In this document: positions 1 through 47,697 of the stretch, piece after piece
Layout: every line of letters begins with the position of its first letter
How positions within the stretch are numbered: the stretch's first letter is position 1
Assembly: GCA_040753135.1 (NCBI GenBank)
Contig: JBFMGR010000003.1
Span: 14,532 to 62,228, forward strand
Source of the DNA: Patescibacteria group bacterium
GTDB taxonomy: Bacteria; Patescibacteriota; Minisyncoccia; UBA6257; Brennerbacteraceae
Direction of reading: 5' to 3'
Length of the DNA stretch: 47,697 nucleotides
Notes under the pieces: model-generated
What the model was told of the DNA's origin: nothing
Databases searched by the model: none
Seen by the model: the letters and a program-made list of their open reading frames with translations, nothing else
Translations under genes and position numbers: made by a program

Positions 1-25
1 TGCCCTCCAAGGAGGTGGGCACAAA

Positions 26-499
26 ATGAAAAAGATAATTACTCTTCTTTTTTTAATAGCTTTGGCAACTTCTGCCTGCGGCGCAGGTGCGCCGCAGGCA
101 GAAGTGCCGCCCTTCAAGTTTCAAGTGGGGCTTGAAGGGCCCACGCCCCCTGTCTTGGAGGCAGGGGCTTTTCCGCCCCCCAATCAAGTTGGGGCGGAAC
201 AATTACCTCTGGTACTCAAAGAGTTGGAGTACCGGATAGGGCTACTCCCGGGCGGCCAGGGCCAGGCCTTATTAAAGGCCGGCCGGGAATTTCACAATAA
301 AATCCTGGCCCCCGCAGCAGGTCGGTCTTTGCCGGCCGTAACCGCGGCCCAGGCTTTAAAGGCCAAGTACGCATTTTTGCTTGGCCTTTTAAAGGAAATC
401 GCCTCGGCAGAGTTTGTTCTGCCGGCGGTGATTCCTATTTATGTTTGCCCGAGCGGGATAATCGTCCCGCCAGGGCAAAATTGCCCGATCTATTATTAG
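26..499 (+). CDS. Small secreted or lipoprotein-like protein with hairpin-tiled coding sequence
   Basis: A 157-residue ORF starts at an ATG preceded by a strong AAGGAGG (10-16). The N-terminus (MKKIITLLFLIALATSAC) looks like a signal peptide with a weak lipobox ending at Cys18, so an exported, possibly lipid-anchored protein is likely. The rest is rich in Pro, Gly, Ala and Leu and has two Cys near the C-terminus (VCPSG and QNCP). I recognise no family. The coding DNA is much more G+C rich than its neighbours and consists of about ten successive inverted repeats (for example 68-85/88-105, 109-118/131-140, 171-179/191-199, 354-367/380-394, 444-450/473-479). The SD itself lies inside a hairpin at 1-21. 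A terminator follows the stop. The DNA may act as a structured RNA as well as, or instead of, a coding sequence. Confidence 0.6.
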   Translation: MKKIITLLFLIALATSACGAGAPQAEVPPFKFQVGLEGPTPPVLEAGAFPPPNQVGAEQLPLVLKELEYRIGLLPGGQGQALLKAGREFHNKILAPAAGRSLPAVTAAQALKAKYAFLLGLLKEIASAEFVLPAVIPIYVCPSGIIVPPGQNCPIYY

Positions 500-505
500 G
501 GGTCA

Positions 506-534
506 AGAGCCCGACGTTTTGCGTCGGGCTTTTA
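506..534 (+). terminator. Intrinsic terminator after the first gene
   Basis: A perfect 9-bp stem (agcccgacg at 508-516 with cgtcgggct at 522-530) closes a 5-base loop and runs into TTTT. It ends the transcript of the hairpin-tiled gene. Confidence 0.9.
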
Positions 535-565
535 GTTTAATTTTGATTCTTAGCTTAACAGATTC

Positions 566-593
566 TTGACTTTTATTTTGTTTCTGCTAAATT
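566..593 (+). promoter_or_regulatory. Sigma70-type promoter upstream of the rplJ leader
   Basis: TTGACT (566-571) and TAAATT (588-593) are separated by 16 bases. About 55 bases downstream is GGGAGG (648-653), 7 bases before a TTG at 661 that opens a short frame, and then an inverted repeat (673-684 with 690-701). The transcript could carry a very short SD-led ORF or simply be an upstream rplJ promoter. I see no recognisable gene between 534 and 720. Confidence 0.5.
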
Positions 594-720
594 ATTCAAT
601 CTGTGATTCCAAATATTTGGAGTAATGGATTAATCCTTAATTGTTTAGGGAGGTAAAAAGTTGTTGGTCTGTTGTTCTTGTCCCGCCCAACGGGACAAGA
701 ACAAGCCGGGCCGGTTTGGG

Positions 721-748
721 TTGATTTTTTTTATATCTTTGCTATACT
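721..748 (+). promoter_or_regulatory. rplJ-rplL promoter
   Basis: TTGATT (721-726) and TATACT (743-748) are separated by 16 bases and lie directly upstream of the L10 leader RNA. The -10 has the same TGCTATACT form as the promoter at 47506-47533. Confidence 0.75.
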
Positions 749-755
749 ATTTTAG

Positions 756-838
756 TTCCGCAGACAGCAGGTTCGGAAGATTAAAATTGCCTGCCGAGGA
801 GAGATTTTTTACTTTATCTGCGGCAACGCAGAATTTTT
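756..838 (+). promoter_or_regulatory. Ribosomal protein L10 leader RNA with possible attenuator
   Basis: The sequence carries the hallmark pieces of the L10 leader: GCAGACAGCAGG (760-771) and CCTGCCGAGGAG (790-801). The base of the fold pairs ccgcaga (758-764) with tctgcgg (817-823). The same tctgcg (817-822) can instead pair with cgcaga (827-832) to make a GCAA-loop hairpin followed by ATTTTT, which is terminator-like. The two pairings exclude each other. L10 or L10-L12 binding to this leader is known autoregulation in many bacteria; the antiterminator/terminator switch here is my inference from the alternative pairings. Confidence 0.75.
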
Positions 839-905
839 AATTATAATTAAATTATAAAGAGGAGTTGTTTAGAGATTAGAAATTGGTAATTAGAAATTTT
901 TTGCT

Positions 906-1451
906 ATGGCAATAACAAGGAACAAAAAAGAGCAAACAGTCAAAGAGTTAACCAAGATATTTAAAGATTATCCTTATCTTTACTTTGTTGATTTGGCTAA
1001 TGTTAAAACTCAAGAACTTACCCAGTTAAGAAATACATTGTTGGAACTTGGAGCGAGTTATCTGATGGTTAAGAAAAATCTTCTCCAGATAGCTCTGCGC
1101 CAAAGCGGGTTGGAGCTTTCCGGGTTAGATCAATATTCCGGTTCAGTTGGAGTGGTTTATTCAAAAGACAATGAGCTTAAAGTTGTTAAGGCAATCAGCG
1201 AGTTTATTAAAGAGAACAATCCGAAGATAAAGCTGAAAAACAGTTTATCTTTGCTGGCCGGGTTTTTTGAAAAAGCTTTTTTGGATAAAGAGCAAGCAAA
1301 CCGGCTGGCTAAAATCCCCACCAGAGAAGTTTTGTATGGCCAAACAGTCAATTTGTTGATTTCACCGATCTCCGGATTTGCCCAAACCCTTAATCAGGTT
1401 TTGGTCCAATTTTTAATGACCTTGAAAGAAGTTGAAAAAACAAAAAGTTAA
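906..1451 (+). CDS. rplJ: 50S ribosomal protein L10
   Basis: The protein forms the base of the ribosomal stalk and anchors L7/L12 dimers. The 181-residue sequence has the L10 N-terminal pattern (KEQTVKELTKIFKDYPYLYFVDLAN, then LRNTLLELGASYLMVKKNLLQIAL) and a helical C-terminal tail for L12 binding. The length is normal for the family. The ATG at 906 has no SD; the preceding 70 bases are AT-rich low-complexity spacer. rplL follows 92 bases downstream, the usual order. Control is probably through the L10 leader at 756-838. Confidence 0.96.
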   Translation: MAITRNKKEQTVKELTKIFKDYPYLYFVDLANVKTQELTQLRNTLLELGASYLMVKKNLLQIALRQSGLELSGLDQYSGSVGVVYSKDNELKVVKAISEFIKENNPKIKLKNSLSLLAGFFEKAFLDKEQANRLAKIPTREVLYGQTVNLLISPISGFAQTLNQVLVQFLMTLKEVEKTKS

Positions 1452-1543
1452 AGATTTTAGATTTGAGGATTCAAAATTTTAGAATCAAAATGGGGTCGAT
1501 CAAAAATTTGTATATTTGTAATAATTAGTAAATTCGTAATCTT

Positions 1544-1921
1544 ATGGAAAAGTTAGAAAAAATTATCAAAGAAATTGAGGGTTTAACTGTTTTGGAACTA
1601 GCTGATTTAGTTAAGCAGTTAGAAGAAAAATTCGGGGTTAAGGCCCAAGCCATGGCAGTAGCCGCTCCGGCGGCTGGCGGCGAAGTTAATGCCGCAGCCG
1701 GTGAAGAGAAAACCAGCTTTGAGGTAGTTTTGGCCGCGGCTGGTGAACAAAAAATTCAGGTGATTAAAGCAATCCGCGATATTACCGGTCTTGGCTTGAA
1801 AGAAGCAAAAGATTTGGTTGATGCGGCGCCAAAGCCGGTTAAGCAAGGAGCAACCAAAGAAGAAGCTGAAAATATCAAAAAACAGTTAGAAGAAGCCGGA
1901 GCAAGTGTTGAGCTGAAGTAG
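1544..1921 (+). CDS. rplL: 50S ribosomal protein L7/L12
   Basis: This stalk protein recruits translation factors to the ribosome. It is 125 residues: an N-terminal dimerisation helix ([29 protein letters not shown]), an Ala-rich hinge (residues about 40-55), and the conserved C-terminal domain ([39 protein letters not shown]...). No SD precedes the ATG. It is cotranscribed with rplJ and followed by a strong terminator. Confidence 0.97.
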
Positions 1922-1956
1922 TTGCTGTTTCTTGGTGTCTAAAAATAGCGATGGTT

Positions 1957-1986
1957 CAAAAACAGGTTTTTAAAAACCTGTTTTTG
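1957..1986 (+). terminator. Terminator after rplL
   Basis: An inverted repeat (aaaacaggttttt with aaaaacctgttttt) ends in a T-run, 35 bases after the rplL stop. Its A and T flanks let it work in either direction. Confidence 0.85.
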
Positions 1987-1989
1987 TGT

Positions 1990-2003
1990 TATAAAATATA
2001 AAA
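1990..2003 (+). promoter_or_regulatory. Leaderless-type -10 element
   Basis: TATAAA (1990-1995) sits 8 bases before the ATG at 2004, the distance at which transcription would start on the start codon. No SD is present. Confidence 0.55.
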
Positions 2004-2624
2004 ATGGCTAAAACCGAAAATAAATTGAAATTTTTCAGTAAAGAAAACCTTTGGTTGGTAATTCTCGGTTATATTCTGGCGGTTTTTATTGCCCGAATCT
2101 TTATTTTTTTTACTTCTTTTGTTTTAAACAAACCGGTCAGGGTGGTGATTCAGGATACCCATTACCATCATTATCTTTATTTTGGCCTGTTTCCTTTGTT
2201 TGTTGCCCTGGTTTTCTATCTGCTTTCAAAAGAGGTTAATGCTTTGAGCTCATTCTTAACCGGTTTGGGCATTGGTTTTGTTGTTGACGAGGCCTCACTT
2301 TTGTTTTTTGCTGACCGGTTTGATTATTGGTCTTTGTTTAATTTTGGCGCGATTGTTTTCGGTTTGGGCGTTTTGAACTTGTTATTTTTTGTTCTTGATC
2401 GGCAGAAAACCAAACAAGCAGAGTTGTTAGATTTTAAAATTTTGGAGAAAAGATTAAGGCAGGCAGTCCGCTTGGCAGAGAAAACTTTTTTTTCTAAATT
2501 GGGGCCAATCAACTCTAAAGGCAAAAGTCTGCCGGCGAGGAACTATGTTTTGTTTTTGACCGTTGTGTTTGTTTTTATGTTTATACTTTTTTATTTTGCT
2601 GGGAAGGAATTGAATCTTATTTAG
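2004..2624 (+). CDS. Conserved membrane protein of unknown function
   Basis: I do not recognise a named family. The 206 residues show about five hydrophobic segments: around 15-40, 58-76, 80-105 (LTGLGIGFVVDEASL), 110-132 and 183-202. A His-rich turn (DTHYHHYLYFG) lies between the first two segments, and a conserved-looking GxGxGFVVDExxL follows. Clustered His and acidic residues at the membrane resemble small integral membrane proteins of CPR and archaea, possibly metal-binding; that is inference. A charged stretch (residues 135-175) precedes the last segment. The start is 8 bases after a -10 box, so the mRNA is probably leaderless. The next gene starts 7 bases after its stop. Confidence 0.7.
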   Translation: MAKTENKLKFFSKENLWLVILGYILAVFIARIFIFFTSFVLNKPVRVVIQDTHYHHYLYFGLFPLFVALVFYLLSKEVNALSSFLTGLGIGFVVDEASLLFFADRFDYWSLFNFGAIVFGLGVLNLLFFVLDRQKTKQAELLDFKILEKRLRQAVRLAEKTFFSKLGPINSKGKSLPARNYVLFLTVVFVFMFILFYFAGKELNLI

Positions 2625-2631
2625 AAAGAAA

Positions 2632-3111
2632 ATGACGATGAAAGAATTTAAAAACCCCTATCTTCTAATACTTGATTTTCTAAATAAAAATCAAATCAAT
2701 TTTCAGGAATTTGAACACGAACCGGTTTATACCACCGAGCAGGCCGCTCGGATCAGAGGAGAAGCTATGGCCGATGGAGCTAAATCGTTGGTAGTTAAGA
2801 TTAACAACAATTTTGTTTTGTTGGTTTTGCCCGGGGACAGGAGATTAAGCTCAAAAAAGGTTAAAAATTTGTTTAAAATCTCGGAGTTCCGTTTTGCTAA
2901 ACCAGAGGAAGTTGTTTCAGCAATGGGCTGTGAAATCGGCGCTTGTTTCCCTTTGGGCAACTTAGTGGGTTTGAAAACTTATGTGGATAAATCCCTAACA
3001 GAAAATCAGTTTATTAACTTCAACCCCGGAGTTCACTATAAAACTATTAAAATGAGGTTCAGCGATTATCAGAAAATTGCTGAATTTGAGATTATTGATA
3101 TTGCTGAATGA
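2632..3111 (+). CDS. YbaK/ProX-type aminoacyl-tRNA deacylase domain protein
   Basis: This family hydrolyses mischarged aminoacyl-tRNAs (for example Cys-tRNA-Pro) in trans. The 159 residues match the YbaK/ProRS-associated domain: HEPVYTTEQAARIRG, the catalytic-region GAKSLVVK (Lys in the VVK strand), VLLVLPGDRRLSSKKV and the GCEIGACFPLGN glycine-rich segment. An in-frame ATG three codons downstream of the annotated start is an alternative. It lies 7 bases after the membrane gene and may share its transcript. The substrate cannot be assigned from sequence. Confidence 0.88.
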   Translation: MTMKEFKNPYLLILDFLNKNQINFQEFEHEPVYTTEQAARIRGEAMADGAKSLVVKINNNFVLLVLPGDRRLSSKKVKNLFKISEFRFAKPEEVVSAMGCEIGACFPLGNLVGLKTYVDKSLTENQFINFNPGVHYKTIKMRFSDYQKIAEFEIIDIAE

Positions 3112-3210
3112 ATTTGGCTTATTATAATTTTACAGAATTAGCAAAATGTTTTATAATTAGATAATTGCGGTTTAAAGGTGTTTTACTAATAAAAATATTA
3201 ATGATTTAAA

Positions 3211-4401
3211 ATGAATTTTAATAAAAAACCAGAAATTCCCCGGGAACCATTTGGCTATAAAGATGCTGTCGAGGTTTACCGCGGGACAAAAAGGGAAAAA
3301 CAAAGAGCTGAACCAACCCCTGCTCCTTTGCGGCGCGGGGTAAAAATAAAACTTGTAAACATAGAGAAAAAATATAAAGTTCCTGTTGAAGATTTGTTAA
3401 AACAGCTTGGCTATGCTATCGGAATAGGGGGATTAGATGGGTTGACGGGAACGCAGTTAAAGCGTTTAACAGCAGAACTTGACTCTGCGAGAGAGATGTT
3501 AAAAGTTGGGTCTTGGGCTGGCAAAACTGTGCTTGACCCAAGGTTCAGGCCGAAAAATCTAGGTCAAGATTTTAAGCCGGTTGAAGAACAAGTTGATAAA
3601 AGGGGAGAGATTGAGGAAAATAGAAGCGAGCAGGAAAAAGATTGGGGACGGAAAACCGGGGTTTTCTCTATTCAATCCGAGTTTGCTAAACGTTTGTTTT
3701 ATTATAACTCAAAAGAGAAATTGGGTTGGAATAAATTATTGATTGGCTATCGTGATTCAGAGTTGTATCTGGTTTTGCTGGGCGAGAACAGTAGGACCGA
3801 GATTAGTTTTCAAGACTTAAAATCGCAATTAAAAAAGACTCATATACCTGATCTGGTTTTTACTTCAAGAGCAGAGGTTGAAACAGAGGAGCAGTTCCAA
3901 ACTATTTTAGTTCAAGAGTTGCTTGCTGTTCTGAATAAGGAATTTAAGATCGGTATTGACCCCTCAGCGGTTAAGTGGGCGGGCGAGTTGCGGTTTGGCA
4001 ATCAAAAAAGAAGAGGGATAGTTAGAAAGCAGCCAAACCAATTCAAATTCCAAAGGAGAACAGTTCTCCCACAGAGAGAAGGTAGAACAGTTCTCCCACA
4101 GTTTCCGGAAAAATTAAAAAAGATTGGATTTTTTCAAGAATTGTTTTCTTTGAATGGTCGAGTACAGGGGCATAATCTAAGAGTTTTAGCTCCTGCTGGC
4201 GAAGACACTGTTATCCATTTATATAATCCTGACGGGGAGCAGGTTGCCTCAATCTCTCTTCAAGAATTAAAACGTAATTTAGGGGGAGGATTTATTACTT
4301 ATCCCCGGCCGGATAACCCAAAAATTCAAAAGAAATTTGTCAAAGATTTGAAAAAAGCATTGGCAAAAAATGGTTTGCCAGCGCTGGAAGTTGTTTTATA
4401 A
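3211..4401 (+). CDS. Hypothetical protein with an internal 9-residue duplication
   Basis: I do not recognise this 396-residue protein. It is soluble-looking and basic, with a charged low-complexity segment around residues 115-150. Two parts look alike: FSIQSEFAKRLFYYNSKEKLGWNKLLIG... (about 150-235) and FFQELFSLNGRVQGHNLRVLAP... (about 307-395). Each has a hydrophobic beta stretch followed by an ISxQxLK helix, so the protein may contain a repeated domain. Between them TVLPQ occurs twice (TVLPQREGRTVLPQ) because of a 27-bp tandem duplication that carries an AGAACAGTTCT palindrome. No SD is visible. The tRNA-Val gene follows 8 bases after the stop. Confidence 0.6.
   Translation: MNFNKKPEIPREPFGYKDAVEVYRGTKREKQRAEPTPAPLRRGVKIKLVNIEKKYKVPVEDLLKQLGYAIGIGGLDGLTGTQLKRLTAELDSAREMLKVGSWAGKTVLDPRFRPKNLGQDFKPVEEQVDKRGEIEENRSEQEKDWGRKTGVFSIQSEFAKRLFYYNSKEKLGWNKLLIGYRDSELYLVLLGENSRTEISFQDLKSQLKKTHIPDLVFTSRAEVETEEQFQTILVQELLAVLNKEFKIGIDPSAVKWAGELRFGNQKRRGIVRKQPNQFKFQRRTVLPQREGRTVLPQFPEKLKKIGFFQELFSLNGRVQGHNLRVLAPAGEDTVIHLYNPDGEQVASISLQELKRNLGGGFITYPRPDNPKIQKKFVKDLKKALAKNGLPALEVVL
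4055..4101 (+). repeat. 27-bp-period tandem duplication with palindromic core
   Basis: The 18-base unit agaacagttctcccacag occurs at 4057-4074 and 4084-4101. The first copy sits in the palindrome ggagaac-a-gttctcc (4055-4069). The same palindrome class reappears at 45638-45658. Confidence 0.85.
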
Positions 4402-4409
4402 TCCAATTC

Positions 4410-4483
4410 GGACTCGTAGCTCAGTTGGTTAGAGCGCTTGATTCACATTCAAGAGGCCCGCAGTTCGAATCTGCGCGAGTCCA
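4410..4483 (+). tRNA. tRNA-Val (CAC)
   Basis: A complete cloverleaf is visible: acceptor ggactcg/cgagtcc, D-arm gctcagttggttagagc, anticodon stem cttga/tcaag with loop TTCACAT (anticodon CAC at 4444-4446), and T-arm with gttcgaat. The discriminator is A4483 and no CCA is encoded. A CAC tRNA reads only GUG, so the genome should hold another Val tRNA. Confidence 0.93.
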
Positions 4484-4522
4484 CAAGTTTTCATTATTTT
4501 TGATTCATAATTCTTTTACTTT

Positions 4523-5626
4523 ATGTCTTTATCTATCGGTATCGTCGGTTTGCCCAATGTTGGCAAATCAACATTATTTAATGCGCTTTTGAAAAAACAA
4601 GCTGCCTTTGTGGCGAATTTTCCTTTTGCGACAATTGAGCCGAATGTTGGCATTGTGCCGGTGCCGGATGAACGGTTAATAAAATTAGCTGAATTAATCA
4701 GGAATTCTGAAAGCTTAGATTGTCTACCGCCAGCAGTGCCGGCTGTGGTTGAGTTTGTTGATATTGCCGGCTTAATTGCCGGCGCCCACCAGGGAGCTGG
4801 CCTGGGCAATAAATTTTTATCGCATATTCGGGAAGTTGATGCGGTTTGCCATGTGGTTCGGGCTTTTCAAGACGAGAATATTATTAAAGAGGGAAGCGTT
4901 GATCCGGAAAAAGATTTTCAAGTGATTGAGACCGAGCTTCTGCTGGCAGATCTACAGACTTTGGAAAAGCAAAAAGATCCGGGCAACACGCCGGACAAAG
5001 AATTAAAACAGCGTTGGCAAGCGGTTTTAAAGTTGAAACAGGGATTAGAAAAAGAGGTCCCGGCAAGGGAAATTGAATTAAACGAAGAAGAAAAAAAGAT
5101 TTCAAGAGAATTTCATCTTTTGACTGCCAAGCCAATTTTGGTTGCTTTGAATGTTGGTGAGGCGGACTTGAAAAACGCCGCTCAATTGGAAGAACGATAT
5201 GCTTTAATTTTTCAGTTAGAGCCGGAGCAAGTTGTGGCAATTAGCGCCAAGACCGAAGCCGAATTAGCTGATTTATCTGAATCAGAGCAAAAAGAATATC
5301 TGGTCTCATTGGGCCTGGAAAGCACAAGTTTGGATCGGCTGATAAAAAAGGCGTTTTCAACTTTAGGGTTGATGACATTTTTAACCGCCGGAGAAAAAGA
5401 AGTCCGCGCTTGGACAATCAAACAGGGCGCAAAAGCGCCTCAAGCCGCTGGAGCCATTCATACTGATTTTGAAAAAAATTTTATCCGAGCCGATGTGATA
5501 AACTGGAAAAAATTGATAGAAGCTGGCGGCTGGCAAAAAGCCAGAGAAAAGGGTTGGATAAAGACTGAAGGCAAGGAGTATCTTGTTCAAGAGGGGGATG
5601 TGTTGATTATTAGGCACGGGGCCTAA
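4523..5626 (+). CDS. ychF: Redox-regulated ATPase/GTPase YchF
   Basis: YchF (EngD, OLA1) is a ribosome-associated P-loop NTPase that prefers ATP in studied cases. The 367 residues hold the Walker A GLPNVGKSTLFNAL at the N-terminus, the switch II DIAGLIAGAHQGAGLGNKFL, the NVGEADL element at the G4 position, a helical insertion rich in EEKK, and the C-terminal TGS domain (FLTAGEKEVRAWTIKQGAKAPQAAG). The length is typical (about 360). No SD is present; a CATAAT lies 11 bases before the ATG. A terminator follows. Confidence 0.97.
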   Translation: MSLSIGIVGLPNVGKSTLFNALLKKQAAFVANFPFATIEPNVGIVPVPDERLIKLAELIRNSESLDCLPPAVPAVVEFVDIAGLIAGAHQGAGLGNKFLSHIREVDAVCHVVRAFQDENIIKEGSVDPEKDFQVIETELLLADLQTLEKQKDPGNTPDKELKQRWQAVLKLKQGLEKEVPAREIELNEEEKKISREFHLLTAKPILVALNVGEADLKNAAQLEERYALIFQLEPEQVVAISAKTEAELADLSESEQKEYLVSLGLESTSLDRLIKKAFSTLGLMTFLTAGEKEVRAWTIKQGAKAPQAAGAIHTDFEKNFIRADVINWKKLIEAGGWQKAREKGWIKTEGKEYLVQEGDVLIIRHGA

Positions 5627-5674
5627 CAAGAAATTTCCAATTACCGTTTCTAACTTTCAACCTCCTTTTCGGGG

Positions 5675-5701
5675 AGCTGTGGGTTATCCACAGCTTTTTT
5701 G
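5675..5701 (+). terminator. Terminator after ychF
   Basis: A perfect 8-bp stem (agctgtgg with ccacagct) with loop gttat runs into TTTTTT. The stem contains TTATCCACA (5684-5692), which is also a perfect DnaA-box sequence. Confidence 0.9.
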
Positions 5702-5702
5702 T

Positions 5703-5730
5703 TTGACAAGTGGGTCAATAATACTAAAAT
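5703..5730 (+). promoter_or_regulatory. Division (dcw) cluster promoter
   Basis: TTGACA (5703-5708) and TAAAAT (5725-5730) are separated by 16 bases. It begins 2 bases after the ychF terminator and drives mraZ and the genes behind it. A GTGGG box overlaps the spacer, and five more GTGG(A/G) boxes lie just downstream of the expected start. Confidence 0.75.
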
Positions 5731-5791
5731 ATATATCAGAAGTGGGAGATTGTGGATAAATATGTGGATAAGTGGGGTGAACTGTGGATAA
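5708..5791 (+). promoter_or_regulatory. Phased GTGGR boxes, probable MraZ operator
   Basis: GTGG(G/A) occurs at 5710, 5742, 5752, 5764, 5772 and 5784. The distances from the first box (32, 42, 54, 62, 74) all fall close to whole helical turns of 10.5 bp. Three copies are AAGTGGG (5708, 5740, 5770). Three others are TGTGGATAA (5751, 5763, 5783), the complement of TTATCCACA. MraZ is known to bind tandem TGGGN repeats in its own promoter, so autorepression is the likely role. DnaA binding is the alternative reading of the TTATCCACA copies. Confidence 0.65.
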
Positions 5792-5862
5792 CTTCATAAG
5801 ACAAGAATTAGTAATTAATAATTGAAAATTGGAAATTAGTAATTAGAAATTTTGCTAAAGTT

Positions 5863-6294
5863 ATGCTTATTGGCGAGTATCAGCACAATTTAGACCAAAA
5901 AGGCAGAGTTACAGTGCCGGCTAAGTTCAGGCCAAATTTGTTGAACGGCGCAGTGGTAACTCGCGGTCTTGATACTTGCTTGTTTATCTTGGCTAAAGAC
6001 GAGTGGCAAAAGCTTTCAGAAAAAATTGCTGCCACGCCTTTGACTCAATCAAACTCTCGGGCTTTTGCCAGATTAATGTTTTCCGGCGCTTTTGATGTTG
6101 AACTTGATTCTCAAGGCCGGATTTTGATTCCTGATTATTTAAGGCAATACGCTGGCTTGGATAAAAAGGTTGTTGTTGCCGGAGTCTTCAATCGCTTAGA
6201 GGTTTGGGATGAGAAAAAATGGCTGGAGTATAAAAACAGGATTGAACACGACTCTTCAGAGATAGCGGAAAAACTATCTGAACTCGGCATTTAG
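5863..6294 (+). CDS. mraZ: Transcriptional regulator MraZ
   Basis: MraZ is the DNA-binding first gene of the division and cell-wall cluster and usually represses it. The 143 residues hold two SpoVT/AbrB-like half-domains with the diagnostic motifs DQKGRVTVPAKFR (near residue 12) and DSQGRILIPDYLR (near residue 87). The length is typical. The ATG has no SD and follows the AATTAGAAATT-type spacer. Its probable operator lies at 5708-5791. rsmH follows after a 143-base spacer. Confidence 0.96.
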   Translation: MLIGEYQHNLDQKGRVTVPAKFRPNLLNGAVVTRGLDTCLFILAKDEWQKLSEKIAATPLTQSNSRAFARLMFSGAFDVELDSQGRILIPDYLRQYAGLDKKVVVAGVFNRLEVWDEKKWLEYKNRIEHDSSEIAEKLSELGI

Positions 6295-6329
6295 CTTCAT
6301 TGGCTTTATGGCTTCGTTAGCTGAATTAT

Positions 6330-6437
6330 GAATTATGGATATTGGAACATTGAAAATTCATTGAAAATTGTAAATTGTAAATTGAAAATTATTCTAAAAT
6401 CTAATTTTAGAAATTAGGAATTAGAAATTGTGATTTT
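6330..6437. repeat. AT-rich low-complexity gene spacer
   Basis: The gap between mraZ and rsmH is made of variants of gaaaattgtaaattg and tttagaaattaggaattag. Similar GAAATT/TTAGAAATT strings occur at 868-900, 5808-5855, 13047-13083, 25660-25770 and 29880-29960. A second type (aacaatttaacaattt) lies at 7355-7385. I see no gene in any of them. Confidence 0.7.
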
Positions 6438-7316
6438 ATGAACGCAGTTCACGTTCCTGTTCTTTTAAAACAAGTAATAAAATTTTTAGCTCCAGAGCCG
6501 GGGAAGATTTATCTTGACGCAACCGCAGGTGAAGGCGGTTATCTTAGAGAAATTTTGAGTTCCGGGGCAAAAGCAATCGGCTTAGACTGGAATCGGCAAG
6601 CAATCGAGATCTTAAAACAAAATTTTTCTTCAGCAATAGCGGCCAAACGGTTAATTCTGGCAGTTGGGAATTTTGCCGAACTGGAAGAAATTCTGCATCA
6701 GTTAAGAACAGAAAAAGTTGATGGCATAGTGATGGATTTGGGTTTATCCGCTTTTTTGCTGAAAAAATCTGGCCGGGGGTTTTCTTTCCAGCAAGACGAG
6801 CCGTTGATTATGAGTTATTCAGAAGAACCGGATTTAACTGTTTATGAAATAGTTAATTATTATCCTGGATTGGAGCTGGAAAAAATTTTCAGAGAGTTCG
6901 GCCAGGAGCGGTTGGCTAAAAAAATCGCTCAAGCCATTGTTGCTTATCGGAAAGAGAAAAAAATCCAAACAAGCAAAGAATTAGCTGAAGTTATAGAAAA
7001 AGCAGTTGGCCGGCGCGGTCGAATTCATCCGGCGACAAAAGCATTTCAAGCTTTAAGGATTGCGGCGAATCGCGAACTGGAAAATTTGGCCAAAGCCTTG
7101 CCTCAAGCAATTGAGGCATTAAATCCCAAGGGCCGGTTGGTAGTTGTCAGCTATCACTCTCTGGAGGACAGAATGGTTAAGCAGTTTTTTAAAGGCCTTA
7201 ATCAAAAAGGAAATTTCAGAATTCTAACCAAAAAGCCAGTGGTCCCGGATGACCAAGAGATTCGGCAAAACCCTTCTGCCCGTTCAGCTAAATTAAGAGC
7301 AATAGAAAAAATATAA
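6438..7316 (+). CDS. rsmH: 16S rRNA (cytosine1402-N4)-methyltransferase
   Basis: RsmH (MraW) methylates C1402 in the ribosomal P site using SAM. The 292 residues show the family start HVPVLLKQVIKFL, the SAM-binding DATAGEGGYLREIL (DxTxGxGGh), MDLGLSAF in place of the usual DLGxSS, RIHPATKAFQALRIAANREL and SYHSLEDRMVKQFF near the C-terminus. The length is slightly short of the usual 300-315. Second gene of the division cluster; no SD. Confidence 0.97.
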   Translation: MNAVHVPVLLKQVIKFLAPEPGKIYLDATAGEGGYLREILSSGAKAIGLDWNRQAIEILKQNFSSAIAAKRLILAVGNFAELEEILHQLRTEKVDGIVMDLGLSAFLLKKSGRGFSFQQDEPLIMSYSEEPDLTVYEIVNYYPGLELEKIFREFGQERLAKKIAQAIVAYRKEKKIQTSKELAEVIEKAVGRRGRIHPATKAFQALRIAANRELENLAKALPQAIEALNPKGRLVVVSYHSLEDRMVKQFFKGLNQKGNFRILTKKPVVPDDQEIRQNPSARSAKLRAIEKI

Positions 7317-7387
7317 ATTGTTACATGGCTGCATTGCCGCATTGTTTAGAACAATGAAACAATTTAACAATTTAACAATTAACAAAG

Positions 7388-7789
7388 ATGACAGTCATTA
7401 CTCCAAACCAAAGACAATTAATCTTTACTTCTGATTCCCAGCTTCGTTCGCGGCGCCAGAGAATCAGCCGGTTAAGGTTTTTAAAACACTCTTTTGGGCT
7501 TGTCTCGGAGAAAAGGGTTTTTCTTCTAATGCTTGGAGTTTCATTGATTAGCTTTGTCGGTTTTTGCTTTATGGCGATTGATTCGGTTTTGCTTTCTTTT
7601 AGAATTCAGCATCTTTCACAAATTTTAGAAAATAATAAACTGGTTAAAGAGAAGTTAGAGCTCCGGCAGGCGGCTTTGTTTTCCCCAGAGTCTTTGCAAA
7701 ATTATGCTAAAGTAATAGAACTGGGCCGTCCGGTTTCAATCAGTTATCTGGTTCAAGAAAACGCGGGCTTGATTTCAGCGGCCCAATAA
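7388..7789 (+). CDS. ftsL: FtsL-like septum protein
   Basis: The 133-residue protein has a basic cytoplasmic N-terminus (RSRRQRISRLRFLK), one membrane segment at about residues 43-68 (VFLLMLGVSLISFVGFCFMA) and a Leu-rich likely coiled coil after it (IQHLSQILENNKLVKEKLEL). This architecture, and the position between rsmH and ftsI, is that of FtsL, which joins FtsB and FtsQ in the divisome. Sequence similarity in this family is weak, so the call rests mainly on topology and position. ftsI starts 11 bases after its stop. Confidence 0.7.
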   Translation: MTVITPNQRQLIFTSDSQLRSRRQRISRLRFLKHSFGLVSEKRVFLLMLGVSLISFVGFCFMAIDSVLLSFRIQHLSQILENNKLVKEKLELRQAALFSPESLQNYAKVIELGRPVSISYLVQENAGLISAAQ

Positions 7790-7800
7790 TTTTTTAGCCA

Positions 7801-9591
7801 GTGAAAAAAATTCAATCAAAATTTACTAAGAGCTTTAAAAATATACTTTTGCTCCGTTCTTTTCCGGTTCGGATTTATGTTGTTGCTGGTTTATTTTTTG
7901 TTGTGATTAATCTCTTAACTGTTCGGTTCTATCGGTTTCAGGTGGCGAATTACGATTATTGGAAAAACAAAGCTTTAGCCCAGCAGTTTTATTCTCTCAA
8001 TCTTGGTCCGGAAAGGGGAGAGATTCTTGCCCGAGATAAGGATGGCAATCTTCATCATCTGGCAGTTAATAAGCACATTTATAATTTAGCCGTCAGCCCC
8101 AAAGATATTGAGATTGACCCGGAACAGGCAGCTGATTTTTTGGCTGGCCAGCTTAATCTTCCTTATGAAGAAGTGTTAAAAAAACTTCAGAAAAAAGATG
8201 ATCCTTACGAGCTGATTGCAAAAAATATCTCGGAGGAGACAATTGCGGCAATCCAAGAACGTGGCTTTAAGGGGTTGATTATTGAGGATGAAAAATCAAG
8301 ATATTATCCCTTGGGAGATTTCGCCAGCCACATTATTGGTTTTGTCGGCTTTGATGATAAGAACGAGATTGCCGGCAGATATGGTTTGGAGCTTGGCTTC
8401 AATGAGAAACTCTCTGGCAGCGGCCCGTCTGCAGAGGAAATCAGCCAAACTATTCAAAAAGGTTCTTTTCTGGGCTTGAACAATATTTATATTAAAAATG
8501 GCGACGATTTGGTTTTGACGATTGAGCCGATTATCCAGAAAGAAACAGAAAGGCTGTTAAAAGAGGAAGTGGAAAAATGGTCAGCCAAAAGCGGCAATGC
8601 GATCGTGGTCGATCCCAAGACCGGCGAGATTATTGCTTTGGCTAATTATCCCTCTTTTGACCCGAATTATTATCCCCAAGAAAAAGATTTGTCGGTTTTT
8701 CTGAACAGCGCCGTGTCTCTGCGCTATGAACCCGGTTCGGTTTTTAAACCCTTTACTTTGGCGGCCGGACTTTCCAGCGGCAAGATTACTCCGGAAACAA
8801 CTTATTTTGATGGCGGCGAAATAAAGATAGACGGTCGGATAATCAGGAACGCCGGCAACTCGGCGCCCAACAAATATGTTTCAATGGCTTTGTTCCTTCA
8901 GCGCTCTTATAACCTTGGCGCTGTTTTTATCCAAACCGCGATCGGCAACACTTTTTTTCGTGATTTTATCATTAACCGTTTGGGCTTTGAGGGAAAAACC
9001 GGAATTGATTTGCCTCAAGAGATTAACTCTTCATTCAGCAATTTTTATCCGCCCGAAGGCAGAAGCATTAACTTTGCTACTGCTTCTTTTGGCCAGGGGG
9101 TTGCGGTTACGCCGATTAAGTTTATTCAAGAGTTTGCCGCTTTTGCCAATAATGGTTTGATGATGAAGCCATTTGTGGTTAAGGAAATAAAAAAAGACAA
9201 TGGCAAAATTATTGTTACCGAACCAACTCCAATTAGGCAGACAATCAGCCCAGGTGTGATTGCTCAAGCAATCCCGCTTTTAGAAAGCGTTATTTCCGGA
9301 GAACATGGTTCAGGGAAGCTGGCTCAAATTAAGGGCTATCGGATTGCCGGCAAAACCGGCACCGGCGAGATTCCCCGAGAAGATGGCCGGGGCTATTCAG
9401 ATCAGGTTAATCACAGCTTTGCCGGTTTTGGCCCGGTTTCTGAACCAAGATTTGTGATTTTGACTCGGATTGAAGACCCCAAAGGAGTCCGTTACGCTGA
9501 AGCCACTGCAGTGCCTTTATTTAGAAAGATTATGAAGTTTGTTCTGGATTATTATGCGATTCCGCCCGATGCGCCAGAAGAACTAAATTAA
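7801..9591 (+). CDS. ftsI: Septal peptidoglycan transpeptidase (class B PBP, FtsI/PBP3)
   Basis: The enzyme crosslinks septal peptidoglycan from the outer membrane face. The GTG at 7801 is chosen because the frame opens into a short basic tail and one membrane anchor (about residues 22-43). An N-terminal pedestal with GERGEILARDKDG-type dimerisation sequence follows. The transpeptidase motifs are SVFK (about residue 312), SYN (about 368) and KTG (about 517). At 596 residues it is complete. Member of the dcw cluster; no SD. Confidence 0.95.
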   Translation: MKKIQSKFTKSFKNILLLRSFPVRIYVVAGLFFVVINLLTVRFYRFQVANYDYWKNKALAQQFYSLNLGPERGEILARDKDGNLHHLAVNKHIYNLAVSPKDIEIDPEQAADFLAGQLNLPYEEVLKKLQKKDDPYELIAKNISEETIAAIQERGFKGLIIEDEKSRYYPLGDFASHIIGFVGFDDKNEIAGRYGLELGFNEKLSGSGPSAEEISQTIQKGSFLGLNNIYIKNGDDLVLTIEPIIQKETERLLKEEVEKWSAKSGNAIVVDPKTGEIIALANYPSFDPNYYPQEKDLSVFLNSAVSLRYEPGSVFKPFTLAAGLSSGKITPETTYFDGGEIKIDGRIIRNAGNSAPNKYVSMALFLQRSYNLGAVFIQTAIGNTFFRDFIINRLGFEGKTGIDLPQEINSSFSNFYPPEGRSINFATASFGQGVAVTPIKFIQEFAAFANNGLMMKPFVVKEIKKDNGKIIVTEPTPIRQTISPGVIAQAIPLLESVISGEHGSGKLAQIKGYRIAGKTGTGEIPREDGRGYSDQVNHSFAGFGPVSEPRFVILTRIEDPKGVRYAEATAVPLFRKIMKFVLDYYAIPPDAPEELN

Positions 9592-9597
9592 TTATGA

Positions 9598-9902
9598 CCC
9601 CGCACTAGAGTTTCAACAGGTTATGTTCTACTATGTTTATATGCTAAAAAACTTGAAAGATGATAATTTATATATTGGTTATACTATTAATTTAGAAAAA
9701 GGTCTTAATTTTTCAACAAAAATCAGGGGTCCTTGGAACTGCATTTATTATGAAGCCCGCCTTAATAAAGATGATGCTAAAAGACGAGAAAATTATTTAA
9801 AAACCAGCAAGGGTGAACAAACCCTTAAATTAAGGCTTAAACAATATTGGCATAACAATAATATTAATCTGTTGAAAAATTAATTGAAACTTCAGTACGG
9901 GG
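9598..9902 (+). mobile_element. GIY-YIG gene flanked by near-perfect inverted repeats
   Basis: A 19-base sequence ccccgcactagagtttcaa (9598-9616) upstream of the GIY-YIG gene matches, at 16 of 19 positions, the reverse complement of ttgaaacttcagtacgggg (9884-9902) downstream. The left copy starts 6 bases after the ftsI stop and the right copy ends at the base before the murF ATG. The 305-bp unit therefore fills the whole ftsI-murF gap. This looks like a small mobile or formerly mobile unit; no transposase is present. Confidence 0.55.
9623..9883 (+). CDS. GIY-YIG domain protein, internally deleted
   Basis: The 86 residues show YVYMLKN and LYIGYT (the GIY and YIG strands) and the tail typical of the small UvrC/URI-like CPR family (STKIRGPWNCIYYEARLNKDDAKRREN). 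The segment that normally follows YIGYT, with the catalytic Arg and the His-Asn pair (DLxxRxxxHN), is missing: TINLEKGLNFSTK runs straight on. The reading frame is intact, so this is a short in-frame deletion, and the nuclease is probably inactive. It sits inside the dcw cluster between inverted repeats, which points to insertion. Confidence 0.8.
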   Translation: MFYYVYMLKNLKDDNLYIGYTINLEKGLNFSTKIRGPWNCIYYEARLNKDDAKRRENYLKTSKGEQTLKLRLKQYWHNNNINLLKN

Positions 9903-11195
9903 ATGAAACGAAAACTTATTACCGCATTGTTAAGATTTTTAACCCGAGCAATTATTCGGAAGTATGAGCCGAAAATTATTGCCATTACTGGTTCGGTTGG
10001 CAAAACCTCAACTAAGGAAGCGGTTTATTTGGTTTTGTCCCAATACTTTCCGGCCCGGAAAAGCGAAAAAAATCTTAATACCGAAGTTGGCTTACCCCTG
10101 GCTTTTTTTGGCGGGGTTGAAGCAAAAAATAATCTTTGGCTCTGGCTGAAAAACCTTTGGCTTGGCTTAAAACTGCTTATTTTTAATAACAAAAACTATC
10201 CTCATTTTATTGTTGTTGAGATGGGCGCGGATAGTCCGGGAGACATTAAGAAATTAGTTAAGATTGCCAAGCCAAAATTAGCGATTATTACGGCAATTGG
10301 TTCAGTGCCGGTTCATGTGGAAAACTATCCAAAGGGCAAAGACCAGCTCATTAGCGAGAAAACCGAGATTATCAAGTGTTTGTCTGATGCTGATTTCGCT
10401 GCGTTGAACTTTGATGACCCTGATGTTTGGGAGTTGAAAAACAGAACTAAGGCCAAAATAATTTCTTTTGGATTTAATCCCGGCGCTGATATTAGGATTA
10501 CTGATTTTGAAGTCAAAACCAAGATTGCCGGCGATGGATTTAAGATTCCGGACGGAATTTTCTTTCGGATTGAGCATCGGGGCAGCGTTGTGCCAATCTG
10601 GCTCAAACAAAGTTTGGGCAAGCCGGCTGCTTATGCGATTGCCGCGGCTTTTGCTGCTGGCATTGCTTTTGATCTCAACATAATTGAGCTTGGTAAAGCA
10701 GTGGGAAATTACCAGCAGGAAAAAGGCAGAATGCGTTTAATCAGCGGAATAAAAAACTCAATGATTTTGGACGATTCTTATAATGCCGCGCCAGAAGCAA
10801 TGAATCGGGCGATTGAAACTTTTCAAAATCTGTCCGCAAAAAGAAAAATCGCGGTTTTAGGCGATATGTTAGAGATTGGCCAGTACGCGCTCGAAGTTCA
10901 CCGGGAAGTTGGCAAAAAAATCGCTAAATTCTGCGAGCATTTGTTTTTTGTTGGCCAGCGAATGAAGATTGCTTATGAAGCGGCTTTAGCTAGTGAATTT
11001 GATAAAAATAAAATTTTTTGGTTTGAGAAATCAACTCAAGCAGCAGAAAAATTAAAGGAGGTAATTCAGTCCGGAGATTTAGTTCTGGTTAAGGGCTCGC
11101 AAGGAATGCGAATGGAGCTGGTTATTGAAGAGATTATGGCTGAACCAGAGAAAGCCAAAGAGCTGTTAGTCCGTCAAGACAAACCGTGGAAATAG
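9903..11195 (+). CDS. murF: UDP-MurNAc-tripeptide--D-alanyl-D-alanine ligase
   Basis: MurF adds D-Ala-D-Ala to the peptidoglycan precursor in the cytoplasm using ATP. The 430 residues have the Mur ligase ATP site ITGSVGKTSTKEA (about residues 28-40), KNLNTEVGLPLAF, VVEMGADSPGDIKKL, and a C-terminal domain with DDSYNAAPEAMNRAIE and VLGDMLEIGQYA. The length is normal. It ends the division cluster in this window. The ATG directly abuts the right inverted repeat of the GIY-YIG unit, which therefore supplies its translation-initiation region. A hairpin repeat and a terminator follow. Confidence 0.95.
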   Translation: MKRKLITALLRFLTRAIIRKYEPKIIAITGSVGKTSTKEAVYLVLSQYFPARKSEKNLNTEVGLPLAFFGGVEAKNNLWLWLKNLWLGLKLLIFNNKNYPHFIVVEMGADSPGDIKKLVKIAKPKLAIITAIGSVPVHVENYPKGKDQLISEKTEIIKCLSDADFAALNFDDPDVWELKNRTKAKIISFGFNPGADIRITDFEVKTKIAGDGFKIPDGIFFRIEHRGSVVPIWLKQSLGKPAAYAIAAAFAAGIAFDLNIIELGKAVGNYQQEKGRMRLISGIKNSMILDDSYNAAPEAMNRAIETFQNLSAKRKIAVLGDMLEIGQYALEVHREVGKKIAKFCEHLFFVGQRMKIAYEAALASEFDKNKIFWFEKSTQAAEKLKEVIQSGDLVLVKGSQGMRMELVIEEIMAEPEKAKELLVRQDKPWK

Positions 11196-11201
11196 ATAAT
11201 T

Positions 11202-11237
11202 TAAGGACATCGCAAGTCCTTAGGCCTTGCGATGTCG
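11202..11237. repeat. GACATCGCAAGTC hairpin repeat, copy 1
   Basis: taaggac-atcgcaa-gtcctta (11202-11222) is an inverted repeat, followed by ttgcgatgtc (11227-11236), the same core in the other orientation. Related copies lie at 12203-12227 and 12718-12785. Confidence 0.8.
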
Positions 11238-11253
11238 GGATATTAAAAACTTC

Positions 11254-11280
11254 GCCTCCCGCAAATGCGGGAGGCATAAA
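11254..11280 (-). terminator. Terminator for the minus-strand small gene at 11283 (possibly shared with murF)
   Basis: A perfect 9-bp stem (gcctcccgc with gcgggaggc, loop aaat) lies between the convergent genes. Read on the minus strand it is followed by gaagttttt. Confidence 0.65.
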
Positions 11281-11282
11281 AA

Positions 11283-11519
11283 TCAGAGGCGTTTGATCAT
11301 TGCTTCATCTCCTTGGCGGCAGAACAAAAATGTTCCGACGCCAATGGTGTTTAGCACAATTAGCGGCCCCCAGAGTAGCAAAAACTCTGGGACCATCAAG
11401 GTAATATCTCCTTTGGAAAAGGAGCAGGCGCCACCTTGGCAGACGCCTGTGATTGTTTTATAGCCCAACAGGACTAAAACATCCACTAGCCCTGTTAAGG
11501 ACTGGATAAAAATTTTCAT
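11283..11519 (-). CDS. Small membrane protein, SD-led and hairpin-packed
   Basis: The 78-residue ORF begins MKIFIQSLTGLVDVLVLLGY and has a second hydrophobic stretch (MVPEFLLLWGPLIVLNTIGVG), so two membrane segments are likely, with two Cys (CQGGAC) in the loop. A strong AAGGAGG precedes the ATG on the minus strand (cctcctt at 11527-11533). The coding DNA holds at least five successive inverted repeats: 11313-11318/11339-11344 with an inner 5-bp stem, 11369-11376/11384-11391, 11408-11414/11418-11424, 11425-11430/11444-11449 and 11467-11472/11491-11496. Function unknown. Confidence 0.6.
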   Translation of the reverse strand: MKIFIQSLTGLVDVLVLLGYKTITGVCQGGACSFSKGDITLMVPEFLLLWGPLIVLNTIGVGTFLFCRQGDEAMIKRL

Positions 11520-11661
11520 CTTACACCTCCTTTTTTAGGGTAGATTAGAATTTTCTCTTTTTAGCACGAATTATCAAAAAAGTCAAATCATTGGCTGGGT
11601 TTAATAAATTTGATAAAATAGTTATCATTGGATTAGACCAAAGCAGTTTAATATGGTTTAA

Positions 11662-11709
11662 GCCGGAGTAGCTTCCGCCAAGGGCGGATCCGCCTCTGGC
11701 GGACAATGG
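11662..11709 (+). repeat. tRNA-Thr 5' fragment split by a 30-bp palindrome
   Basis: gccggagtagct (11662-11673) and caatgg (11704-11709) are the first 18 bases of the tRNA-Thr gene at 11814. Between them is the palindrome beginning tccgccaagggcgga and ending ccgcctctggcgga (11674-11703). The same element type occurs at 27299-27328. Confidence 0.75.
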
Positions 11710-11775
11710 AACAAGCCGAGCAAGTCGAGGGTTGTTCCGAGCGAAGCGAGGTGGAACAAGCCGAGCAAGTCGAGG
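11707..11775 (+). repeat. 24-bp direct repeat pair upstream of tRNA-Thr
   Basis: The unit beginning tggaacaagccgagcaag is identical at 11707-11730 and 11752-11775, with the related ttgttccgagcgaagcgagg between them. I see no gene between 11534 and 11813. Confidence 0.85.
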
Positions 11776-11813
11776 TGGAAGAGCAATCATTTTACTCGTT
11801 TGTTCTTGCTCAA

Positions 11814-11885
11814 GCCGGAGTAGCTCAATGGCAGAGCAGCGCTTTTGTAAAGCGAAGGTTGGGGGTTCGACTCCTCTCTCCGGCT
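11814..11885 (+). tRNA. tRNA-Thr (TGT)
   Basis: Acceptor gccggag/ctccggc, D-arm gctc/gagc, an anticodon arm with loop TTTGTAA (anticodon TGT) and a T-arm with ggttcgact are all present. The last base pair of the anticodon stem is a mismatch (G-A). The discriminator is T and no CCA is encoded. Confidence 0.92.
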
Positions 11886-11905
11886 CAAAATTAAACAAAA
11901 AAACA

Positions 11906-12202
11906 ATGTTTAAAAAAAGACCACCAGAAAAAATAAATCCCAACGCCTCTTTAGAAGAGCAAGAGAAATATTGGCAAGAAGAATTTAAGAAAGAACCGAT
12001 TAAAATAGAAAAAGAAGGCCGGGCAAGACAATGTCGGTTTTGCGGAGCAATTAATCCTTGCACCGGGGTAGATTCTTGTAGCCAATGCGGCAGAAGTTTA
12101 AGGGGAGCTAAAAGAATACCAGATACTAGGCATAACTCTCCGAATCAAAGACCGGATAATGACGATAATAGGGCTTTTCGCGACATAGAAGATTACTTTT
12201 AA
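11906..12202 (+). CDS. Small zinc-ribbon-like hypothetical protein
   Basis: The ATG at 11906 gives 98 residues; upstream extension of the frame would run back through the tRNA-Thr gene and is rejected. The N-terminal half is charged and helical (NASLEEQEKYWQEEFKKEPI). A four-Cys ribbon follows (CRFCGAINPCTGVDSCSQCG, with CxxC pairs at each end), then a disordered Arg/Asp/Asn tail. Zinc binding is likely from the Cys spacing. Function unknown. Confidence 0.6.
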   Translation: MFKKRPPEKINPNASLEEQEKYWQEEFKKEPIKIEKEGRARQCRFCGAINPCTGVDSCSQCGRSLRGAKRIPDTRHNSPNQRPDNDDNRAFRDIEDYF

Positions 12203-12227
12203 TCTTACGACTTGCGATGTCGTAAGA
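12203..12227. repeat. GACATCGCAAGTC hairpin repeat, copy 2
   Basis: tcttacgac-ttgcgat-gtcgtaaga is a 9-bp stem around the core in reverse orientation. It begins right after the zinc-ribbon stop and may serve as a terminator, though no T-run follows. Confidence 0.75.
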
Positions 12228-12265
12228 GATTGACTTAATTGTTGATTTTTGTTATCTTATAAAAT

Positions 12266-12290
12266 CCTGTTTTTAAAACAGGAAATTTTT
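12266..12290 (+). terminator. Terminator-like hairpin in a 5' leader
   Basis: cctgttttt (12266-12274) pairs with aaaacagg (12275-12282) and TTTTTT follows (12286-12291), directly before the AGGAG of the next ORF. The position suggests an attenuator. A TTGACT with a weak TATCTT 17 bases downstream lies before it. Confidence 0.5.
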
Positions 12291-12307
12291 TATAAGAGGA
12301 GAAAGAA

Positions 12308-12415
12308 ATGGGCAAAAAAGATAATGCCCCACAAAAAAAAGAAAAAGAAAGGAAAAGAAGAAACAAAGAAGACCGCGGCAAGCCCTGCCGCGGCAACGGC
12401 AAAAACGGGCATTAG
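12308..12415 (+). CDS. Very small basic protein, SD-led
   Basis: The ATG at 12308 lies 6 bases after AGGAG (12297-12301) and opens a 35-residue Lys/Arg-rich frame (MGKKDNAPQKKEKERKRRNK, ending GKNGH). Its DNA contains a perfect 8-bp hairpin (ccgcggca with tgccgcgg). A second frame starting at ATG 12324 (MPHKKKKKKGKEETKK...) is also open and runs into the terminator stem. I prefer the first because of SD spacing, but either or both could be translated. Confidence 0.4.
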   Translation: MGKKDNAPQKKEKERKRRNKEDRGKPCRGNGKNGH

Positions 12416-12430
12416 CAAGATATCGTTCGT

Positions 12431-12463
12431 GCCCCTCACCGCTTAAGCGATGAGGGGCTTTTT
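12431..12463 (+). terminator. Terminator
   Basis: A long stem (gcccctca...cgctt with aagcg...tgaggggc) with one internal mismatch is followed by TTTTT. Confidence 0.9.
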
Positions 12464-12509
12464 ATTAGTTGAAGTTTTTTTATTCTGTGTTATAAATTAA
12501 AGGTTTGTT

Positions 12510-12559
12510 CTTAGAAACATTCCAATATTCTCAAGAATGTTGGAATGTTTTATTCTAAG
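12510..12559 (+). promoter_or_regulatory. Long 5'-leader hairpin before a small ORF
   Basis: cttagaa (12510-12516) pairs with ttctaag (12553-12559), and inside it acattccaa pairs with ttggaatgt, then attct with agaat. The 50-base structure ends 5 bases before the AAGGAGG of the next ORF and could protect the RNA or control access to the SD. Confidence 0.6.
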
Positions 12560-12573
12560 TTTAAGGAGGAATA

Positions 12574-12678
12574 ATGATTACGAAGATTCAAAGTTTTTTC
12601 AGAAGAATTTTTTATCGGTGGAAATACAGAGGAATTAAGGGGACTTTGCCTCCGGAACCAATGCCAAGGTGGGACTAG
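12574..12678 (+). CDS. 34-residue basic protein, SD-led
   Basis: The ATG follows AAGGAGG (12563-12569) by 4 bases. The peptide is MITKIQSFFRRIFYRWKYRG then IKGTLPPEPMPRWD: an amphipathic basic N-terminal helix and a Pro-rich tail. A leader hairpin precedes it and a strong terminator follows 5 bases after the stop, so this is a compact single-gene unit. It could be a membrane-associated peptide; there is no family match that I know. Confidence 0.55.
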   Translation: MITKIQSFFRRIFYRWKYRGIKGTLPPEPMPRWD

Positions 12679-12683
12679 TTTTT

Positions 12684-12710
12684 GGGCCGAGCTTTGCTCG
12701 GCCCTTGTTT
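12684..12710 (+). terminator. Terminator after the 34-residue ORF
   Basis: gggccgagc and gctcggccc form a perfect 9-bp stem with loop ttt; TTGTTT follows. Confidence 0.85.
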
Positions 12711-12717
12711 ATTTTAT

Positions 12718-13086
12718 TAATCTAAGGACATCGTATTAATCTAAGGACATCGCAAGTCCTTAGATTAGACTTGCGATGTCGTAGGCCGGCTGTTTTTAAA
12801 GCCGTTTTCTGTTAAAATTTAGATAATTCATAATTTTTGTTGGAAATTATCTCGCTTCGTCTCGCTTGCGAGATCTGGCGCAGCTACGACGAGATCTGGC
12901 AAAGCCAGAAAAATTGTCTTGTTTTGTTGGATCCCTTGCGGGATCCTCACACCGTGTTGAAAGTCTTTATATAGTTTTTCTCTTTCATTTTGAGTTGGTT
13001 TTCTGTTAAAATTTAAATTAGTTTCATAATTCTTGAGTATTTATGATTCATTGGAAATTAGAAATTGGAAATTAGGAATTTTCAAT
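12718..13086. repeat. Gene-free repeat region
   Basis: No gene is visible. The stretch holds a tandem taatctaaggacatcg (12718-12733 and 12737-12752), a 12-bp-stem hairpin taatctaaggac/gtccttagatta (12737-12767), the reversed core gacttgcgatgtcg (12768-12781), the repeated gagatctggc (12870s and 12890s), the palindrome ggatccc/gggatcc, and two copies of gttttctgttaaaattta about 200 bases apart. An AAATTAGAAATTGG spacer precedes the flippase ATG. Confidence 0.7.
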
Positions 13087-14610
13087 ATGGACTCGCTTTC
13101 CCAAAGAACTTTTAAAAACGCGCTTTGGCAGGTGTTTAATCTTGGCTGGGTAACGCTGTTGAATTTTTTCGTCACTCCGTTGCTGCTGAAGCAGATTGGA
13201 ATTGAAAATTACGGGGTCTATATTTTAATTTTGACTATTGTTTCGTTTTTGTCTTTGCTTGATCTTAATATGGGTTCTGGCTTTGCCAGCTCGTTTATTG
13301 AATACACGGTTAATCAAGAAAAAGAAAAAAAGGTCAAGCTGGTTAATAGCTTTTTTTCTTTTTGGCTGGCAATCGGTTTAATCGGTTTTTTAGTGCTGAT
13401 AGGTTTGTCTTTTTTAGCTGATTTTGTTTTTAGCATCAGAACCGAGTTTATTCGCCAAACCCAGTTTGGTTTTTGGTTTGCCGGGATTTATTTTGTTTTT
13501 GCCACGATTAATTCCTTATTTTTTGTTATTTCCATATCAATCCAAAGATTTGATATTTTGGGCAAAATCACTTTTATCCAAAACACGGTTTTAAATGCAT
13601 TTTTGATTGGCTTTGCTTTTTTCCGGCCGAGCTTAACCTGGCTTTTGGCGTCTCATTTTTTTAGCGCGGTTATCAGTTTATTCGGCTATTTTGTTTTGAT
13701 TAAAAAAGTTTTGCCAGAACTGAAGCTTAAACTGGAGTTTTACCGAACCGAGTTTTTCCGAAAATTGAAATTCAGCTTGTACAATTTTATTAATGGTTTT
13801 GCCGGCAACTCTTTGCTTCAGATAGACAGGTTTTTTATTTCCCGGATTTTGGGCAATGCCGCAGTTGGTTTTTACGCGGTTCCGAACAATTTAGCCCAGA
13901 AAATTCATGCGGTTTCCAGCAGCGGCGCAATGACGCTTTTCCCGGTGGCTTCGGATTTATTTTATCAAGGCGATAAACAGAAATTTAATCAGAGCTTTCG
14001 CCGGGCAATGAGAATCGGAATAATTTTCTCGGTTTTATCCGGAGTGGTTTTATTGGTTTTTGGCTACCAGCTGTTATATTTTTGGGTTGGCAAAGAAATT
14101 GCTGACAAAAGTGCGGCGCTTTTGTATTATTTTGTCCCGACCTATATTTTAATGAGCATTTATACGATTCTGAATAACTTTTATCTCGGTACAGGCAAAT
14201 CAAAGCTTTTAGCGGTTTTTTCCGGTTCAATGGCTTTGGTTAATATCGTTTTGCTGGCTTTTTTGGTTCCTAATTTTGGCTTAACTGGCGCGGCTTTAGC
14301 TTATTTATTGGCTTTAATGCCGGTGATTTTGTTTGTTTTTCTTTTTGAGAGAAAAGAATTAAACCTGAGTGGCAGTTTTCGGTTTTATTTTGGCTTGATT
14401 TTGAAACTTTTATTTGTCAGTGCAATCCTCGTTTTGCTGGCTAGGTTTTATTTATTAAGCTGGGCGAACAATCTCTGGCAAACGCTTTTGTTAATGATTG
14501 TCAGCTTTGCTGGTATAATTGGGTTATATTTTGTTTTTGGATTTTTTGAGCCGGAAGATCGAGAATTAATCAGAAACTATTTAAAATTATGGAGAGAGAA
14601 GAACTCTTAA
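13087..14610 (+). CDS. Polysaccharide flippase (Wzx/MATE-like MOP superfamily)
   Basis: Proteins of this type flip lipid-linked oligosaccharides across the membrane. The ATG at 13087 (MDSLSQRTFKNALWQVFNLG) is preferred to the upstream 13033 start because the intervening codons are repeat spacer. About 12-14 hydrophobic segments span the 507 residues, with the family pattern near the N-terminus (NFFVTPLLLKQIGIENYGVYILILTIVSFLSLLDLNMGSG) and RFFISRILGNAAVGFYAVPNNLAQK in the middle. It opens the glycan cluster and overlaps the next gene by 22 bases. Confidence 0.9.
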   Translation: MDSLSQRTFKNALWQVFNLGWVTLLNFFVTPLLLKQIGIENYGVYILILTIVSFLSLLDLNMGSGFASSFIEYTVNQEKEKKVKLVNSFFSFWLAIGLIGFLVLIGLSFLADFVFSIRTEFIRQTQFGFWFAGIYFVFATINSLFFVISISIQRFDILGKITFIQNTVLNAFLIGFAFFRPSLTWLLASHFFSAVISLFGYFVLIKKVLPELKLKLEFYRTEFFRKLKFSLYNFINGFAGNSLLQIDRFFISRILGNAAVGFYAVPNNLAQKIHAVSSSGAMTLFPVASDLFYQGDKQKFNQSFRRAMRIGIIFSVLSGVVLLVFGYQLLYFWVGKEIADKSAALLYYFVPTYILMSIYTILNNFYLGTGKSKLLAVFSGSMALVNIVLLAFLVPNFGLTGAALAYLLALMPVILFVFLFERKELNLSGSFRFYFGLILKLLFVSAILVLLARFYLLSWANNLWQTLLLMIVSFAGIIGLYFVFGFFEPEDRELIRNYLKLWREKNS

Positions 14611-15503
14611 AAAAGTTAGAAAAAGCGATTGCTTTTTCTCAGCAATCGCGATGGCAGAGATTATTCCAAAAACCGCTTTTTACTCTTTTTCGGTCTTTGA
14701 TTGCTCGTTTTTTCAACTCAACAGGCAACCGGTTGGTTTTTCCGTTTAAAACAGCTACTTTTTGGGGCGAATCAATGTTCGTTTTTTTACCGGATCCCCT
14801 CTCGATTTTCCAGTGGTCTTTTTTAAACTCAGAACCAGAGATTAGATTGATGAAATTTCTTATTAATAATCTGCCAAGCGGCGGCATCTTTTTTGATGTT
14901 GGCGCCCATCTTGGTTTTTATTCTTTATTAGCAGGCAAGCTAGTTGGCGGGAATGGCCGGGTTCACGCTTTTGAACCGACACCGCGAACTTTTCTGTTTC
15001 TAAGGAAAAATATCGATAATAAGACTAATTTTTTTGTTAATCAGTTAGCTTGTTGGGAAAAAACCGGCGAGATTGAGTTTACTGATTTAGGTTCCACTGC
15101 CAGTTCAATGAACACCTATCTTCCGATAGCTGTGGTAGAGAAACTAACTCCGGAATTAGTTCGTTTGAAACATCGGCTTAAGGTTAAAACAATTAGTCTT
15201 GATGATTATCGTCAGGCAAATAAACTGACTCGGCTTGACTTTATCAAGATAGATGTCGAGCGGGCCGAGCCCTTTGTTTTACGCGGCGCTAAAGAGGTTT
15301 TAACTAAATTTCATCCAATTGTAAGCATAGAGGTTATTAGAGACCGTTACGAACAAAGCGATCAGGAAGCAATGGCTTTACTTAAAGAGCTTGGTTATCA
15401 GTTGTTTTCTTTGGACTCTAAAGCGAACCCGATTCCTTTCGAAAAAAGTAAAACTGATTTACCTTATGAGAATTTAATTGCGGTTTATCGAGAGCAAAAT
15501 TAA
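14589..15503 (+). CDS. FkbM-family methyltransferase
   Basis: FkbM enzymes O-methylate sugars or lipids using SAM. The 304 residues show the SAM-binding FFDVGAHLGFYSLLAGKLVG (about residue 98), VHAFEPTPRTFLFLRKNI, the conserved LDFIKIDVERAEPFVLRGAKEVL and IVSIEV. It overlaps the flippase gene, which suggests translational coupling and a role in methylating the same glycan. Confidence 0.9.
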   Translation: MEREELLKKLEKAIAFSQQSRWQRLFQKPLFTLFRSLIARFFNSTGNRLVFPFKTATFWGESMFVFLPDPLSIFQWSFLNSEPEIRLMKFLINNLPSGGIFFDVGAHLGFYSLLAGKLVGGNGRVHAFEPTPRTFLFLRKNIDNKTNFFVNQLACWEKTGEIEFTDLGSTASSMNTYLPIAVVEKLTPELVRLKHRLKVKTISLDDYRQANKLTRLDFIKIDVERAEPFVLRGAKEVLTKFHPIVSIEVIRDRYEQSDQEAMALLKELGYQLFSLDSKANPIPFEKSKTDLPYENLIAVYREQN

Positions 15504-15590
15504 AAAATAAATTGCTTAAGGTTAGTAGACGCTCTTGATAATACTTAAACAAATAAAGTTAAAAGAGGGGGATATTAAGAATGATAAATT

Positions 15591-16295
15591 ATGGTGAATT
15601 GTCTAGATTTTAATCAGTATAATCGTGATGCCTATGTTGCTCGGATAGCAAAGACAGTGCCCAGGGGGGCGCGAGTTTTAGATGTGGGTGTGGGAACCGG
15701 TCGTTATTCTAAATTATTTGAACATTGTCAGTATCAAACCCAAGATTTTAAGCGGTATCAAGGAGATGAAGAGAGTTTTTTAAGAGAAGACTGGCATTAT
15801 GCAAAGATTGATTATGTTAGTGACATTACCGCAATTCCTGTGTCTGATCAATCTTTTGATTTTGTTTTATGTACCGAAGTTTTAGAACATGTTCCCGAGC
15901 CAATCAAGGCGATAAAAGAGATAGCTAGAATATTAAAGAAGGGTGGTAAGATTTTAATTACTGCACCGCTCGGGTCCGGTCTTCATCAAAAACCCTATCA
16001 TTTTTATGGCGGTTTTACCCCATTTTTTTATCGAAAATTTTTGCCCGAAAGTGGGTTAAAGATTATTAAGATTAAACCCAATGGAGGATTTCTAAAGCAC
16101 TTTGTCCAAGAATCGGGTCGAGTTTATGATTGGTTAATTAAATCGGCTGGTTATAAGAAATTCGATCCTCGCCGTTGGTTGATTAGGTTTGTCTTTCGAT
16201 TTTTTATTCCCAGATTTCTTTATTCTAAAGACGAGAAATATTTTTTAGAAGATTTTACTGTTGGATTCTTTGTTTTAGCAGAGAAAGAAAGTTAA
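15591..16295 (+). CDS. Class I SAM-dependent methyltransferase
   Basis: The 234 residues have a methyltransferase domain: GARVLDVGVGTGRYSKLFEH (motif I, about residue 25), then DITAIPVSDQSFDFVLCTEVLEHVPEPIKAIKEIARILKKGG. The C-terminal part is basic and hydrophobic (RRWLIRFVFRFFIPRF). The substrate is unknown; its place between FkbM and a glycosyltransferase suggests a sugar or lipid carrier. A GAGGGGG lies about 25 bases before the ATG, too far for a normal SD. Confidence 0.88.
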   Translation: MVNCLDFNQYNRDAYVARIAKTVPRGARVLDVGVGTGRYSKLFEHCQYQTQDFKRYQGDEESFLREDWHYAKIDYVSDITAIPVSDQSFDFVLCTEVLEHVPEPIKAIKEIARILKKGGKILITAPLGSGLHQKPYHFYGGFTPFFYRKFLPESGLKIIKIKPNGGFLKHFVQESGRVYDWLIKSAGYKKFDPRRWLIRFVFRFFIPRFLYSKDEKYFLEDFTVGFFVLAEKES

Positions 16296-16310
16296 ATAAA
16301 CAACAAAACA

Positions 16311-17087
16311 ATGGTCAATGTGATTATCCCTACTTTTAATCACGGCAACTATCTCCCTCAAGCAATTGATTCGGTTTTGTCTCAATCTTATCAGGAAATT
16401 GAGGTTATTGTTGTTGACGATGGTTCAACTGATAATACTAGGGGAATTGTTGAAGGATATTTGAAAAAATATCCGAATAAAATTAGATATTTTTATCAAA
16501 AAAATGCAGGCCAGGGAAACGCTTGTAACCTTGGAATTCAGGAATCTAGGGGCGAGTTTGTTGCTTTTTTAGATGCTGACGATCTTTGGGTAAGAGAAAA
16601 ACTTGAAAAGCAATTAAAAGAGATTAGAGAGAAAAATTTAGATCTCTGTTATTCTGATGCAGAATATTTTGGTGAAGGCAGGCTATCTGGAAAAAAGTTT
16701 TCTGATCTTGTGGAGTTTTTTACTGGTCGAGAGGTTTTAAAAGAGCTAATCAAGAATAATTTTATTGTCAACTCGTCTGTTGTTCTTAAAAGATCTTTAA
16801 TTGAGACAGTAGGACCTCAAAACGAGAGGTTAAAGAGAGCAAGAGACTATGAGTATTGGTTGAGAACCGCTATTTTAAAGTTTAATTTTGGTTTTGTGAA
16901 TATGGTTTTAGTTAGATTTCGGGTTGATTCCGGTTATTCTTCAAAGAATAAAAGAAAAACCCTCCTTTCGTTAATCTATATCTATCTTAAACTCTTGAGT
17001 GATAAAGAAATATACTTGCAAAATCTTTTTGGGTTAGTGGTTCGAATGATCCTAGTTAATTTAAAAACTTTGTTGTTTATAAAATGA
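16311..17087 (+). CDS. Glycosyltransferase family 2
   Basis: GT2 enzymes add a sugar from a nucleotide donor. The 258 residues begin with VNVIIPTFNHGNYLPQAIDSVL, then VIVVDDGSTDNTRGIV and the metal-binding FVAFLDADDLW (DxD type, about residue 85). A helical C-terminal part ends with a hydrophobic stretch (LVVRMILVNLKTLLF). It overlaps the next gene by 4 bases. Confidence 0.93.
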   Translation: MVNVIIPTFNHGNYLPQAIDSVLSQSYQEIEVIVVDDGSTDNTRGIVEGYLKKYPNKIRYFYQKNAGQGNACNLGIQESRGEFVAFLDADDLWVREKLEKQLKEIREKNLDLCYSDAEYFGEGRLSGKKFSDLVEFFTGREVLKELIKNNFIVNSSVVLKRSLIETVGPQNERLKRARDYEYWLRTAILKFNFGFVNMVLVRFRVDSGYSSKNKRKTLLSLIYIYLKLLSDKEIYLQNLFGLVVRMILVNLKTLLFIK

Positions 17088-18157
17088 AGATTCTTTACGC
17101 AGTTTTTAAATATGATTATTTAAACCCGAAGAGGGGGTTTAGTTTTGAGCATTATAATTTTTATGATACTTTGGTGAAGATGGATCATGGCAAACACGAA
17201 GTAATCTATTTTCCTTATGACGAGATTCTGCTTGAAAAGGGCAGGGGAGAGATGAATCAAGAACTGGAACGGTTAATTGATGAACAGAGGCCCGACCTGA
17301 CTTTTTTTGTTCTTTTTACTGAAGAGTTTGATAAAGAGACAATTAAACGAATTTCTCGGTCCGGCAAAACTCAGACCTTAGTCTGGATGACTGATGACCA
17401 TTGGCGGTTTGATAATTATTCACGATACTGGGCTAATTGTTTTAATTGGGTGGCGACAACTGATTCAAAAGCGCCAGAGAAATATAAGAAGATTGGCTAT
17501 CACAATGTAATTAAATCCCAATGGGCTTGCAATCATTTTTTGTATAAGCCAGTTGATCAATTGCCGATTACTGATTACCGCTATGAGGTTTCTTTCGTTG
17601 GTCAGCCGCACGGCAATCGAAAAGCAGTAATTGCTAAAATAGAAAAATCCGGTTTTTCTGTGGATTGTTTTGGTTTTGGTTGGCCTAAAGGCAAAGTTTC
17701 TCAAGAAGAGATGATTAGGATTTTTGCTGTTAGCAAGATTAATCTTAATTTAGGCAATTCTTCGGTTGGGATTCATTCATTAAAAGGCTTAGCTCATCTC
17801 TTTTTAAAACGTTCGGGTAAATTGATTCTTCCTCAATCTCTAGTCGAGATTATGAATAATCTTAAGCTAACTTTAAAGGGGGTAAGGGAACAGATTAAAG
17901 GCAGAAACTTTGAGGTTCCCGGTTGCGGCGGGTTTTTGTTGACCGGCCAGGCAGATAATTTAGAAGAATATTATCAGGACGGTAAAGAGATTGTCGTCTT
18001 TAAAGATACTAATGATTTAATTGAGAAAATCAGGTATTATTTAAAAAATGATAAAGAACGAGAAGTAATTGCTTCAGCTGGTTATCAGCGAACTTTACGC
18101 GACCATACTTATGAAAAAAGATTTGATGAAATTTTTCAAAAAATCGGTTTAAAATGA
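17084..18157 (+). CDS. CgeB-like glycosyltransferase (GT-B fold)
   Basis: The 357 residues resemble the CgeB/spore maturation protein group of glycosyltransferases: MKILYAVFKYDYLNPKRGFS at the start, LVWMTDDHWRFDNYSRYWAN in the middle, SFVGQPHGNRKAVI, KINLNLGNSS, and the C-terminal donor-binding region RNFEVPGCGGFLLTGQADNLEEYY followed by EIVVFKDTNDLIEKIRYYL. The last motifs are strongly typical. It overlaps both neighbours by 4 bases, so the cluster is translated as a coupled unit. The sugar cannot be predicted. Confidence 0.88.
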   Translation: MKILYAVFKYDYLNPKRGFSFEHYNFYDTLVKMDHGKHEVIYFPYDEILLEKGRGEMNQELERLIDEQRPDLTFFVLFTEEFDKETIKRISRSGKTQTLVWMTDDHWRFDNYSRYWANCFNWVATTDSKAPEKYKKIGYHNVIKSQWACNHFLYKPVDQLPITDYRYEVSFVGQPHGNRKAVIAKIEKSGFSVDCFGFGWPKGKVSQEEMIRIFAVSKINLNLGNSSVGIHSLKGLAHLFLKRSGKLILPQSLVEIMNNLKLTLKGVREQIKGRNFEVPGCGGFLLTGQADNLEEYYQDGKEIVVFKDTNDLIEKIRYYLKNDKEREVIASAGYQRTLRDHTYEKRFDEIFQKIGLK

Positions 18158-18828
18158 CAGAAAAATCATTAAAACTTCATCTTGGCTGTGGGGAAAGGTA
18201 TTTAGAGGGTTATCTGAATATTGATCTGCCGTCAGAAAACCAACCGGTTATAAAAGCTAAAGCTGATCTTCATGCTGATATCCGGAGCTTGGTTTATCCT
18301 GAAAACTCGGTTGACGAGATTAGGAATCATCATCTTTTTGAGCATTTTACTCGTCAAGAAGCGTTGAAGTTATTGTTACAGTGGCGGCGCTGGCTTAAAC
18401 ACGGCGGCTTGCTTTGGATTGAAACACCAGATTTTGAAACCGCGGCAAAAAGATTTGTTAAAGCCGGTTTAAAAGAAAAATTTAAGATTGGCAGGCATCT
18501 TTTTGGTTCTCATGAAGCGGATTGGGCGATTCATCGAGACTGGTGGGGTGAAGAGAAGTTTAGGTTTGTTTTAACTAAATTTGGTTTTGAGAGAATTCAA
18601 TTCAAAAAAATTGTTTACTTTACTTCAGCTCGGTTTCCTGATCGAGCAGTTAAGTTTATTAAGTTTTTACCCGGTCTAGCTGATAGATTGGATAATATTG
18701 AGGTGAAAGCTGTTAAGTCAACTAAAAAAATTAATGAATATGAAGTAGTGCGAGAGATTTTATCAATGTCTTTAATCGGTAAAGAAAAAGAGATTTTAGA
18801 AGTTTGGCTTAAGCAAATTTTTGAGTAG
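18154..18828 (+). CDS. SAM-dependent methyltransferase of the glycan cluster
   Basis: The 224 residues start SLKLHLGCGERYLEGYLNID, a variant methyltransferase motif I (LHLGCG) typical of small CPR methyltransferases. VDEIRNHHLFEHFTRQEALKLLLQWRRWLKHGGLLWIETPDF follows. It overlaps the upstream gene by 4 bases and abuts the downstream gene. The substrate is probably a sugar or carrier lipid by context. Confidence 0.88.
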   Translation: MTEKSLKLHLGCGERYLEGYLNIDLPSENQPVIKAKADLHADIRSLVYPENSVDEIRNHHLFEHFTRQEALKLLLQWRRWLKHGGLLWIETPDFETAAKRFVKAGLKEKFKIGRHLFGSHEADWAIHRDWWGEEKFRFVLTKFGFERIQFKKIVYFTSARFPDRAVKFIKFLPGLADRLDNIEVKAVKSTKKINEYEVVREILSMSLIGKEKEILEVWLKQIFE

Positions 18829-20067
18829 ATGCGGATTCTTTTAACAGTTGAGTTTTATCGAGCTTATGGCGGCGGCGGCATTGCTGAGCAAGTTAAGCAA
18901 ATTGCTGAAGGACTAGTTAAACTTAGTCACGAAGTTTATGTTGCCACTGGTTATGCTGAAAATCGCCCAGAAATTATCAATGGAGTTAAGATAATTCCTT
19001 TTAAAATCTTTGGTAATTCGGTTGAGGGGATTTCTGGAGAAATTGATAAATATCGCAAATTTCTTTTATCGGGTGATTTTGATGTAATAGTGAACTTTGC
19101 CGCGAACGTTTGGACTACTGATATCGCCTTAGAATTGGGGCCCAAAATCAAGGCGAAAAAAATTTTGAGCACTCCAGGAGTGTCAATGCTTAAATTGCCC
19201 GAGAGTTACAAAATTAGTTTTTCTTTTTCAGGTTTGCGCCAGTTGATTAAAAGTTTTTATAAGAGAATTAAGGTTTTACTGGGCTCATCTTCATTGAATC
19301 TTCAGCAGAGTTATCTTAATTATTATGAGGCGTTTTATGTTCCGGCTTTGAAAAACTATGACAGGATTGTTTATACTTCTGCTAATTATCAAGACAAAAT
19401 TTTCGGTGATCAACGTGGCCTAACTGATAAAGCGATTATTATTTCCAATGGTGCTTCTAAAGAAGAGTTTTTAAGTGGGGATAATTTTAAAATTAGAGAA
19501 AAGTTCGGGATTAAAACAAAGTATCTAGCCATTACTGTGGCCAATCATTATTTAGCCAAAGGTCATAGTTTTGTGATTGATGCTTTTAAGAAAATGCGGC
19601 GTCAGGACACAACCCTTTTAATTATTGGTCAGATTCCTGGCGGCTACGGTTTGAGAAAAATTGGGCATTTTTTCGTTGGTTGTTATCTAGATTGTGTTCT
19701 GGCAGACAAGTTTAATAAGAATATTTTAGTTATTGATGGCAGCTCGCGAGAACTTGTGCTTTCAGCTTATAAAAACGCTGATGTTTTTTTATTTGGTTCT
19801 GAGCTTGAATGTGCGCCTTTGGTGATGTACGAGTCGTTTGCCTCAAAAACTTTGTTTATTACCCGTGAGGTTGGTAATGTTAGAGATCATCAGGATTATT
19901 TAGAGATTATTAAAACTCCAGAAGAAATGGCAAAAAAAGCAAATTTCTATCTTGATCATCCGGAAGAGAGAAAAAAGATAACTGAGAAAGCGTTTTCAGA
20001 ATGGCAAAATGACTACACCTGGAGCAGGGTAGTGGAAAAATATAATTCTTTGCTTCAGTCTATTTAA
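18829..20067 (+). CDS. Glycosyltransferase family 4 (group 1)
   Basis: The 412 residues show a GT-B retaining glycosyltransferase: MRILLTVEFYRAYGGGGIAEQVKQIAEGL at the start, IVYTSANYQDKIF, IISNGASKEEF, and the donor-binding C-terminal half with AITVANHYLAKGHSFVIDAFKK and ADVFLFGSELECAPLVMYESFASKTLFI (E-x7-E region). The ATG directly follows the stop of the methyltransferase gene. It converges with asnB and overlaps it by 4 bases at the 3' ends. Confidence 0.93.
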   Translation: MRILLTVEFYRAYGGGGIAEQVKQIAEGLVKLSHEVYVATGYAENRPEIINGVKIIPFKIFGNSVEGISGEIDKYRKFLLSGDFDVIVNFAANVWTTDIALELGPKIKAKKILSTPGVSMLKLPESYKISFSFSGLRQLIKSFYKRIKVLLGSSSLNLQQSYLNYYEAFYVPALKNYDRIVYTSANYQDKIFGDQRGLTDKAIIISNGASKEEFLSGDNFKIREKFGIKTKYLAITVANHYLAKGHSFVIDAFKKMRRQDTTLLIIGQIPGGYGLRKIGHFFVGCYLDCVLADKFNKNILVIDGSSRELVLSAYKNADVFLFGSELECAPLVMYESFASKTLFITREVGNVRDHQDYLEIIKTPEEMAKKANFYLDHPEERKKITEKAFSEWQNDYTWSRVVEKYNSLLQSI

Positions 20068-21839
20068 AAATATTTTTCAAACCAAAGTTCTAAAAGCATT
20101 AGAATCCAAATTTGGTAAGCATTTTTTGGGGGATCGGAAAAAAGAGCTTTTAGTTTATCTTTTTCAATAATTTTTCTGTTTGAAAATTCTTTTTTAGTTA
20201 GAACTGATTTTGCGTATTTAACTATTTTTGGTTGAGAAAACCAAAAGCTTAACGGCAGCCCGAATCCCTGTTTGCCGCGATTTAAAATTTCATTTGGAAG
20301 CAAATCTTGGAAAGCTTTTTCCAAAAGATATTTATTATTATCGTTTTTAAGTTTTAGGGAAAAGGGGATTTTAATGGTATATTCAACTAGTTTGTGGTCA
20401 AGAAAAGGACAGCGAGACTCAACTGAATGAGCCATCATCGCGATATCTGATTTAGTAGTCAAATCATCTGGCAGATAACTGGTGAAATCAAAATAAGAGA
20501 TCTTTTCTAAAATATTGTTAGCAGTTTCTGCTTGCTCAAAGATTTTTGCCATTGTTTGCTTAGCGGCATTATTAAGCTTCCCGGGAAAGATATTAATCAA
20601 ATGGAGCAAGAAATCCGACTCGTTTTTGGGATTAAGTATTTTTCTCCAGCTTCTGAGCGGAATAAGTTGTGTCGGAAAATTGATTTTTTTAAAGAAAGCA
20701 AACTTCTTTGCCAGATTATATTTGTTATAACCGACAAAGTTTTCATCTCCGCCTTCGCCAGTTAAAACTACCTTAACATAGGGCTTAATTGTTTCGGCTA
20801 AGAACCAGGTTGGCAAGATAGAACTATCTACAAATGGTTCTTCGTAAGCAGCAATAATTTTTTCAAGGGTTTCAATTAGATTCGGCTTAACAATAAATTC
20901 ATGATGTTTAGTTTTGAATTTTTTGGCGACTATTCTAGCGTATTCTAACTCGTCAGTCGGGCTATTAAAGCCAATGGAAAAAGTTTCAATTGGTAGAGAT
21001 GACTCCTGGCTCATTAAGCCAGTAATAATGCTTGAGTCAATGCCTCCGGAAAGAGCGGCGCCAACCGGGACATCGGCGATCATCTGGTATCTAACCGCTT
21101 CTCTGATTAACTCTTTGGTTCTTGAAACAATTTCATTTTCGCTTTGGTTAAATTTGGGTTGATAATTAGGCTGCCAGTATCTTTGAACGGTTATTTTCTT
21201 ATCTTTAAGAATTAGATAGTGTCCTGGCGGTAGCTTGAAGATATTTTTGAATCCGGTCATTGGTGAGGGGCAATATTGAAAGTTAAGAAAGTTTTCGATT
21301 GCTTCCTTATCTATTTCTTTTTTTATTATTGGGTCAGTAAAAATTGCTTTTAATTCTGAACCAAAAATAAACATTTTGTCATTAAGAGAGTATTTGATTG
21401 GTTTTTCGCCAAATCTGTCTCTTGCTAAGAACAGCTTTTTTTCTTCCTCGTTCCAAATAGCAAAAGCAAACATGCCGCGCAAATACTGGACACAGTTTTC
21501 TTTGTAATACTGATAAAGATAAATAATCGCTTCGGTGTCTGTTTGCGAATAAAACTTTACTCCTTTACTAGCAAGCATTTGTCTGATTTCTTTATAATTG
21601 TAGATTTCGCCATTAAAAGTAATCCAGGTTTTTTTGTTTTTATCAGACATCGGCTGATGACCCTTAGGAGAGAGATCGATAATCGCTAATCGGCGATTGC
21701 CTAAGCCGACATTATTTTTTATGTAAAAACCTTCATCATCAGGGCCCCGATGAGCAATGGCCCGAGTCATTTTTCTAAGCTCTTCTTCAGAGACCCGAGT
21801 TTTTTCGTCAAAGTAAATTTTTCCAGCAATACCGCACAT
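20064..21839 (-). CDS. asnB: Asparagine synthetase (glutamine-hydrolysing)
   Basis: The 591-residue enzyme has an N-terminal glutaminase domain beginning MCGIAGKIYF (catalytic Cys2), with HRGPDDEGFY, NRRLAIIDLSPKGHQPM and FNGEIYNYKE. The synthetase domain has the PP-loop ALSGGIDSSIITGL and LTGEGGDENFVGY. In glycan clusters AsnB-type enzymes often amidate a sugar acid or related acceptor rather than only making Asn; that is inference from context. It is opposite in strand to the cluster. Its ATG lies 8 bases after a TATGAT -10 box, so the mRNA is probably leaderless. Confidence 0.95.
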   Translation of the reverse strand: MCGIAGKIYFDEKTRVSEEELRKMTRAIAHRGPDDEGFYIKNNVGLGNRRLAIIDLSPKGHQPMSDKNKKTWITFNGEIYNYKEIRQMLASKGVKFYSQTDTEAIIYLYQYYKENCVQYLRGMFAFAIWNEEEKKLFLARDRFGEKPIKYSLNDKMFIFGSELKAIFTDPIIKKEIDKEAIENFLNFQYCPSPMTGFKNIFKLPPGHYLILKDKKITVQRYWQPNYQPKFNQSENEIVSRTKELIREAVRYQMIADVPVGAALSGGIDSSIITGLMSQESSLPIETFSIGFNSPTDELEYARIVAKKFKTKHHEFIVKPNLIETLEKIIAAYEEPFVDSSILPTWFLAETIKPYVKVVLTGEGGDENFVGYNKYNLAKKFAFFKKINFPTQLIPLRSWRKILNPKNESDFLLHLINIFPGKLNNAAKQTMAKIFEQAETANNILEKISYFDFTSYLPDDLTTKSDIAMMAHSVESRCPFLDHKLVEYTIKIPFSLKLKNDNNKYLLEKAFQDLLPNEILNRGKQGFGLPLSFWFSQPKIVKYAKSVLTKKEFSNRKIIEKDKLKALFSDPPKNAYQIWILMLLELWFEKYF

Positions 21840-21847
21840 ATGTTTCT

Positions 21848-21870
21848 ATCATAGCAAATTATTGTATAAT
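21848..21870. promoter_or_regulatory. Back-to-back leaderless promoters of asnB and the 21879 gene
   Basis: On the minus strand TATGAT (21848-21853) lies 8 bases from the asnB ATG. On the plus strand TATAAT (21865-21870) lies 8 bases from the ATG at 21879. Both -10 elements fit in a 39-base gap, so each -35 region lies within or beside the opposing gene's start. Neither gene has an SD. Confidence 0.65.
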
Positions 21871-21878
21871 TAAGAACA

Positions 21879-23534
21879 ATGAAAAGCTTTAAAGTTTCCA
21901 AGATCAGATGGGCGAATTACGGCGATCTGGAGTTGCCGTATTTTCGTTCCTGGAATTTTGAAAATCGTTTGCCCAAAGGTTTTTGGCAAAGGATTTGGGA
22001 ATATCCGTTCGTGCTTCTTAATCTTCCTCAAACTGAACCCAGTCTTGATGTCGGCGGGACTTATCCGTTTGTTTTGTTTAAACATTTTCTCAAGGCGATT
22101 TCTCTGGATATTAGAGATCTGAACCAGCTTAATCATCCTTTACATAAAGGTTTGTGGCCAAAAGAGAAGCTGGTCATCGGCAATGCGATGCAAATGCCGT
22201 TTAAAAATAATGAGTTTCGTTATTCCTTTTCTATTAGTGCTATAGAAGAGATGCCGGATCCGTTGAAAGCTTTGCAGGAAATGATTCGGGTTTCTTCTGA
22301 ACGGGTGGTTTTGACCATGGATGTTTCAGACAAGCTTGGTGTCAGTAATGAAAAACTTAAAGAGATTCTTGATTATCTTGGGATTAAGCTGCCGGAAAAA
22401 CCAAAAGATATTATGTCTTCAGCTGATCCACGGCAGCGGCATTATCGTCAAAAACCTTTGGCCGAGTTTTCCGAGATTAGAGTTTTGGGATTGGTGATTG
22501 ACAAATTCGAGCCAATAAAAGACTGCGGAATTTTGATTCCTCATTCTGAATCAATGGAGTTTTTGAAAATCTGTGTCAATCAGATTAGAAAAATGGCTAA
22601 TCCTAAAATCAAACAACACATTTATATTATTGATGATAATTCGCAAGATGGTTCTTTTGAAAAAATTATAAAACAATACGGAAAGGACCCGAATATTGTT
22701 GTTGCCCAGATTAAAAGAAAAAACTTTAATATTCCCGATGTCGGTCAAGTACTTGATGAAGGATTAAAATTAGTTACCGAACAGTTTGTCTGCATGATTG
22801 ACGCTGATCTGTTTCCGATGAGCAAAAACTGGCTGGCTTATCCGATCTGGCTTCTTGAAAAATACAATGCCAGTTCAGTCGGTTCAGACACTTGTCTGTC
22901 CTTGGGTTACACGAAAAAACTTCCGGAAAACTGGAAAAATAAAGAAGATTATCTGCCTGATTTTGGGCTGTTTGACAATGACAACTTCACTTGTATTAAT
23001 AATTTTTTCCGAATTATGCGTGCCGCTGACGCTAAAGTGGTTTCTGAAAAAGTCGGTTTTAGACGTTTTCAGAGCTGCCTGAACTGGATTTTAGATAAGA
23101 CTATTAACAAGGTTTTTGGCAGATATAGATGGTTATATTTTGATTTTCCGCAGGCTGATAACGGCGTTCGGGCGAACTATTTTATTGACGCCAACCGGCT
23201 TGGTCCGAAGTTCGCTCTGCCGATCATTAATTTTCTCGGCATCACGCCTCAGGACGGCATTTTTGGCCAAAATGTTTGTAATCTAGTGATGCATTTTGCT
23301 CTGAGTAGTCGGGCATTGAGCATTTCTCACAAAGAAATCAATGACGTTGGTGACAGTTATCTGTCTTACATCAGGAGATTATTCAATGACCATTCGGTTC
23401 TAGCGGATTTTTTCAGACAGGTTCAGATGGACAACCACCGGGAAATCTCTAAACAGCGGTTCTATCAATGGTATCTGGATCAGGCGAAAAAATTAGAGGC
23501 GTCTTTTGTTGAGTACCAAGAGCAAAATGCGTAA
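21879..23534 (+). CDS. Fused methyltransferase-like and GT2-like protein
   Basis: Residues 1 to about 190 resemble a SAM methyltransferase: PSLDVGGTYPFVLFKHFLK at motif I, VIGNAMQMPFKNNEFRYSFSISAIEEMPDPLKALQEMIRV. Residues about 210-460 resemble a GT2 domain: CGILIPHSESMEFLKICVNQI, IYIIDDNSQDGSFEKI and CMIDADLFPM (DxD-like). The remainder is a helical tail. The fusion suggests two steps on one acceptor. Motif I ends GGTYPF rather than GxGxG, so the first domain may be catalytically unusual. The start is 8 bases after a TATAAT. Confidence 0.82.
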   Translation: MKSFKVSKIRWANYGDLELPYFRSWNFENRLPKGFWQRIWEYPFVLLNLPQTEPSLDVGGTYPFVLFKHFLKAISLDIRDLNQLNHPLHKGLWPKEKLVIGNAMQMPFKNNEFRYSFSISAIEEMPDPLKALQEMIRVSSERVVLTMDVSDKLGVSNEKLKEILDYLGIKLPEKPKDIMSSADPRQRHYRQKPLAEFSEIRVLGLVIDKFEPIKDCGILIPHSESMEFLKICVNQIRKMANPKIKQHIYIIDDNSQDGSFEKIIKQYGKDPNIVVAQIKRKNFNIPDVGQVLDEGLKLVTEQFVCMIDADLFPMSKNWLAYPIWLLEKYNASSVGSDTCLSLGYTKKLPENWKNKEDYLPDFGLFDNDNFTCINNFFRIMRAADAKVVSEKVGFRRFQSCLNWILDKTINKVFGRYRWLYFDFPQADNGVRANYFIDANRLGPKFALPIINFLGITPQDGIFGQNVCNLVMHFALSSRALSISHKEINDVGDSYLSYIRRLFNDHSVLADFFRQVQMDNHREISKQRFYQWYLDQAKKLEASFVEYQEQNA

Positions 23535-24378
23535 ACCAAAAGTCTCAATTTTACTGCCCACTTATAATGGCGAGAAATATCTTGCCAAAGCGATTCAAAG
23601 CGTTTTGGCCCAATCTTTTGAAGATTGGGAATTGTTAGTGATTGACGATGGTTCAACGAGAAAGAACGAGAAAGGTGATTTTTTAATTCAGGAGATTGTC
23701 AAAAGGTTTTCCGAGCGCAATGATAGGGTTAAATATCTAAGAACTGAAAAAAATCTTGGGATTCAGAAAGCTTTGAATCGGGGATTAGCTGAAGCAGCAG
23801 GCGAGTATATTGCCCGGATTGATGATGATGACGAATGGTTTGATGAAAACAAGTTAGTAAAACAAGTTGAGTTTTTAGATAAAAACTCTGATTATGTCTT
23901 AGTTGGTACTGGCACAATTGTTGTTGATGAACAGGGAAGAGAACTATTTAGATTTTTAAATCCAGAGACAGATAAAGAAATTAGAAAAAGAATTTTGGCG
24001 AAAAACTGTTTTTCTCACTCATCAGTAATGTTTAGGAAATCCGCTGTGGAAAAAGTCGGCAATTATCCAGAAACAGAAAAAACTTTGCATGTGGAAGATT
24101 ATTATCTCTGGCTTAAGCTGGGTCAGTTCGGGAAGTTTCACAATCTGCCGATTTATGGGATTAAGTTTATGATTCGGCCCGGCGCGATTAGCTCAAAATA
24201 CAAATTAAAGCAGTTTTGGCACGATATTTTACTTGTTTGGCAGTTTCGCAAGGATTATCCGAACTTTTTCTTTGGTTTTTTCCGAAGCTGGGTTCGGTTT
24301 ATTTTGTATGGCCTGCTCGGCTTTATCCCGTTTTTGCGCTTAAAATACTGGGCAATAAAAAAATATAAGAGTAATTAG
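23527..24378 (+). CDS. Glycosyltransferase family 2
   Basis: The ATG at 23527 (MRKPKVSILLPTYNGEKYLA) is preferred to a TTG at 23506; it overlaps the upstream stop by 8 bases. The 283 residues carry LVIDDGSTRKNEKG and the metal site YIARIDDDDEWFDENKL, then LHVEDYYLWLKLG, typical of GT2 acceptor regions. A C-terminal hydrophobic stretch (FILYGLLGFIPFLRLKYWAI) suggests membrane association. Last gene of the glycan cluster. Confidence 0.93.
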   Translation: MRKPKVSILLPTYNGEKYLAKAIQSVLAQSFEDWELLVIDDGSTRKNEKGDFLIQEIVKRFSERNDRVKYLRTEKNLGIQKALNRGLAEAAGEYIARIDDDDEWFDENKLVKQVEFLDKNSDYVLVGTGTIVVDEQGRELFRFLNPETDKEIRKRILAKNCFSHSSVMFRKSAVEKVGNYPETEKTLHVEDYYLWLKLGQFGKFHNLPIYGIKFMIRPGAISSKYKLKQFWHDILLVWQFRKDYPNFFFGFFRSWVRFILYGLLGFIPFLRLKYWAIKKYKSN

Positions 24379-24389
24379 TTGTCTATTAA

Positions 24390-24421
24390 CTATTCTCAAT
24401 TTCTTAAGAAATTGAGAATAG
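24390..24421. promoter_or_regulatory. 32-bp perfect palindrome, probable operator
   Basis: ctattctcaatttctt is followed directly by its exact reverse complement. It ends 3 bases before the TATAAT (24425-24430) of the next gene and so covers its -35 region. A near copy overlaps the end of the same gene (24689-24720). It may also act as a terminator for the glycan cluster, but no T-run follows. Confidence 0.7.
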
Positions 24422-24438
24422 TGATATAATAAATTTAT

Positions 24439-24720
24439 ATGGCAGAGGAGATAAAAAATTTTCGCCAAACAGAAAGAATTGTTAAAGGCTTTGCCAATCA
24501 TCGGAGGATCCAGATGATGGAGCTTTTAGCCAAACAGCCAGAACTTTCTGTTGATGAAATCACTAGAGAGCTGAATATCAATTATAAAACTGCGGCTGAA
24601 CATATCAGGAGATTAGCGATTGCCGGCCTAGTAATGAAAAGATCAGACGGAGTCAGCGTCCGGCACAAACTTACTCCCCGGGGCCAAACTATTCTAGTTT
24701 TCTTAAGAAAATTAGAATAG
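24439..24720 (+). CDS. Winged-helix (ArsR-like) transcriptional regulator
   Basis: The 93 residues form a helix-turn-helix domain of the ArsR/MarR type: FANHRRIQMMELLAKQPELSVDEITRELNINYKTAAEHIRRLAIAGLVMKRSDGVSVRHKLTPRG. I see no metal-binding Cys. The ATG is 8 bases after a TATAAT and no SD is present, so it is probably leaderless. Matching 32-bp palindromes lie over its -35 region and over its last codons, which makes autoregulation likely. Confidence 0.88.
   Translation: MAEEIKNFRQTERIVKGFANHRRIQMMELLAKQPELSVDEITRELNINYKTAAEHIRRLAIAGLVMKRSDGVSVRHKLTPRGQTILVFLRKLE
24689..24720. promoter_or_regulatory. Second copy of the 32-bp palindrome
   Basis: ctattctagttttctt with aagaaaattagaatag is palindromic apart from one G-T pair and matches the upstream copy at 27 of 32 positions. 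It covers the last codons and stop of the regulator gene. It could be a second operator or a stem that ends or stabilises the mRNA. Confidence 0.65.
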
Positions 24721-24800
24721 TTTAGTGATTGATTATTGAGGTTGATTGTTAAGCAAAGAGTTTTTTAGATTTTAGCTTGTGATTGTTGTGCGAGGTTCCC

Positions 24801-25058
24801 GTGGAAATAATCTTGAAAATTGCGACGCTGGTTATTTTCTATATGATTCCTGTTTTTATGATCGTTGTTTGCGCTTGGCGTCTGCGCCAGTTAAGGTGCG
24901 ATTATAAATGGGGGGCGGTGGGTAAAGACAATTTTTGGAATCAAAAATTCAAAAATTGTCTCCGCGTAAGATGTGCCTATTGCAAGAAAAAAATATCTCG
25001 GGGGAGTTTATTGAAAAATAGAGGGAAGAGGCATTTGCCCCTTTTTTATTTTTCTTAG
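24801..25058 (+). CDS. Small membrane protein, hypothetical
   Basis: A GTG at 24801 a few bases after GAGG gives about 85 residues (MEIILKIATLVIFYMIPVFM... after the formyl-Met start). One long hydrophobic segment is followed by a basic tail with CAYC. The DNA contains a long inverted repeat (gacaattttt at 24927-24936 with aaaaattgtc at 24951-24960, and an inner gaat/attc). The frame runs into a weak terminator-like hairpin before TTTTTT. This may be another structured short gene, or an RNA; the frame itself is not strongly supported. Confidence 0.4.
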   Translation: MEIILKIATLVIFYMIPVFMIVVCAWRLRQLRCDYKWGAVGKDNFWNQKFKNCLRVRCAYCKKKISRGSLLKNRGKRHLPLFYFS

Positions 25059-25107
25059 AAATTATGCTAAGATAGACTGTAAATTAATTTATTGAAATAA
25101 AACTAAT

Positions 25108-25653
25108 ATGACAACAATTTTGATTATTTTGGGGATTATTGCTCTGGCAGTAATTATGGCTTATAACAGCTTTATTCGGATGCGGAACCGGGTTCAGGAG
25201 GCGTTTGCGGATATTGAGGTTCAGTTAAAGCGCCGTTATGATTTAGTGCCGAACCTGGTTGAAACAGTTAAGGGTTATGCCAAGCATGAAAAAGATGTTT
25301 TTGACAAAGTCAGCCAAGCCCGGTCAATGGCCATGGGCGCTAAAGGACTGGCAGAAAAAGCTGAAGCGGAAAATTATTTTTCCGAAACCTTGAAGTCTTT
25401 ATTTGCGGTTTCTGAAGCTTATCCAGAGTTAAAAGCCAATCAGAACTTTTTAGAGCTTCAAAGAGAGCTGGTTGATACCGAAGACAAGATTCAGTCAGCA
25501 AGAAGGTTTTATAACGGCGCGGTCAGAGATTTCAATACCGCCATTCAGAGCTTCCCCGGAAATATTTTAGCCGGCATTTTCAGATTTAAGCAGTCAGAAA
25601 TGTTTGAAACCAAAACCGAAGCGGAAAAAGAACCTATCCAGGTCAAATTCTAA
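25108..25653 (+). CDS. lemA: LemA family protein
   Basis: The 181 residues match LemA: an N-terminal membrane segment (TILIILGIIALAVIMAYNSF), then RMRNRVQEAFADIEVQLKRRYDLVPNLVETVKGYAKHEKDVF, and the C-terminal RRFYNGAVRDFNTAIQSFPGNILA. The family role is unclear; it is an exported helical bundle on a membrane anchor and often neighbours HtpX, as here. htpX follows after a 119-base AT-rich spacer. Confidence 0.96.
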   Translation: MTTILIILGIIALAVIMAYNSFIRMRNRVQEAFADIEVQLKRRYDLVPNLVETVKGYAKHEKDVFDKVSQARSMAMGAKGLAEKAEAENYFSETLKSLFAVSEAYPELKANQNFLELQRELVDTEDKIQSARRFYNGAVRDFNTAIQSFPGNILAGIFRFKQSEMFETKTEAEKEPIQVKF

Positions 25654-25772
25654 TAAATAGATTTTAGATTACAGATTTTAGATTTTAGAACATCAGGGAT
25701 TTAAGCTTGGCGCTTAGGTTATTTGAATTTATTTGAGATTTAGAAATTAGGATTTAGGAATTTTTAACAGTT

Positions 25773-26705
25773 ATGGTTGTTTACAAGCAAGTTTCTAGCA
25801 ACACTTTTAAGACCTGGATCTTAATAACTTTGTTTCTGGGTTTGATTATTGGTTTGGGCTGGTTTTTCAGCTATTATTACAACTCGCCAGGAATCTTGAT
25901 TTTTGCAGTTTTGTTTAGTGTTTTTTCCGCATTTTTCAGTTATTGGTTTTCTGATAAGATTGTTTTGCGCTTGGCCGGCGCCAGAGAGATTGCTAAAAAA
26001 TCAGACTTTCCCGAGCTTTACCGGATTGTGGAAAATTTAGCCATTGCCGCGGGCCTGCCGATGCCAAAACTCTATGTGATTGACGATCCGTCGCCTAATG
26101 CTTTTGCCGCTGGCCGGAATCCCAAAAATGCGGTTGTGGCTGTTAATCGCGGCTTATTAGAGATTTTAGATAAATCAGAAGTTGAAGGCGTGATTGCCCA
26201 CGAATTGTCGCATGTTGGAAATCGAGATATTTTATTAATGACGATTGTCGTGGTTTTGGTTGGAATAGTCAGTTTATTAAGCGATTGGTTTTTAAGAATG
26301 CGGTTTTGGGGCCTTGGTCGTTCTTCCCGGGACAGCGACAGCCGCCAGCAAAGCGGTTTAATCGCGATTATTGGTTTGATAATGATGATTTTAGCGCCGA
26401 TTGTCGGTTCCTTAATTCAACTGGCAATTTCCAGAAAAAGGGAGTTTTTGGCTGATGCTGACGCGGTTTTGATCACCCGTTATCCTAAGGGGCTGGCTGA
26501 TGCTTTGAGAAAAATCGCTCTAACCAATGTTCAGCCGCGATTTGCTCATTCAGCTACCAGTCATCTGTATATCGCCAGTCCGTTTAAAGAAGATGCCAAG
26601 GGAGTTGGCGGGGAGTTGCCGGACACGCCTTGGCATGTTAATCTTTTTTCCACTCATCCGCCGATTAAGCAGAGAATTTCAGTCTTAGAAAAAATGAGCC
26701 AATAA
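25773..26705 (+). CDS. htpX: Membrane zinc metalloprotease HtpX
   Basis: HtpX is an M48 protease that degrades misfolded membrane proteins. The 310 residues show two N-terminal membrane segments (about 14-34 and 42-64), the zinc site HELSH (in GVIAHELSHVGNRD), two further membrane segments and the third-ligand region RKREFLADADAVLITRYPKGLADAL. The C-terminal LFSTHPPIKQRISVLEKM is typical. The GGDEF gene starts 5 bases after its stop, so the three genes are probably an operon. Confidence 0.97.
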   Translation: MVVYKQVSSNTFKTWILITLFLGLIIGLGWFFSYYYNSPGILIFAVLFSVFSAFFSYWFSDKIVLRLAGAREIAKKSDFPELYRIVENLAIAAGLPMPKLYVIDDPSPNAFAAGRNPKNAVVAVNRGLLEILDKSEVEGVIAHELSHVGNRDILLMTIVVVLVGIVSLLSDWFLRMRFWGLGRSSRDSDSRQQSGLIAIIGLIMMILAPIVGSLIQLAISRKREFLADADAVLITRYPKGLADALRKIALTNVQPRFAHSATSHLYIASPFKEDAKGVGGELPDTPWHVNLFSTHPPIKQRISVLEKMSQ

Positions 26706-26710
26706 AAATT

Positions 26711-27349
26711 ATGAATAAGCCGGACCCAGACAGAAAAATTAAAGATTTAGAAAAGGAAATCAGCCGCTTGAAAAAGCTGGCTCATTATGATGAGCTGACC
26801 GGTCTTTATAATCGGCGCGGTTTTATAAACGCGATTAGTGATTTTATTAAAGCGTTGGAAAGTGAGTTTTCCGGGTTCGGCAAAGAGCGGAAATTAAAAA
26901 TTGGCAATCTCTCCATTGTTTTTGCTGATTTAAACAAGTTTAAACAGATAAATGACAGATTTGGGCATCAATGCGGGGATGAATTGCTTATTGCTTTTGG
27001 CAAACTTCTTTTCAAAAATGTCCGCGGTGTTGACGCGGTTGGCCGATGGTCTGGAGATGAGTTTGTTATCGCCCTGATTGGAGCAGATAAACAAGACGCC
27101 GAAGCAGTGGTTAAAAAGATTAGTAATGATTTAATCGGCAGGGCATTTGATGTTTGCGGCGTTGAAAAAAATCCTGTTTCAGCCAGCTTTGGCGTTGCTT
27201 CTGTTTATGACGAGACAAGAAAGCCAAGATTAGTTTTTGATTTGAAAAAACTGATTGCCGAAGCGGATAAAGAGATGTACAAAGAGAAGTCAAAGGGCTC
27301 CGCCAAAGGCGGGCCCGCCTTTGGCGGAAAAAGACAGAAGTCAAAATAA
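26711..27349 (+). CDS. GGDEF-domain protein (putative diguanylate cyclase)
   Basis: The 212 residues start with a short coiled coil (KIKDLEKEISRLKKLAHYDELTGLYNRRGF) joined to a GGDEF domain. Key elements are VFADLNKFKQINDRFGHQCGDELL (metal Asp and guanine contacts) and RWSGDEFVIAL, where SGDEF replaces GGDEF; this variant is known in active enzymes, but activity is not certain. No RxxD inhibitory site is evident before it. The extreme C-terminus (GSAKGGPAFGGKRQKSK) is encoded by an inserted 30-bp palindrome. The protein may signal with c-di-GMP, or be a standalone cytoplasmic enzyme lacking a sensor. Confidence 0.88.
   Translation: MNKPDPDRKIKDLEKEISRLKKLAHYDELTGLYNRRGFINAISDFIKALESEFSGFGKERKLKIGNLSIVFADLNKFKQINDRFGHQCGDELLIAFGKLLFKNVRGVDAVGRWSGDEFVIALIGADKQDAEAVVKKISNDLIGRAFDVCGVEKNPVSASFGVASVYDETRKPRLVFDLKKLIAEADKEMYKEKSKGSAKGGPAFGGKRQKSK
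27299..27328. repeat. 30-bp palindrome inserted in the GGDEF gene
   Basis: tccgccaaaggcggg followed by its exact reverse complement encodes AKGGPAFGGK in frame. It matches the element at 11674-11703 in 26 of 30 positions. Confidence 0.85.
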
Positions 27350-27355
27350 ATAAAC

Positions 27356-27442
27356 GGAAAGGTGCGAGAGTGGTTTAATCGGCAGTCCTGGAAAGACTGA
27401 GTGTCCGAAAGGGCACCGCGGGTTCGAATCCCGCCCTTTCCG
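27356..27442 (+). tRNA. tRNA-Ser (GGA)
   Basis: A class II tRNA with acceptor ggaaagg/cctttcc, anticodon stem cagtc/gactg, loop CTGGAAA (anticodon GGA), a long variable arm (gtgtccgaaagggcac) and T-arm gggttcgaatccc. The discriminator is G and CAG follows, so CCA is not encoded. Confidence 0.95.
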
Positions 27443-27540
27443 CAGCAATAGTTGATCTCAGCCATCGCGTCATGCGACACGGCAGGTCTGGCGGGGCGCC
27501 ACGACGTATGTCAGTGGCGAATCCCGCCCTTTCCGCCAGT
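27443..27540 (+). repeat. Duplicated tRNA-Ser 3' end (remnant or attachment site)
   Basis: The last 19 bases of tRNA-Ser, cgaatcccgccctttccgc (27425-27443), recur exactly at 27518-27536. The second copy is followed by CA, so that it ends discriminator G plus CCA. The 74 bases between are G+C rich, unlike their surroundings, and include the stem gccac/gtggc. This could be the scar of an integrated element or a decayed second tRNA. Confidence 0.7.
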
Positions 27541-27590
27541 TGGGGGAAAATAAATAGTAAATGTTATAATAAAACAATTAACTAAAAAAT

Positions 27591-28421
27591 ATGAAAAATT
27601 TCATTTTGGAGATCAAAAACAGCGTTTATAATCCGGTTTATTACCAAGAACTTTTGCAGAAGCCGTTTTCTTATTCGCTAAAATATTTTTTAAAGTTTTT
27701 TCTAATCTTAGCTTTCTTGGCTACATTAGGGTTTGCTTTTTTCGGTTTGCCCAAAGTTAAAGTTTTTTTTAACGAGGTTTTCTTGGGTTTAAGGGATTAT
27801 TATCCGGCAGAGTTAGCGCTTTATTTTAAGAACGGTCAAGTGGTCAGTAATGTGGTTGAGCCATATTTTCTTGAACTTCCGGCCAGCTTTAAAAAAGAGC
27901 TTGAAAATGAAGATTACCAGTTTGAAAATTTTCTGGTGATTGATACATTTAATGAGTTTAGCCTGTCTAAGTTTGAAGAATATCAGTCCTTGGCTTGGCT
28001 AACCAGGGACAGTGTTGTTTTTGTTGATGAGCAAGCCGGAGTTCGGATTCTGCCGTTAGAAGAACTGCCGGATTTTGTTCTTAACCAACGAACAGTAGAA
28101 GACTTTCTTAGTCAAGTCCAGCCAGTGGTGAATTTGGCTTTAAACTGGCTGATCCCGGTTGTTTTTATCGGTTTTTGGTTGATTGGAATCTGGAATTTAT
28201 TTTGGCTTTTAATTTTGGCTTTGTTGGTTTGGGCAATTGCCAAGCTCAAGGATTTAAAAATTAATTACGCCAAAGCCTACCAGTTTGGTTTACATTTGAT
28301 TACCCTGTCAATGGTTTGGCAGTTAATCAGTTTAGTTTTCTGGATTAGAGTGCCGTTTGTTTATAGCTTATTGGCTTTAGGTTTGACTTTTGTAAATCTA
28401 AAACCTCAAACAACAGAATAA
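27591..28421 (+). CDS. DUF1189-like membrane protein
   Basis: The 276 residues fit the DUF1189 pattern: an N-terminal SVYNPVYYQELLQKPFSYSLKYFL, a first membrane segment (about 33-55), an extracellular domain of about 120 residues (ALYFKNGQVVSNV... VFVDEQAGVRIL), and three or four C-terminal membrane segments. The function of DUF1189 is unknown. A TATAAT lies 20 bases before the ATG. The adjacent 111-base gap to the convergent gene holds an atttgttt/aaacaaat inverted repeat that may terminate both. Confidence 0.75.
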   Translation: MKNFILEIKNSVYNPVYYQELLQKPFSYSLKYFLKFFLILAFLATLGFAFFGLPKVKVFFNEVFLGLRDYYPAELALYFKNGQVVSNVVEPYFLELPASFKKELENEDYQFENFLVIDTFNEFSLSKFEEYQSLAWLTRDSVVFVDEQAGVRILPLEELPDFVLNQRTVEDFLSQVQPVVNLALNWLIPVVFIGFWLIGIWNLFWLLILALLVWAIAKLKDLKINYAKAYQFGLHLITLSMVWQLISLVFWIRVPFVYSLLALGLTFVNLKPQTTE

Positions 28422-28532
28422 GGAATATTACCAGAAATTGTTTCTGAAAGTTAAGGTAAAATAAAAATAAAAAAGATTTGTTTTATTTTAATTTTAAACA
28501 AATTTAATTTTCAGTCAAAGCAAAACAGATGT

Positions 28533-29495
28533 TTATTTTTGTTTTGGCATCAAAACTTCAACCCAATAAGCTCTGACCGGATAATCGGTTTTTTGCTGGA
28601 GTTCTTTCTGGTAATACAACAGGTTGTCTAAAACTTTTCGATGATGCTCTTGGTCCCAATCGGGCAATTCAGCGATTGCCTGGTCCAGTTTTTTTCTATC
28701 TTCGTCGTTTGACAAATCAAAAACATCTGCTTCCTTACCTTTGTTTCTGCCTTTAATCTGATAAAGAGACATGCCCAAAGTATTGCCCGCCTCATCTCTT
28801 TTTTCAGAGACTAAATCAACGCCATAATACATATCTTGTTGTATTGTCGGGGTATAAAAGGTTTCATCCGGTCTCTCATTTTCTAAATAAACAAGCGCTC
28901 TTAAAGCAGCCAAAATTCCCGGCGGGAAAGAATCTAAACCAACTATTTTTAATTCTTGGCTTAAGCCATCGGATGATCTTGAGTAGCCAAAAATCCGAAA
29001 ATAAAAATCAAATAATTGTTCTGGGCTTAAATTAAAATGCCTTTTAGCTTTAAGGAAAAAATCAATAAACTGAAGATTAGCTCGAGTGCCCTTTTCAATG
29101 AATTCCAACGACGGCTTTTCTCTCTCTTTGTTTTTTTGCGGCCAATTCTCTTCAATGGCTTGAGTGGTATATTCAGCTACAGCTAAAATTGCTTGTAAAA
29201 ACTCTAAAATAACGAGACAGTTTTCATAAGGAATAGTTTCTGGATTCAAGTCGGCTTTTTCTAAAACAGACAAGTTATTTTGGGAAAGGCGTTCATTTTT
29301 TCTTATCGCTTTTTGAACTTTTTTAAGTGTTTTGTAGTTGTTTATTTCTTGCTTAAGCCAGTTAATCTGTTCTTGGGTCGCGCCGGGAAGGTTGTCAAGG
29401 ATATTTTGTTCAATCGCAATCAAAATCTGTTTGATTTTCTCAAAATCAAGCGATTCTAAAACTGATGATTTTTCTAAAGCAGGCGAGTTGAGCAT
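28533..29495 (-). CDS. Hypothetical protein with a possible nuclease-like C-terminal motif
   Basis: I take the ATG at 29495 (MLNSPALEKSSVLESLDFEK), because codons upstream of it read through the divergent promoter region, and a TATAAT lies about 10 bases before it. The 320 residues are mostly helical and charged, with no membrane segments. Near residue 245 is YYGVDLVSEKRDEAGNTLG then SLYQIKGR. The D-x(n)-QxK spacing resembles a PD-(D/E)xK nuclease core, but the match is too short to be certain. The gene stands alone between a convergent and a divergent gene. Confidence 0.6.
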   Translation of the reverse strand: MLNSPALEKSSVLESLDFEKIKQILIAIEQNILDNLPGATQEQINWLKQEINNYKTLKKVQKAIRKNERLSQNNLSVLEKADLNPETIPYENCLVILEFLQAILAVAEYTTQAIEENWPQKNKEREKPSLEFIEKGTRANLQFIDFFLKAKRHFNLSPEQLFDFYFRIFGYSRSSDGLSQELKIVGLDSFPPGILAALRALVYLENERPDETFYTPTIQQDMYYGVDLVSEKRDEAGNTLGMSLYQIKGRNKGKEADVFDLSNDEDRKKLDQAIAELPDWDQEHHRKVLDNLLYYQKELQQKTDYPVRAYWVEVLMPKQK

Positions 29496-29528
29496 AATTT
29501 TTATTATTATACCTAATTCAGCTTGAAG

Positions 29529-29557
29529 TTGCAAAATATTTAATTTATGGCATAATT
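29529..29557 (+). promoter_or_regulatory. Promoter of the 47-residue ORF
   Basis: TTGCAA (29529-29534) and CATAAT (29551-29556) are separated by 16 bases; AGGAG follows at 29571. Confidence 0.5.
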
Positions 29558-29580
29558 TAAGATATAAAAAAGGAGAAAAA

Positions 29581-29724
29581 ATGGAAAAAAATAAAATCAA
29601 GAATTTTTTGGAGTCAGTCTTAGACTGGCTCCTGATTTTTATTCTTTTAGGGGGATTAATCTACACAACATTACGGGTCCTGGCCGACAATGGCTGGGAT
29701 CTGGCTCGGGTTCTGGGCTGGTAG
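29581..29724 (+). CDS. 47-residue single-pass membrane protein, SD-led and hairpin-packed
   Basis: The ATG lies 5 bases after AGGAG (29571-29575). The peptide is MEKNKIKNFLESVLDWLLIF followed by ILLGGLIYTTLRVLADNGWD and LARVLGW: a charged start and one membrane segment. The codons for LESVLDWL form a 10-bp hairpin (29610-29619 with 29623-29632). The last codons and the stop form a perfect 13-bp stem (29707-29719 with 29723-29735). A terminator follows. Its own promoter, SD and terminator make it a complete tiny unit. It could be a structural membrane peptide or a toxin-like peptide; nothing in the sequence decides. Confidence 0.55.
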   Translation: MEKNKIKNFLESVLDWLLIFILLGGLIYTTLRVLADNGWDLARVLGW

Positions 29725-29741
29725 CCCAGAACCCGAAAACA

Positions 29742-29768
29742 AACCCGCGCTTTTAGCGCGGGGTTTTT
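29742..29768 (+). terminator. Terminator after the 47-residue ORF
   Basis: cccgcgct pairs with agcgcggg around loop ttt and TTTTT follows. From here to 29967 I see only AT-rich spacer with repeated ttttagatttt/aaaatctaaaatc strings. Confidence 0.9.
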
Positions 29769-29967
29769 ATAGATAACTAAATATAGCAACCTTATTAAAA
29801 TCAAGTTATAATAGAAGCATAATTACCAATAGAACCCTACTAATTTACTAATTATTATTAATATCTACTAATGACTTCAGATTTTAGATTTTGGAAGATG
29901 GCTTTTCTAAAATCAACAATCTATAATCTAAAATCTATCTTAATTCATAATTTATAATTCTTTGTTT

Positions 29968-31755
29968 ATGACCACACCTTTGGATGAAATCAAAAGCCGG
30001 CTTGATTTAGTTGATTATATTCGGAGTTATGTTAATTTAAGCCCTTCGGGCAAGAGCTTGCGCGGGCTTTGTCCGTTTCATAAAGAAAAAACCCCGTCTT
30101 TTTTTGTTTCCCCGGACAAACAAGTTTGGTATTGCTTTGGCTGCCAAAAGGGCGGAGATTTGATGAAGTTTGTGATGGAGATGGAGAGAATGGAGTTTGC
30201 TGAAGCGTTAAGGTTTTTAGCCGACAAAGCGGGAATTGTTTTACAAAAACAAGACCCTAAGCTGTTAAGCTTAAAAAACAAAGTTTTAGACATTTTGGCA
30301 GAGGCAAGCAAGTTTTATCGCCGGAGTTTGGTTAAAACCCCTGAAGCGGTCAAGTATCTGAACGATCGGGGTTTGAAAAACCAGACGATTAATTTTTTTC
30401 AATTGGGTTTTGCGCCCGGCCCGCCCGCTAAGAGCTGGAAGAATTTATATCTTCATCTTCGCCAGCTCGGTTTTCAAGATAATGAGATTGAACAGGCTGG
30501 TTTGGCGGTTCGCTCAGAAAAGCAAGAGCTTTATGACCGGTTCAGGAACAGGATTATGTTTCCGATCCATGATTTTAACGGCCGGATTATTGGTTTTACT
30601 GCCAGGATTTTACCCAACAACGCCGAAACAGAAGCGGCCAAGTACATTAACACCCCGGAAACTTTGGTTTATCAGAAAAACAAAGTTTTATACGGGTTTT
30701 TTCAAACCAAAGACGAGATAAAAAATAAAGACCAAGCGGTTTTGGTTGAGGGCAACTTAGATGTTTTAATGGCCTGGCAAGAGGGATTGAAAAACGTAAT
30801 TGCTGTTTCCGGCACCGCGCTTTCCGAATTTCAGTTAAAGAATTTAAAGCGCTTTTGCCAGAACCTGATTTTAAGTTTTGATATGGATCGGGCCGGTGAA
30901 TTGGCCACAGACCGGTCAATTGGGCTGGCTTTCCAAGCCGGATTTAATTTAGAAATTTTAAGCTTAGCAAAAGGCAAAGATTTAGCTGATTATGCTAAAG
31001 AATATCCGGAAAAGGTTGCTGAAGTGATAAATTCTGCCAAACAGGTAATGGAATATTATTTTGAAAAAATTTTTTCCGAAGCAGAAACCGACTCAATTGA
31101 AACCAAGAAAAAAGCGGTTGCTTATCTTTTGCCCAGAATAAAACTGTTAAAAAATCCGGTTGAGCAGACCGAGTGGCTGAATAAATTAAGTTTAAAAGTC
31201 AAAGTTCCGGAAAAGATGCTTTTTGAAGAATTTTCCCAAACCAACTCTGTTTTAGAAGCAGTTCCGGACAGCGACGAATCGTTACCGGCAGTTGGCGAAT
31301 CGCTTTTTATTAAGTCCCGCTGGGAAAGATTGGCGGAAAAAATTCTTGGTTTGGTTTTGCAATTTCCGGAATTAGCGCCGGAATTGGAAAGCGCAATTGA
31401 TTATTTTCCTTTCCGGCTTCAGGAATTTGCTCGGTTAATTGTTGGGCTTGGCCGGGATAAAATTAAAAACCAAAGTTTCCCCGAAGAGCTTGACCAGAGT
31501 TTGCTTGATTACTTGATTCTGCTGGCTGATTATGAGGCTTCGCTTTTCCCGGAAAAATTTTCTCCGGAACAAGAGATTAAAAAATCTTTGTTGGAACTGA
31601 AAAAAGCCAAACTTCATTCTTTGATTGCCGAAGTTTCTCTGGCGATCAAAGAAGCAGAATCCGGAAGCAATTTGGGCCGAGCCGAATTATTGGTTAAAGA
31701 GCTGATCGAATTGACAAAAAAGTTAAGCGAGGTTGAGGTTGAGAATGTGGTATAA
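29968..31755 (+). CDS. dnaG: DNA primase
   Basis: DnaG makes RNA primers at the replication fork. The ATG at 29968 (MTTPLDEIKSRLDLVDYIRS) is chosen over a TTG two codons upstream; a TATAAT lies 9 bases before it. The 595 residues have the CHC2 zinc finger (CPFHKEKTPSFFVSPDKQVWYCFGC), GFTARILPNN, and the TOPRIM core VEGNLDVLMAWQEG with SFDMDRAGE. The C-terminal helicase-binding region is present but diverged. It lies 27 bases before rpoD, the classic macromolecular-synthesis order. Confidence 0.97.
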   Translation: MTTPLDEIKSRLDLVDYIRSYVNLSPSGKSLRGLCPFHKEKTPSFFVSPDKQVWYCFGCQKGGDLMKFVMEMERMEFAEALRFLADKAGIVLQKQDPKLLSLKNKVLDILAEASKFYRRSLVKTPEAVKYLNDRGLKNQTINFFQLGFAPGPPAKSWKNLYLHLRQLGFQDNEIEQAGLAVRSEKQELYDRFRNRIMFPIHDFNGRIIGFTARILPNNAETEAAKYINTPETLVYQKNKVLYGFFQTKDEIKNKDQAVLVEGNLDVLMAWQEGLKNVIAVSGTALSEFQLKNLKRFCQNLILSFDMDRAGELATDRSIGLAFQAGFNLEILSLAKGKDLADYAKEYPEKVAEVINSAKQVMEYYFEKIFSEAETDSIETKKKAVAYLLPRIKLLKNPVEQTEWLNKLSLKVKVPEKMLFEEFSQTNSVLEAVPDSDESLPAVGESLFIKSRWERLAEKILGLVLQFPELAPELESAIDYFPFRLQEFARLIVGLGRDKIKNQSFPEELDQSLLDYLILLADYEASLFPEKFSPEQEIKKSLLELKKAKLHSLIAEVSLAIKEAESGSNLGRAELLVKELIELTKKLSEVEVENVV

Positions 31756-31782
31756 TTTAGCTGACAGTTAGAAAATAAATAA

Positions 31783-33141
31783 ATGATTAAGTTGAAAAAA
31801 GCTCCTCGGCCTAAACGGGGGCGAAAACCAGTAAAGAAAATAAAAAAGCCGGTGAAAAGGCAAAAGCCCAAAGCAACTAAAAAGATTGCTTCTTTTGTCA
31901 GGCCCTATAAGAAAAAACAGGCAGCGGCAAAAAAACCAAAAGCCAAAATTAGAACAAGGAGTGCAAAAAAGACGGCTTCAAGGCCCAAAACCGCAAAAAA
32001 ACAAACCAGCTTAAGCCGGACCAAATCTGGCAAAACCAGACCGAGAAGGACAACTCCTCAAAATAAGGAAATTGTTGAGAAGATAGAGGCGCTTTTGAAA
32101 AAGGGCAAATCTCGGGGTTTTATTACTGAAGAGGAAATAATGACCACGGTGCCTGAACTGGAAACAAATATTGATTTGGTTGAAAATCTTTATGAACGGC
32201 TTTTCTCTTCAAATATTAATTTAATCGGTTCAAAAAATCTGCTTGATTTCCCCGGAGAGACTGTTTCTGACGAGGAAATTAATAAGGCGATTTATTTTGA
32301 TAACTTTGACCGTTTGCCTGATTCGGTTCAGGTTTATCTTCAGGAGATTGGCCGAATTCCGCTTTTAACCGCAGACGAAGAAAAAGAATTAGCCCGTCGG
32401 GCGGAAAAGGACGATGAAGAAGCTCGCCAGCGCTTGATTAATTCCAATTTGCGCTTAGTCGTTTCAATCGCTAAAAAGCACGCTAATCGGACATCTAATC
32501 TGTCTTTGCTTGACTTGATTCAGGAGGGCAACATTGGTTTGTCCCGGGCGGTTGATAAATTTGATTATCGCCGCGGGTTTAAATTTTCCACTTACGCGAC
32601 TTGGTGGATTAGGCAAGCAATTACCCGGGCGATTGCCGATTACGGACGGACAATCAGAATTCCGGTTCATATGGTTGAAACTCTGTCTAAGTTTAAAAAA
32701 GTCAAGCGGCGGCTCCAGCTGGAATTGGGACGCGAGCCTTTGCCGGAAGAGATTGCCGCCGAGATGGGTGAGGAAGTGGCCAAAATGCACCATTTGATTA
32801 AGATTGACCAAGACGCGGTTTCTTTGGACCGACCGGTTGAACAGGATGACCAAAGCACCCTGATTGGCGAGTTTATTAAAGACGAAACCGCGCCCAGTCC
32901 GGAGGAATTAACATTTTCCAAGATAGTTAAAGAAAAGCTTCGGGGGATTTTGAGCGATTTAACTGAAAGGGAAAGAAAGATTGTTGAGCTAAGATTTGGC
33001 TTGACTGACGGCGCCATTCACACCTTGGAAGAAGTGGGCCGGGAGTTTAACATTACTCGAGAACGAGTTCGGCAAATTGAAGCCAAAGCTTTGGAGAGAA
33101 TGCGCGAGCATGAAGAGATCAAGAAGATTAGAGAAGAATAA
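31783..33141 (+). CDS. rpoD: Primary RNA polymerase sigma factor with a histone-H1-like N-terminal tail
   Basis: The 452 residues hold region 1.2 ([24 protein letters not shown]), region 2 ([52 protein letters not shown]), region 3 and region 4 ([44 protein letters not shown]). The first ~90 residues are an extreme Lys/Arg/Pro/Ala tail. A short helical module ([31 protein letters not shown]), like region 1.1, follows. A TATAAT (31751-31756) over the dnaG stop may be its own promoter. Confidence 0.96.
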
Positions 33142-33169
33142 GCCGCGGTAAATTAATTCGCAAAACAAA

Positions 33170-33197
33170 AAAACAAGCTTTTATAAGCTTGTTTTTT
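33170..33197. terminator. Bidirectional terminator between rpoD and the P-type ATPase gene
   Basis: aaaacaagctt pairs with aagcttgtttt around loop ttat, with A-run and T-run flanks, so it can serve both converging genes. Confidence 0.88.
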
Positions 33198-35895
33198 AAT
33201 CCGTTTGTTTAGGCTTGTCGACGTTTATTTTTTTGGCAAATAAAAATTTGACTGCTTCAATAATAAAGATGCTGAATAAACCAAACCCAAACGGAGCTGT
33301 TAGCCAGATTAAGGGCAGAGGGGCAGTTTCTAAAACTTTTTGGGATGGCGGCAGATAAACTGCTGATAAAGTCAAAACAATGCCCAAACCGGCTCCCCAA
33401 TTAAGGTATCTGTTGGAAAACGGGTTATAGTGAAAAATATTTTTTTCTAAACTCCGGAAAGAAAAAGCGACAATCAGGCTGTTGATGGAAAAAGTGATAA
33501 AGACAATTGTTTTGACAAGGGACAATTCCACCCCGGTTTTTAGAAGCCACCAGTAGACTAAAAATAAACCCAAGCTGATGCTGGCGCCGATGAAAAAAAT
33601 CAAGGTCTTTACTTCTTTGTCCAAAATCTGATGCTGTTTAATTCTTTTCTTGTGGTCATCAACACCATTTTCAAAAGCAAAAGCCAGAGCTGGGAAACTG
33701 TCAGCAAAAAAATTAACAAAAAGAATCTGCAGGGCATTAATCGGCAAAGGCAGGCTCATCAGCAAACTGCCGCCGATTAAAAAAACTTCCTCTAAAGAAT
33801 CAGACAAAAGATAAACAATCACTTTTTTAATGTTTAAAAGCATCTTCCGGCCTTCTTCAATTGCGGTGACAATGGTTTTAAAGCTGTCGTCTAAAAGAAT
33901 CAAGTCTGCGACACTTTTGGTTACATCAGTGCCCGAGCCAACGGCAATGCCAACATCTGCTTGTTTTAAAGCCGGGGCGTCATTGACTCCATCTCCGGTC
34001 ATCGCAATAATTTCCCGGCTTTTTCTGTAGGCATTGATAATTCTTAATTTGTCTTCAGGTGTTACCCGGGCAAAAACCCTTATCTGGGGCAGAATTTTCT
34101 CCAGCTCTTCGTCAGAAAGCCGGCTGATTGCGCTTCCGTCAAGAACATTGTTTTCTTTTATTTCAAAACCCAGCTCTTTGGCAATTGCCATAGCTGTGCC
34201 CTGGTGGTCGCCGGTGACAATTACAGCTTTTAATCCCATCTGTTTGACTTTTTCTATTGCTTCCAAAACATCTTCCCGCAGGGGGTCAGAAAAACAGATA
34301 ATCCCTAAGAACTCAATTTGATTTAAGTTCTTTAGGGCTTCGGCTTTATTAGTGGGCAGATTTTGGTTGAGTTGTTTGAATCCTACCGCAAGAATTCTTT
34401 TTCCGCTCCGGGCAAGCTGGTTAATTTTCCCCAGAACTGCTTGATAGTCTTCGGCGCTTAATTCTGCCATTGACAAAAGGATTTCCGGCGCTCCCATAAT
34501 CGTGAGAAAGTTGCCTTTTTGCCTTTTGCCAACCAAAGAATGGAACCCGCCACTGTCTTTGATAATAGAAGCCGAGTATTTGTCTTTGGAGTTAAAGGGC
34601 AGAATCGTAAACGGCTGGTGCAGGTTTTTTTCTTCACCAAATAAGATTTTCCATTCGCCGGCTTGTTTAACCAGACTGGTTTCCAGCGCCTTGCCGGCAA
34701 TCTGCCAATTTTCCGGTTTTTCTTCCGGATTGACAATCAGGACATCAGTATTAAGCAAAGAGATCTTGATAATTTTTTTCTGTTCGTCTGACAGTCTTGA
34801 CAGGGCCTGGGTTTTCGCGGTTAGTTTTTTAGAGATTAAATCGGCTAAGCTCCAGATTCCGGTAATCGTCATTTTTGCCTGGGTTAAAGTGCCGGTTTTG
34901 TCTGTCAGAATTGTGGTGGTCGCGCTTAGGGCTTCTGCGGCAATTAATTTTTTCACCACGCCTTTTTTCTTGGCTAATTGCTCAACCCCAACAGCTAAAA
35001 TTATTGTCATGGCAATCGGTAAACCCTCGGGGATTGAGCTAATTGCAATCGCCACTGAAGTCAAGAACATTTCAAATAAAGAATAGCCCTTGACAGCGCC
35101 GATCCAGAATATTCCTAAAATCAAAACAATTAAAAAGCCGGTGATCGTCCAGGAAAATCTTTTGATTGTTTTTTGGAGCGGCGTATCCGTATCTTTGGCT
35201 TCAGAAACTAAAGAAGCAAGTTTGCCGAATTCAGAATCCTTGCCAGTGGCGGTGATAATTGCCTTGCCAGCGCCTTCAACCACTAAAGTGCCGCCGAAAA
35301 CCATATTGGTTCTTTCTGATAAAGGAATGTCAATCTTTAAGCTTTCGGTTTGTTTTTCTTGGGGCAGGGATTCGCCGGTCAGAACAGATTCGTCAATCTG
35401 CAAGTCATTAGCTGAGATTAGCCGGGCGTCAGCCGGAACTCTTTTGCCGGCAGTCAAATAAATAATTTCTCCGGGAACAATATTTTGGCTGTCTATCTCT
35501 GTTTCTTTTTTATCCCGCAGAACCCGGATATTTTCTTTGATATAAGTTTTTAGTTTTTCCAGCGTTTCTTCAGCCTTATTTTCTTGGTAAAAACCAAGGA
35601 TTGAGTTGATTAAAACCGCCAAAAGAATGAATAAAGTGTCTAAATAATCTTTTAAGATTGCAGTCGCGCCGCCGCTGACAATCAGAATAAAAATCAGCGG
35701 GCTCTTTAGCTGGTTTAAAAATATCTCGGTTTTTGAAAGCTGTTTTCCTTTTTCAAGGATGTTGGGCCCGAAAATTAACTGGCGCTCTTTGGCTTGGTCT
35801 TGGCTTAAGCCGTCTTTTTCCGAGCTTTGTAAAATTTCAATTGTTTCTTTGGGTTCTTTTGCCCAAAAGCGTTGATTAATTGTTCCTCTGTCCAT
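33196..35895 (-). CDS. Ca2+-type (P2) cation-transporting P-type ATPase
   Basis: The 899 residues form a full SERCA/PMR1-like pump: N-terminal cation ATPase domain, actuator motif LTGESLPQEK, phosphorylation site DKTGTLTQ, nucleotide-binding domain, TGDGVNDAPALKQADVGIAVG hinge, and about ten membrane segments. The ion site PEGLPIA (segment 4) and NFFADSFPALAFAFE (segment 6) suggest Ca2+ or a related divalent cation. It starts 2 bases after the stop of the Cache/cohesin-like gene, so the two are cotranscribed. Confidence 0.94.
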   Translation of the reverse strand: MDRGTINQRFWAKEPKETIEILQSSEKDGLSQDQAKERQLIFGPNILEKGKQLSKTEIFLNQLKSPLIFILIVSGGATAILKDYLDTLFILLAVLINSILGFYQENKAEETLEKLKTYIKENIRVLRDKKETEIDSQNIVPGEIIYLTAGKRVPADARLISANDLQIDESVLTGESLPQEKQTESLKIDIPLSERTNMVFGGTLVVEGAGKAIITATGKDSEFGKLASLVSEAKDTDTPLQKTIKRFSWTITGFLIVLILGIFWIGAVKGYSLFEMFLTSVAIAISSIPEGLPIAMTIILAVGVEQLAKKKGVVKKLIAAEALSATTTILTDKTGTLTQAKMTITGIWSLADLISKKLTAKTQALSRLSDEQKKIIKISLLNTDVLIVNPEEKPENWQIAGKALETSLVKQAGEWKILFGEEKNLHQPFTILPFNSKDKYSASIIKDSGGFHSLVGKRQKGNFLTIMGAPEILLSMAELSAEDYQAVLGKINQLARSGKRILAVGFKQLNQNLPTNKAEALKNLNQIEFLGIICFSDPLREDVLEAIEKVKQMGLKAVIVTGDHQGTAMAIAKELGFEIKENNVLDGSAISRLSDEELEKILPQIRVFARVTPEDKLRIINAYRKSREIIAMTGDGVNDAPALKQADVGIAVGSGTDVTKSVADLILLDDSFKTIVTAIEEGRKMLLNIKKVIVYLLSDSLEEVFLIGGSLLMSLPLPINALQILFVNFFADSFPALAFAFENGVDDHKKRIKQHQILDKEVKTLIFFIGASISLGLFLVYWWLLKTGVELSLVKTIVFITFSINSLIVAFSFRSLEKNIFHYNPFSNRYLNWGAGLGIVLTLSAVYLPPSQKVLETAPLPLIWLTAPFGFGLFSIFIIEAVKFLFAKKINVDKPKQTD

Positions 35896-35897
35896 TT

Positions 35898-37991
35898 TTA
35901 TTTGAAAACAATCTGTCCCAGATTGGCAGTCAGGTTGAGAATTGTTTCTGATGAATTTTTAATGATTTTTTGGAAAATATTTTTTTCAGTGGTCTGGATA
36001 ATGATTTCTGAATCGCGGAAGTTGTTTGCCCGGTCAAAAGCCCGGACAGCGATGGTATTGTTGCCAAGTTTGTCAAGGATAACAAACAAAGGCGATCGGG
36101 CCGGGAAAAAGGCGTTGTTATTTATTTTGACATAATAAGACTCAATGCCGCTTGCGGTATCTTTGGTTTCAAACTCAACTCTAAGCAGTTCGCCAAGCTT
36201 GATTGTTTTTTCGCTGGTGTTTATTTTTATTGGCTCTGGCGGAGTTGAGTCTATCTTTACTTGGTAATGCGAGACCGGGCCAAGCTGGTTGTTTTTTATT
36301 CCGGCAATATGGAAATAATAAATTCCGTCGTTAAATACAATGGCGTTGACTGATTTTTTCTCGGCCCAGAAGTTTTTGTCCGGAACATAATCTGGTTCGC
36401 GGTTAAAAGTCCAGGCAAAAGATCGGTAGTTTTTGTTTGGCTCTATCCAAGAAAGGTGAATTTCCCTTGAGCGGTACCAAAGACTATTGTTGGGATGAGT
36501 ATCGGAAAAAACTAAAATCTCTGGAATTTTTTCTCCTGAATCAACAATCCGGTAACTGCCGCTTTGGCTGGCCCGAAGCACATCAGTGCCTAAGCCGTCA
36601 TTAGCTAAAACTCTGGACTCTTCGGTTATTTTTAACTCATAAGTCCCTTGTTTTATTGGCTTGATTACTAAACTGGCTAACTCGCCTTGGTTCTGGTTAA
36701 AACCCGGATTAGGAATAATGCAGGAGATTCTTATTTTTCCCTTCTGGTTGTCAATTGTTTTTTCCAGGAAAAGCTGGTCAGTGCAGATGGAGTTTTCTGT
36801 TTTTATTTCTTTAAGATTGATTATTTCCGGATCAAAATCAAGATTAATTTCAAAGGCATTGACCGTTTCACCTCCGGAAGAGGCTAAGATTTTGATTTCA
36901 TGCTCATAATCTTTGTTGAAAATTCCTGAATCCGGTTCAAGCTTAAGAGTTGAGTTGTAAACTGTCTCGGTTAATTTTTTTACCTGAATCGGAGTTTTGC
37001 TGTTAATTAAATAAACCGTGCCAAAGCAGATTCCGCCAAAAATAAAGCTTAAGCAGGCAATTGTGATAAAAATTTTTTTGTTTAACCGTCCTTGTTTTAA
37101 AATTAAGGCAAAAACACTTAGAAATCCGGTGAAAAACAAAGTGCTGGCAAGAGCCAGGGCAAAAATTTCCCAGATCTGGATTTCAGGATGAAGAATGATT
37201 AATCCGCCCGGACTGTGGTTGATCCCCGGGAAAATCAGATTTTTAGCCAAGTAATTATCATTATCAATCTTTATCAGAGCGGTTTTCTCCAGATTTTGGT
37301 TAAACCAATCTGTGCCGGCATTGAAAAAAGATTGGGCCAAAGCTTTTTCTTTATCGGTTTCAAAACTTGAAGCTAACACCCCTTGTTCTTGAGAGTAGAG
37401 AATAATCTCGCCGCCGGGCAAAAAATTTTCTTTCAGCCCGCTAATATATTCTTGGTTGATGATTTTAGCGACAAAAATCGCCCCAATCATCTGGCCGTTT
37501 TTTTCAATCTGTTTGCCGGCAACAAAGATCAAGGGCAGGGGACTGCCTTTTTCAATCGCAACAATTTTCTCTCCCCGACTGACTGCTTCGCCCCAAGGAG
37601 TGGTGCTGAAAATATAATCGCCTCGGATGTTTTTGTATTCAGTTCTGGTTAAAGCAATGCCTTGTTCGTCCGTTACCAAAACCGCGTCAATGTCAAGATC
37701 CTGTTTTTGTTTTTCTAAAAATTTCAGCAGTTCAGGAATGTTTTCCCCCTGGATAAACGGGATGATTTCCTCTGAACAGGCGCAGTTATCCATCTTATTA
37801 TTAATCAATTCGAGGTCTTGATTAAACTGGTGGGTGATTTGGTTAGCGGCCTGGCTTAATTTATCTTTTTTATATTCTCCCAAAACTTGGTTTGAATAAA
37901 TTGATAAACCAAACAAAAAAAATGCCAAGAAAATCATCAAGGCAAAGATAATCGGTCTTTTGTGCTTTTGTAAAATTCCGGGCAGATTCAT
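35898..37991 (-). CDS. Membrane protein with Cache-like, cohesin-like and Ig-like segments
   Basis: The 697 residues begin with a membrane segment (about 15-33) and an extracellular region with AVLVTDEQGIALTRTEYKNIRGDYIFS, GEKIVAIEKGSPLPLIFVAGKQI and GAIFVAKIINQEYI, which looks like a Cache sensor domain. Two membrane segments follow (about 262-325). Next comes a cohesin-like beta domain (NSTLKLEPDSG ... VNAFEINLDFDPEIINLKEI ... GELASLVIKPIKQGTYELKI ... SRVLANDGLGTDVL), then two Ig/fibronectin-like stretches. There is no kinase or methyl-accepting domain, so the output is unclear. Cotranscribed with the Ca2+-type pump. Confidence 0.7.
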   Translation of the reverse strand: MNLPGILQKHKRPIIFALMIFLAFFLFGLSIYSNQVLGEYKKDKLSQAANQITHQFNQDLELINNKMDNCACSEEIIPFIQGENIPELLKFLEKQKQDLDIDAVLVTDEQGIALTRTEYKNIRGDYIFSTTPWGEAVSRGEKIVAIEKGSPLPLIFVAGKQIEKNGQMIGAIFVAKIINQEYISGLKENFLPGGEIILYSQEQGVLASSFETDKEKALAQSFFNAGTDWFNQNLEKTALIKIDNDNYLAKNLIFPGINHSPGGLIILHPEIQIWEIFALALASTLFFTGFLSVFALILKQGRLNKKIFITIACLSFIFGGICFGTVYLINSKTPIQVKKLTETVYNSTLKLEPDSGIFNKDYEHEIKILASSGGETVNAFEINLDFDPEIINLKEIKTENSICTDQLFLEKTIDNQKGKIRISCIIPNPGFNQNQGELASLVIKPIKQGTYELKITEESRVLANDGLGTDVLRASQSGSYRIVDSGEKIPEILVFSDTHPNNSLWYRSREIHLSWIEPNKNYRSFAWTFNREPDYVPDKNFWAEKKSVNAIVFNDGIYYFHIAGIKNNQLGPVSHYQVKIDSTPPEPIKINTSEKTIKLGELLRVEFETKDTASGIESYYVKINNNAFFPARSPLFVILDKLGNNTIAVRAFDRANNFRDSEIIIQTTEKNIFQKIIKNSSETILNLTANLGQIVFK

Positions 37992-38176
37992 AAATACCTA
38001 AGGCTATTTGGATGAGTGATGCCAATTTGTATTCGCGATTCCCAAACTTTTTCAGTGAATAAACAAAGTTTCTCCTTCGGGGTTGGCACAGAATTTACTG
38101 ATTAGCATCGCTTTAATTTTTATTCGCAATTCGCTGATTAGCATAAAATTTGTAGATTGGTATCACCTTACCCTAT

Positions 38177-38203
38177 AGTATAGCAAAAATTATTTTTTCT
38201 CAA
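38177..38203 (-). promoter_or_regulatory. Promoter of the Cache/cohesin-like gene and ATPase operon
   Basis: Read on the minus strand, TTGAGA and TATACT are separated by 15 bases (TGCTATACT extended -10). The leader would be about 180 bases (37992-38170) and contains ctgattagcat twice and two attcgcnattc strings. Confidence 0.5.
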
Positions 38204-38244
38204 ATCTTTTCAAACCTTAGGTTTTTTGTTAAACTAAAAATTAT

Positions 38245-38316
38245 TCCGGCGTGGCGCAGCGGTAGCGCGAGGGACTGTTAATCCCCAGGTCGCAGGTTCG
38301 AATCCTGCCGCCGGAG
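38245..38316 (+). tRNA. tRNA-Asn (GTT)
   Basis: Acceptor tccggcg/cgccgga, D-arm gcgc/gcgc, anticodon loop CTGTTAA (anticodon GTT) and T-arm caggttcgaatcctg are present. The discriminator is G and no CCA is encoded. A gene of foreign composition begins about 100 bases downstream. Confidence 0.95.
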
Positions 38317-38421
38317 CTTTGTGGTTTTACCGCCAGAAGGCATAAATTAAATAACAAAACCTATCACAGGCATACTGGAAAAATTACAATTACAATCAGA
38401 TGATTTAATGAAATAATAACT

Positions 38422-40257
38422 ATGCCAATCAATATAAGAAAATATCATCCTTACCGCTTACTTTATATCGTCGCAGTTGTCGGCTTTTTTCTTTTTTCGT
38501 TCACACAGCCTGATCATATTTTTCGGCTCCTCACATTTCTCTTAGCGTGGGCTCCGGTTGCCTGGGAAGCGCTTAAATCTCTCAAAGAGAAAAAATTCGG
38601 CAGCGAGTTATTTTTTGTGCTGGCCGCAGTCATTGCGCTGATTGGCGATGAAGAGCTGGCAATGACGGTTGTGCTTCTCGTCGTCCTGGTCGCGGAATAC
38701 TTTGAGGAACTGGTAGAAGAACGAACGGAGCGAGCAATTGAAAGTTTGCTAAAGCTTGTCCCCGATACTGTTTTAGTCCAGCAAGATAACGAGGAAAAAT
38801 TACTGCCGATAAGCGAAGTTCGCATCGGAATGAGAGTAGTTGTCAAAACCGGAACAAGTATTCCGGTTGACGGCAGAGTCGCTCATGGAAAGGCAGAGGT
38901 TAATGAGGCCTCGCTTACCGGCGAAAGCGCCGTCAAAACAAAGCGAGCGGGCGATCCGGTTTTTTCAGGAACATTTGTGGAGAACGGAAGTGTAATTGTG
39001 GAAACTGAAAAAGTCGGTGAAAACACCATGTTTGGCCGCATTCGCCGCTTGATGGAAGATGCAGAAAAGCGTAAGGCCGGTATTCAAATTCTCGCCGATA
39101 AGGTCGCCTACATACTCACCCCGCTCCTTATTCTTTTTATCGGCGCCGTCTGGCTGTTCACGAAGGACATCAAACTAGTGATTACGTTTTTGGTATTCGG
39201 CTCGCCGATTGAGCTTGCGCTCGTTACGCCGCTCGCCATTCTTGCCGGCACCGTGTCAGCGTTTCGTAGAGGCGTGATTGTGAAAGGCGGGCTCGCGCTC
39301 GAACGGTTTGCAAAAGTTGATACATTGATACTTGATAAGACCGGGACGCTCACCATCGGCGAACCGAAAGTTATTTCTGTCCAAACGATTGACGCGGAGC
39401 ACTCGGATAAAGATGTGATCCGCATGGCCGCCATTGCTGAAAAGCGATCGGGGCATGTTCTTGCCTCGGCCGTGCTTGCAAAAGCAAAGGAGGAGGGAAT
39501 AACGGTTCCAGAACCCGATTATTACGAGTATATCCCAGGCCACGGCGCGACCGTTCGCTATCAAAATCAAAACATTCGGCTCGGCAGCAAGCACTATATT
39601 GAAGCGAAAGACCACGGCAACGTTAAAGTGGGCGCGATGCTTGAATGCGCAGACGAAGACGCGCTCCACTCGTCTTTTTATCTTGCCTGCGGCGAGAAGC
39701 TGTGCGGCATGATTTGCGTTGCCGATGAACTGCGCGGCGACGCCGTTTCGACCATTGAGCATTTCAAAGAGGGAGGCATGAAAAATATTATTCTTTTAAG
39801 CGGCGATCGCGATGAAGTGGCAAAGCGAGTGGCAAATAAACTTGGAATTAGCGAGGCCTATGGTGGAGTTCTACCGGACGCTAAATTAAAGAAAATTCAG
39901 GAATTGCAGAAGCAGGGTCATCGCGTAGCAATGATCGGCGACGGTGTGAATGACGCGCCGGCTCTCAAAGCCGCCGATGTCGGGATTGCCATGGGCGCGA
40001 TGGGTATGGAGCCAGCCATTGAGGCGTCCGATATTGCGCTCATGTCCAACGATTTAAGCAAAGTCGTTTCAGTGCACGAAATATCGCGCCGCGTTATCCG
40101 TACCATCAAGCAAAACATAATCTTGGGTCTTGGACTCACGCACGGTCTTGGCATGGCGCTTGCGTTCTTGCATGTGCTAAATCCCATACAAGCCGCGTTT
40201 TTCCACGCCGTACCCGATCTCTTAATTTTGTATAATTCCGGTCGTTTGATTCGCTAA
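38422..40257 (+). CDS. P1B-like heavy-metal P-type ATPase, variant metal site
   Basis: The 611 residues have the P1B layout without an N-terminal metal-binding domain: LTGESAVKTKRAGDPVFSGT, the segment before the P-domain VFGSPIELALVTPLAILAGT, DKTGTLTIGEPK, GDGVNDAPALKAADVGIAMG, and a C-terminal pair of membrane segments. The usual CPC/SPC of segment 6 is SPI, and the usual SEHP of the nucleotide domain is SGHV. Metal choice is therefore unclear. The coding DNA is visibly more G+C rich and uses different codons from its neighbours, which suggests transfer next to tRNA-Asn. No SD is present. Confidence 0.88.
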   Translation: MPINIRKYHPYRLLYIVAVVGFFLFSFTQPDHIFRLLTFLLAWAPVAWEALKSLKEKKFGSELFFVLAAVIALIGDEELAMTVVLLVVLVAEYFEELVEERTERAIESLLKLVPDTVLVQQDNEEKLLPISEVRIGMRVVVKTGTSIPVDGRVAHGKAEVNEASLTGESAVKTKRAGDPVFSGTFVENGSVIVETEKVGENTMFGRIRRLMEDAEKRKAGIQILADKVAYILTPLLILFIGAVWLFTKDIKLVITFLVFGSPIELALVTPLAILAGTVSAFRRGVIVKGGLALERFAKVDTLILDKTGTLTIGEPKVISVQTIDAEHSDKDVIRMAAIAEKRSGHVLASAVLAKAKEEGITVPEPDYYEYIPGHGATVRYQNQNIRLGSKHYIEAKDHGNVKVGAMLECADEDALHSSFYLACGEKLCGMICVADELRGDAVSTIEHFKEGGMKNIILLSGDRDEVAKRVANKLGISEAYGGVLPDAKLKKIQELQKQGHRVAMIGDGVNDAPALKAADVGIAMGAMGMEPAIEASDIALMSNDLSKVVSVHEISRRVIRTIKQNIILGLGLTHGLGMALAFLHVLNPIQAAFFHAVPDLLILYNSGRLIR

Positions 40258-40389
40258 ATTGTAGCGGTGCGCGCTGGAAAAATTTCGTTTTTAATCTAAG
40301 ATAACCTTATGAAGCTCGGTATTATCCTGCAATCTAATAAACCTGATACGTGTGAAATACATTGTTTTCATCCTTTCGTTCTAAATCCT

Positions 40390-40432
40390 GCCCAAAAGCA
40401 AAACTCCCGAGACGGGAGTTTTGCTTTTGGGC
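40390..40432. repeat. 20-bp perfect inverted repeat after the ATPase gene
   Basis: gcccaaaagcaaaactcccg (40390-40409) pairs perfectly with 40413-40432 around loop aga. No T-run follows; the next -35 box starts two bases later. It probably ends or stabilises the ATPase mRNA. The rest of 40258-40434 holds no gene that I see. Confidence 0.8.
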
Positions 40433-40434
40433 TC

Positions 40435-40464
40435 TTGACACTAACATAGTTTTGGGTATATACT
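40435..40464 (+). promoter_or_regulatory. Promoter of the DUF5320 gene
   Basis: TTGACA (40435-40440) and TATACT (40459-40464) are separated by 18 bases. The ~60-base leader contains a ggtag/ctacc stem (40472-40498) with loop sequence gcgcaataaaggtcggg, then AT-rich sequence up to the ATG. Confidence 0.75.
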
Positions 40465-40528
40465 CATAATAGGTAGGCGCAATAAAGGTCGGGCTACCAA
40501 ATAATAATTAATTATTTAAGACAAAACT

Positions 40529-40762
40529 ATGCCAAGATATGACGGAACTGGCCCTATGGGTTTCGGACCAGGCACTGGTTGGGGCATGGGTCCCTGCGGC
40601 TTGGGCTGGGGGCGTGGCTGGGGTTATGGCTATGGATTCAGAAGGTTCATCTCTCCTAAAAATGAACTTTCTGTTTTAGAAGAAGAAAAACAACTGCTTG
40701 AGGAAGAATTAACTGTTATTCGCGAGGAAATTGCCAGCTTAAAAAAGGAGCAGAATAAATAA
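40529..40762 (+). CDS. DUF5320 family protein
   Basis: The 77 residues begin MPRYDGTGPMGFGPGTGWGM, the Gly/Met/Pro-rich start that defines this family, continue with a Gly/Trp/Tyr stretch, and end in a coiled coil (LSVLEEEKQLLEEELTVIREEIASLKKEQ). Proteins of this type are often beside DUF134 regulators and NifX/NifB-like iron-cluster genes in anaerobes, suggesting a metal or redox link; the role is unproven. A strong promoter lies upstream, but there is no SD. Confidence 0.85.
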   Translation: MPRYDGTGPMGFGPGTGWGMGPCGLGWGRGWGYGYGFRRFISPKNELSVLEEEKQLLEEELTVIREEIASLKKEQNK

Positions 40763-40763
40763 A

Positions 40764-40813
40764 AGAAGGCGCGGAACCCCGTCCTTTCAAAGAATGGACG
40801 GGGCAGGCCTTCT
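40764..40813 (+). promoter_or_regulatory. Stable hairpin between DUF5320 and DUF134 genes
   Basis: Outer arms agaaggc (40764-40770) and gccttct (40807-40813) enclose a perfect 8-bp stem ccccgtcc/ggacgggg. No T-run follows, so it is either a weak terminator or an mRNA-stabilising element. Confidence 0.65.
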
Positions 40814-40843
40814 TCAAGCATTAGTTTACCATAAAATAAATTT

Positions 40844-41125
40844 ATGCCCAGACCGCGACTTTGTCGAAGAATTAGATTTAACCCAAATGCAACTTATTTC
40901 AAGCCCCAAGGGGTGCCAATGAGGTTTTTAGGGGTGGTCGAATTAACTACCGAAGAGGTAGAAGCTTTGAGGTTGAAAAATATCAAAGATTTAGACCAAA
41001 AAGAAGCAGCTCAAAAGATGAATACTTCCCAAAGCACTTTTCAGAGAATTTTGTCCTCGGCTTACAAAAAAATCACTAAAGCGCTGATAGAAGGTAAAGC
41101 AATAAAGATAGTGAAAATAGAATAG
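40844..41125 (+). CDS. DUF134 DNA-binding protein
   Basis: The 93 residues match DUF134: MPRPRLCRRIRFNPNATYFKP at the start, RFLGVVELTTEEVEALRLKNIKDLDQKEAAQKMNTSQSTFQRILSSAYKKITKALIEGKAI, a sigma-4-like helix-turn-helix. It probably regulates the adjacent DUF5320 gene. A CATAAA lies 8 bases before the ATG, so the mRNA may be leaderless. Confidence 0.9.
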   Translation: MPRPRLCRRIRFNPNATYFKPQGVPMRFLGVVELTTEEVEALRLKNIKDLDQKEAAQKMNTSQSTFQRILSSAYKKITKALIEGKAIKIVKIE

Positions 41126-41166
41126 CGGTTGAAATATGAATTTTTTGGAGGCAAGATATAATAGTA

Positions 41167-42657
41167 ATGAATGTCATGAAACTCAAGCCGGCTGTTTTAA
41201 TTTTTGTCTTGAATTTAGCAATCGCCAATTCTGTATTTGCTGTTTGGCCGGTTTTTCATGCTAATCCAGAGCGAACCGGCTATCTAAACTCAACGGCGCC
41301 GTCAAAGCCGAAGATTCTTTGGCAGATTACCAGAAAAGATTTAGGAAATTACGGAATAAAAGAATTTGAAGCCGGGCAGATCGCGCCAGTGATAAGCGGA
41401 AGTAAAGTTTTTGTTGCCGGAGCTTATGTTTTGGCTTTAGAGCTAAAAACCGGAAAATTGCTTTGGCAATATCGCGATTCAGCGGCTGATTTTTATCCTT
41501 CAGGTGCTTTAGCTGTTGGCAATGAAAAGATTTTTGTTGCGGTAAATAATACCGACAACCTCCGGACAATGGATCAGGGCTATATTTACGCCCTTAATCA
41601 AGCAACCGGAAAGTTTTTGTGGAAAACAAAACTTAATCGTTCAGTTTCCCATTCCTACCCCCTAATTGTTGAGAATAAAATTTTCATTGGCGATGATTCG
41701 GGAATAGTTTACGCACTGAATTCAGAAACCGGCAAAATTGTCTGGCAAAAATATCTGGATTCAGCCGAGGTGATTCATTCGTCGCCGGCTTATTATAACG
41801 GTTTACTTTATATTGGCACCGAAGGCTCAAGCCGGAGCAATGAAAACCCAAGCCGGTTGTATGCGCTTAATTATCAAACCGGTGAAGTTGTTTGGCGGTA
41901 CGAGATTGATTTTTTATCCGGAAAACTGAATTTGATTCATGGGACTCCGGCAATATCAAACAATATAGTTTATTTTGGCTCTGAAAACGGATATTTTTAT
42001 GCGGTTTCGGCTGATAATGGCAAGCTGGTTTGGAAAAAACAGATTGGTTTTGGTGCAGACAATATAGTTGGAATAACCACTGCTCCGTCTGTGGGCTATG
42101 GAAAGGTTTTTGTTAATACCTGGTCTGGGAATTTTTTTGCCCTGAAGCGGGATACCGGAGATATTGTTTGGGAATTTTCAACTGAACCAGGCGAAGCAAA
42201 TTCAGCCCCGGTTTTAGCAGATAAAAAAGTTTATTTTGGCGCAGGCGATTATTTTTACTGCCTGGATGCTAATACCGGTAAGTTGATTTGGAAAGAAAAA
42301 TGGGGCGGTTTTTCAGCCGCACTGGCAGAGGGGATTTTAATAGCCATAAATCCACTGGCAATGGAAGGTTTTTCTGATCAGGGGATTATTTTGGCAGTTT
42401 CAGATAAGGCCAAGAGCGCTGAAGCAGTTAAGCCCAATCAAGAATCAAAAACACCTGAATTAGTTGAGCAAGCGGGGCAATCAGAACAGTTAGAACCAGA
42501 GATGTCTGGACCGAAACAAGAACAAGCAAAACCAGCTGACTTTTGGAGCAATTTTGAGAAAAAATTAAAATGGCAGAGCGTTGCCGTGGTTATTGCGGGG
42601 CTAATAAGCATTTTTGGTATAATTTATTTATATTTGAGGGGTCGAAAAAATAATTAA
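41167..42657 (+). CDS. Exported PQQ-like beta-propeller protein with C-terminal membrane anchor
   Basis: The protein begins with a signal peptide (KLKPAVLIFVLNLAIANSVFA); starts at 41167 or 41176 are both possible. Seven or so propeller blades follow, each with the PQQ-type signature ALxxxTGKxxWxxxL (for example LALELKTGKLLWQ, YALNQATGKFLWKTKL, YALNSETGKIVWQKYL, YAVSADNGKLVWKKQI, FALKRDTGDIVWEF, YCLDANTGKLIWKEKW). A disordered Glu/Gln/Pro linker then leads to a membrane segment (VAVVIAGLISIFGIIYLYL) and a basic tail. It resembles BamB-type proteins, but real PQQ binding is not implied. A TATAAT lies at 41157. Confidence 0.88.
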   Translation: MNVMKLKPAVLIFVLNLAIANSVFAVWPVFHANPERTGYLNSTAPSKPKILWQITRKDLGNYGIKEFEAGQIAPVISGSKVFVAGAYVLALELKTGKLLWQYRDSAADFYPSGALAVGNEKIFVAVNNTDNLRTMDQGYIYALNQATGKFLWKTKLNRSVSHSYPLIVENKIFIGDDSGIVYALNSETGKIVWQKYLDSAEVIHSSPAYYNGLLYIGTEGSSRSNENPSRLYALNYQTGEVVWRYEIDFLSGKLNLIHGTPAISNNIVYFGSENGYFYAVSADNGKLVWKKQIGFGADNIVGITTAPSVGYGKVFVNTWSGNFFALKRDTGDIVWEFSTEPGEANSAPVLADKKVYFGAGDYFYCLDANTGKLIWKEKWGGFSAALAEGILIAINPLAMEGFSDQGIILAVSDKAKSAEAVKPNQESKTPELVEQAGQSEQLEPEMSGPKQEQAKPADFWSNFEKKLKWQSVAVVIAGLISIFGIIYLYLRGRKNN

Positions 42658-42669
42658 CAAGTAATTGAT

Positions 42670-43143
42670 ATGCCAATTCGCGACAGAGTAAATCAAAAAT
42701 CTTTTTGGTTTTTTTATTTTTTAATGGCTGCGGTTGTGGCTTTCTCTTATTTTTATTCGTATCTTTGGATTGACTATCCGCGGGTTAAAGAGGCTAATCC
42801 GGTTGTCCATGATTTGGCGTTGGGCTTTTCCAGAGTTTTCAATACTGCTTATGAAAACTATTATCTCTATTCACTGCCGTTTATTTTGTTGGGATTCTTG
42901 TTTATAGCAAAATTTTGCCAATGGCTGATAAGAGTTGTTGATAAAAAAGCTAAAGTCAGCGGGGATAAGCATCTGGTTATTTTTATTACTTTGCTGTCTC
43001 TGCCCAACGCGCTTCACCAGCTGATTGCGGTTTTGTTTGGGTATTATCTGATAGACAACCCAATGCTGGAATTCAAGATTACCGCGATTTTGGGATTTAT
43101 TTTGGCAATCGGATTTTTGATTTATGCGGAGACAGAAAAATAA
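42670..43143 (+). CDS. Four-segment membrane protein, hypothetical
   Basis: I recognise no family. The 157 residues have four hydrophobic segments (about 11-33, 64-86, 103-125 and 135-153). It starts 12 bases after the propeller gene stop and ends 8 bases before the next gene, so the three genes form an operon. Its role may be tied to the exported proteins on either side. Confidence 0.65.
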   Translation: MPIRDRVNQKSFWFFYFLMAAVVAFSYFYSYLWIDYPRVKEANPVVHDLALGFSRVFNTAYENYYLYSLPFILLGFLFIAKFCQWLIRVVDKKAKVSGDKHLVIFITLLSLPNALHQLIAVLFGYYLIDNPMLEFKITAILGFILAIGFLIYAETEK

Positions 43144-43151
43144 ATATTATT

Positions 43152-43856
43152 ATGTCTAAATATTTGGCAATTGTAATTGTTTGCCTGGTTGTTTTAGCAA
43201 CTGGTTTGGGAGTTTATTATTTTCAAAAAACGAAAGCGCCAACAGAGGGGGAAACTGAACAGCGAGTTCAGAATGTTGAGCCGGTTGGGCCACTAGAAGC
43301 GTCCCGAAAACCAGAACCATCTGAAATATCCGAAGTGGTTACAGGAAAATCTTCGCTCCCTGAATCTCAAAACCAGGTTGAAGAGAAAAACCAAGAGATT
43401 ATGCTTGTTAAAAACGGATTTTCCGTTTTGATTCCTGATGGCTGGAAAGAAACCGGCGCTCCTGCAGGGGTATCAGCAATGGTGTCGTATGTTGACGAGC
43501 AAATTGCTGACCCAGCGGTCAAGAAAATCAATTTTAAGACTTATTATTCAGTCCAGTATGATGTTCTGCAGGGTCAAGCCTTGGTAGAGTATGCGGGGAT
43601 CGTAAAGAACCAATTAGGCCAAGTAATTCCCGAGATCAGTTTCCAAAGTCAGGAAGCAATAAAAATAAATAATTACGAGGCTTATACGCTTGAGGCAGAA
43701 CTGAACCAGCAAGGGGTTGATTTTAAGGTGCTGATGATAATAATAAAAGGAAATCAAGATGATGTTTGGACCATTGCTTTTAACACGCCAAAAAGCAAAT
43801 GGCAGGAATATCAGGACTTGTTCCAAAGCATTGCTAAGAGTTTTGAAGTAAAGTAG
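43152..43856 (+). CDS. Membrane-anchored protein with PsbP-like domain
   Basis: The 234 residues have an N-terminal membrane anchor (AIVIVCLVVLATGLGVYYF), a disordered Glu/Pro/Ser linker (about 27-90) and a beta-rich domain: GFSVLIPDGWKETGAPAGVSAMVSY ... YEAYTLEAELNQQGVDFKVLMIIIKGNQDDVWTIAFNTPKSKWQEYQDLFQSIAKSF. The last pattern is that of PsbP/DcrB-like domains, common in CPR exported proteins of unknown role. Last gene of the propeller operon; a terminator follows. Confidence 0.8.
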   Translation: MSKYLAIVIVCLVVLATGLGVYYFQKTKAPTEGETEQRVQNVEPVGPLEASRKPEPSEISEVVTGKSSLPESQNQVEEKNQEIMLVKNGFSVLIPDGWKETGAPAGVSAMVSYVDEQIADPAVKKINFKTYYSVQYDVLQGQALVEYAGIVKNQLGQVIPEISFQSQEAIKINNYEAYTLEAELNQQGVDFKVLMIIIKGNQDDVWTIAFNTPKSKWQEYQDLFQSIAKSFEVK

Positions 43857-43897
43857 GTGATTGGGTTTTATCTTTCAGGGAATAAAATAAAAACTAA

Positions 43898-43926
43898 AAA
43901 GCTGTCCCGCAAGCGGGACAGCTTTG
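43898..43926. terminator. Bidirectional terminator
   Basis: aaagctgtcccgc and gcgggacagcttt form a 13-bp inverted repeat separated by 2 bases, between the plus-strand propeller operon and the minus-strand small genes. The stem core tcccgc is also used at 683-691. Confidence 0.85.
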
Positions 43927-43928
43927 AT

Positions 43929-44081
43929 TTACTCCACCTCTTTCCAACTTTCTGGACAGGGTGGAACTACATTTGGGTATTTGGGGATTTTTTTGCGGGC
44001 TTCTAAGATAAATTTTAGAAGCCCACTTCGCCAAAGGGCGAAGGTCAAAACCGCAATGATTACAACCCCTTCTATAGACAT
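43929..44081 (-). CDS. 50-residue membrane protein, SD-led and hairpin-packed
   Basis: The ATG at 44081 (MSIEGVVIIAVLTFALWRSG) is chosen because AAGGAGG lies 5 bases before it on the minus strand (44087-44093). One membrane segment is followed by a basic, then Pro-rich tail ending ESWKEVE. The DNA has three consecutive hairpins: 43933-43938/43960-43965, 43997-44006/44015-44024 (10 bp) and 44026-44032/44037-44043. Its SD lies over the stop region of the upstream small gene, so the two are likely translationally coupled. Confidence 0.55.
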   Translation of the reverse strand: MSIEGVVIIAVLTFALWRSGLLKFILEARKKIPKYPNVVPPCPESWKEVE

Positions 44082-44091
44082 ATTTTCCTCC

Positions 44092-44274
44092 TTATGTTTC
44101 CGGGTCATTTTCATGACCCGCCATAGAAATAAAAAATAAAGTCAACCCGATTGCAATGCTGATCGGGAAGACTATTCCCGAAAGCCATTTTGCCTGCGGA
44201 AACAGCAGGCAAAAAATGGCTTCAATGATTATTATTGATAGCCCCAAAACAAATGGGGCATCTTTTTTGCTCAC
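44092..44274 (-). CDS. 60-residue two-segment membrane protein, SD-led and hairpin-packed
   Basis: A GTG at 44274 follows AGGAGG by 5 bases. The peptide (VSKKDAPFVLGLSIIIIEAI FCLLF...) has two membrane segments and a short acidic end (GHENDPET). Hairpins lie at 44101-44108/44113-44120 (perfect 8 bp), 44146-44151/44162-44167, 44183-44197/44205-44221 (about 15 bp with a bulge) and 44241-44246/44254-44259. First gene of a two-gene minus-strand unit; function unknown. Confidence 0.55.
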   Translation of the reverse strand: MSKKDAPFVLGLSIIIIEAIFCLLFPQAKWLSGIVFPISIAIGLTLFFISMAGHENDPET

Positions 44275-44303
44275 AGCAACCTCCTTTTGATTGATTTAAT
44301 AAA

Positions 44304-44343
44304 ACTATATCCTATGGACAATGAAATTTCAATATGGTATAGT
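44304..44343. promoter_or_regulatory. Overlapping divergent promoters
   Basis: Plus strand: TGGACA (44315-44320), 17 bases, TATAGT (44338-44343). Minus strand: TTGAAA (44327-44332), 17 bases, TATAGT (44304-44309). The two are interleaved, so binding at one may exclude the other. Confidence 0.7.
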
Positions 44344-44375
44344 TGAAAATCAAAAATTTAAAAAAGGAGGCCAAG

Positions 44376-44582
44376 ATGGCTGAATTAAGTAATACCAATT
44401 GCCCGCGATGTGGGCAGAAACTTTTTTTATCAAACCAGAAAGTGAAAATCTCTAGGGTGGGGTATCGATCCTACCTCTATTGCGCTAATGGGGGGTGTAT
44501 AGCGTATGTTTACGATCAGATGTTTGTAGTCCACAGGGGTAAATTAAGACAATTAAAGTCTATTTTTCAGATAGAAAAGTAG
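44376..44582 (+). CDS. Small zinc-ribbon-like protein, SD-led
   Basis: The ATG at 44376 follows AAGGAGG (44364-44370) by 5 bases; this start is preferred to 44343. The 68 residues have CPRCGQKL and later CANGGC, consistent with a zinc ribbon, in a basic body ending QLKSIFQIEK. Possibly nucleic-acid binding. It has its own promoter and a strong terminator. Confidence 0.6.
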   Translation: MAELSNTNCPRCGQKLFLSNQKVKISRVGYRSYLYCANGGCIAYVYDQMFVVHRGKLRQLKSIFQIEK

Positions 44583-44588
44583 ATATCT

Positions 44589-44610
44589 GGCGCCCATTGG
44601 GCGCCTTTTG
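44589..44610 (+). terminator. Terminator after the small zinc-ribbon gene
   Basis: ggcgccc and gggcgcc form a perfect 7-bp stem around att, followed by TTTTG and TTTTT. Confidence 0.9.
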
Positions 44611-44629
44611 TTTTTGATATAATCAAATT

Positions 44630-45436
44630 ATGGATTTTAAGCAAAAAGTTTTAAAGATTGTAAAAAATATTCCTAAAGGGGAGTTTTTAAGTTATCAGCA
44701 AGTGGCAAAATTGGCAGGGAATAAGAAAGCAGCCAGAGCAGTGGGGAATTTTATGGCCCAGAATCAAAATCCAGCTGTTTTTTGCCATCGAGTGGTTAAA
44801 AGTAATAGTGAAGTTGGCGGTTATTCTGGGGGTCATAAGTTGGGTTGGAAAAAACTGGGTTTGCTTTTAAGAGAGGGCGTTATTGCAGTAATGCCAACAG
44901 ACACAATCTACGGCATCTGCGGTTCTGCTTTGAATAGGAAAACAGTTGAGAAAATTTATCAGTTAAAGCAAAGATCTCCGGGCAAACCAATGATTATCTT
45001 AATCTCGGATTTAGCAGAGCTTAGTTTGTTTGGAGTTAAACCAAGCCTAAAAGAACTTAAAATTCTGAAAAAACTCTGGCCCGGAAGAATTTCAATAATT
45101 TTGCCAATAAAAAACAAAGACAAAAAAGAAAGTTTATTTTATCTTCATCGGGGAACCAGCGGTTTAAGTTTTCGTTTGCCCAAAGATAAATTTTTGTTAA
45201 AGATTTTAAAGATCTCCGGACCGGTAGTGGCGCCAAGCGCAAACTTAGAAGACAAAGAACCAGCCGGAACAATTAACCAAGCAAGAAAATATTTTGGCAA
45301 TTCGGTTGTTTATTATGCCGGAAAGAAAGTTTATTCAAAAGAACCCTCAACTTTAATTAGATTCAGTAATCGCAAAATTGAAGTTTTGAGAAAAGGTGCT
45401 GATTATAAAATGCTACCTTTGTATTTATCAAAATAG
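44630..45436 (+). CDS. Fusion of O6-alkylguanine alkyltransferase-like domain and TsaC/YrdC domain
   Basis: Residues 1 to about 85 match the MGMT/Ogt active-site domain: KIVKNIPKGEFLSYQQVAKLAG, KKAARAVGNFMAQNQNPAVF, CHRVVKSNSEVGGYSGG, then KKLGLLL. The PCHR of the family is FCHR here, but the acceptor Cys is kept. Residues about 82-268 match the Sua5/YciO/YrdC fold that makes threonylcarbamoyl-AMP for the tRNA t6A modification: REGVIAVMPTDTIYGICGSA, KQRSPGKPMIILI, LWPGRISIILP, GLSFRLP and VAPSANLEDKEPA. One polypeptide thus joins DNA repair and tRNA modification. The ATG lies 6 bases after a TATAAT, so it may be leaderless. Confidence 0.9.
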   Translation: MDFKQKVLKIVKNIPKGEFLSYQQVAKLAGNKKAARAVGNFMAQNQNPAVFCHRVVKSNSEVGGYSGGHKLGWKKLGLLLREGVIAVMPTDTIYGICGSALNRKTVEKIYQLKQRSPGKPMIILISDLAELSLFGVKPSLKELKILKKLWPGRISIILPIKNKDKKESLFYLHRGTSGLSFRLPKDKFLLKILKISGPVVAPSANLEDKEPAGTINQARKYFGNSVVYYAGKKVYSKEPSTLIRFSNRKIEVLRKGADYKMLPLYLSK

Positions 45437-45468
45437 CGCCTAACTCTTTTATTATTGACGATTTAAAG

Positions 45469-45474
45469 TATAAT
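45469..45474 (+). promoter_or_regulatory. -10 element for the 45481 RNA
   Basis: TATAAT lies 7-11 bases before the expected start. The -35 region is weak (ctttta or ttttat at 17-16 spacing); the TTGACG at 45455 is too close to be its partner. Confidence 0.45.
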
Positions 45475-45480
45475 AAGAAC

Positions 45481-45622
45481 ACAATTTAATAGACAGCCAA
45501 TTCAGTTGGAAGGGCTGAGTTGGCTGTCGCAATTATTTTTCCATGGCCGGATCAAGGGTCTCACCTCCTTTCCTTGGTTCGGCCGCCTAAAACATCAGGC
45601 GCCTCACGGGGCGCCTGTTTTC
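45481..45622 (+). ncRNA. Candidate small RNA with anti-Shine-Dalgarno loop
   Basis: Three hairpins fill the region. First: gacagccaattcag with ctgagttggctgtc (45492-45505/45515-45528 approx., 14 bp with one wobble). Second: ggccggatcaagg (45545-45557) with ccttggttcggcc (45572-45584), 13 bp with two wobbles, displaying loop gtctcacctccttt. Third: caggcgcc/ggcgcctg (45596-45603/45610-45617) followed by TTTT, an intrinsic terminator. The loop CACCTCCTTT equals the 3' end of bacterial 16S rRNA. No convincing ORF is present on the plus strand. On the minus strand the same loop reads AAAGGAGGTGAG before a 17-codon TTG frame, which is the alternative explanation. Confidence 0.5.
45596..45621 (+). 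terminator. Terminator of the 45481 RNA
   Basis: Perfect 8-bp stem caggcgcc/ggcgcctg followed by TTTTCATTTT. Confidence 0.85.
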
Positions 45623-45630
45623 ATTTTAAT

Positions 45631-45672
45631 GAGAAATAAAGGAGAACTGTTCTCCTTTAGTTCTCATTTTTT
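45631..45672. terminator. Second hairpin, terminator-like
   Basis: aaaggagaac-t-gttctccttt (45638-45658) inside gagaa/ttctc arms, followed by ATTTTTTAG. It uses the same GGAGAAC/GTTCTCC palindrome as 4055-4069. Confidence 0.7.
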
Positions 45673-45705
45673 AGATTTTAATTAAAAATGCTAAAATTAT
45701 TCATT

Positions 45706-46596
45706 ATGAAGCAAATTCCTAAACCGGCCATAGTTTTGATTTTGTTGGTAATAATTTTAAGCGCTTTTAGTTATTTAATTTGGCAGTATTATCTTGTTTA
45801 TCAGGAGCTGGCGCGAACCAATAAAAAATTGATTTTTGTTAGTCAGACTTTTTCTAACTTGGCCGATTGGTTTGGGAAAGATGTTTTTCAGCTTAAGATT
45901 GCCAATCAAAACTTGACCAATCTATTAAAATCAGAACAAGGCAAAAACCAGTTTTTTGCTAAACAAATCTCCGGTATCCAGAGCACGGTCAGCGATTTGG
46001 AAAAATTAAACCAGCTTGATGAAGAGCTTTTGAAAAAATATTCCAAGGTTTATTTTTTGAACGAGCATTATCTGCCCCAGCAGCTTTCAATCATTGATAA
46101 AAAATACGCTTATAATCAGAACGAAGTTTATCAGATTCACAGCCAAGCCAAGCCGTATCTGTATCAAATGCTTGAAGCGGCTGATTCTGACGGAATGCCA
46201 ATAAAAATAATTTCCGCCTACCGGTCTTTTGCCGACCAAGCCAATTTGAAATCAAGTTATAAAATGGTTTATGGTTCAGGAGCAAATCAGTTTTCCGCTG
46301 ACCAAGGATATTCCGAGCACCAGCTCGGCACCGCAATTGATTTAACCACCCCGGAACTGGGCGCGGAATTTTATGATTTTGCCAAAACGCCGGCTTACCA
46401 ATGGTTATTAAACAATGCTTATAAATACGGCTTTATCTTGTCTTATCCGGAAAATAACGCTTATTATGTTTTTGAGCCATGGCATTGGCGTTTTGTTGGC
46501 GTAATGCTGGCAACCGAACTTCATACTCAAAACAGGCATTTTTACGATTTAGACCAGCGGGAAATAGACAGGTATCTGATTAATATATTTGATTAA
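45706..46596 (+). CDS. D-alanyl-D-alanine carboxypeptidase (VanY/M15B family)
   Basis: VanY-type enzymes trim the terminal D-Ala of peptidoglycan stem peptides outside the membrane. I choose the ATG at 45706 because a TGCTAAAAT extended -10 (TAAAAT 45692-45697) lies exactly 8 bases before it; the ORF also opens at 45688. The protein has one N-terminal membrane anchor (AIVLILLVIILSAFSYLIW), a coiled stretch, and the catalytic domain with SAYRSFADQANL, GYSEHQLGTAIDL (zinc His and Asp) and EPWHWRFVG (Glu and zinc His). Complete. Confidence 0.93.
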   Translation: MKQIPKPAIVLILLVIILSAFSYLIWQYYLVYQELARTNKKLIFVSQTFSNLADWFGKDVFQLKIANQNLTNLLKSEQGKNQFFAKQISGIQSTVSDLEKLNQLDEELLKKYSKVYFLNEHYLPQQLSIIDKKYAYNQNEVYQIHSQAKPYLYQMLEAADSDGMPIKIISAYRSFADQANLKSSYKMVYGSGANQFSADQGYSEHQLGTAIDLTTPELGAEFYDFAKTPAYQWLLNNAYKYGFILSYPENNAYYVFEPWHWRFVGVMLATELHTQNRHFYDLDQREIDRYLINIFD

Positions 46597-46601
46597 AATT
46601 T

Positions 46602-47012
46602 ATGAGGCAGTATGTTGGTGTTATTTTAATAAATTCAAAGGGTTTTGTTTTGGCCCAGCATCGGGATAATAATCCCGAGATTATCGGGCCGAACACTTGG
46701 TGCACTGTTGGCGGCAGTGTTGACGGCAATGATTTGTCTTTAAAGCAGGCGGCGAAAAGGGAATTAGAAGAAGAAACCGGTTATAAAGTAAGAGAAGGGG
46801 AACTGGAACTGCTTGTTTAGGATAAATATTTAAGCGAGAAGGGAGATCGGATTCAAAGAATAATTTTTTGGGCGCGCTGCGATGAAAAGCAAACAATTCA
46901 TTGTTATGAAGGCCAAGAAATTAGGTTTATTTCTCTGGAAGAAGTTGAATCTTTGAATTTTTACCAGGGGCACAGAGAGTTTTTTAAAAAAGCTTTAGGA
47001 AAATTTAAATAA
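46602..47012 (+). pseudogene. NUDIX hydrolase interrupted by an in-frame amber codon
   Basis: Residues 1-72 (MRQYVGVILINSKGFVLAQHRD ... WCTVGGSVDGND, then AAKRELEEETGY, the NUDIX box) end at TAG 46818-46820. The same frame continues without another stop for 63 codons (DKYLSEKGDRIQRIIFWARC ... YEGQEIRFISLEEVESLNF ... HREFFKKALGKFK) to TAA at 47012. The second half is normal NUDIX sequence. A complete enzyme would be about 136 residues. The break is a point nonsense mutation, a sequencing error, or stop readthrough. The gene starts 5 bases after vanY. Confidence 0.8.
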
Positions 47013-47022
47013 TTAAAAGATT

Positions 47023-47310
47023 ATGATTGATTTTATAAAATACTCGCTCTGGCCAGCAGTAAAGGTAAAGCTGACTTATTGGTGGTGGGTAATTAAGTAT
47101 CAAGGCAAAAAAAATATTCCGCCGGAATTGATTTTTGGCAAAATGTCTGAATCAATGAACCGGATGCAGGACGGCTTGCTTCAAGCTTTGCGTCATAGCC
47201 CGGATGATATTAGCGAAGAAGAAAAACAAGAACTCTTAAAACTACTGCGTTTGGCTGATTCTTTAGAAAAAGAGATTAACCAAGCAAAAACTGAAAATCA
47301 AGAAAAATAA
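47023..47310 (+). CDS. Small hypothetical protein
   Basis: The 95 residues begin with an aromatic-rich stretch (IDFIKYSLWPAVKVKLTYWWWVIKYQ) that could associate with the membrane, and end with a helical, acidic region (EEEKQELLKLLRLADSLEKEINQ). I know no family. It starts 10 bases after the NUDIX stop and is probably cotranscribed with it. Confidence 0.55.
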   Translation: MIDFIKYSLWPAVKVKLTYWWWVIKYQGKKNIPPELIFGKMSESMNRMQDGLLQALRHSPDDISEEEKQELLKLLRLADSLEKEINQAKTENQEK

Positions 47311-47386
47311 TATTTAGGAAGTATTTAGGAAGTCCGACTTCCGTAGATAGATACATAGATAAAGTTGATTAACTTGCCAATGCAGG

Positions 47387-47430
47387 TATTTCTATTTAAA
47401 TTCCGCGATCGCGGGATTTAAATAGAAATA
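47387..47430. repeat. 44-bp palindrome
   Basis: tatttctatttaaattccgcga is followed by its reverse complement, with one G-T exception (47402/47415). The centre is ccgcgatcgcgg. It may terminate the gene before it, or be a protein-binding site. Confidence 0.75.
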
Positions 47431-47505
47431 AAAAACAGAAAAAATAACAATCCCCGGTTAGACAATAAACCAATTAATCAGCCAAGATGTATAATTATTC
47501 GGGTC

Positions 47506-47533
47506 TTGACAAACAAAGATTCTTTGCTATACT
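47506..47533 (+). promoter_or_regulatory. Strong promoter near the contig end
   Basis: TTGACA (47506-47511) and TATACT (47528-47533) are separated by 16 bases with an extended TGC before the -10. Confidence 0.8.
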
Positions 47534-47539
47534 AACAAC

Positions 47540-47607
47540 GTCTTCAGGCGAAAGGCTTCGGCCCGGAACCCGAAGACACTGGAGAACTCCGCTTCGGCGG
47601 AGTTTTC
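47540..47607 (+). ncRNA. Candidate small RNA
   Basis: The start expected from the promoter is near 47540. gtcttc (47540-47545) pairs with gaagac (47572-47577); inside lie ggc-ttcg-gcc and an alternative cttcgg/ccgaag. A terminator aactccgc-ttcg-gcggagtt (47585-47604) then TTTT follows. No start codon lies inside. It may be a free-standing small RNA or a riboswitch-like leader of a gene past the contig end; a second TATAAT lies at 47627. Confidence 0.5.
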
Positions 47608-47661
47608 CATTTGGTTTAATTTATGCTATAATTATTCAGCACTTCTTCTCCTTCTGAAGGA

Positions 47662-47697
47662 GGGGGGGGGGGGGGGGGGCGGGGGCGCCCCCCCCCA
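47662..47697. other. Poly-G/C contig-end artefact
   Basis: A run of G from 47662, broken by one C, then gcgcccccc, is unlike anything else in the window and lies exactly at its end. It is most likely a sequencing or assembly artefact. Confidence 0.85.

Follow-up and report, generated by a model that had tools for sequence, protein, structure and literature searches.

Is a reading frame that folds almost from end to end into consecutive hairpins a coding message selected for its RNA structure, or is it a structured RNA that merely happens to contain an open frame? The question is raised by the first 533 nucleotides of the window, by which we mean the whole 47,697-nt stretch of DNA that was analyzed (Patescibacteria group bacterium, GCA_040753135.1, contig JBFMGR010000003.1, positions 14,532 to 62,228, forward strand; GTDB lineage Bacteria; Patescibacteriota; Minisyncoccia; UBA6257; Brennerbacteraceae). 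The host is an ultra-small bacterium. An earlier note, made from the sequence alone, had described about ten consecutive stem-loops in the 474-base ORF, and the predicted fold contains about 12 local ones (Table 1). When the pairing span was limited to 70 nt or less, nearly all of ORF 26-499 from nucleotide 64 onward folded into hairpins, and the first codons, which encode the signal peptide, were predicted to form only a weak A/U-rich stem. The perfect repeats of 18, 10, and 9 bp, the nested stems of 7 + 7 bp, the Shine-Dalgarno (SD) sequence within a hairpin, and a terminator-like hairpin after the gene were all found. The 14-bp stem placed at 354-367/380-394 also exists, but its extent had been overstated; the arms are 355-367/380-392, with one mismatch and a perfect core of 10 bp. 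The G+C content is unusually high, as had been claimed: it is 0.546 for the ORF and 0.563 at third positions, the latter reached by 0 of the 112 long genes sampled.

Table 1. Features of the hairpin-chain gene, other strong-SD ORFs of the window, and dispersed palindromes (window positions unless a contig label is given)
Feature	Position	Strand	Remarks
5' hairpin UGCCCUCCAAGGAGGUGGGCA	1..21	+	predicted fold; contains Shine-Dalgarno AAGGAGGT at 9-16
157-aa ORF, putative lipoprotein, MKKIITLLFLIALATSAC	26..499	+	lipobox Cys codon 77-79; ~12 local stem-loops throughout
Stem-loop 1	64..108	+	20 bp in fold, incl. 18-bp perfect inverted repeat 68-85/88-105
Stem-loop 2	109..140	+	14 bp with 3 G-U; arms 109-118/131-140, 10 bp perfect
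Stem-loop 3	145..168	+	10 bp
Stem-loop 4	171..199	+	9 bp perfect, 171-179/191-199
Stem-loop 5	208..236	+	10 bp with 1 G-U
Stem-loop 6	246..288	+	outer helix 11 bp
Branched stem	300..357	+	inner hairpin 320-337; predicted fold
Stem-loop 8	355..392	+	12-13 bp, one mismatch
Stem-loop 9	393..436	+	18 bp with 2 G-U; predicted fold
Nested stems	444..479	+	7 + 7 bp; arms 444-458/465-479, 15 nt at 87%
Terminator-like hairpin and T run	505..533	+	
78-aa membrane ORF, SD AAGGAGG	11283..11519	-	synonymous-shuffle z -3.9 to -5.8
47-aa membrane ORF, 7-nt SD match	29581..29724	+	z about -4
50-aa membrane ORF, SD AAGGAGG	43929..44081	-	z -3.8 to -5.4
60-aa membrane ORF, GTG start, 8-nt SD match	44092..44274	-	z -6.0
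Palindromes with core GACATCGCAAGTC / CTTGCGATGTC	window 11206-11236, 12203-12227, 12737-12780; L012:3352-3400, 4559-4608		

The earlier note had proposed that the fold be compared with codon-preserving shuffles, and by this test the ORF is far more stable than its controls. ORF 26-499 folds at -255.9 kcal/mol, compared to -177.4 ± 7.3 for 300 synonymous-codon shuffles that keep both the protein and the codon counts (z -10.8, where z-scores can change by one or two units depending on how many shuffles are made). Such an energy below synonymous shuffles is what marks coding sequences selected for local RNA structure. Against 300 codon permutations (mean -168.5 ± 6.7 kcal/mol) the z was -13.1, and when no pair could span more than 70 nt it was -10.2. 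Region 1-540 as a whole reached -291.2 kcal/mol vs -200.5 ± 7.1 for dinucleotide shuffles (z -12.8), and 0 of 100 shuffles were equally stable. Ordinary genes of the host genome and its family, sampled as pieces, gave a mean z of -0.39 (n=110, sd 1.09, minimum -3.67), and Escherichia coli genes, including lpp, gave a mean of -0.6 by the same measure (n=26). These results confirm that the hairpin chain at 26-499 is real and beyond chance.

The frame itself has the marks of a gene. It has an ATG start behind a perfect SD at normal spacing, its codon-usage log-odds are highest in its own frame among all six, and the probability of ~156-157 open codons by chance at such a composition is about 0.002. 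The N-terminus, MKKIITLLFLIALATSAC, looks by inspection like a lipoprotein signal with a lipobox cysteine; the NCBIfam matches to the signal region are weak and below cut-off. In a single-sequence AlphaFold model, the protein is a predicted three-helix bundle (residues 60-126, block pLDDT mostly ~70-88 and about 80-88 for the three helices). A coding frame is thus favored by the SD, the start codon, the putative signal, and the codon usage. The same signals, with the open frame and the helix model, make it very improbable that the locus is a structured non-coding RNA whose reading frame is incidental. That reading would account for the extreme fold energy and the lack of a detected protein homologue. 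A structured non-coding RNA would be expected to belong to a known RNA family or to lack coding signals, and Rfam gave no match above the gathering score inside ORF 26-499. Elsewhere in the window, an L10 leader (RF00557, 46.9 bits, above gathering) was found at 740-848, preceding rplJ at 906-1451, apparently for ordinary ribosomal-protein autoregulation.

No homologue of the 157-aa protein was found in 60 relatives, in 244 genomes of the order, or among GTDB contigs, phages, and viral contigs. The protein had no Pfam family, no NCBIfam match over the cut-off, and no PDB match, either by sequence or by fold from the AlphaFold model. We also considered whether the hairpins are a repeated palindromic element of the Rickettsia type. 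This was rejected after a DNA search of the genome returned only the locus itself, its assembly overlap, its own palindrome, and chance matches. An apparent second copy just upstream of the window, comprising the first 35 codons of ORF 26-499, lies beyond a 100-N scaffold gap flanked by exactly 127 identical bases (L003:14305-14531). The same exact 127-base duplication occurs at a second 100-N gap (L017:16167-16520). Both copies are therefore assembler overlaps, and the hairpin-chain gene is single. Both gaps sit at strong perfect hairpins.

The genome does have palindromic repeats of its own. Palindromes that share the core GACATCGCAAGTC / CTTGCGATGTC recur between genes in several arrangements and form a dispersed palindromic repeat family (Table 1). 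Three near-perfect palindromes, TGTCTACTA..TAGTAGACA (L012:3462-3500, L012:4674-4708, and L015:2990-3028), have identical arms and two self-complementary centers, ACTATGCGATCGCATAGT and TCTGTCCGATCGGACAGA, so that the center is compensated. In addition, long G and C runs form a GC-only inverted repeat beside a 10-N gap at window 47660-47697 and at L013:14800-14844; this resembles an artefact of assembly or sequencing.

Other genes of the genome share the excess structure. When ORFs of the window and of about 190 kb of sampled stretches were scanned, ORF 26-499 ranked first, and the next three places went to other window ORFs, all short membrane ORFs with a strong SD (Table 1). A soluble member, L012:3641-3922, also showed the excess. 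The scan also covered all AAGGAGG..ATG sites. Only 27 AAGGAGG-N4-11-ATG sites were found in the genome, and many ORFs behind them were structured (L034, z -7.3; L023, -6.4; L021, -6.1; L032, -4.0). A set was then defined solely by the perfect AAGGAGG SD. Its mean z was -3.12 in the host genome (n=20, 50% below -3), -2.13 in five genomes of the same family (n=83), and -2.22 in three genomes from other families of the order (n=15). A separate gene-calling test of the set excess in the relatives gave p=8e-7, in an analysis where several tests were post hoc and the gene caller and terminator detector were home-made. The extremes in the relatives included G001 L086:15734-16300, G002 L092:16687-17112, G002 L093:18567-18776, and G004 L052. 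Two further observations came from these sites and calls. The top-scoring called ORFs without an SD, such as L076:12127-12501 in G003 (z -10.9), are possibly misread non-coding RNA genes, and an identical pair of strong-SD sites near two contig starts (G000:C5:341-527 and G000:C10:54-240) is probably a duplicated contig end.

Membrane or exported members of the set were more structured than soluble ones (z -3.11 vs -1.78, p=0.001), and ordinary genes showed no such difference; in all these set comparisons the effects of a strong SD, of shortness, and of isolation cannot be told apart. A terminator-like hairpin past the stop codon was seen in 76 of 102 members vs 108 of 242 ordinary genes, suggesting that set members tend to end their own transcripts. 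Same-family genome G002 has a lipoprotein ORF directly upstream of rplJ, as in the window; the SD of this ORF also lies within a hairpin, and its region has a z of -8.7. The similarity of its product to the 157-aa protein is confined to the signal region (E 0.006), and by location it is a possible positional counterpart of the hairpin-chain gene. Three genomes carry homologues of a PHA_gran_rgn-like protein (a sub-threshold Pfam match), each behind a strong SD, with z-scores of -6.4, -5.8, and -3.0. The stems of these homologues are visibly different when the predicted folds are compared by eye, which suggests that total structure is selected and not one recognized motif. ORF 26-499 seems to be the extreme of a scattered group of short, strong-SD, mostly exported genes whose messages appear to be selected for heavy folding.

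Palindromes could also arise at the DNA level, through template-switch mutation or poor hairpin repair in fast-evolving, weakly constrained orphan genes, with RNA structure as a by-product. The perfect pairing of several stems, the weak constraint on orphan genes, and an antisense z nearly as strong (-7.3 vs -8.3) are what this explanation would predict. In the host genome, however, the set showed a sense-over-antisense stability bias of -0.89 beyond shuffles (p=0.001; +0.17 and not significant in ordinary-gene controls), and the stems of the set had 17 G-U vs 4 A-C oppositions (p=0.007). Neither the sense-strand bias nor the G-U excess was significant in the relatives, so the argument for selection at the RNA level over the DNA level is only moderate. 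Pairing across 84 members was mostly below that of shuffles near the start and above it from about +30. A purely mutational origin also does not account for this relatively open start region, for the association of structure with a perfect SD and membrane products, or for the lack of repeat copies elsewhere in the genome, and we consider it quite unlikely. Overall, the interpretation in the earlier note is partly supported. Of its two alternatives, a coding mRNA selected for RNA structure is the one backed by the shuffle excess, the strand and G-U bias of the host genome, and the recurring gene set.

What such structure might be for is less certain. The explanation that we prefer, at a probability a little short of even, is that short autonomous mRNAs are selected for bulk structure, which would probably shield them from single-strand nucleases such as RNase Y. 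Region 1-533 would be transcribed as a short unit of its own that encodes a small lipoprotein, and synonymous and probably amino-acid choice may have shaped its coding sequence into consecutive local hairpins. These hairpins would form during transcription and close again after the passage of sparse ribosomes, so that the decay endonuclease RNase Y would meet little single-stranded RNA. The genome encodes both RNase III and RNase Y; the latter has a hydrophobic segment at its N-terminus and is predicted to be membrane-anchored. RNase Y of Bacillus subtilis is described as a membrane-anchored enzyme that starts mRNA decay (PMC7029143, PMC11313650), and the E. coli transcriptome as spatially organized, with inner-membrane-protein mRNAs singled out (PMC4874777). 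Messages for exported proteins would be translated at the membrane and would thus lie near the nuclease. The predicted helices do not exceed about 20 bp, which may limit attack by RNase III, and the strong SD would give ribosomes entry to an otherwise too-folded message. We infer the protection from decay by hairpins from these features together. A broader form of this idea, an order-wide hardening of short, strong-SD, mainly membrane or exported mRNAs into hairpin chains against membrane-anchored RNase Y, through bulk structure and not motifs, is more tentative and rather doubtful.

The main rival to shielding is that the structure tunes translation, with slowed ribosomes aiding the co-translational targeting and folding of small membrane or exported proteins and with the strong SD and the SD hairpin setting the initiation rate. 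This would fit the greater structure of the membrane and exported members and the SD hairpins of both the ORF 26-499 gene and the G002 lipoprotein gene; in UTR folds, the SD core was mostly paired in 38 of 102 members. However, the structure spans the whole ORF instead of sites past the signal or membrane segment, membrane genes outside the set have no excess, and soluble members are structured too. We therefore regard translation tuning as unlikely, though a serious competitor. The DNA-level origin discussed above is a weaker one, as is the suggestion that ORF 26-499 is just the extreme tail of a weak general selection for local coding structure, with no special role. Such selection is widespread (PMC6544989), and the mean z-scores of ordinary genes here (-0.4) and of E. 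coli genes fall on the same side of zero. A z near -11 is nevertheless far beyond the 110 controls, and the extremes cluster among short, strong-SD genes in several genera, which makes a mere tail improbable.

If shielding is correct, one coding sequence would be protein and shield at once, and the level of shielding would be readable from the sequence. The strong-SD small genes and the ordinary genes of the same genome would then provide a clean natural set for relating coding structure to mRNA lifetime, in mostly unculturable bacteria whose gene regulation is poorly known.

Several known systems resemble this gene in part. Type I toxin mRNAs such as hok are small, structured, and have a strong SD and hydrophobic products, and some members of the set with 30-60 aa look similar. 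Those toxins, however, are under about 60 aa, and the hairpin-chain ORF encodes 157 aa. The palindromic elements of Rickettsia likewise place palindromes inside a reading frame, but they are repeated copies, and the hairpins of ORF 26-499 were found nowhere else in the genome. The E. coli lpp mRNA is classically described as a stable, hairpin-rich lipoprotein message, and it resembles ORF 26-499 in the small putative lipoprotein, the short monocistronic transcript, and the terminator of its own that are predicted for the latter. The coding sequence of lpp, in contrast, has a z of only -1.1 by the same measure, far weaker than that of ORF 26-499, and this counts against a shielding reading modeled on the stable, structured lpp mRNA. 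The closest precedent is the selection of coding regions in bacteria for local RNA structure (Katz and Burge 2003, cited by PMC6544989; Gebert et al. 2019, PMC6544989). It is described there as a modest tendency across the genome, affecting about 2.5% of the ORFs of bacteria in Gebert et al. ORF 26-499 also beats its synonymous shuffles. It differs in its z near -11, in being a chain of local hairpins, and in belonging to a concentration of structure in short, strong-SD, mainly membrane or exported genes. Thus, selection on coding structure is known, and what seems to be new is the strong-SD small-gene set and structure of such extremity.
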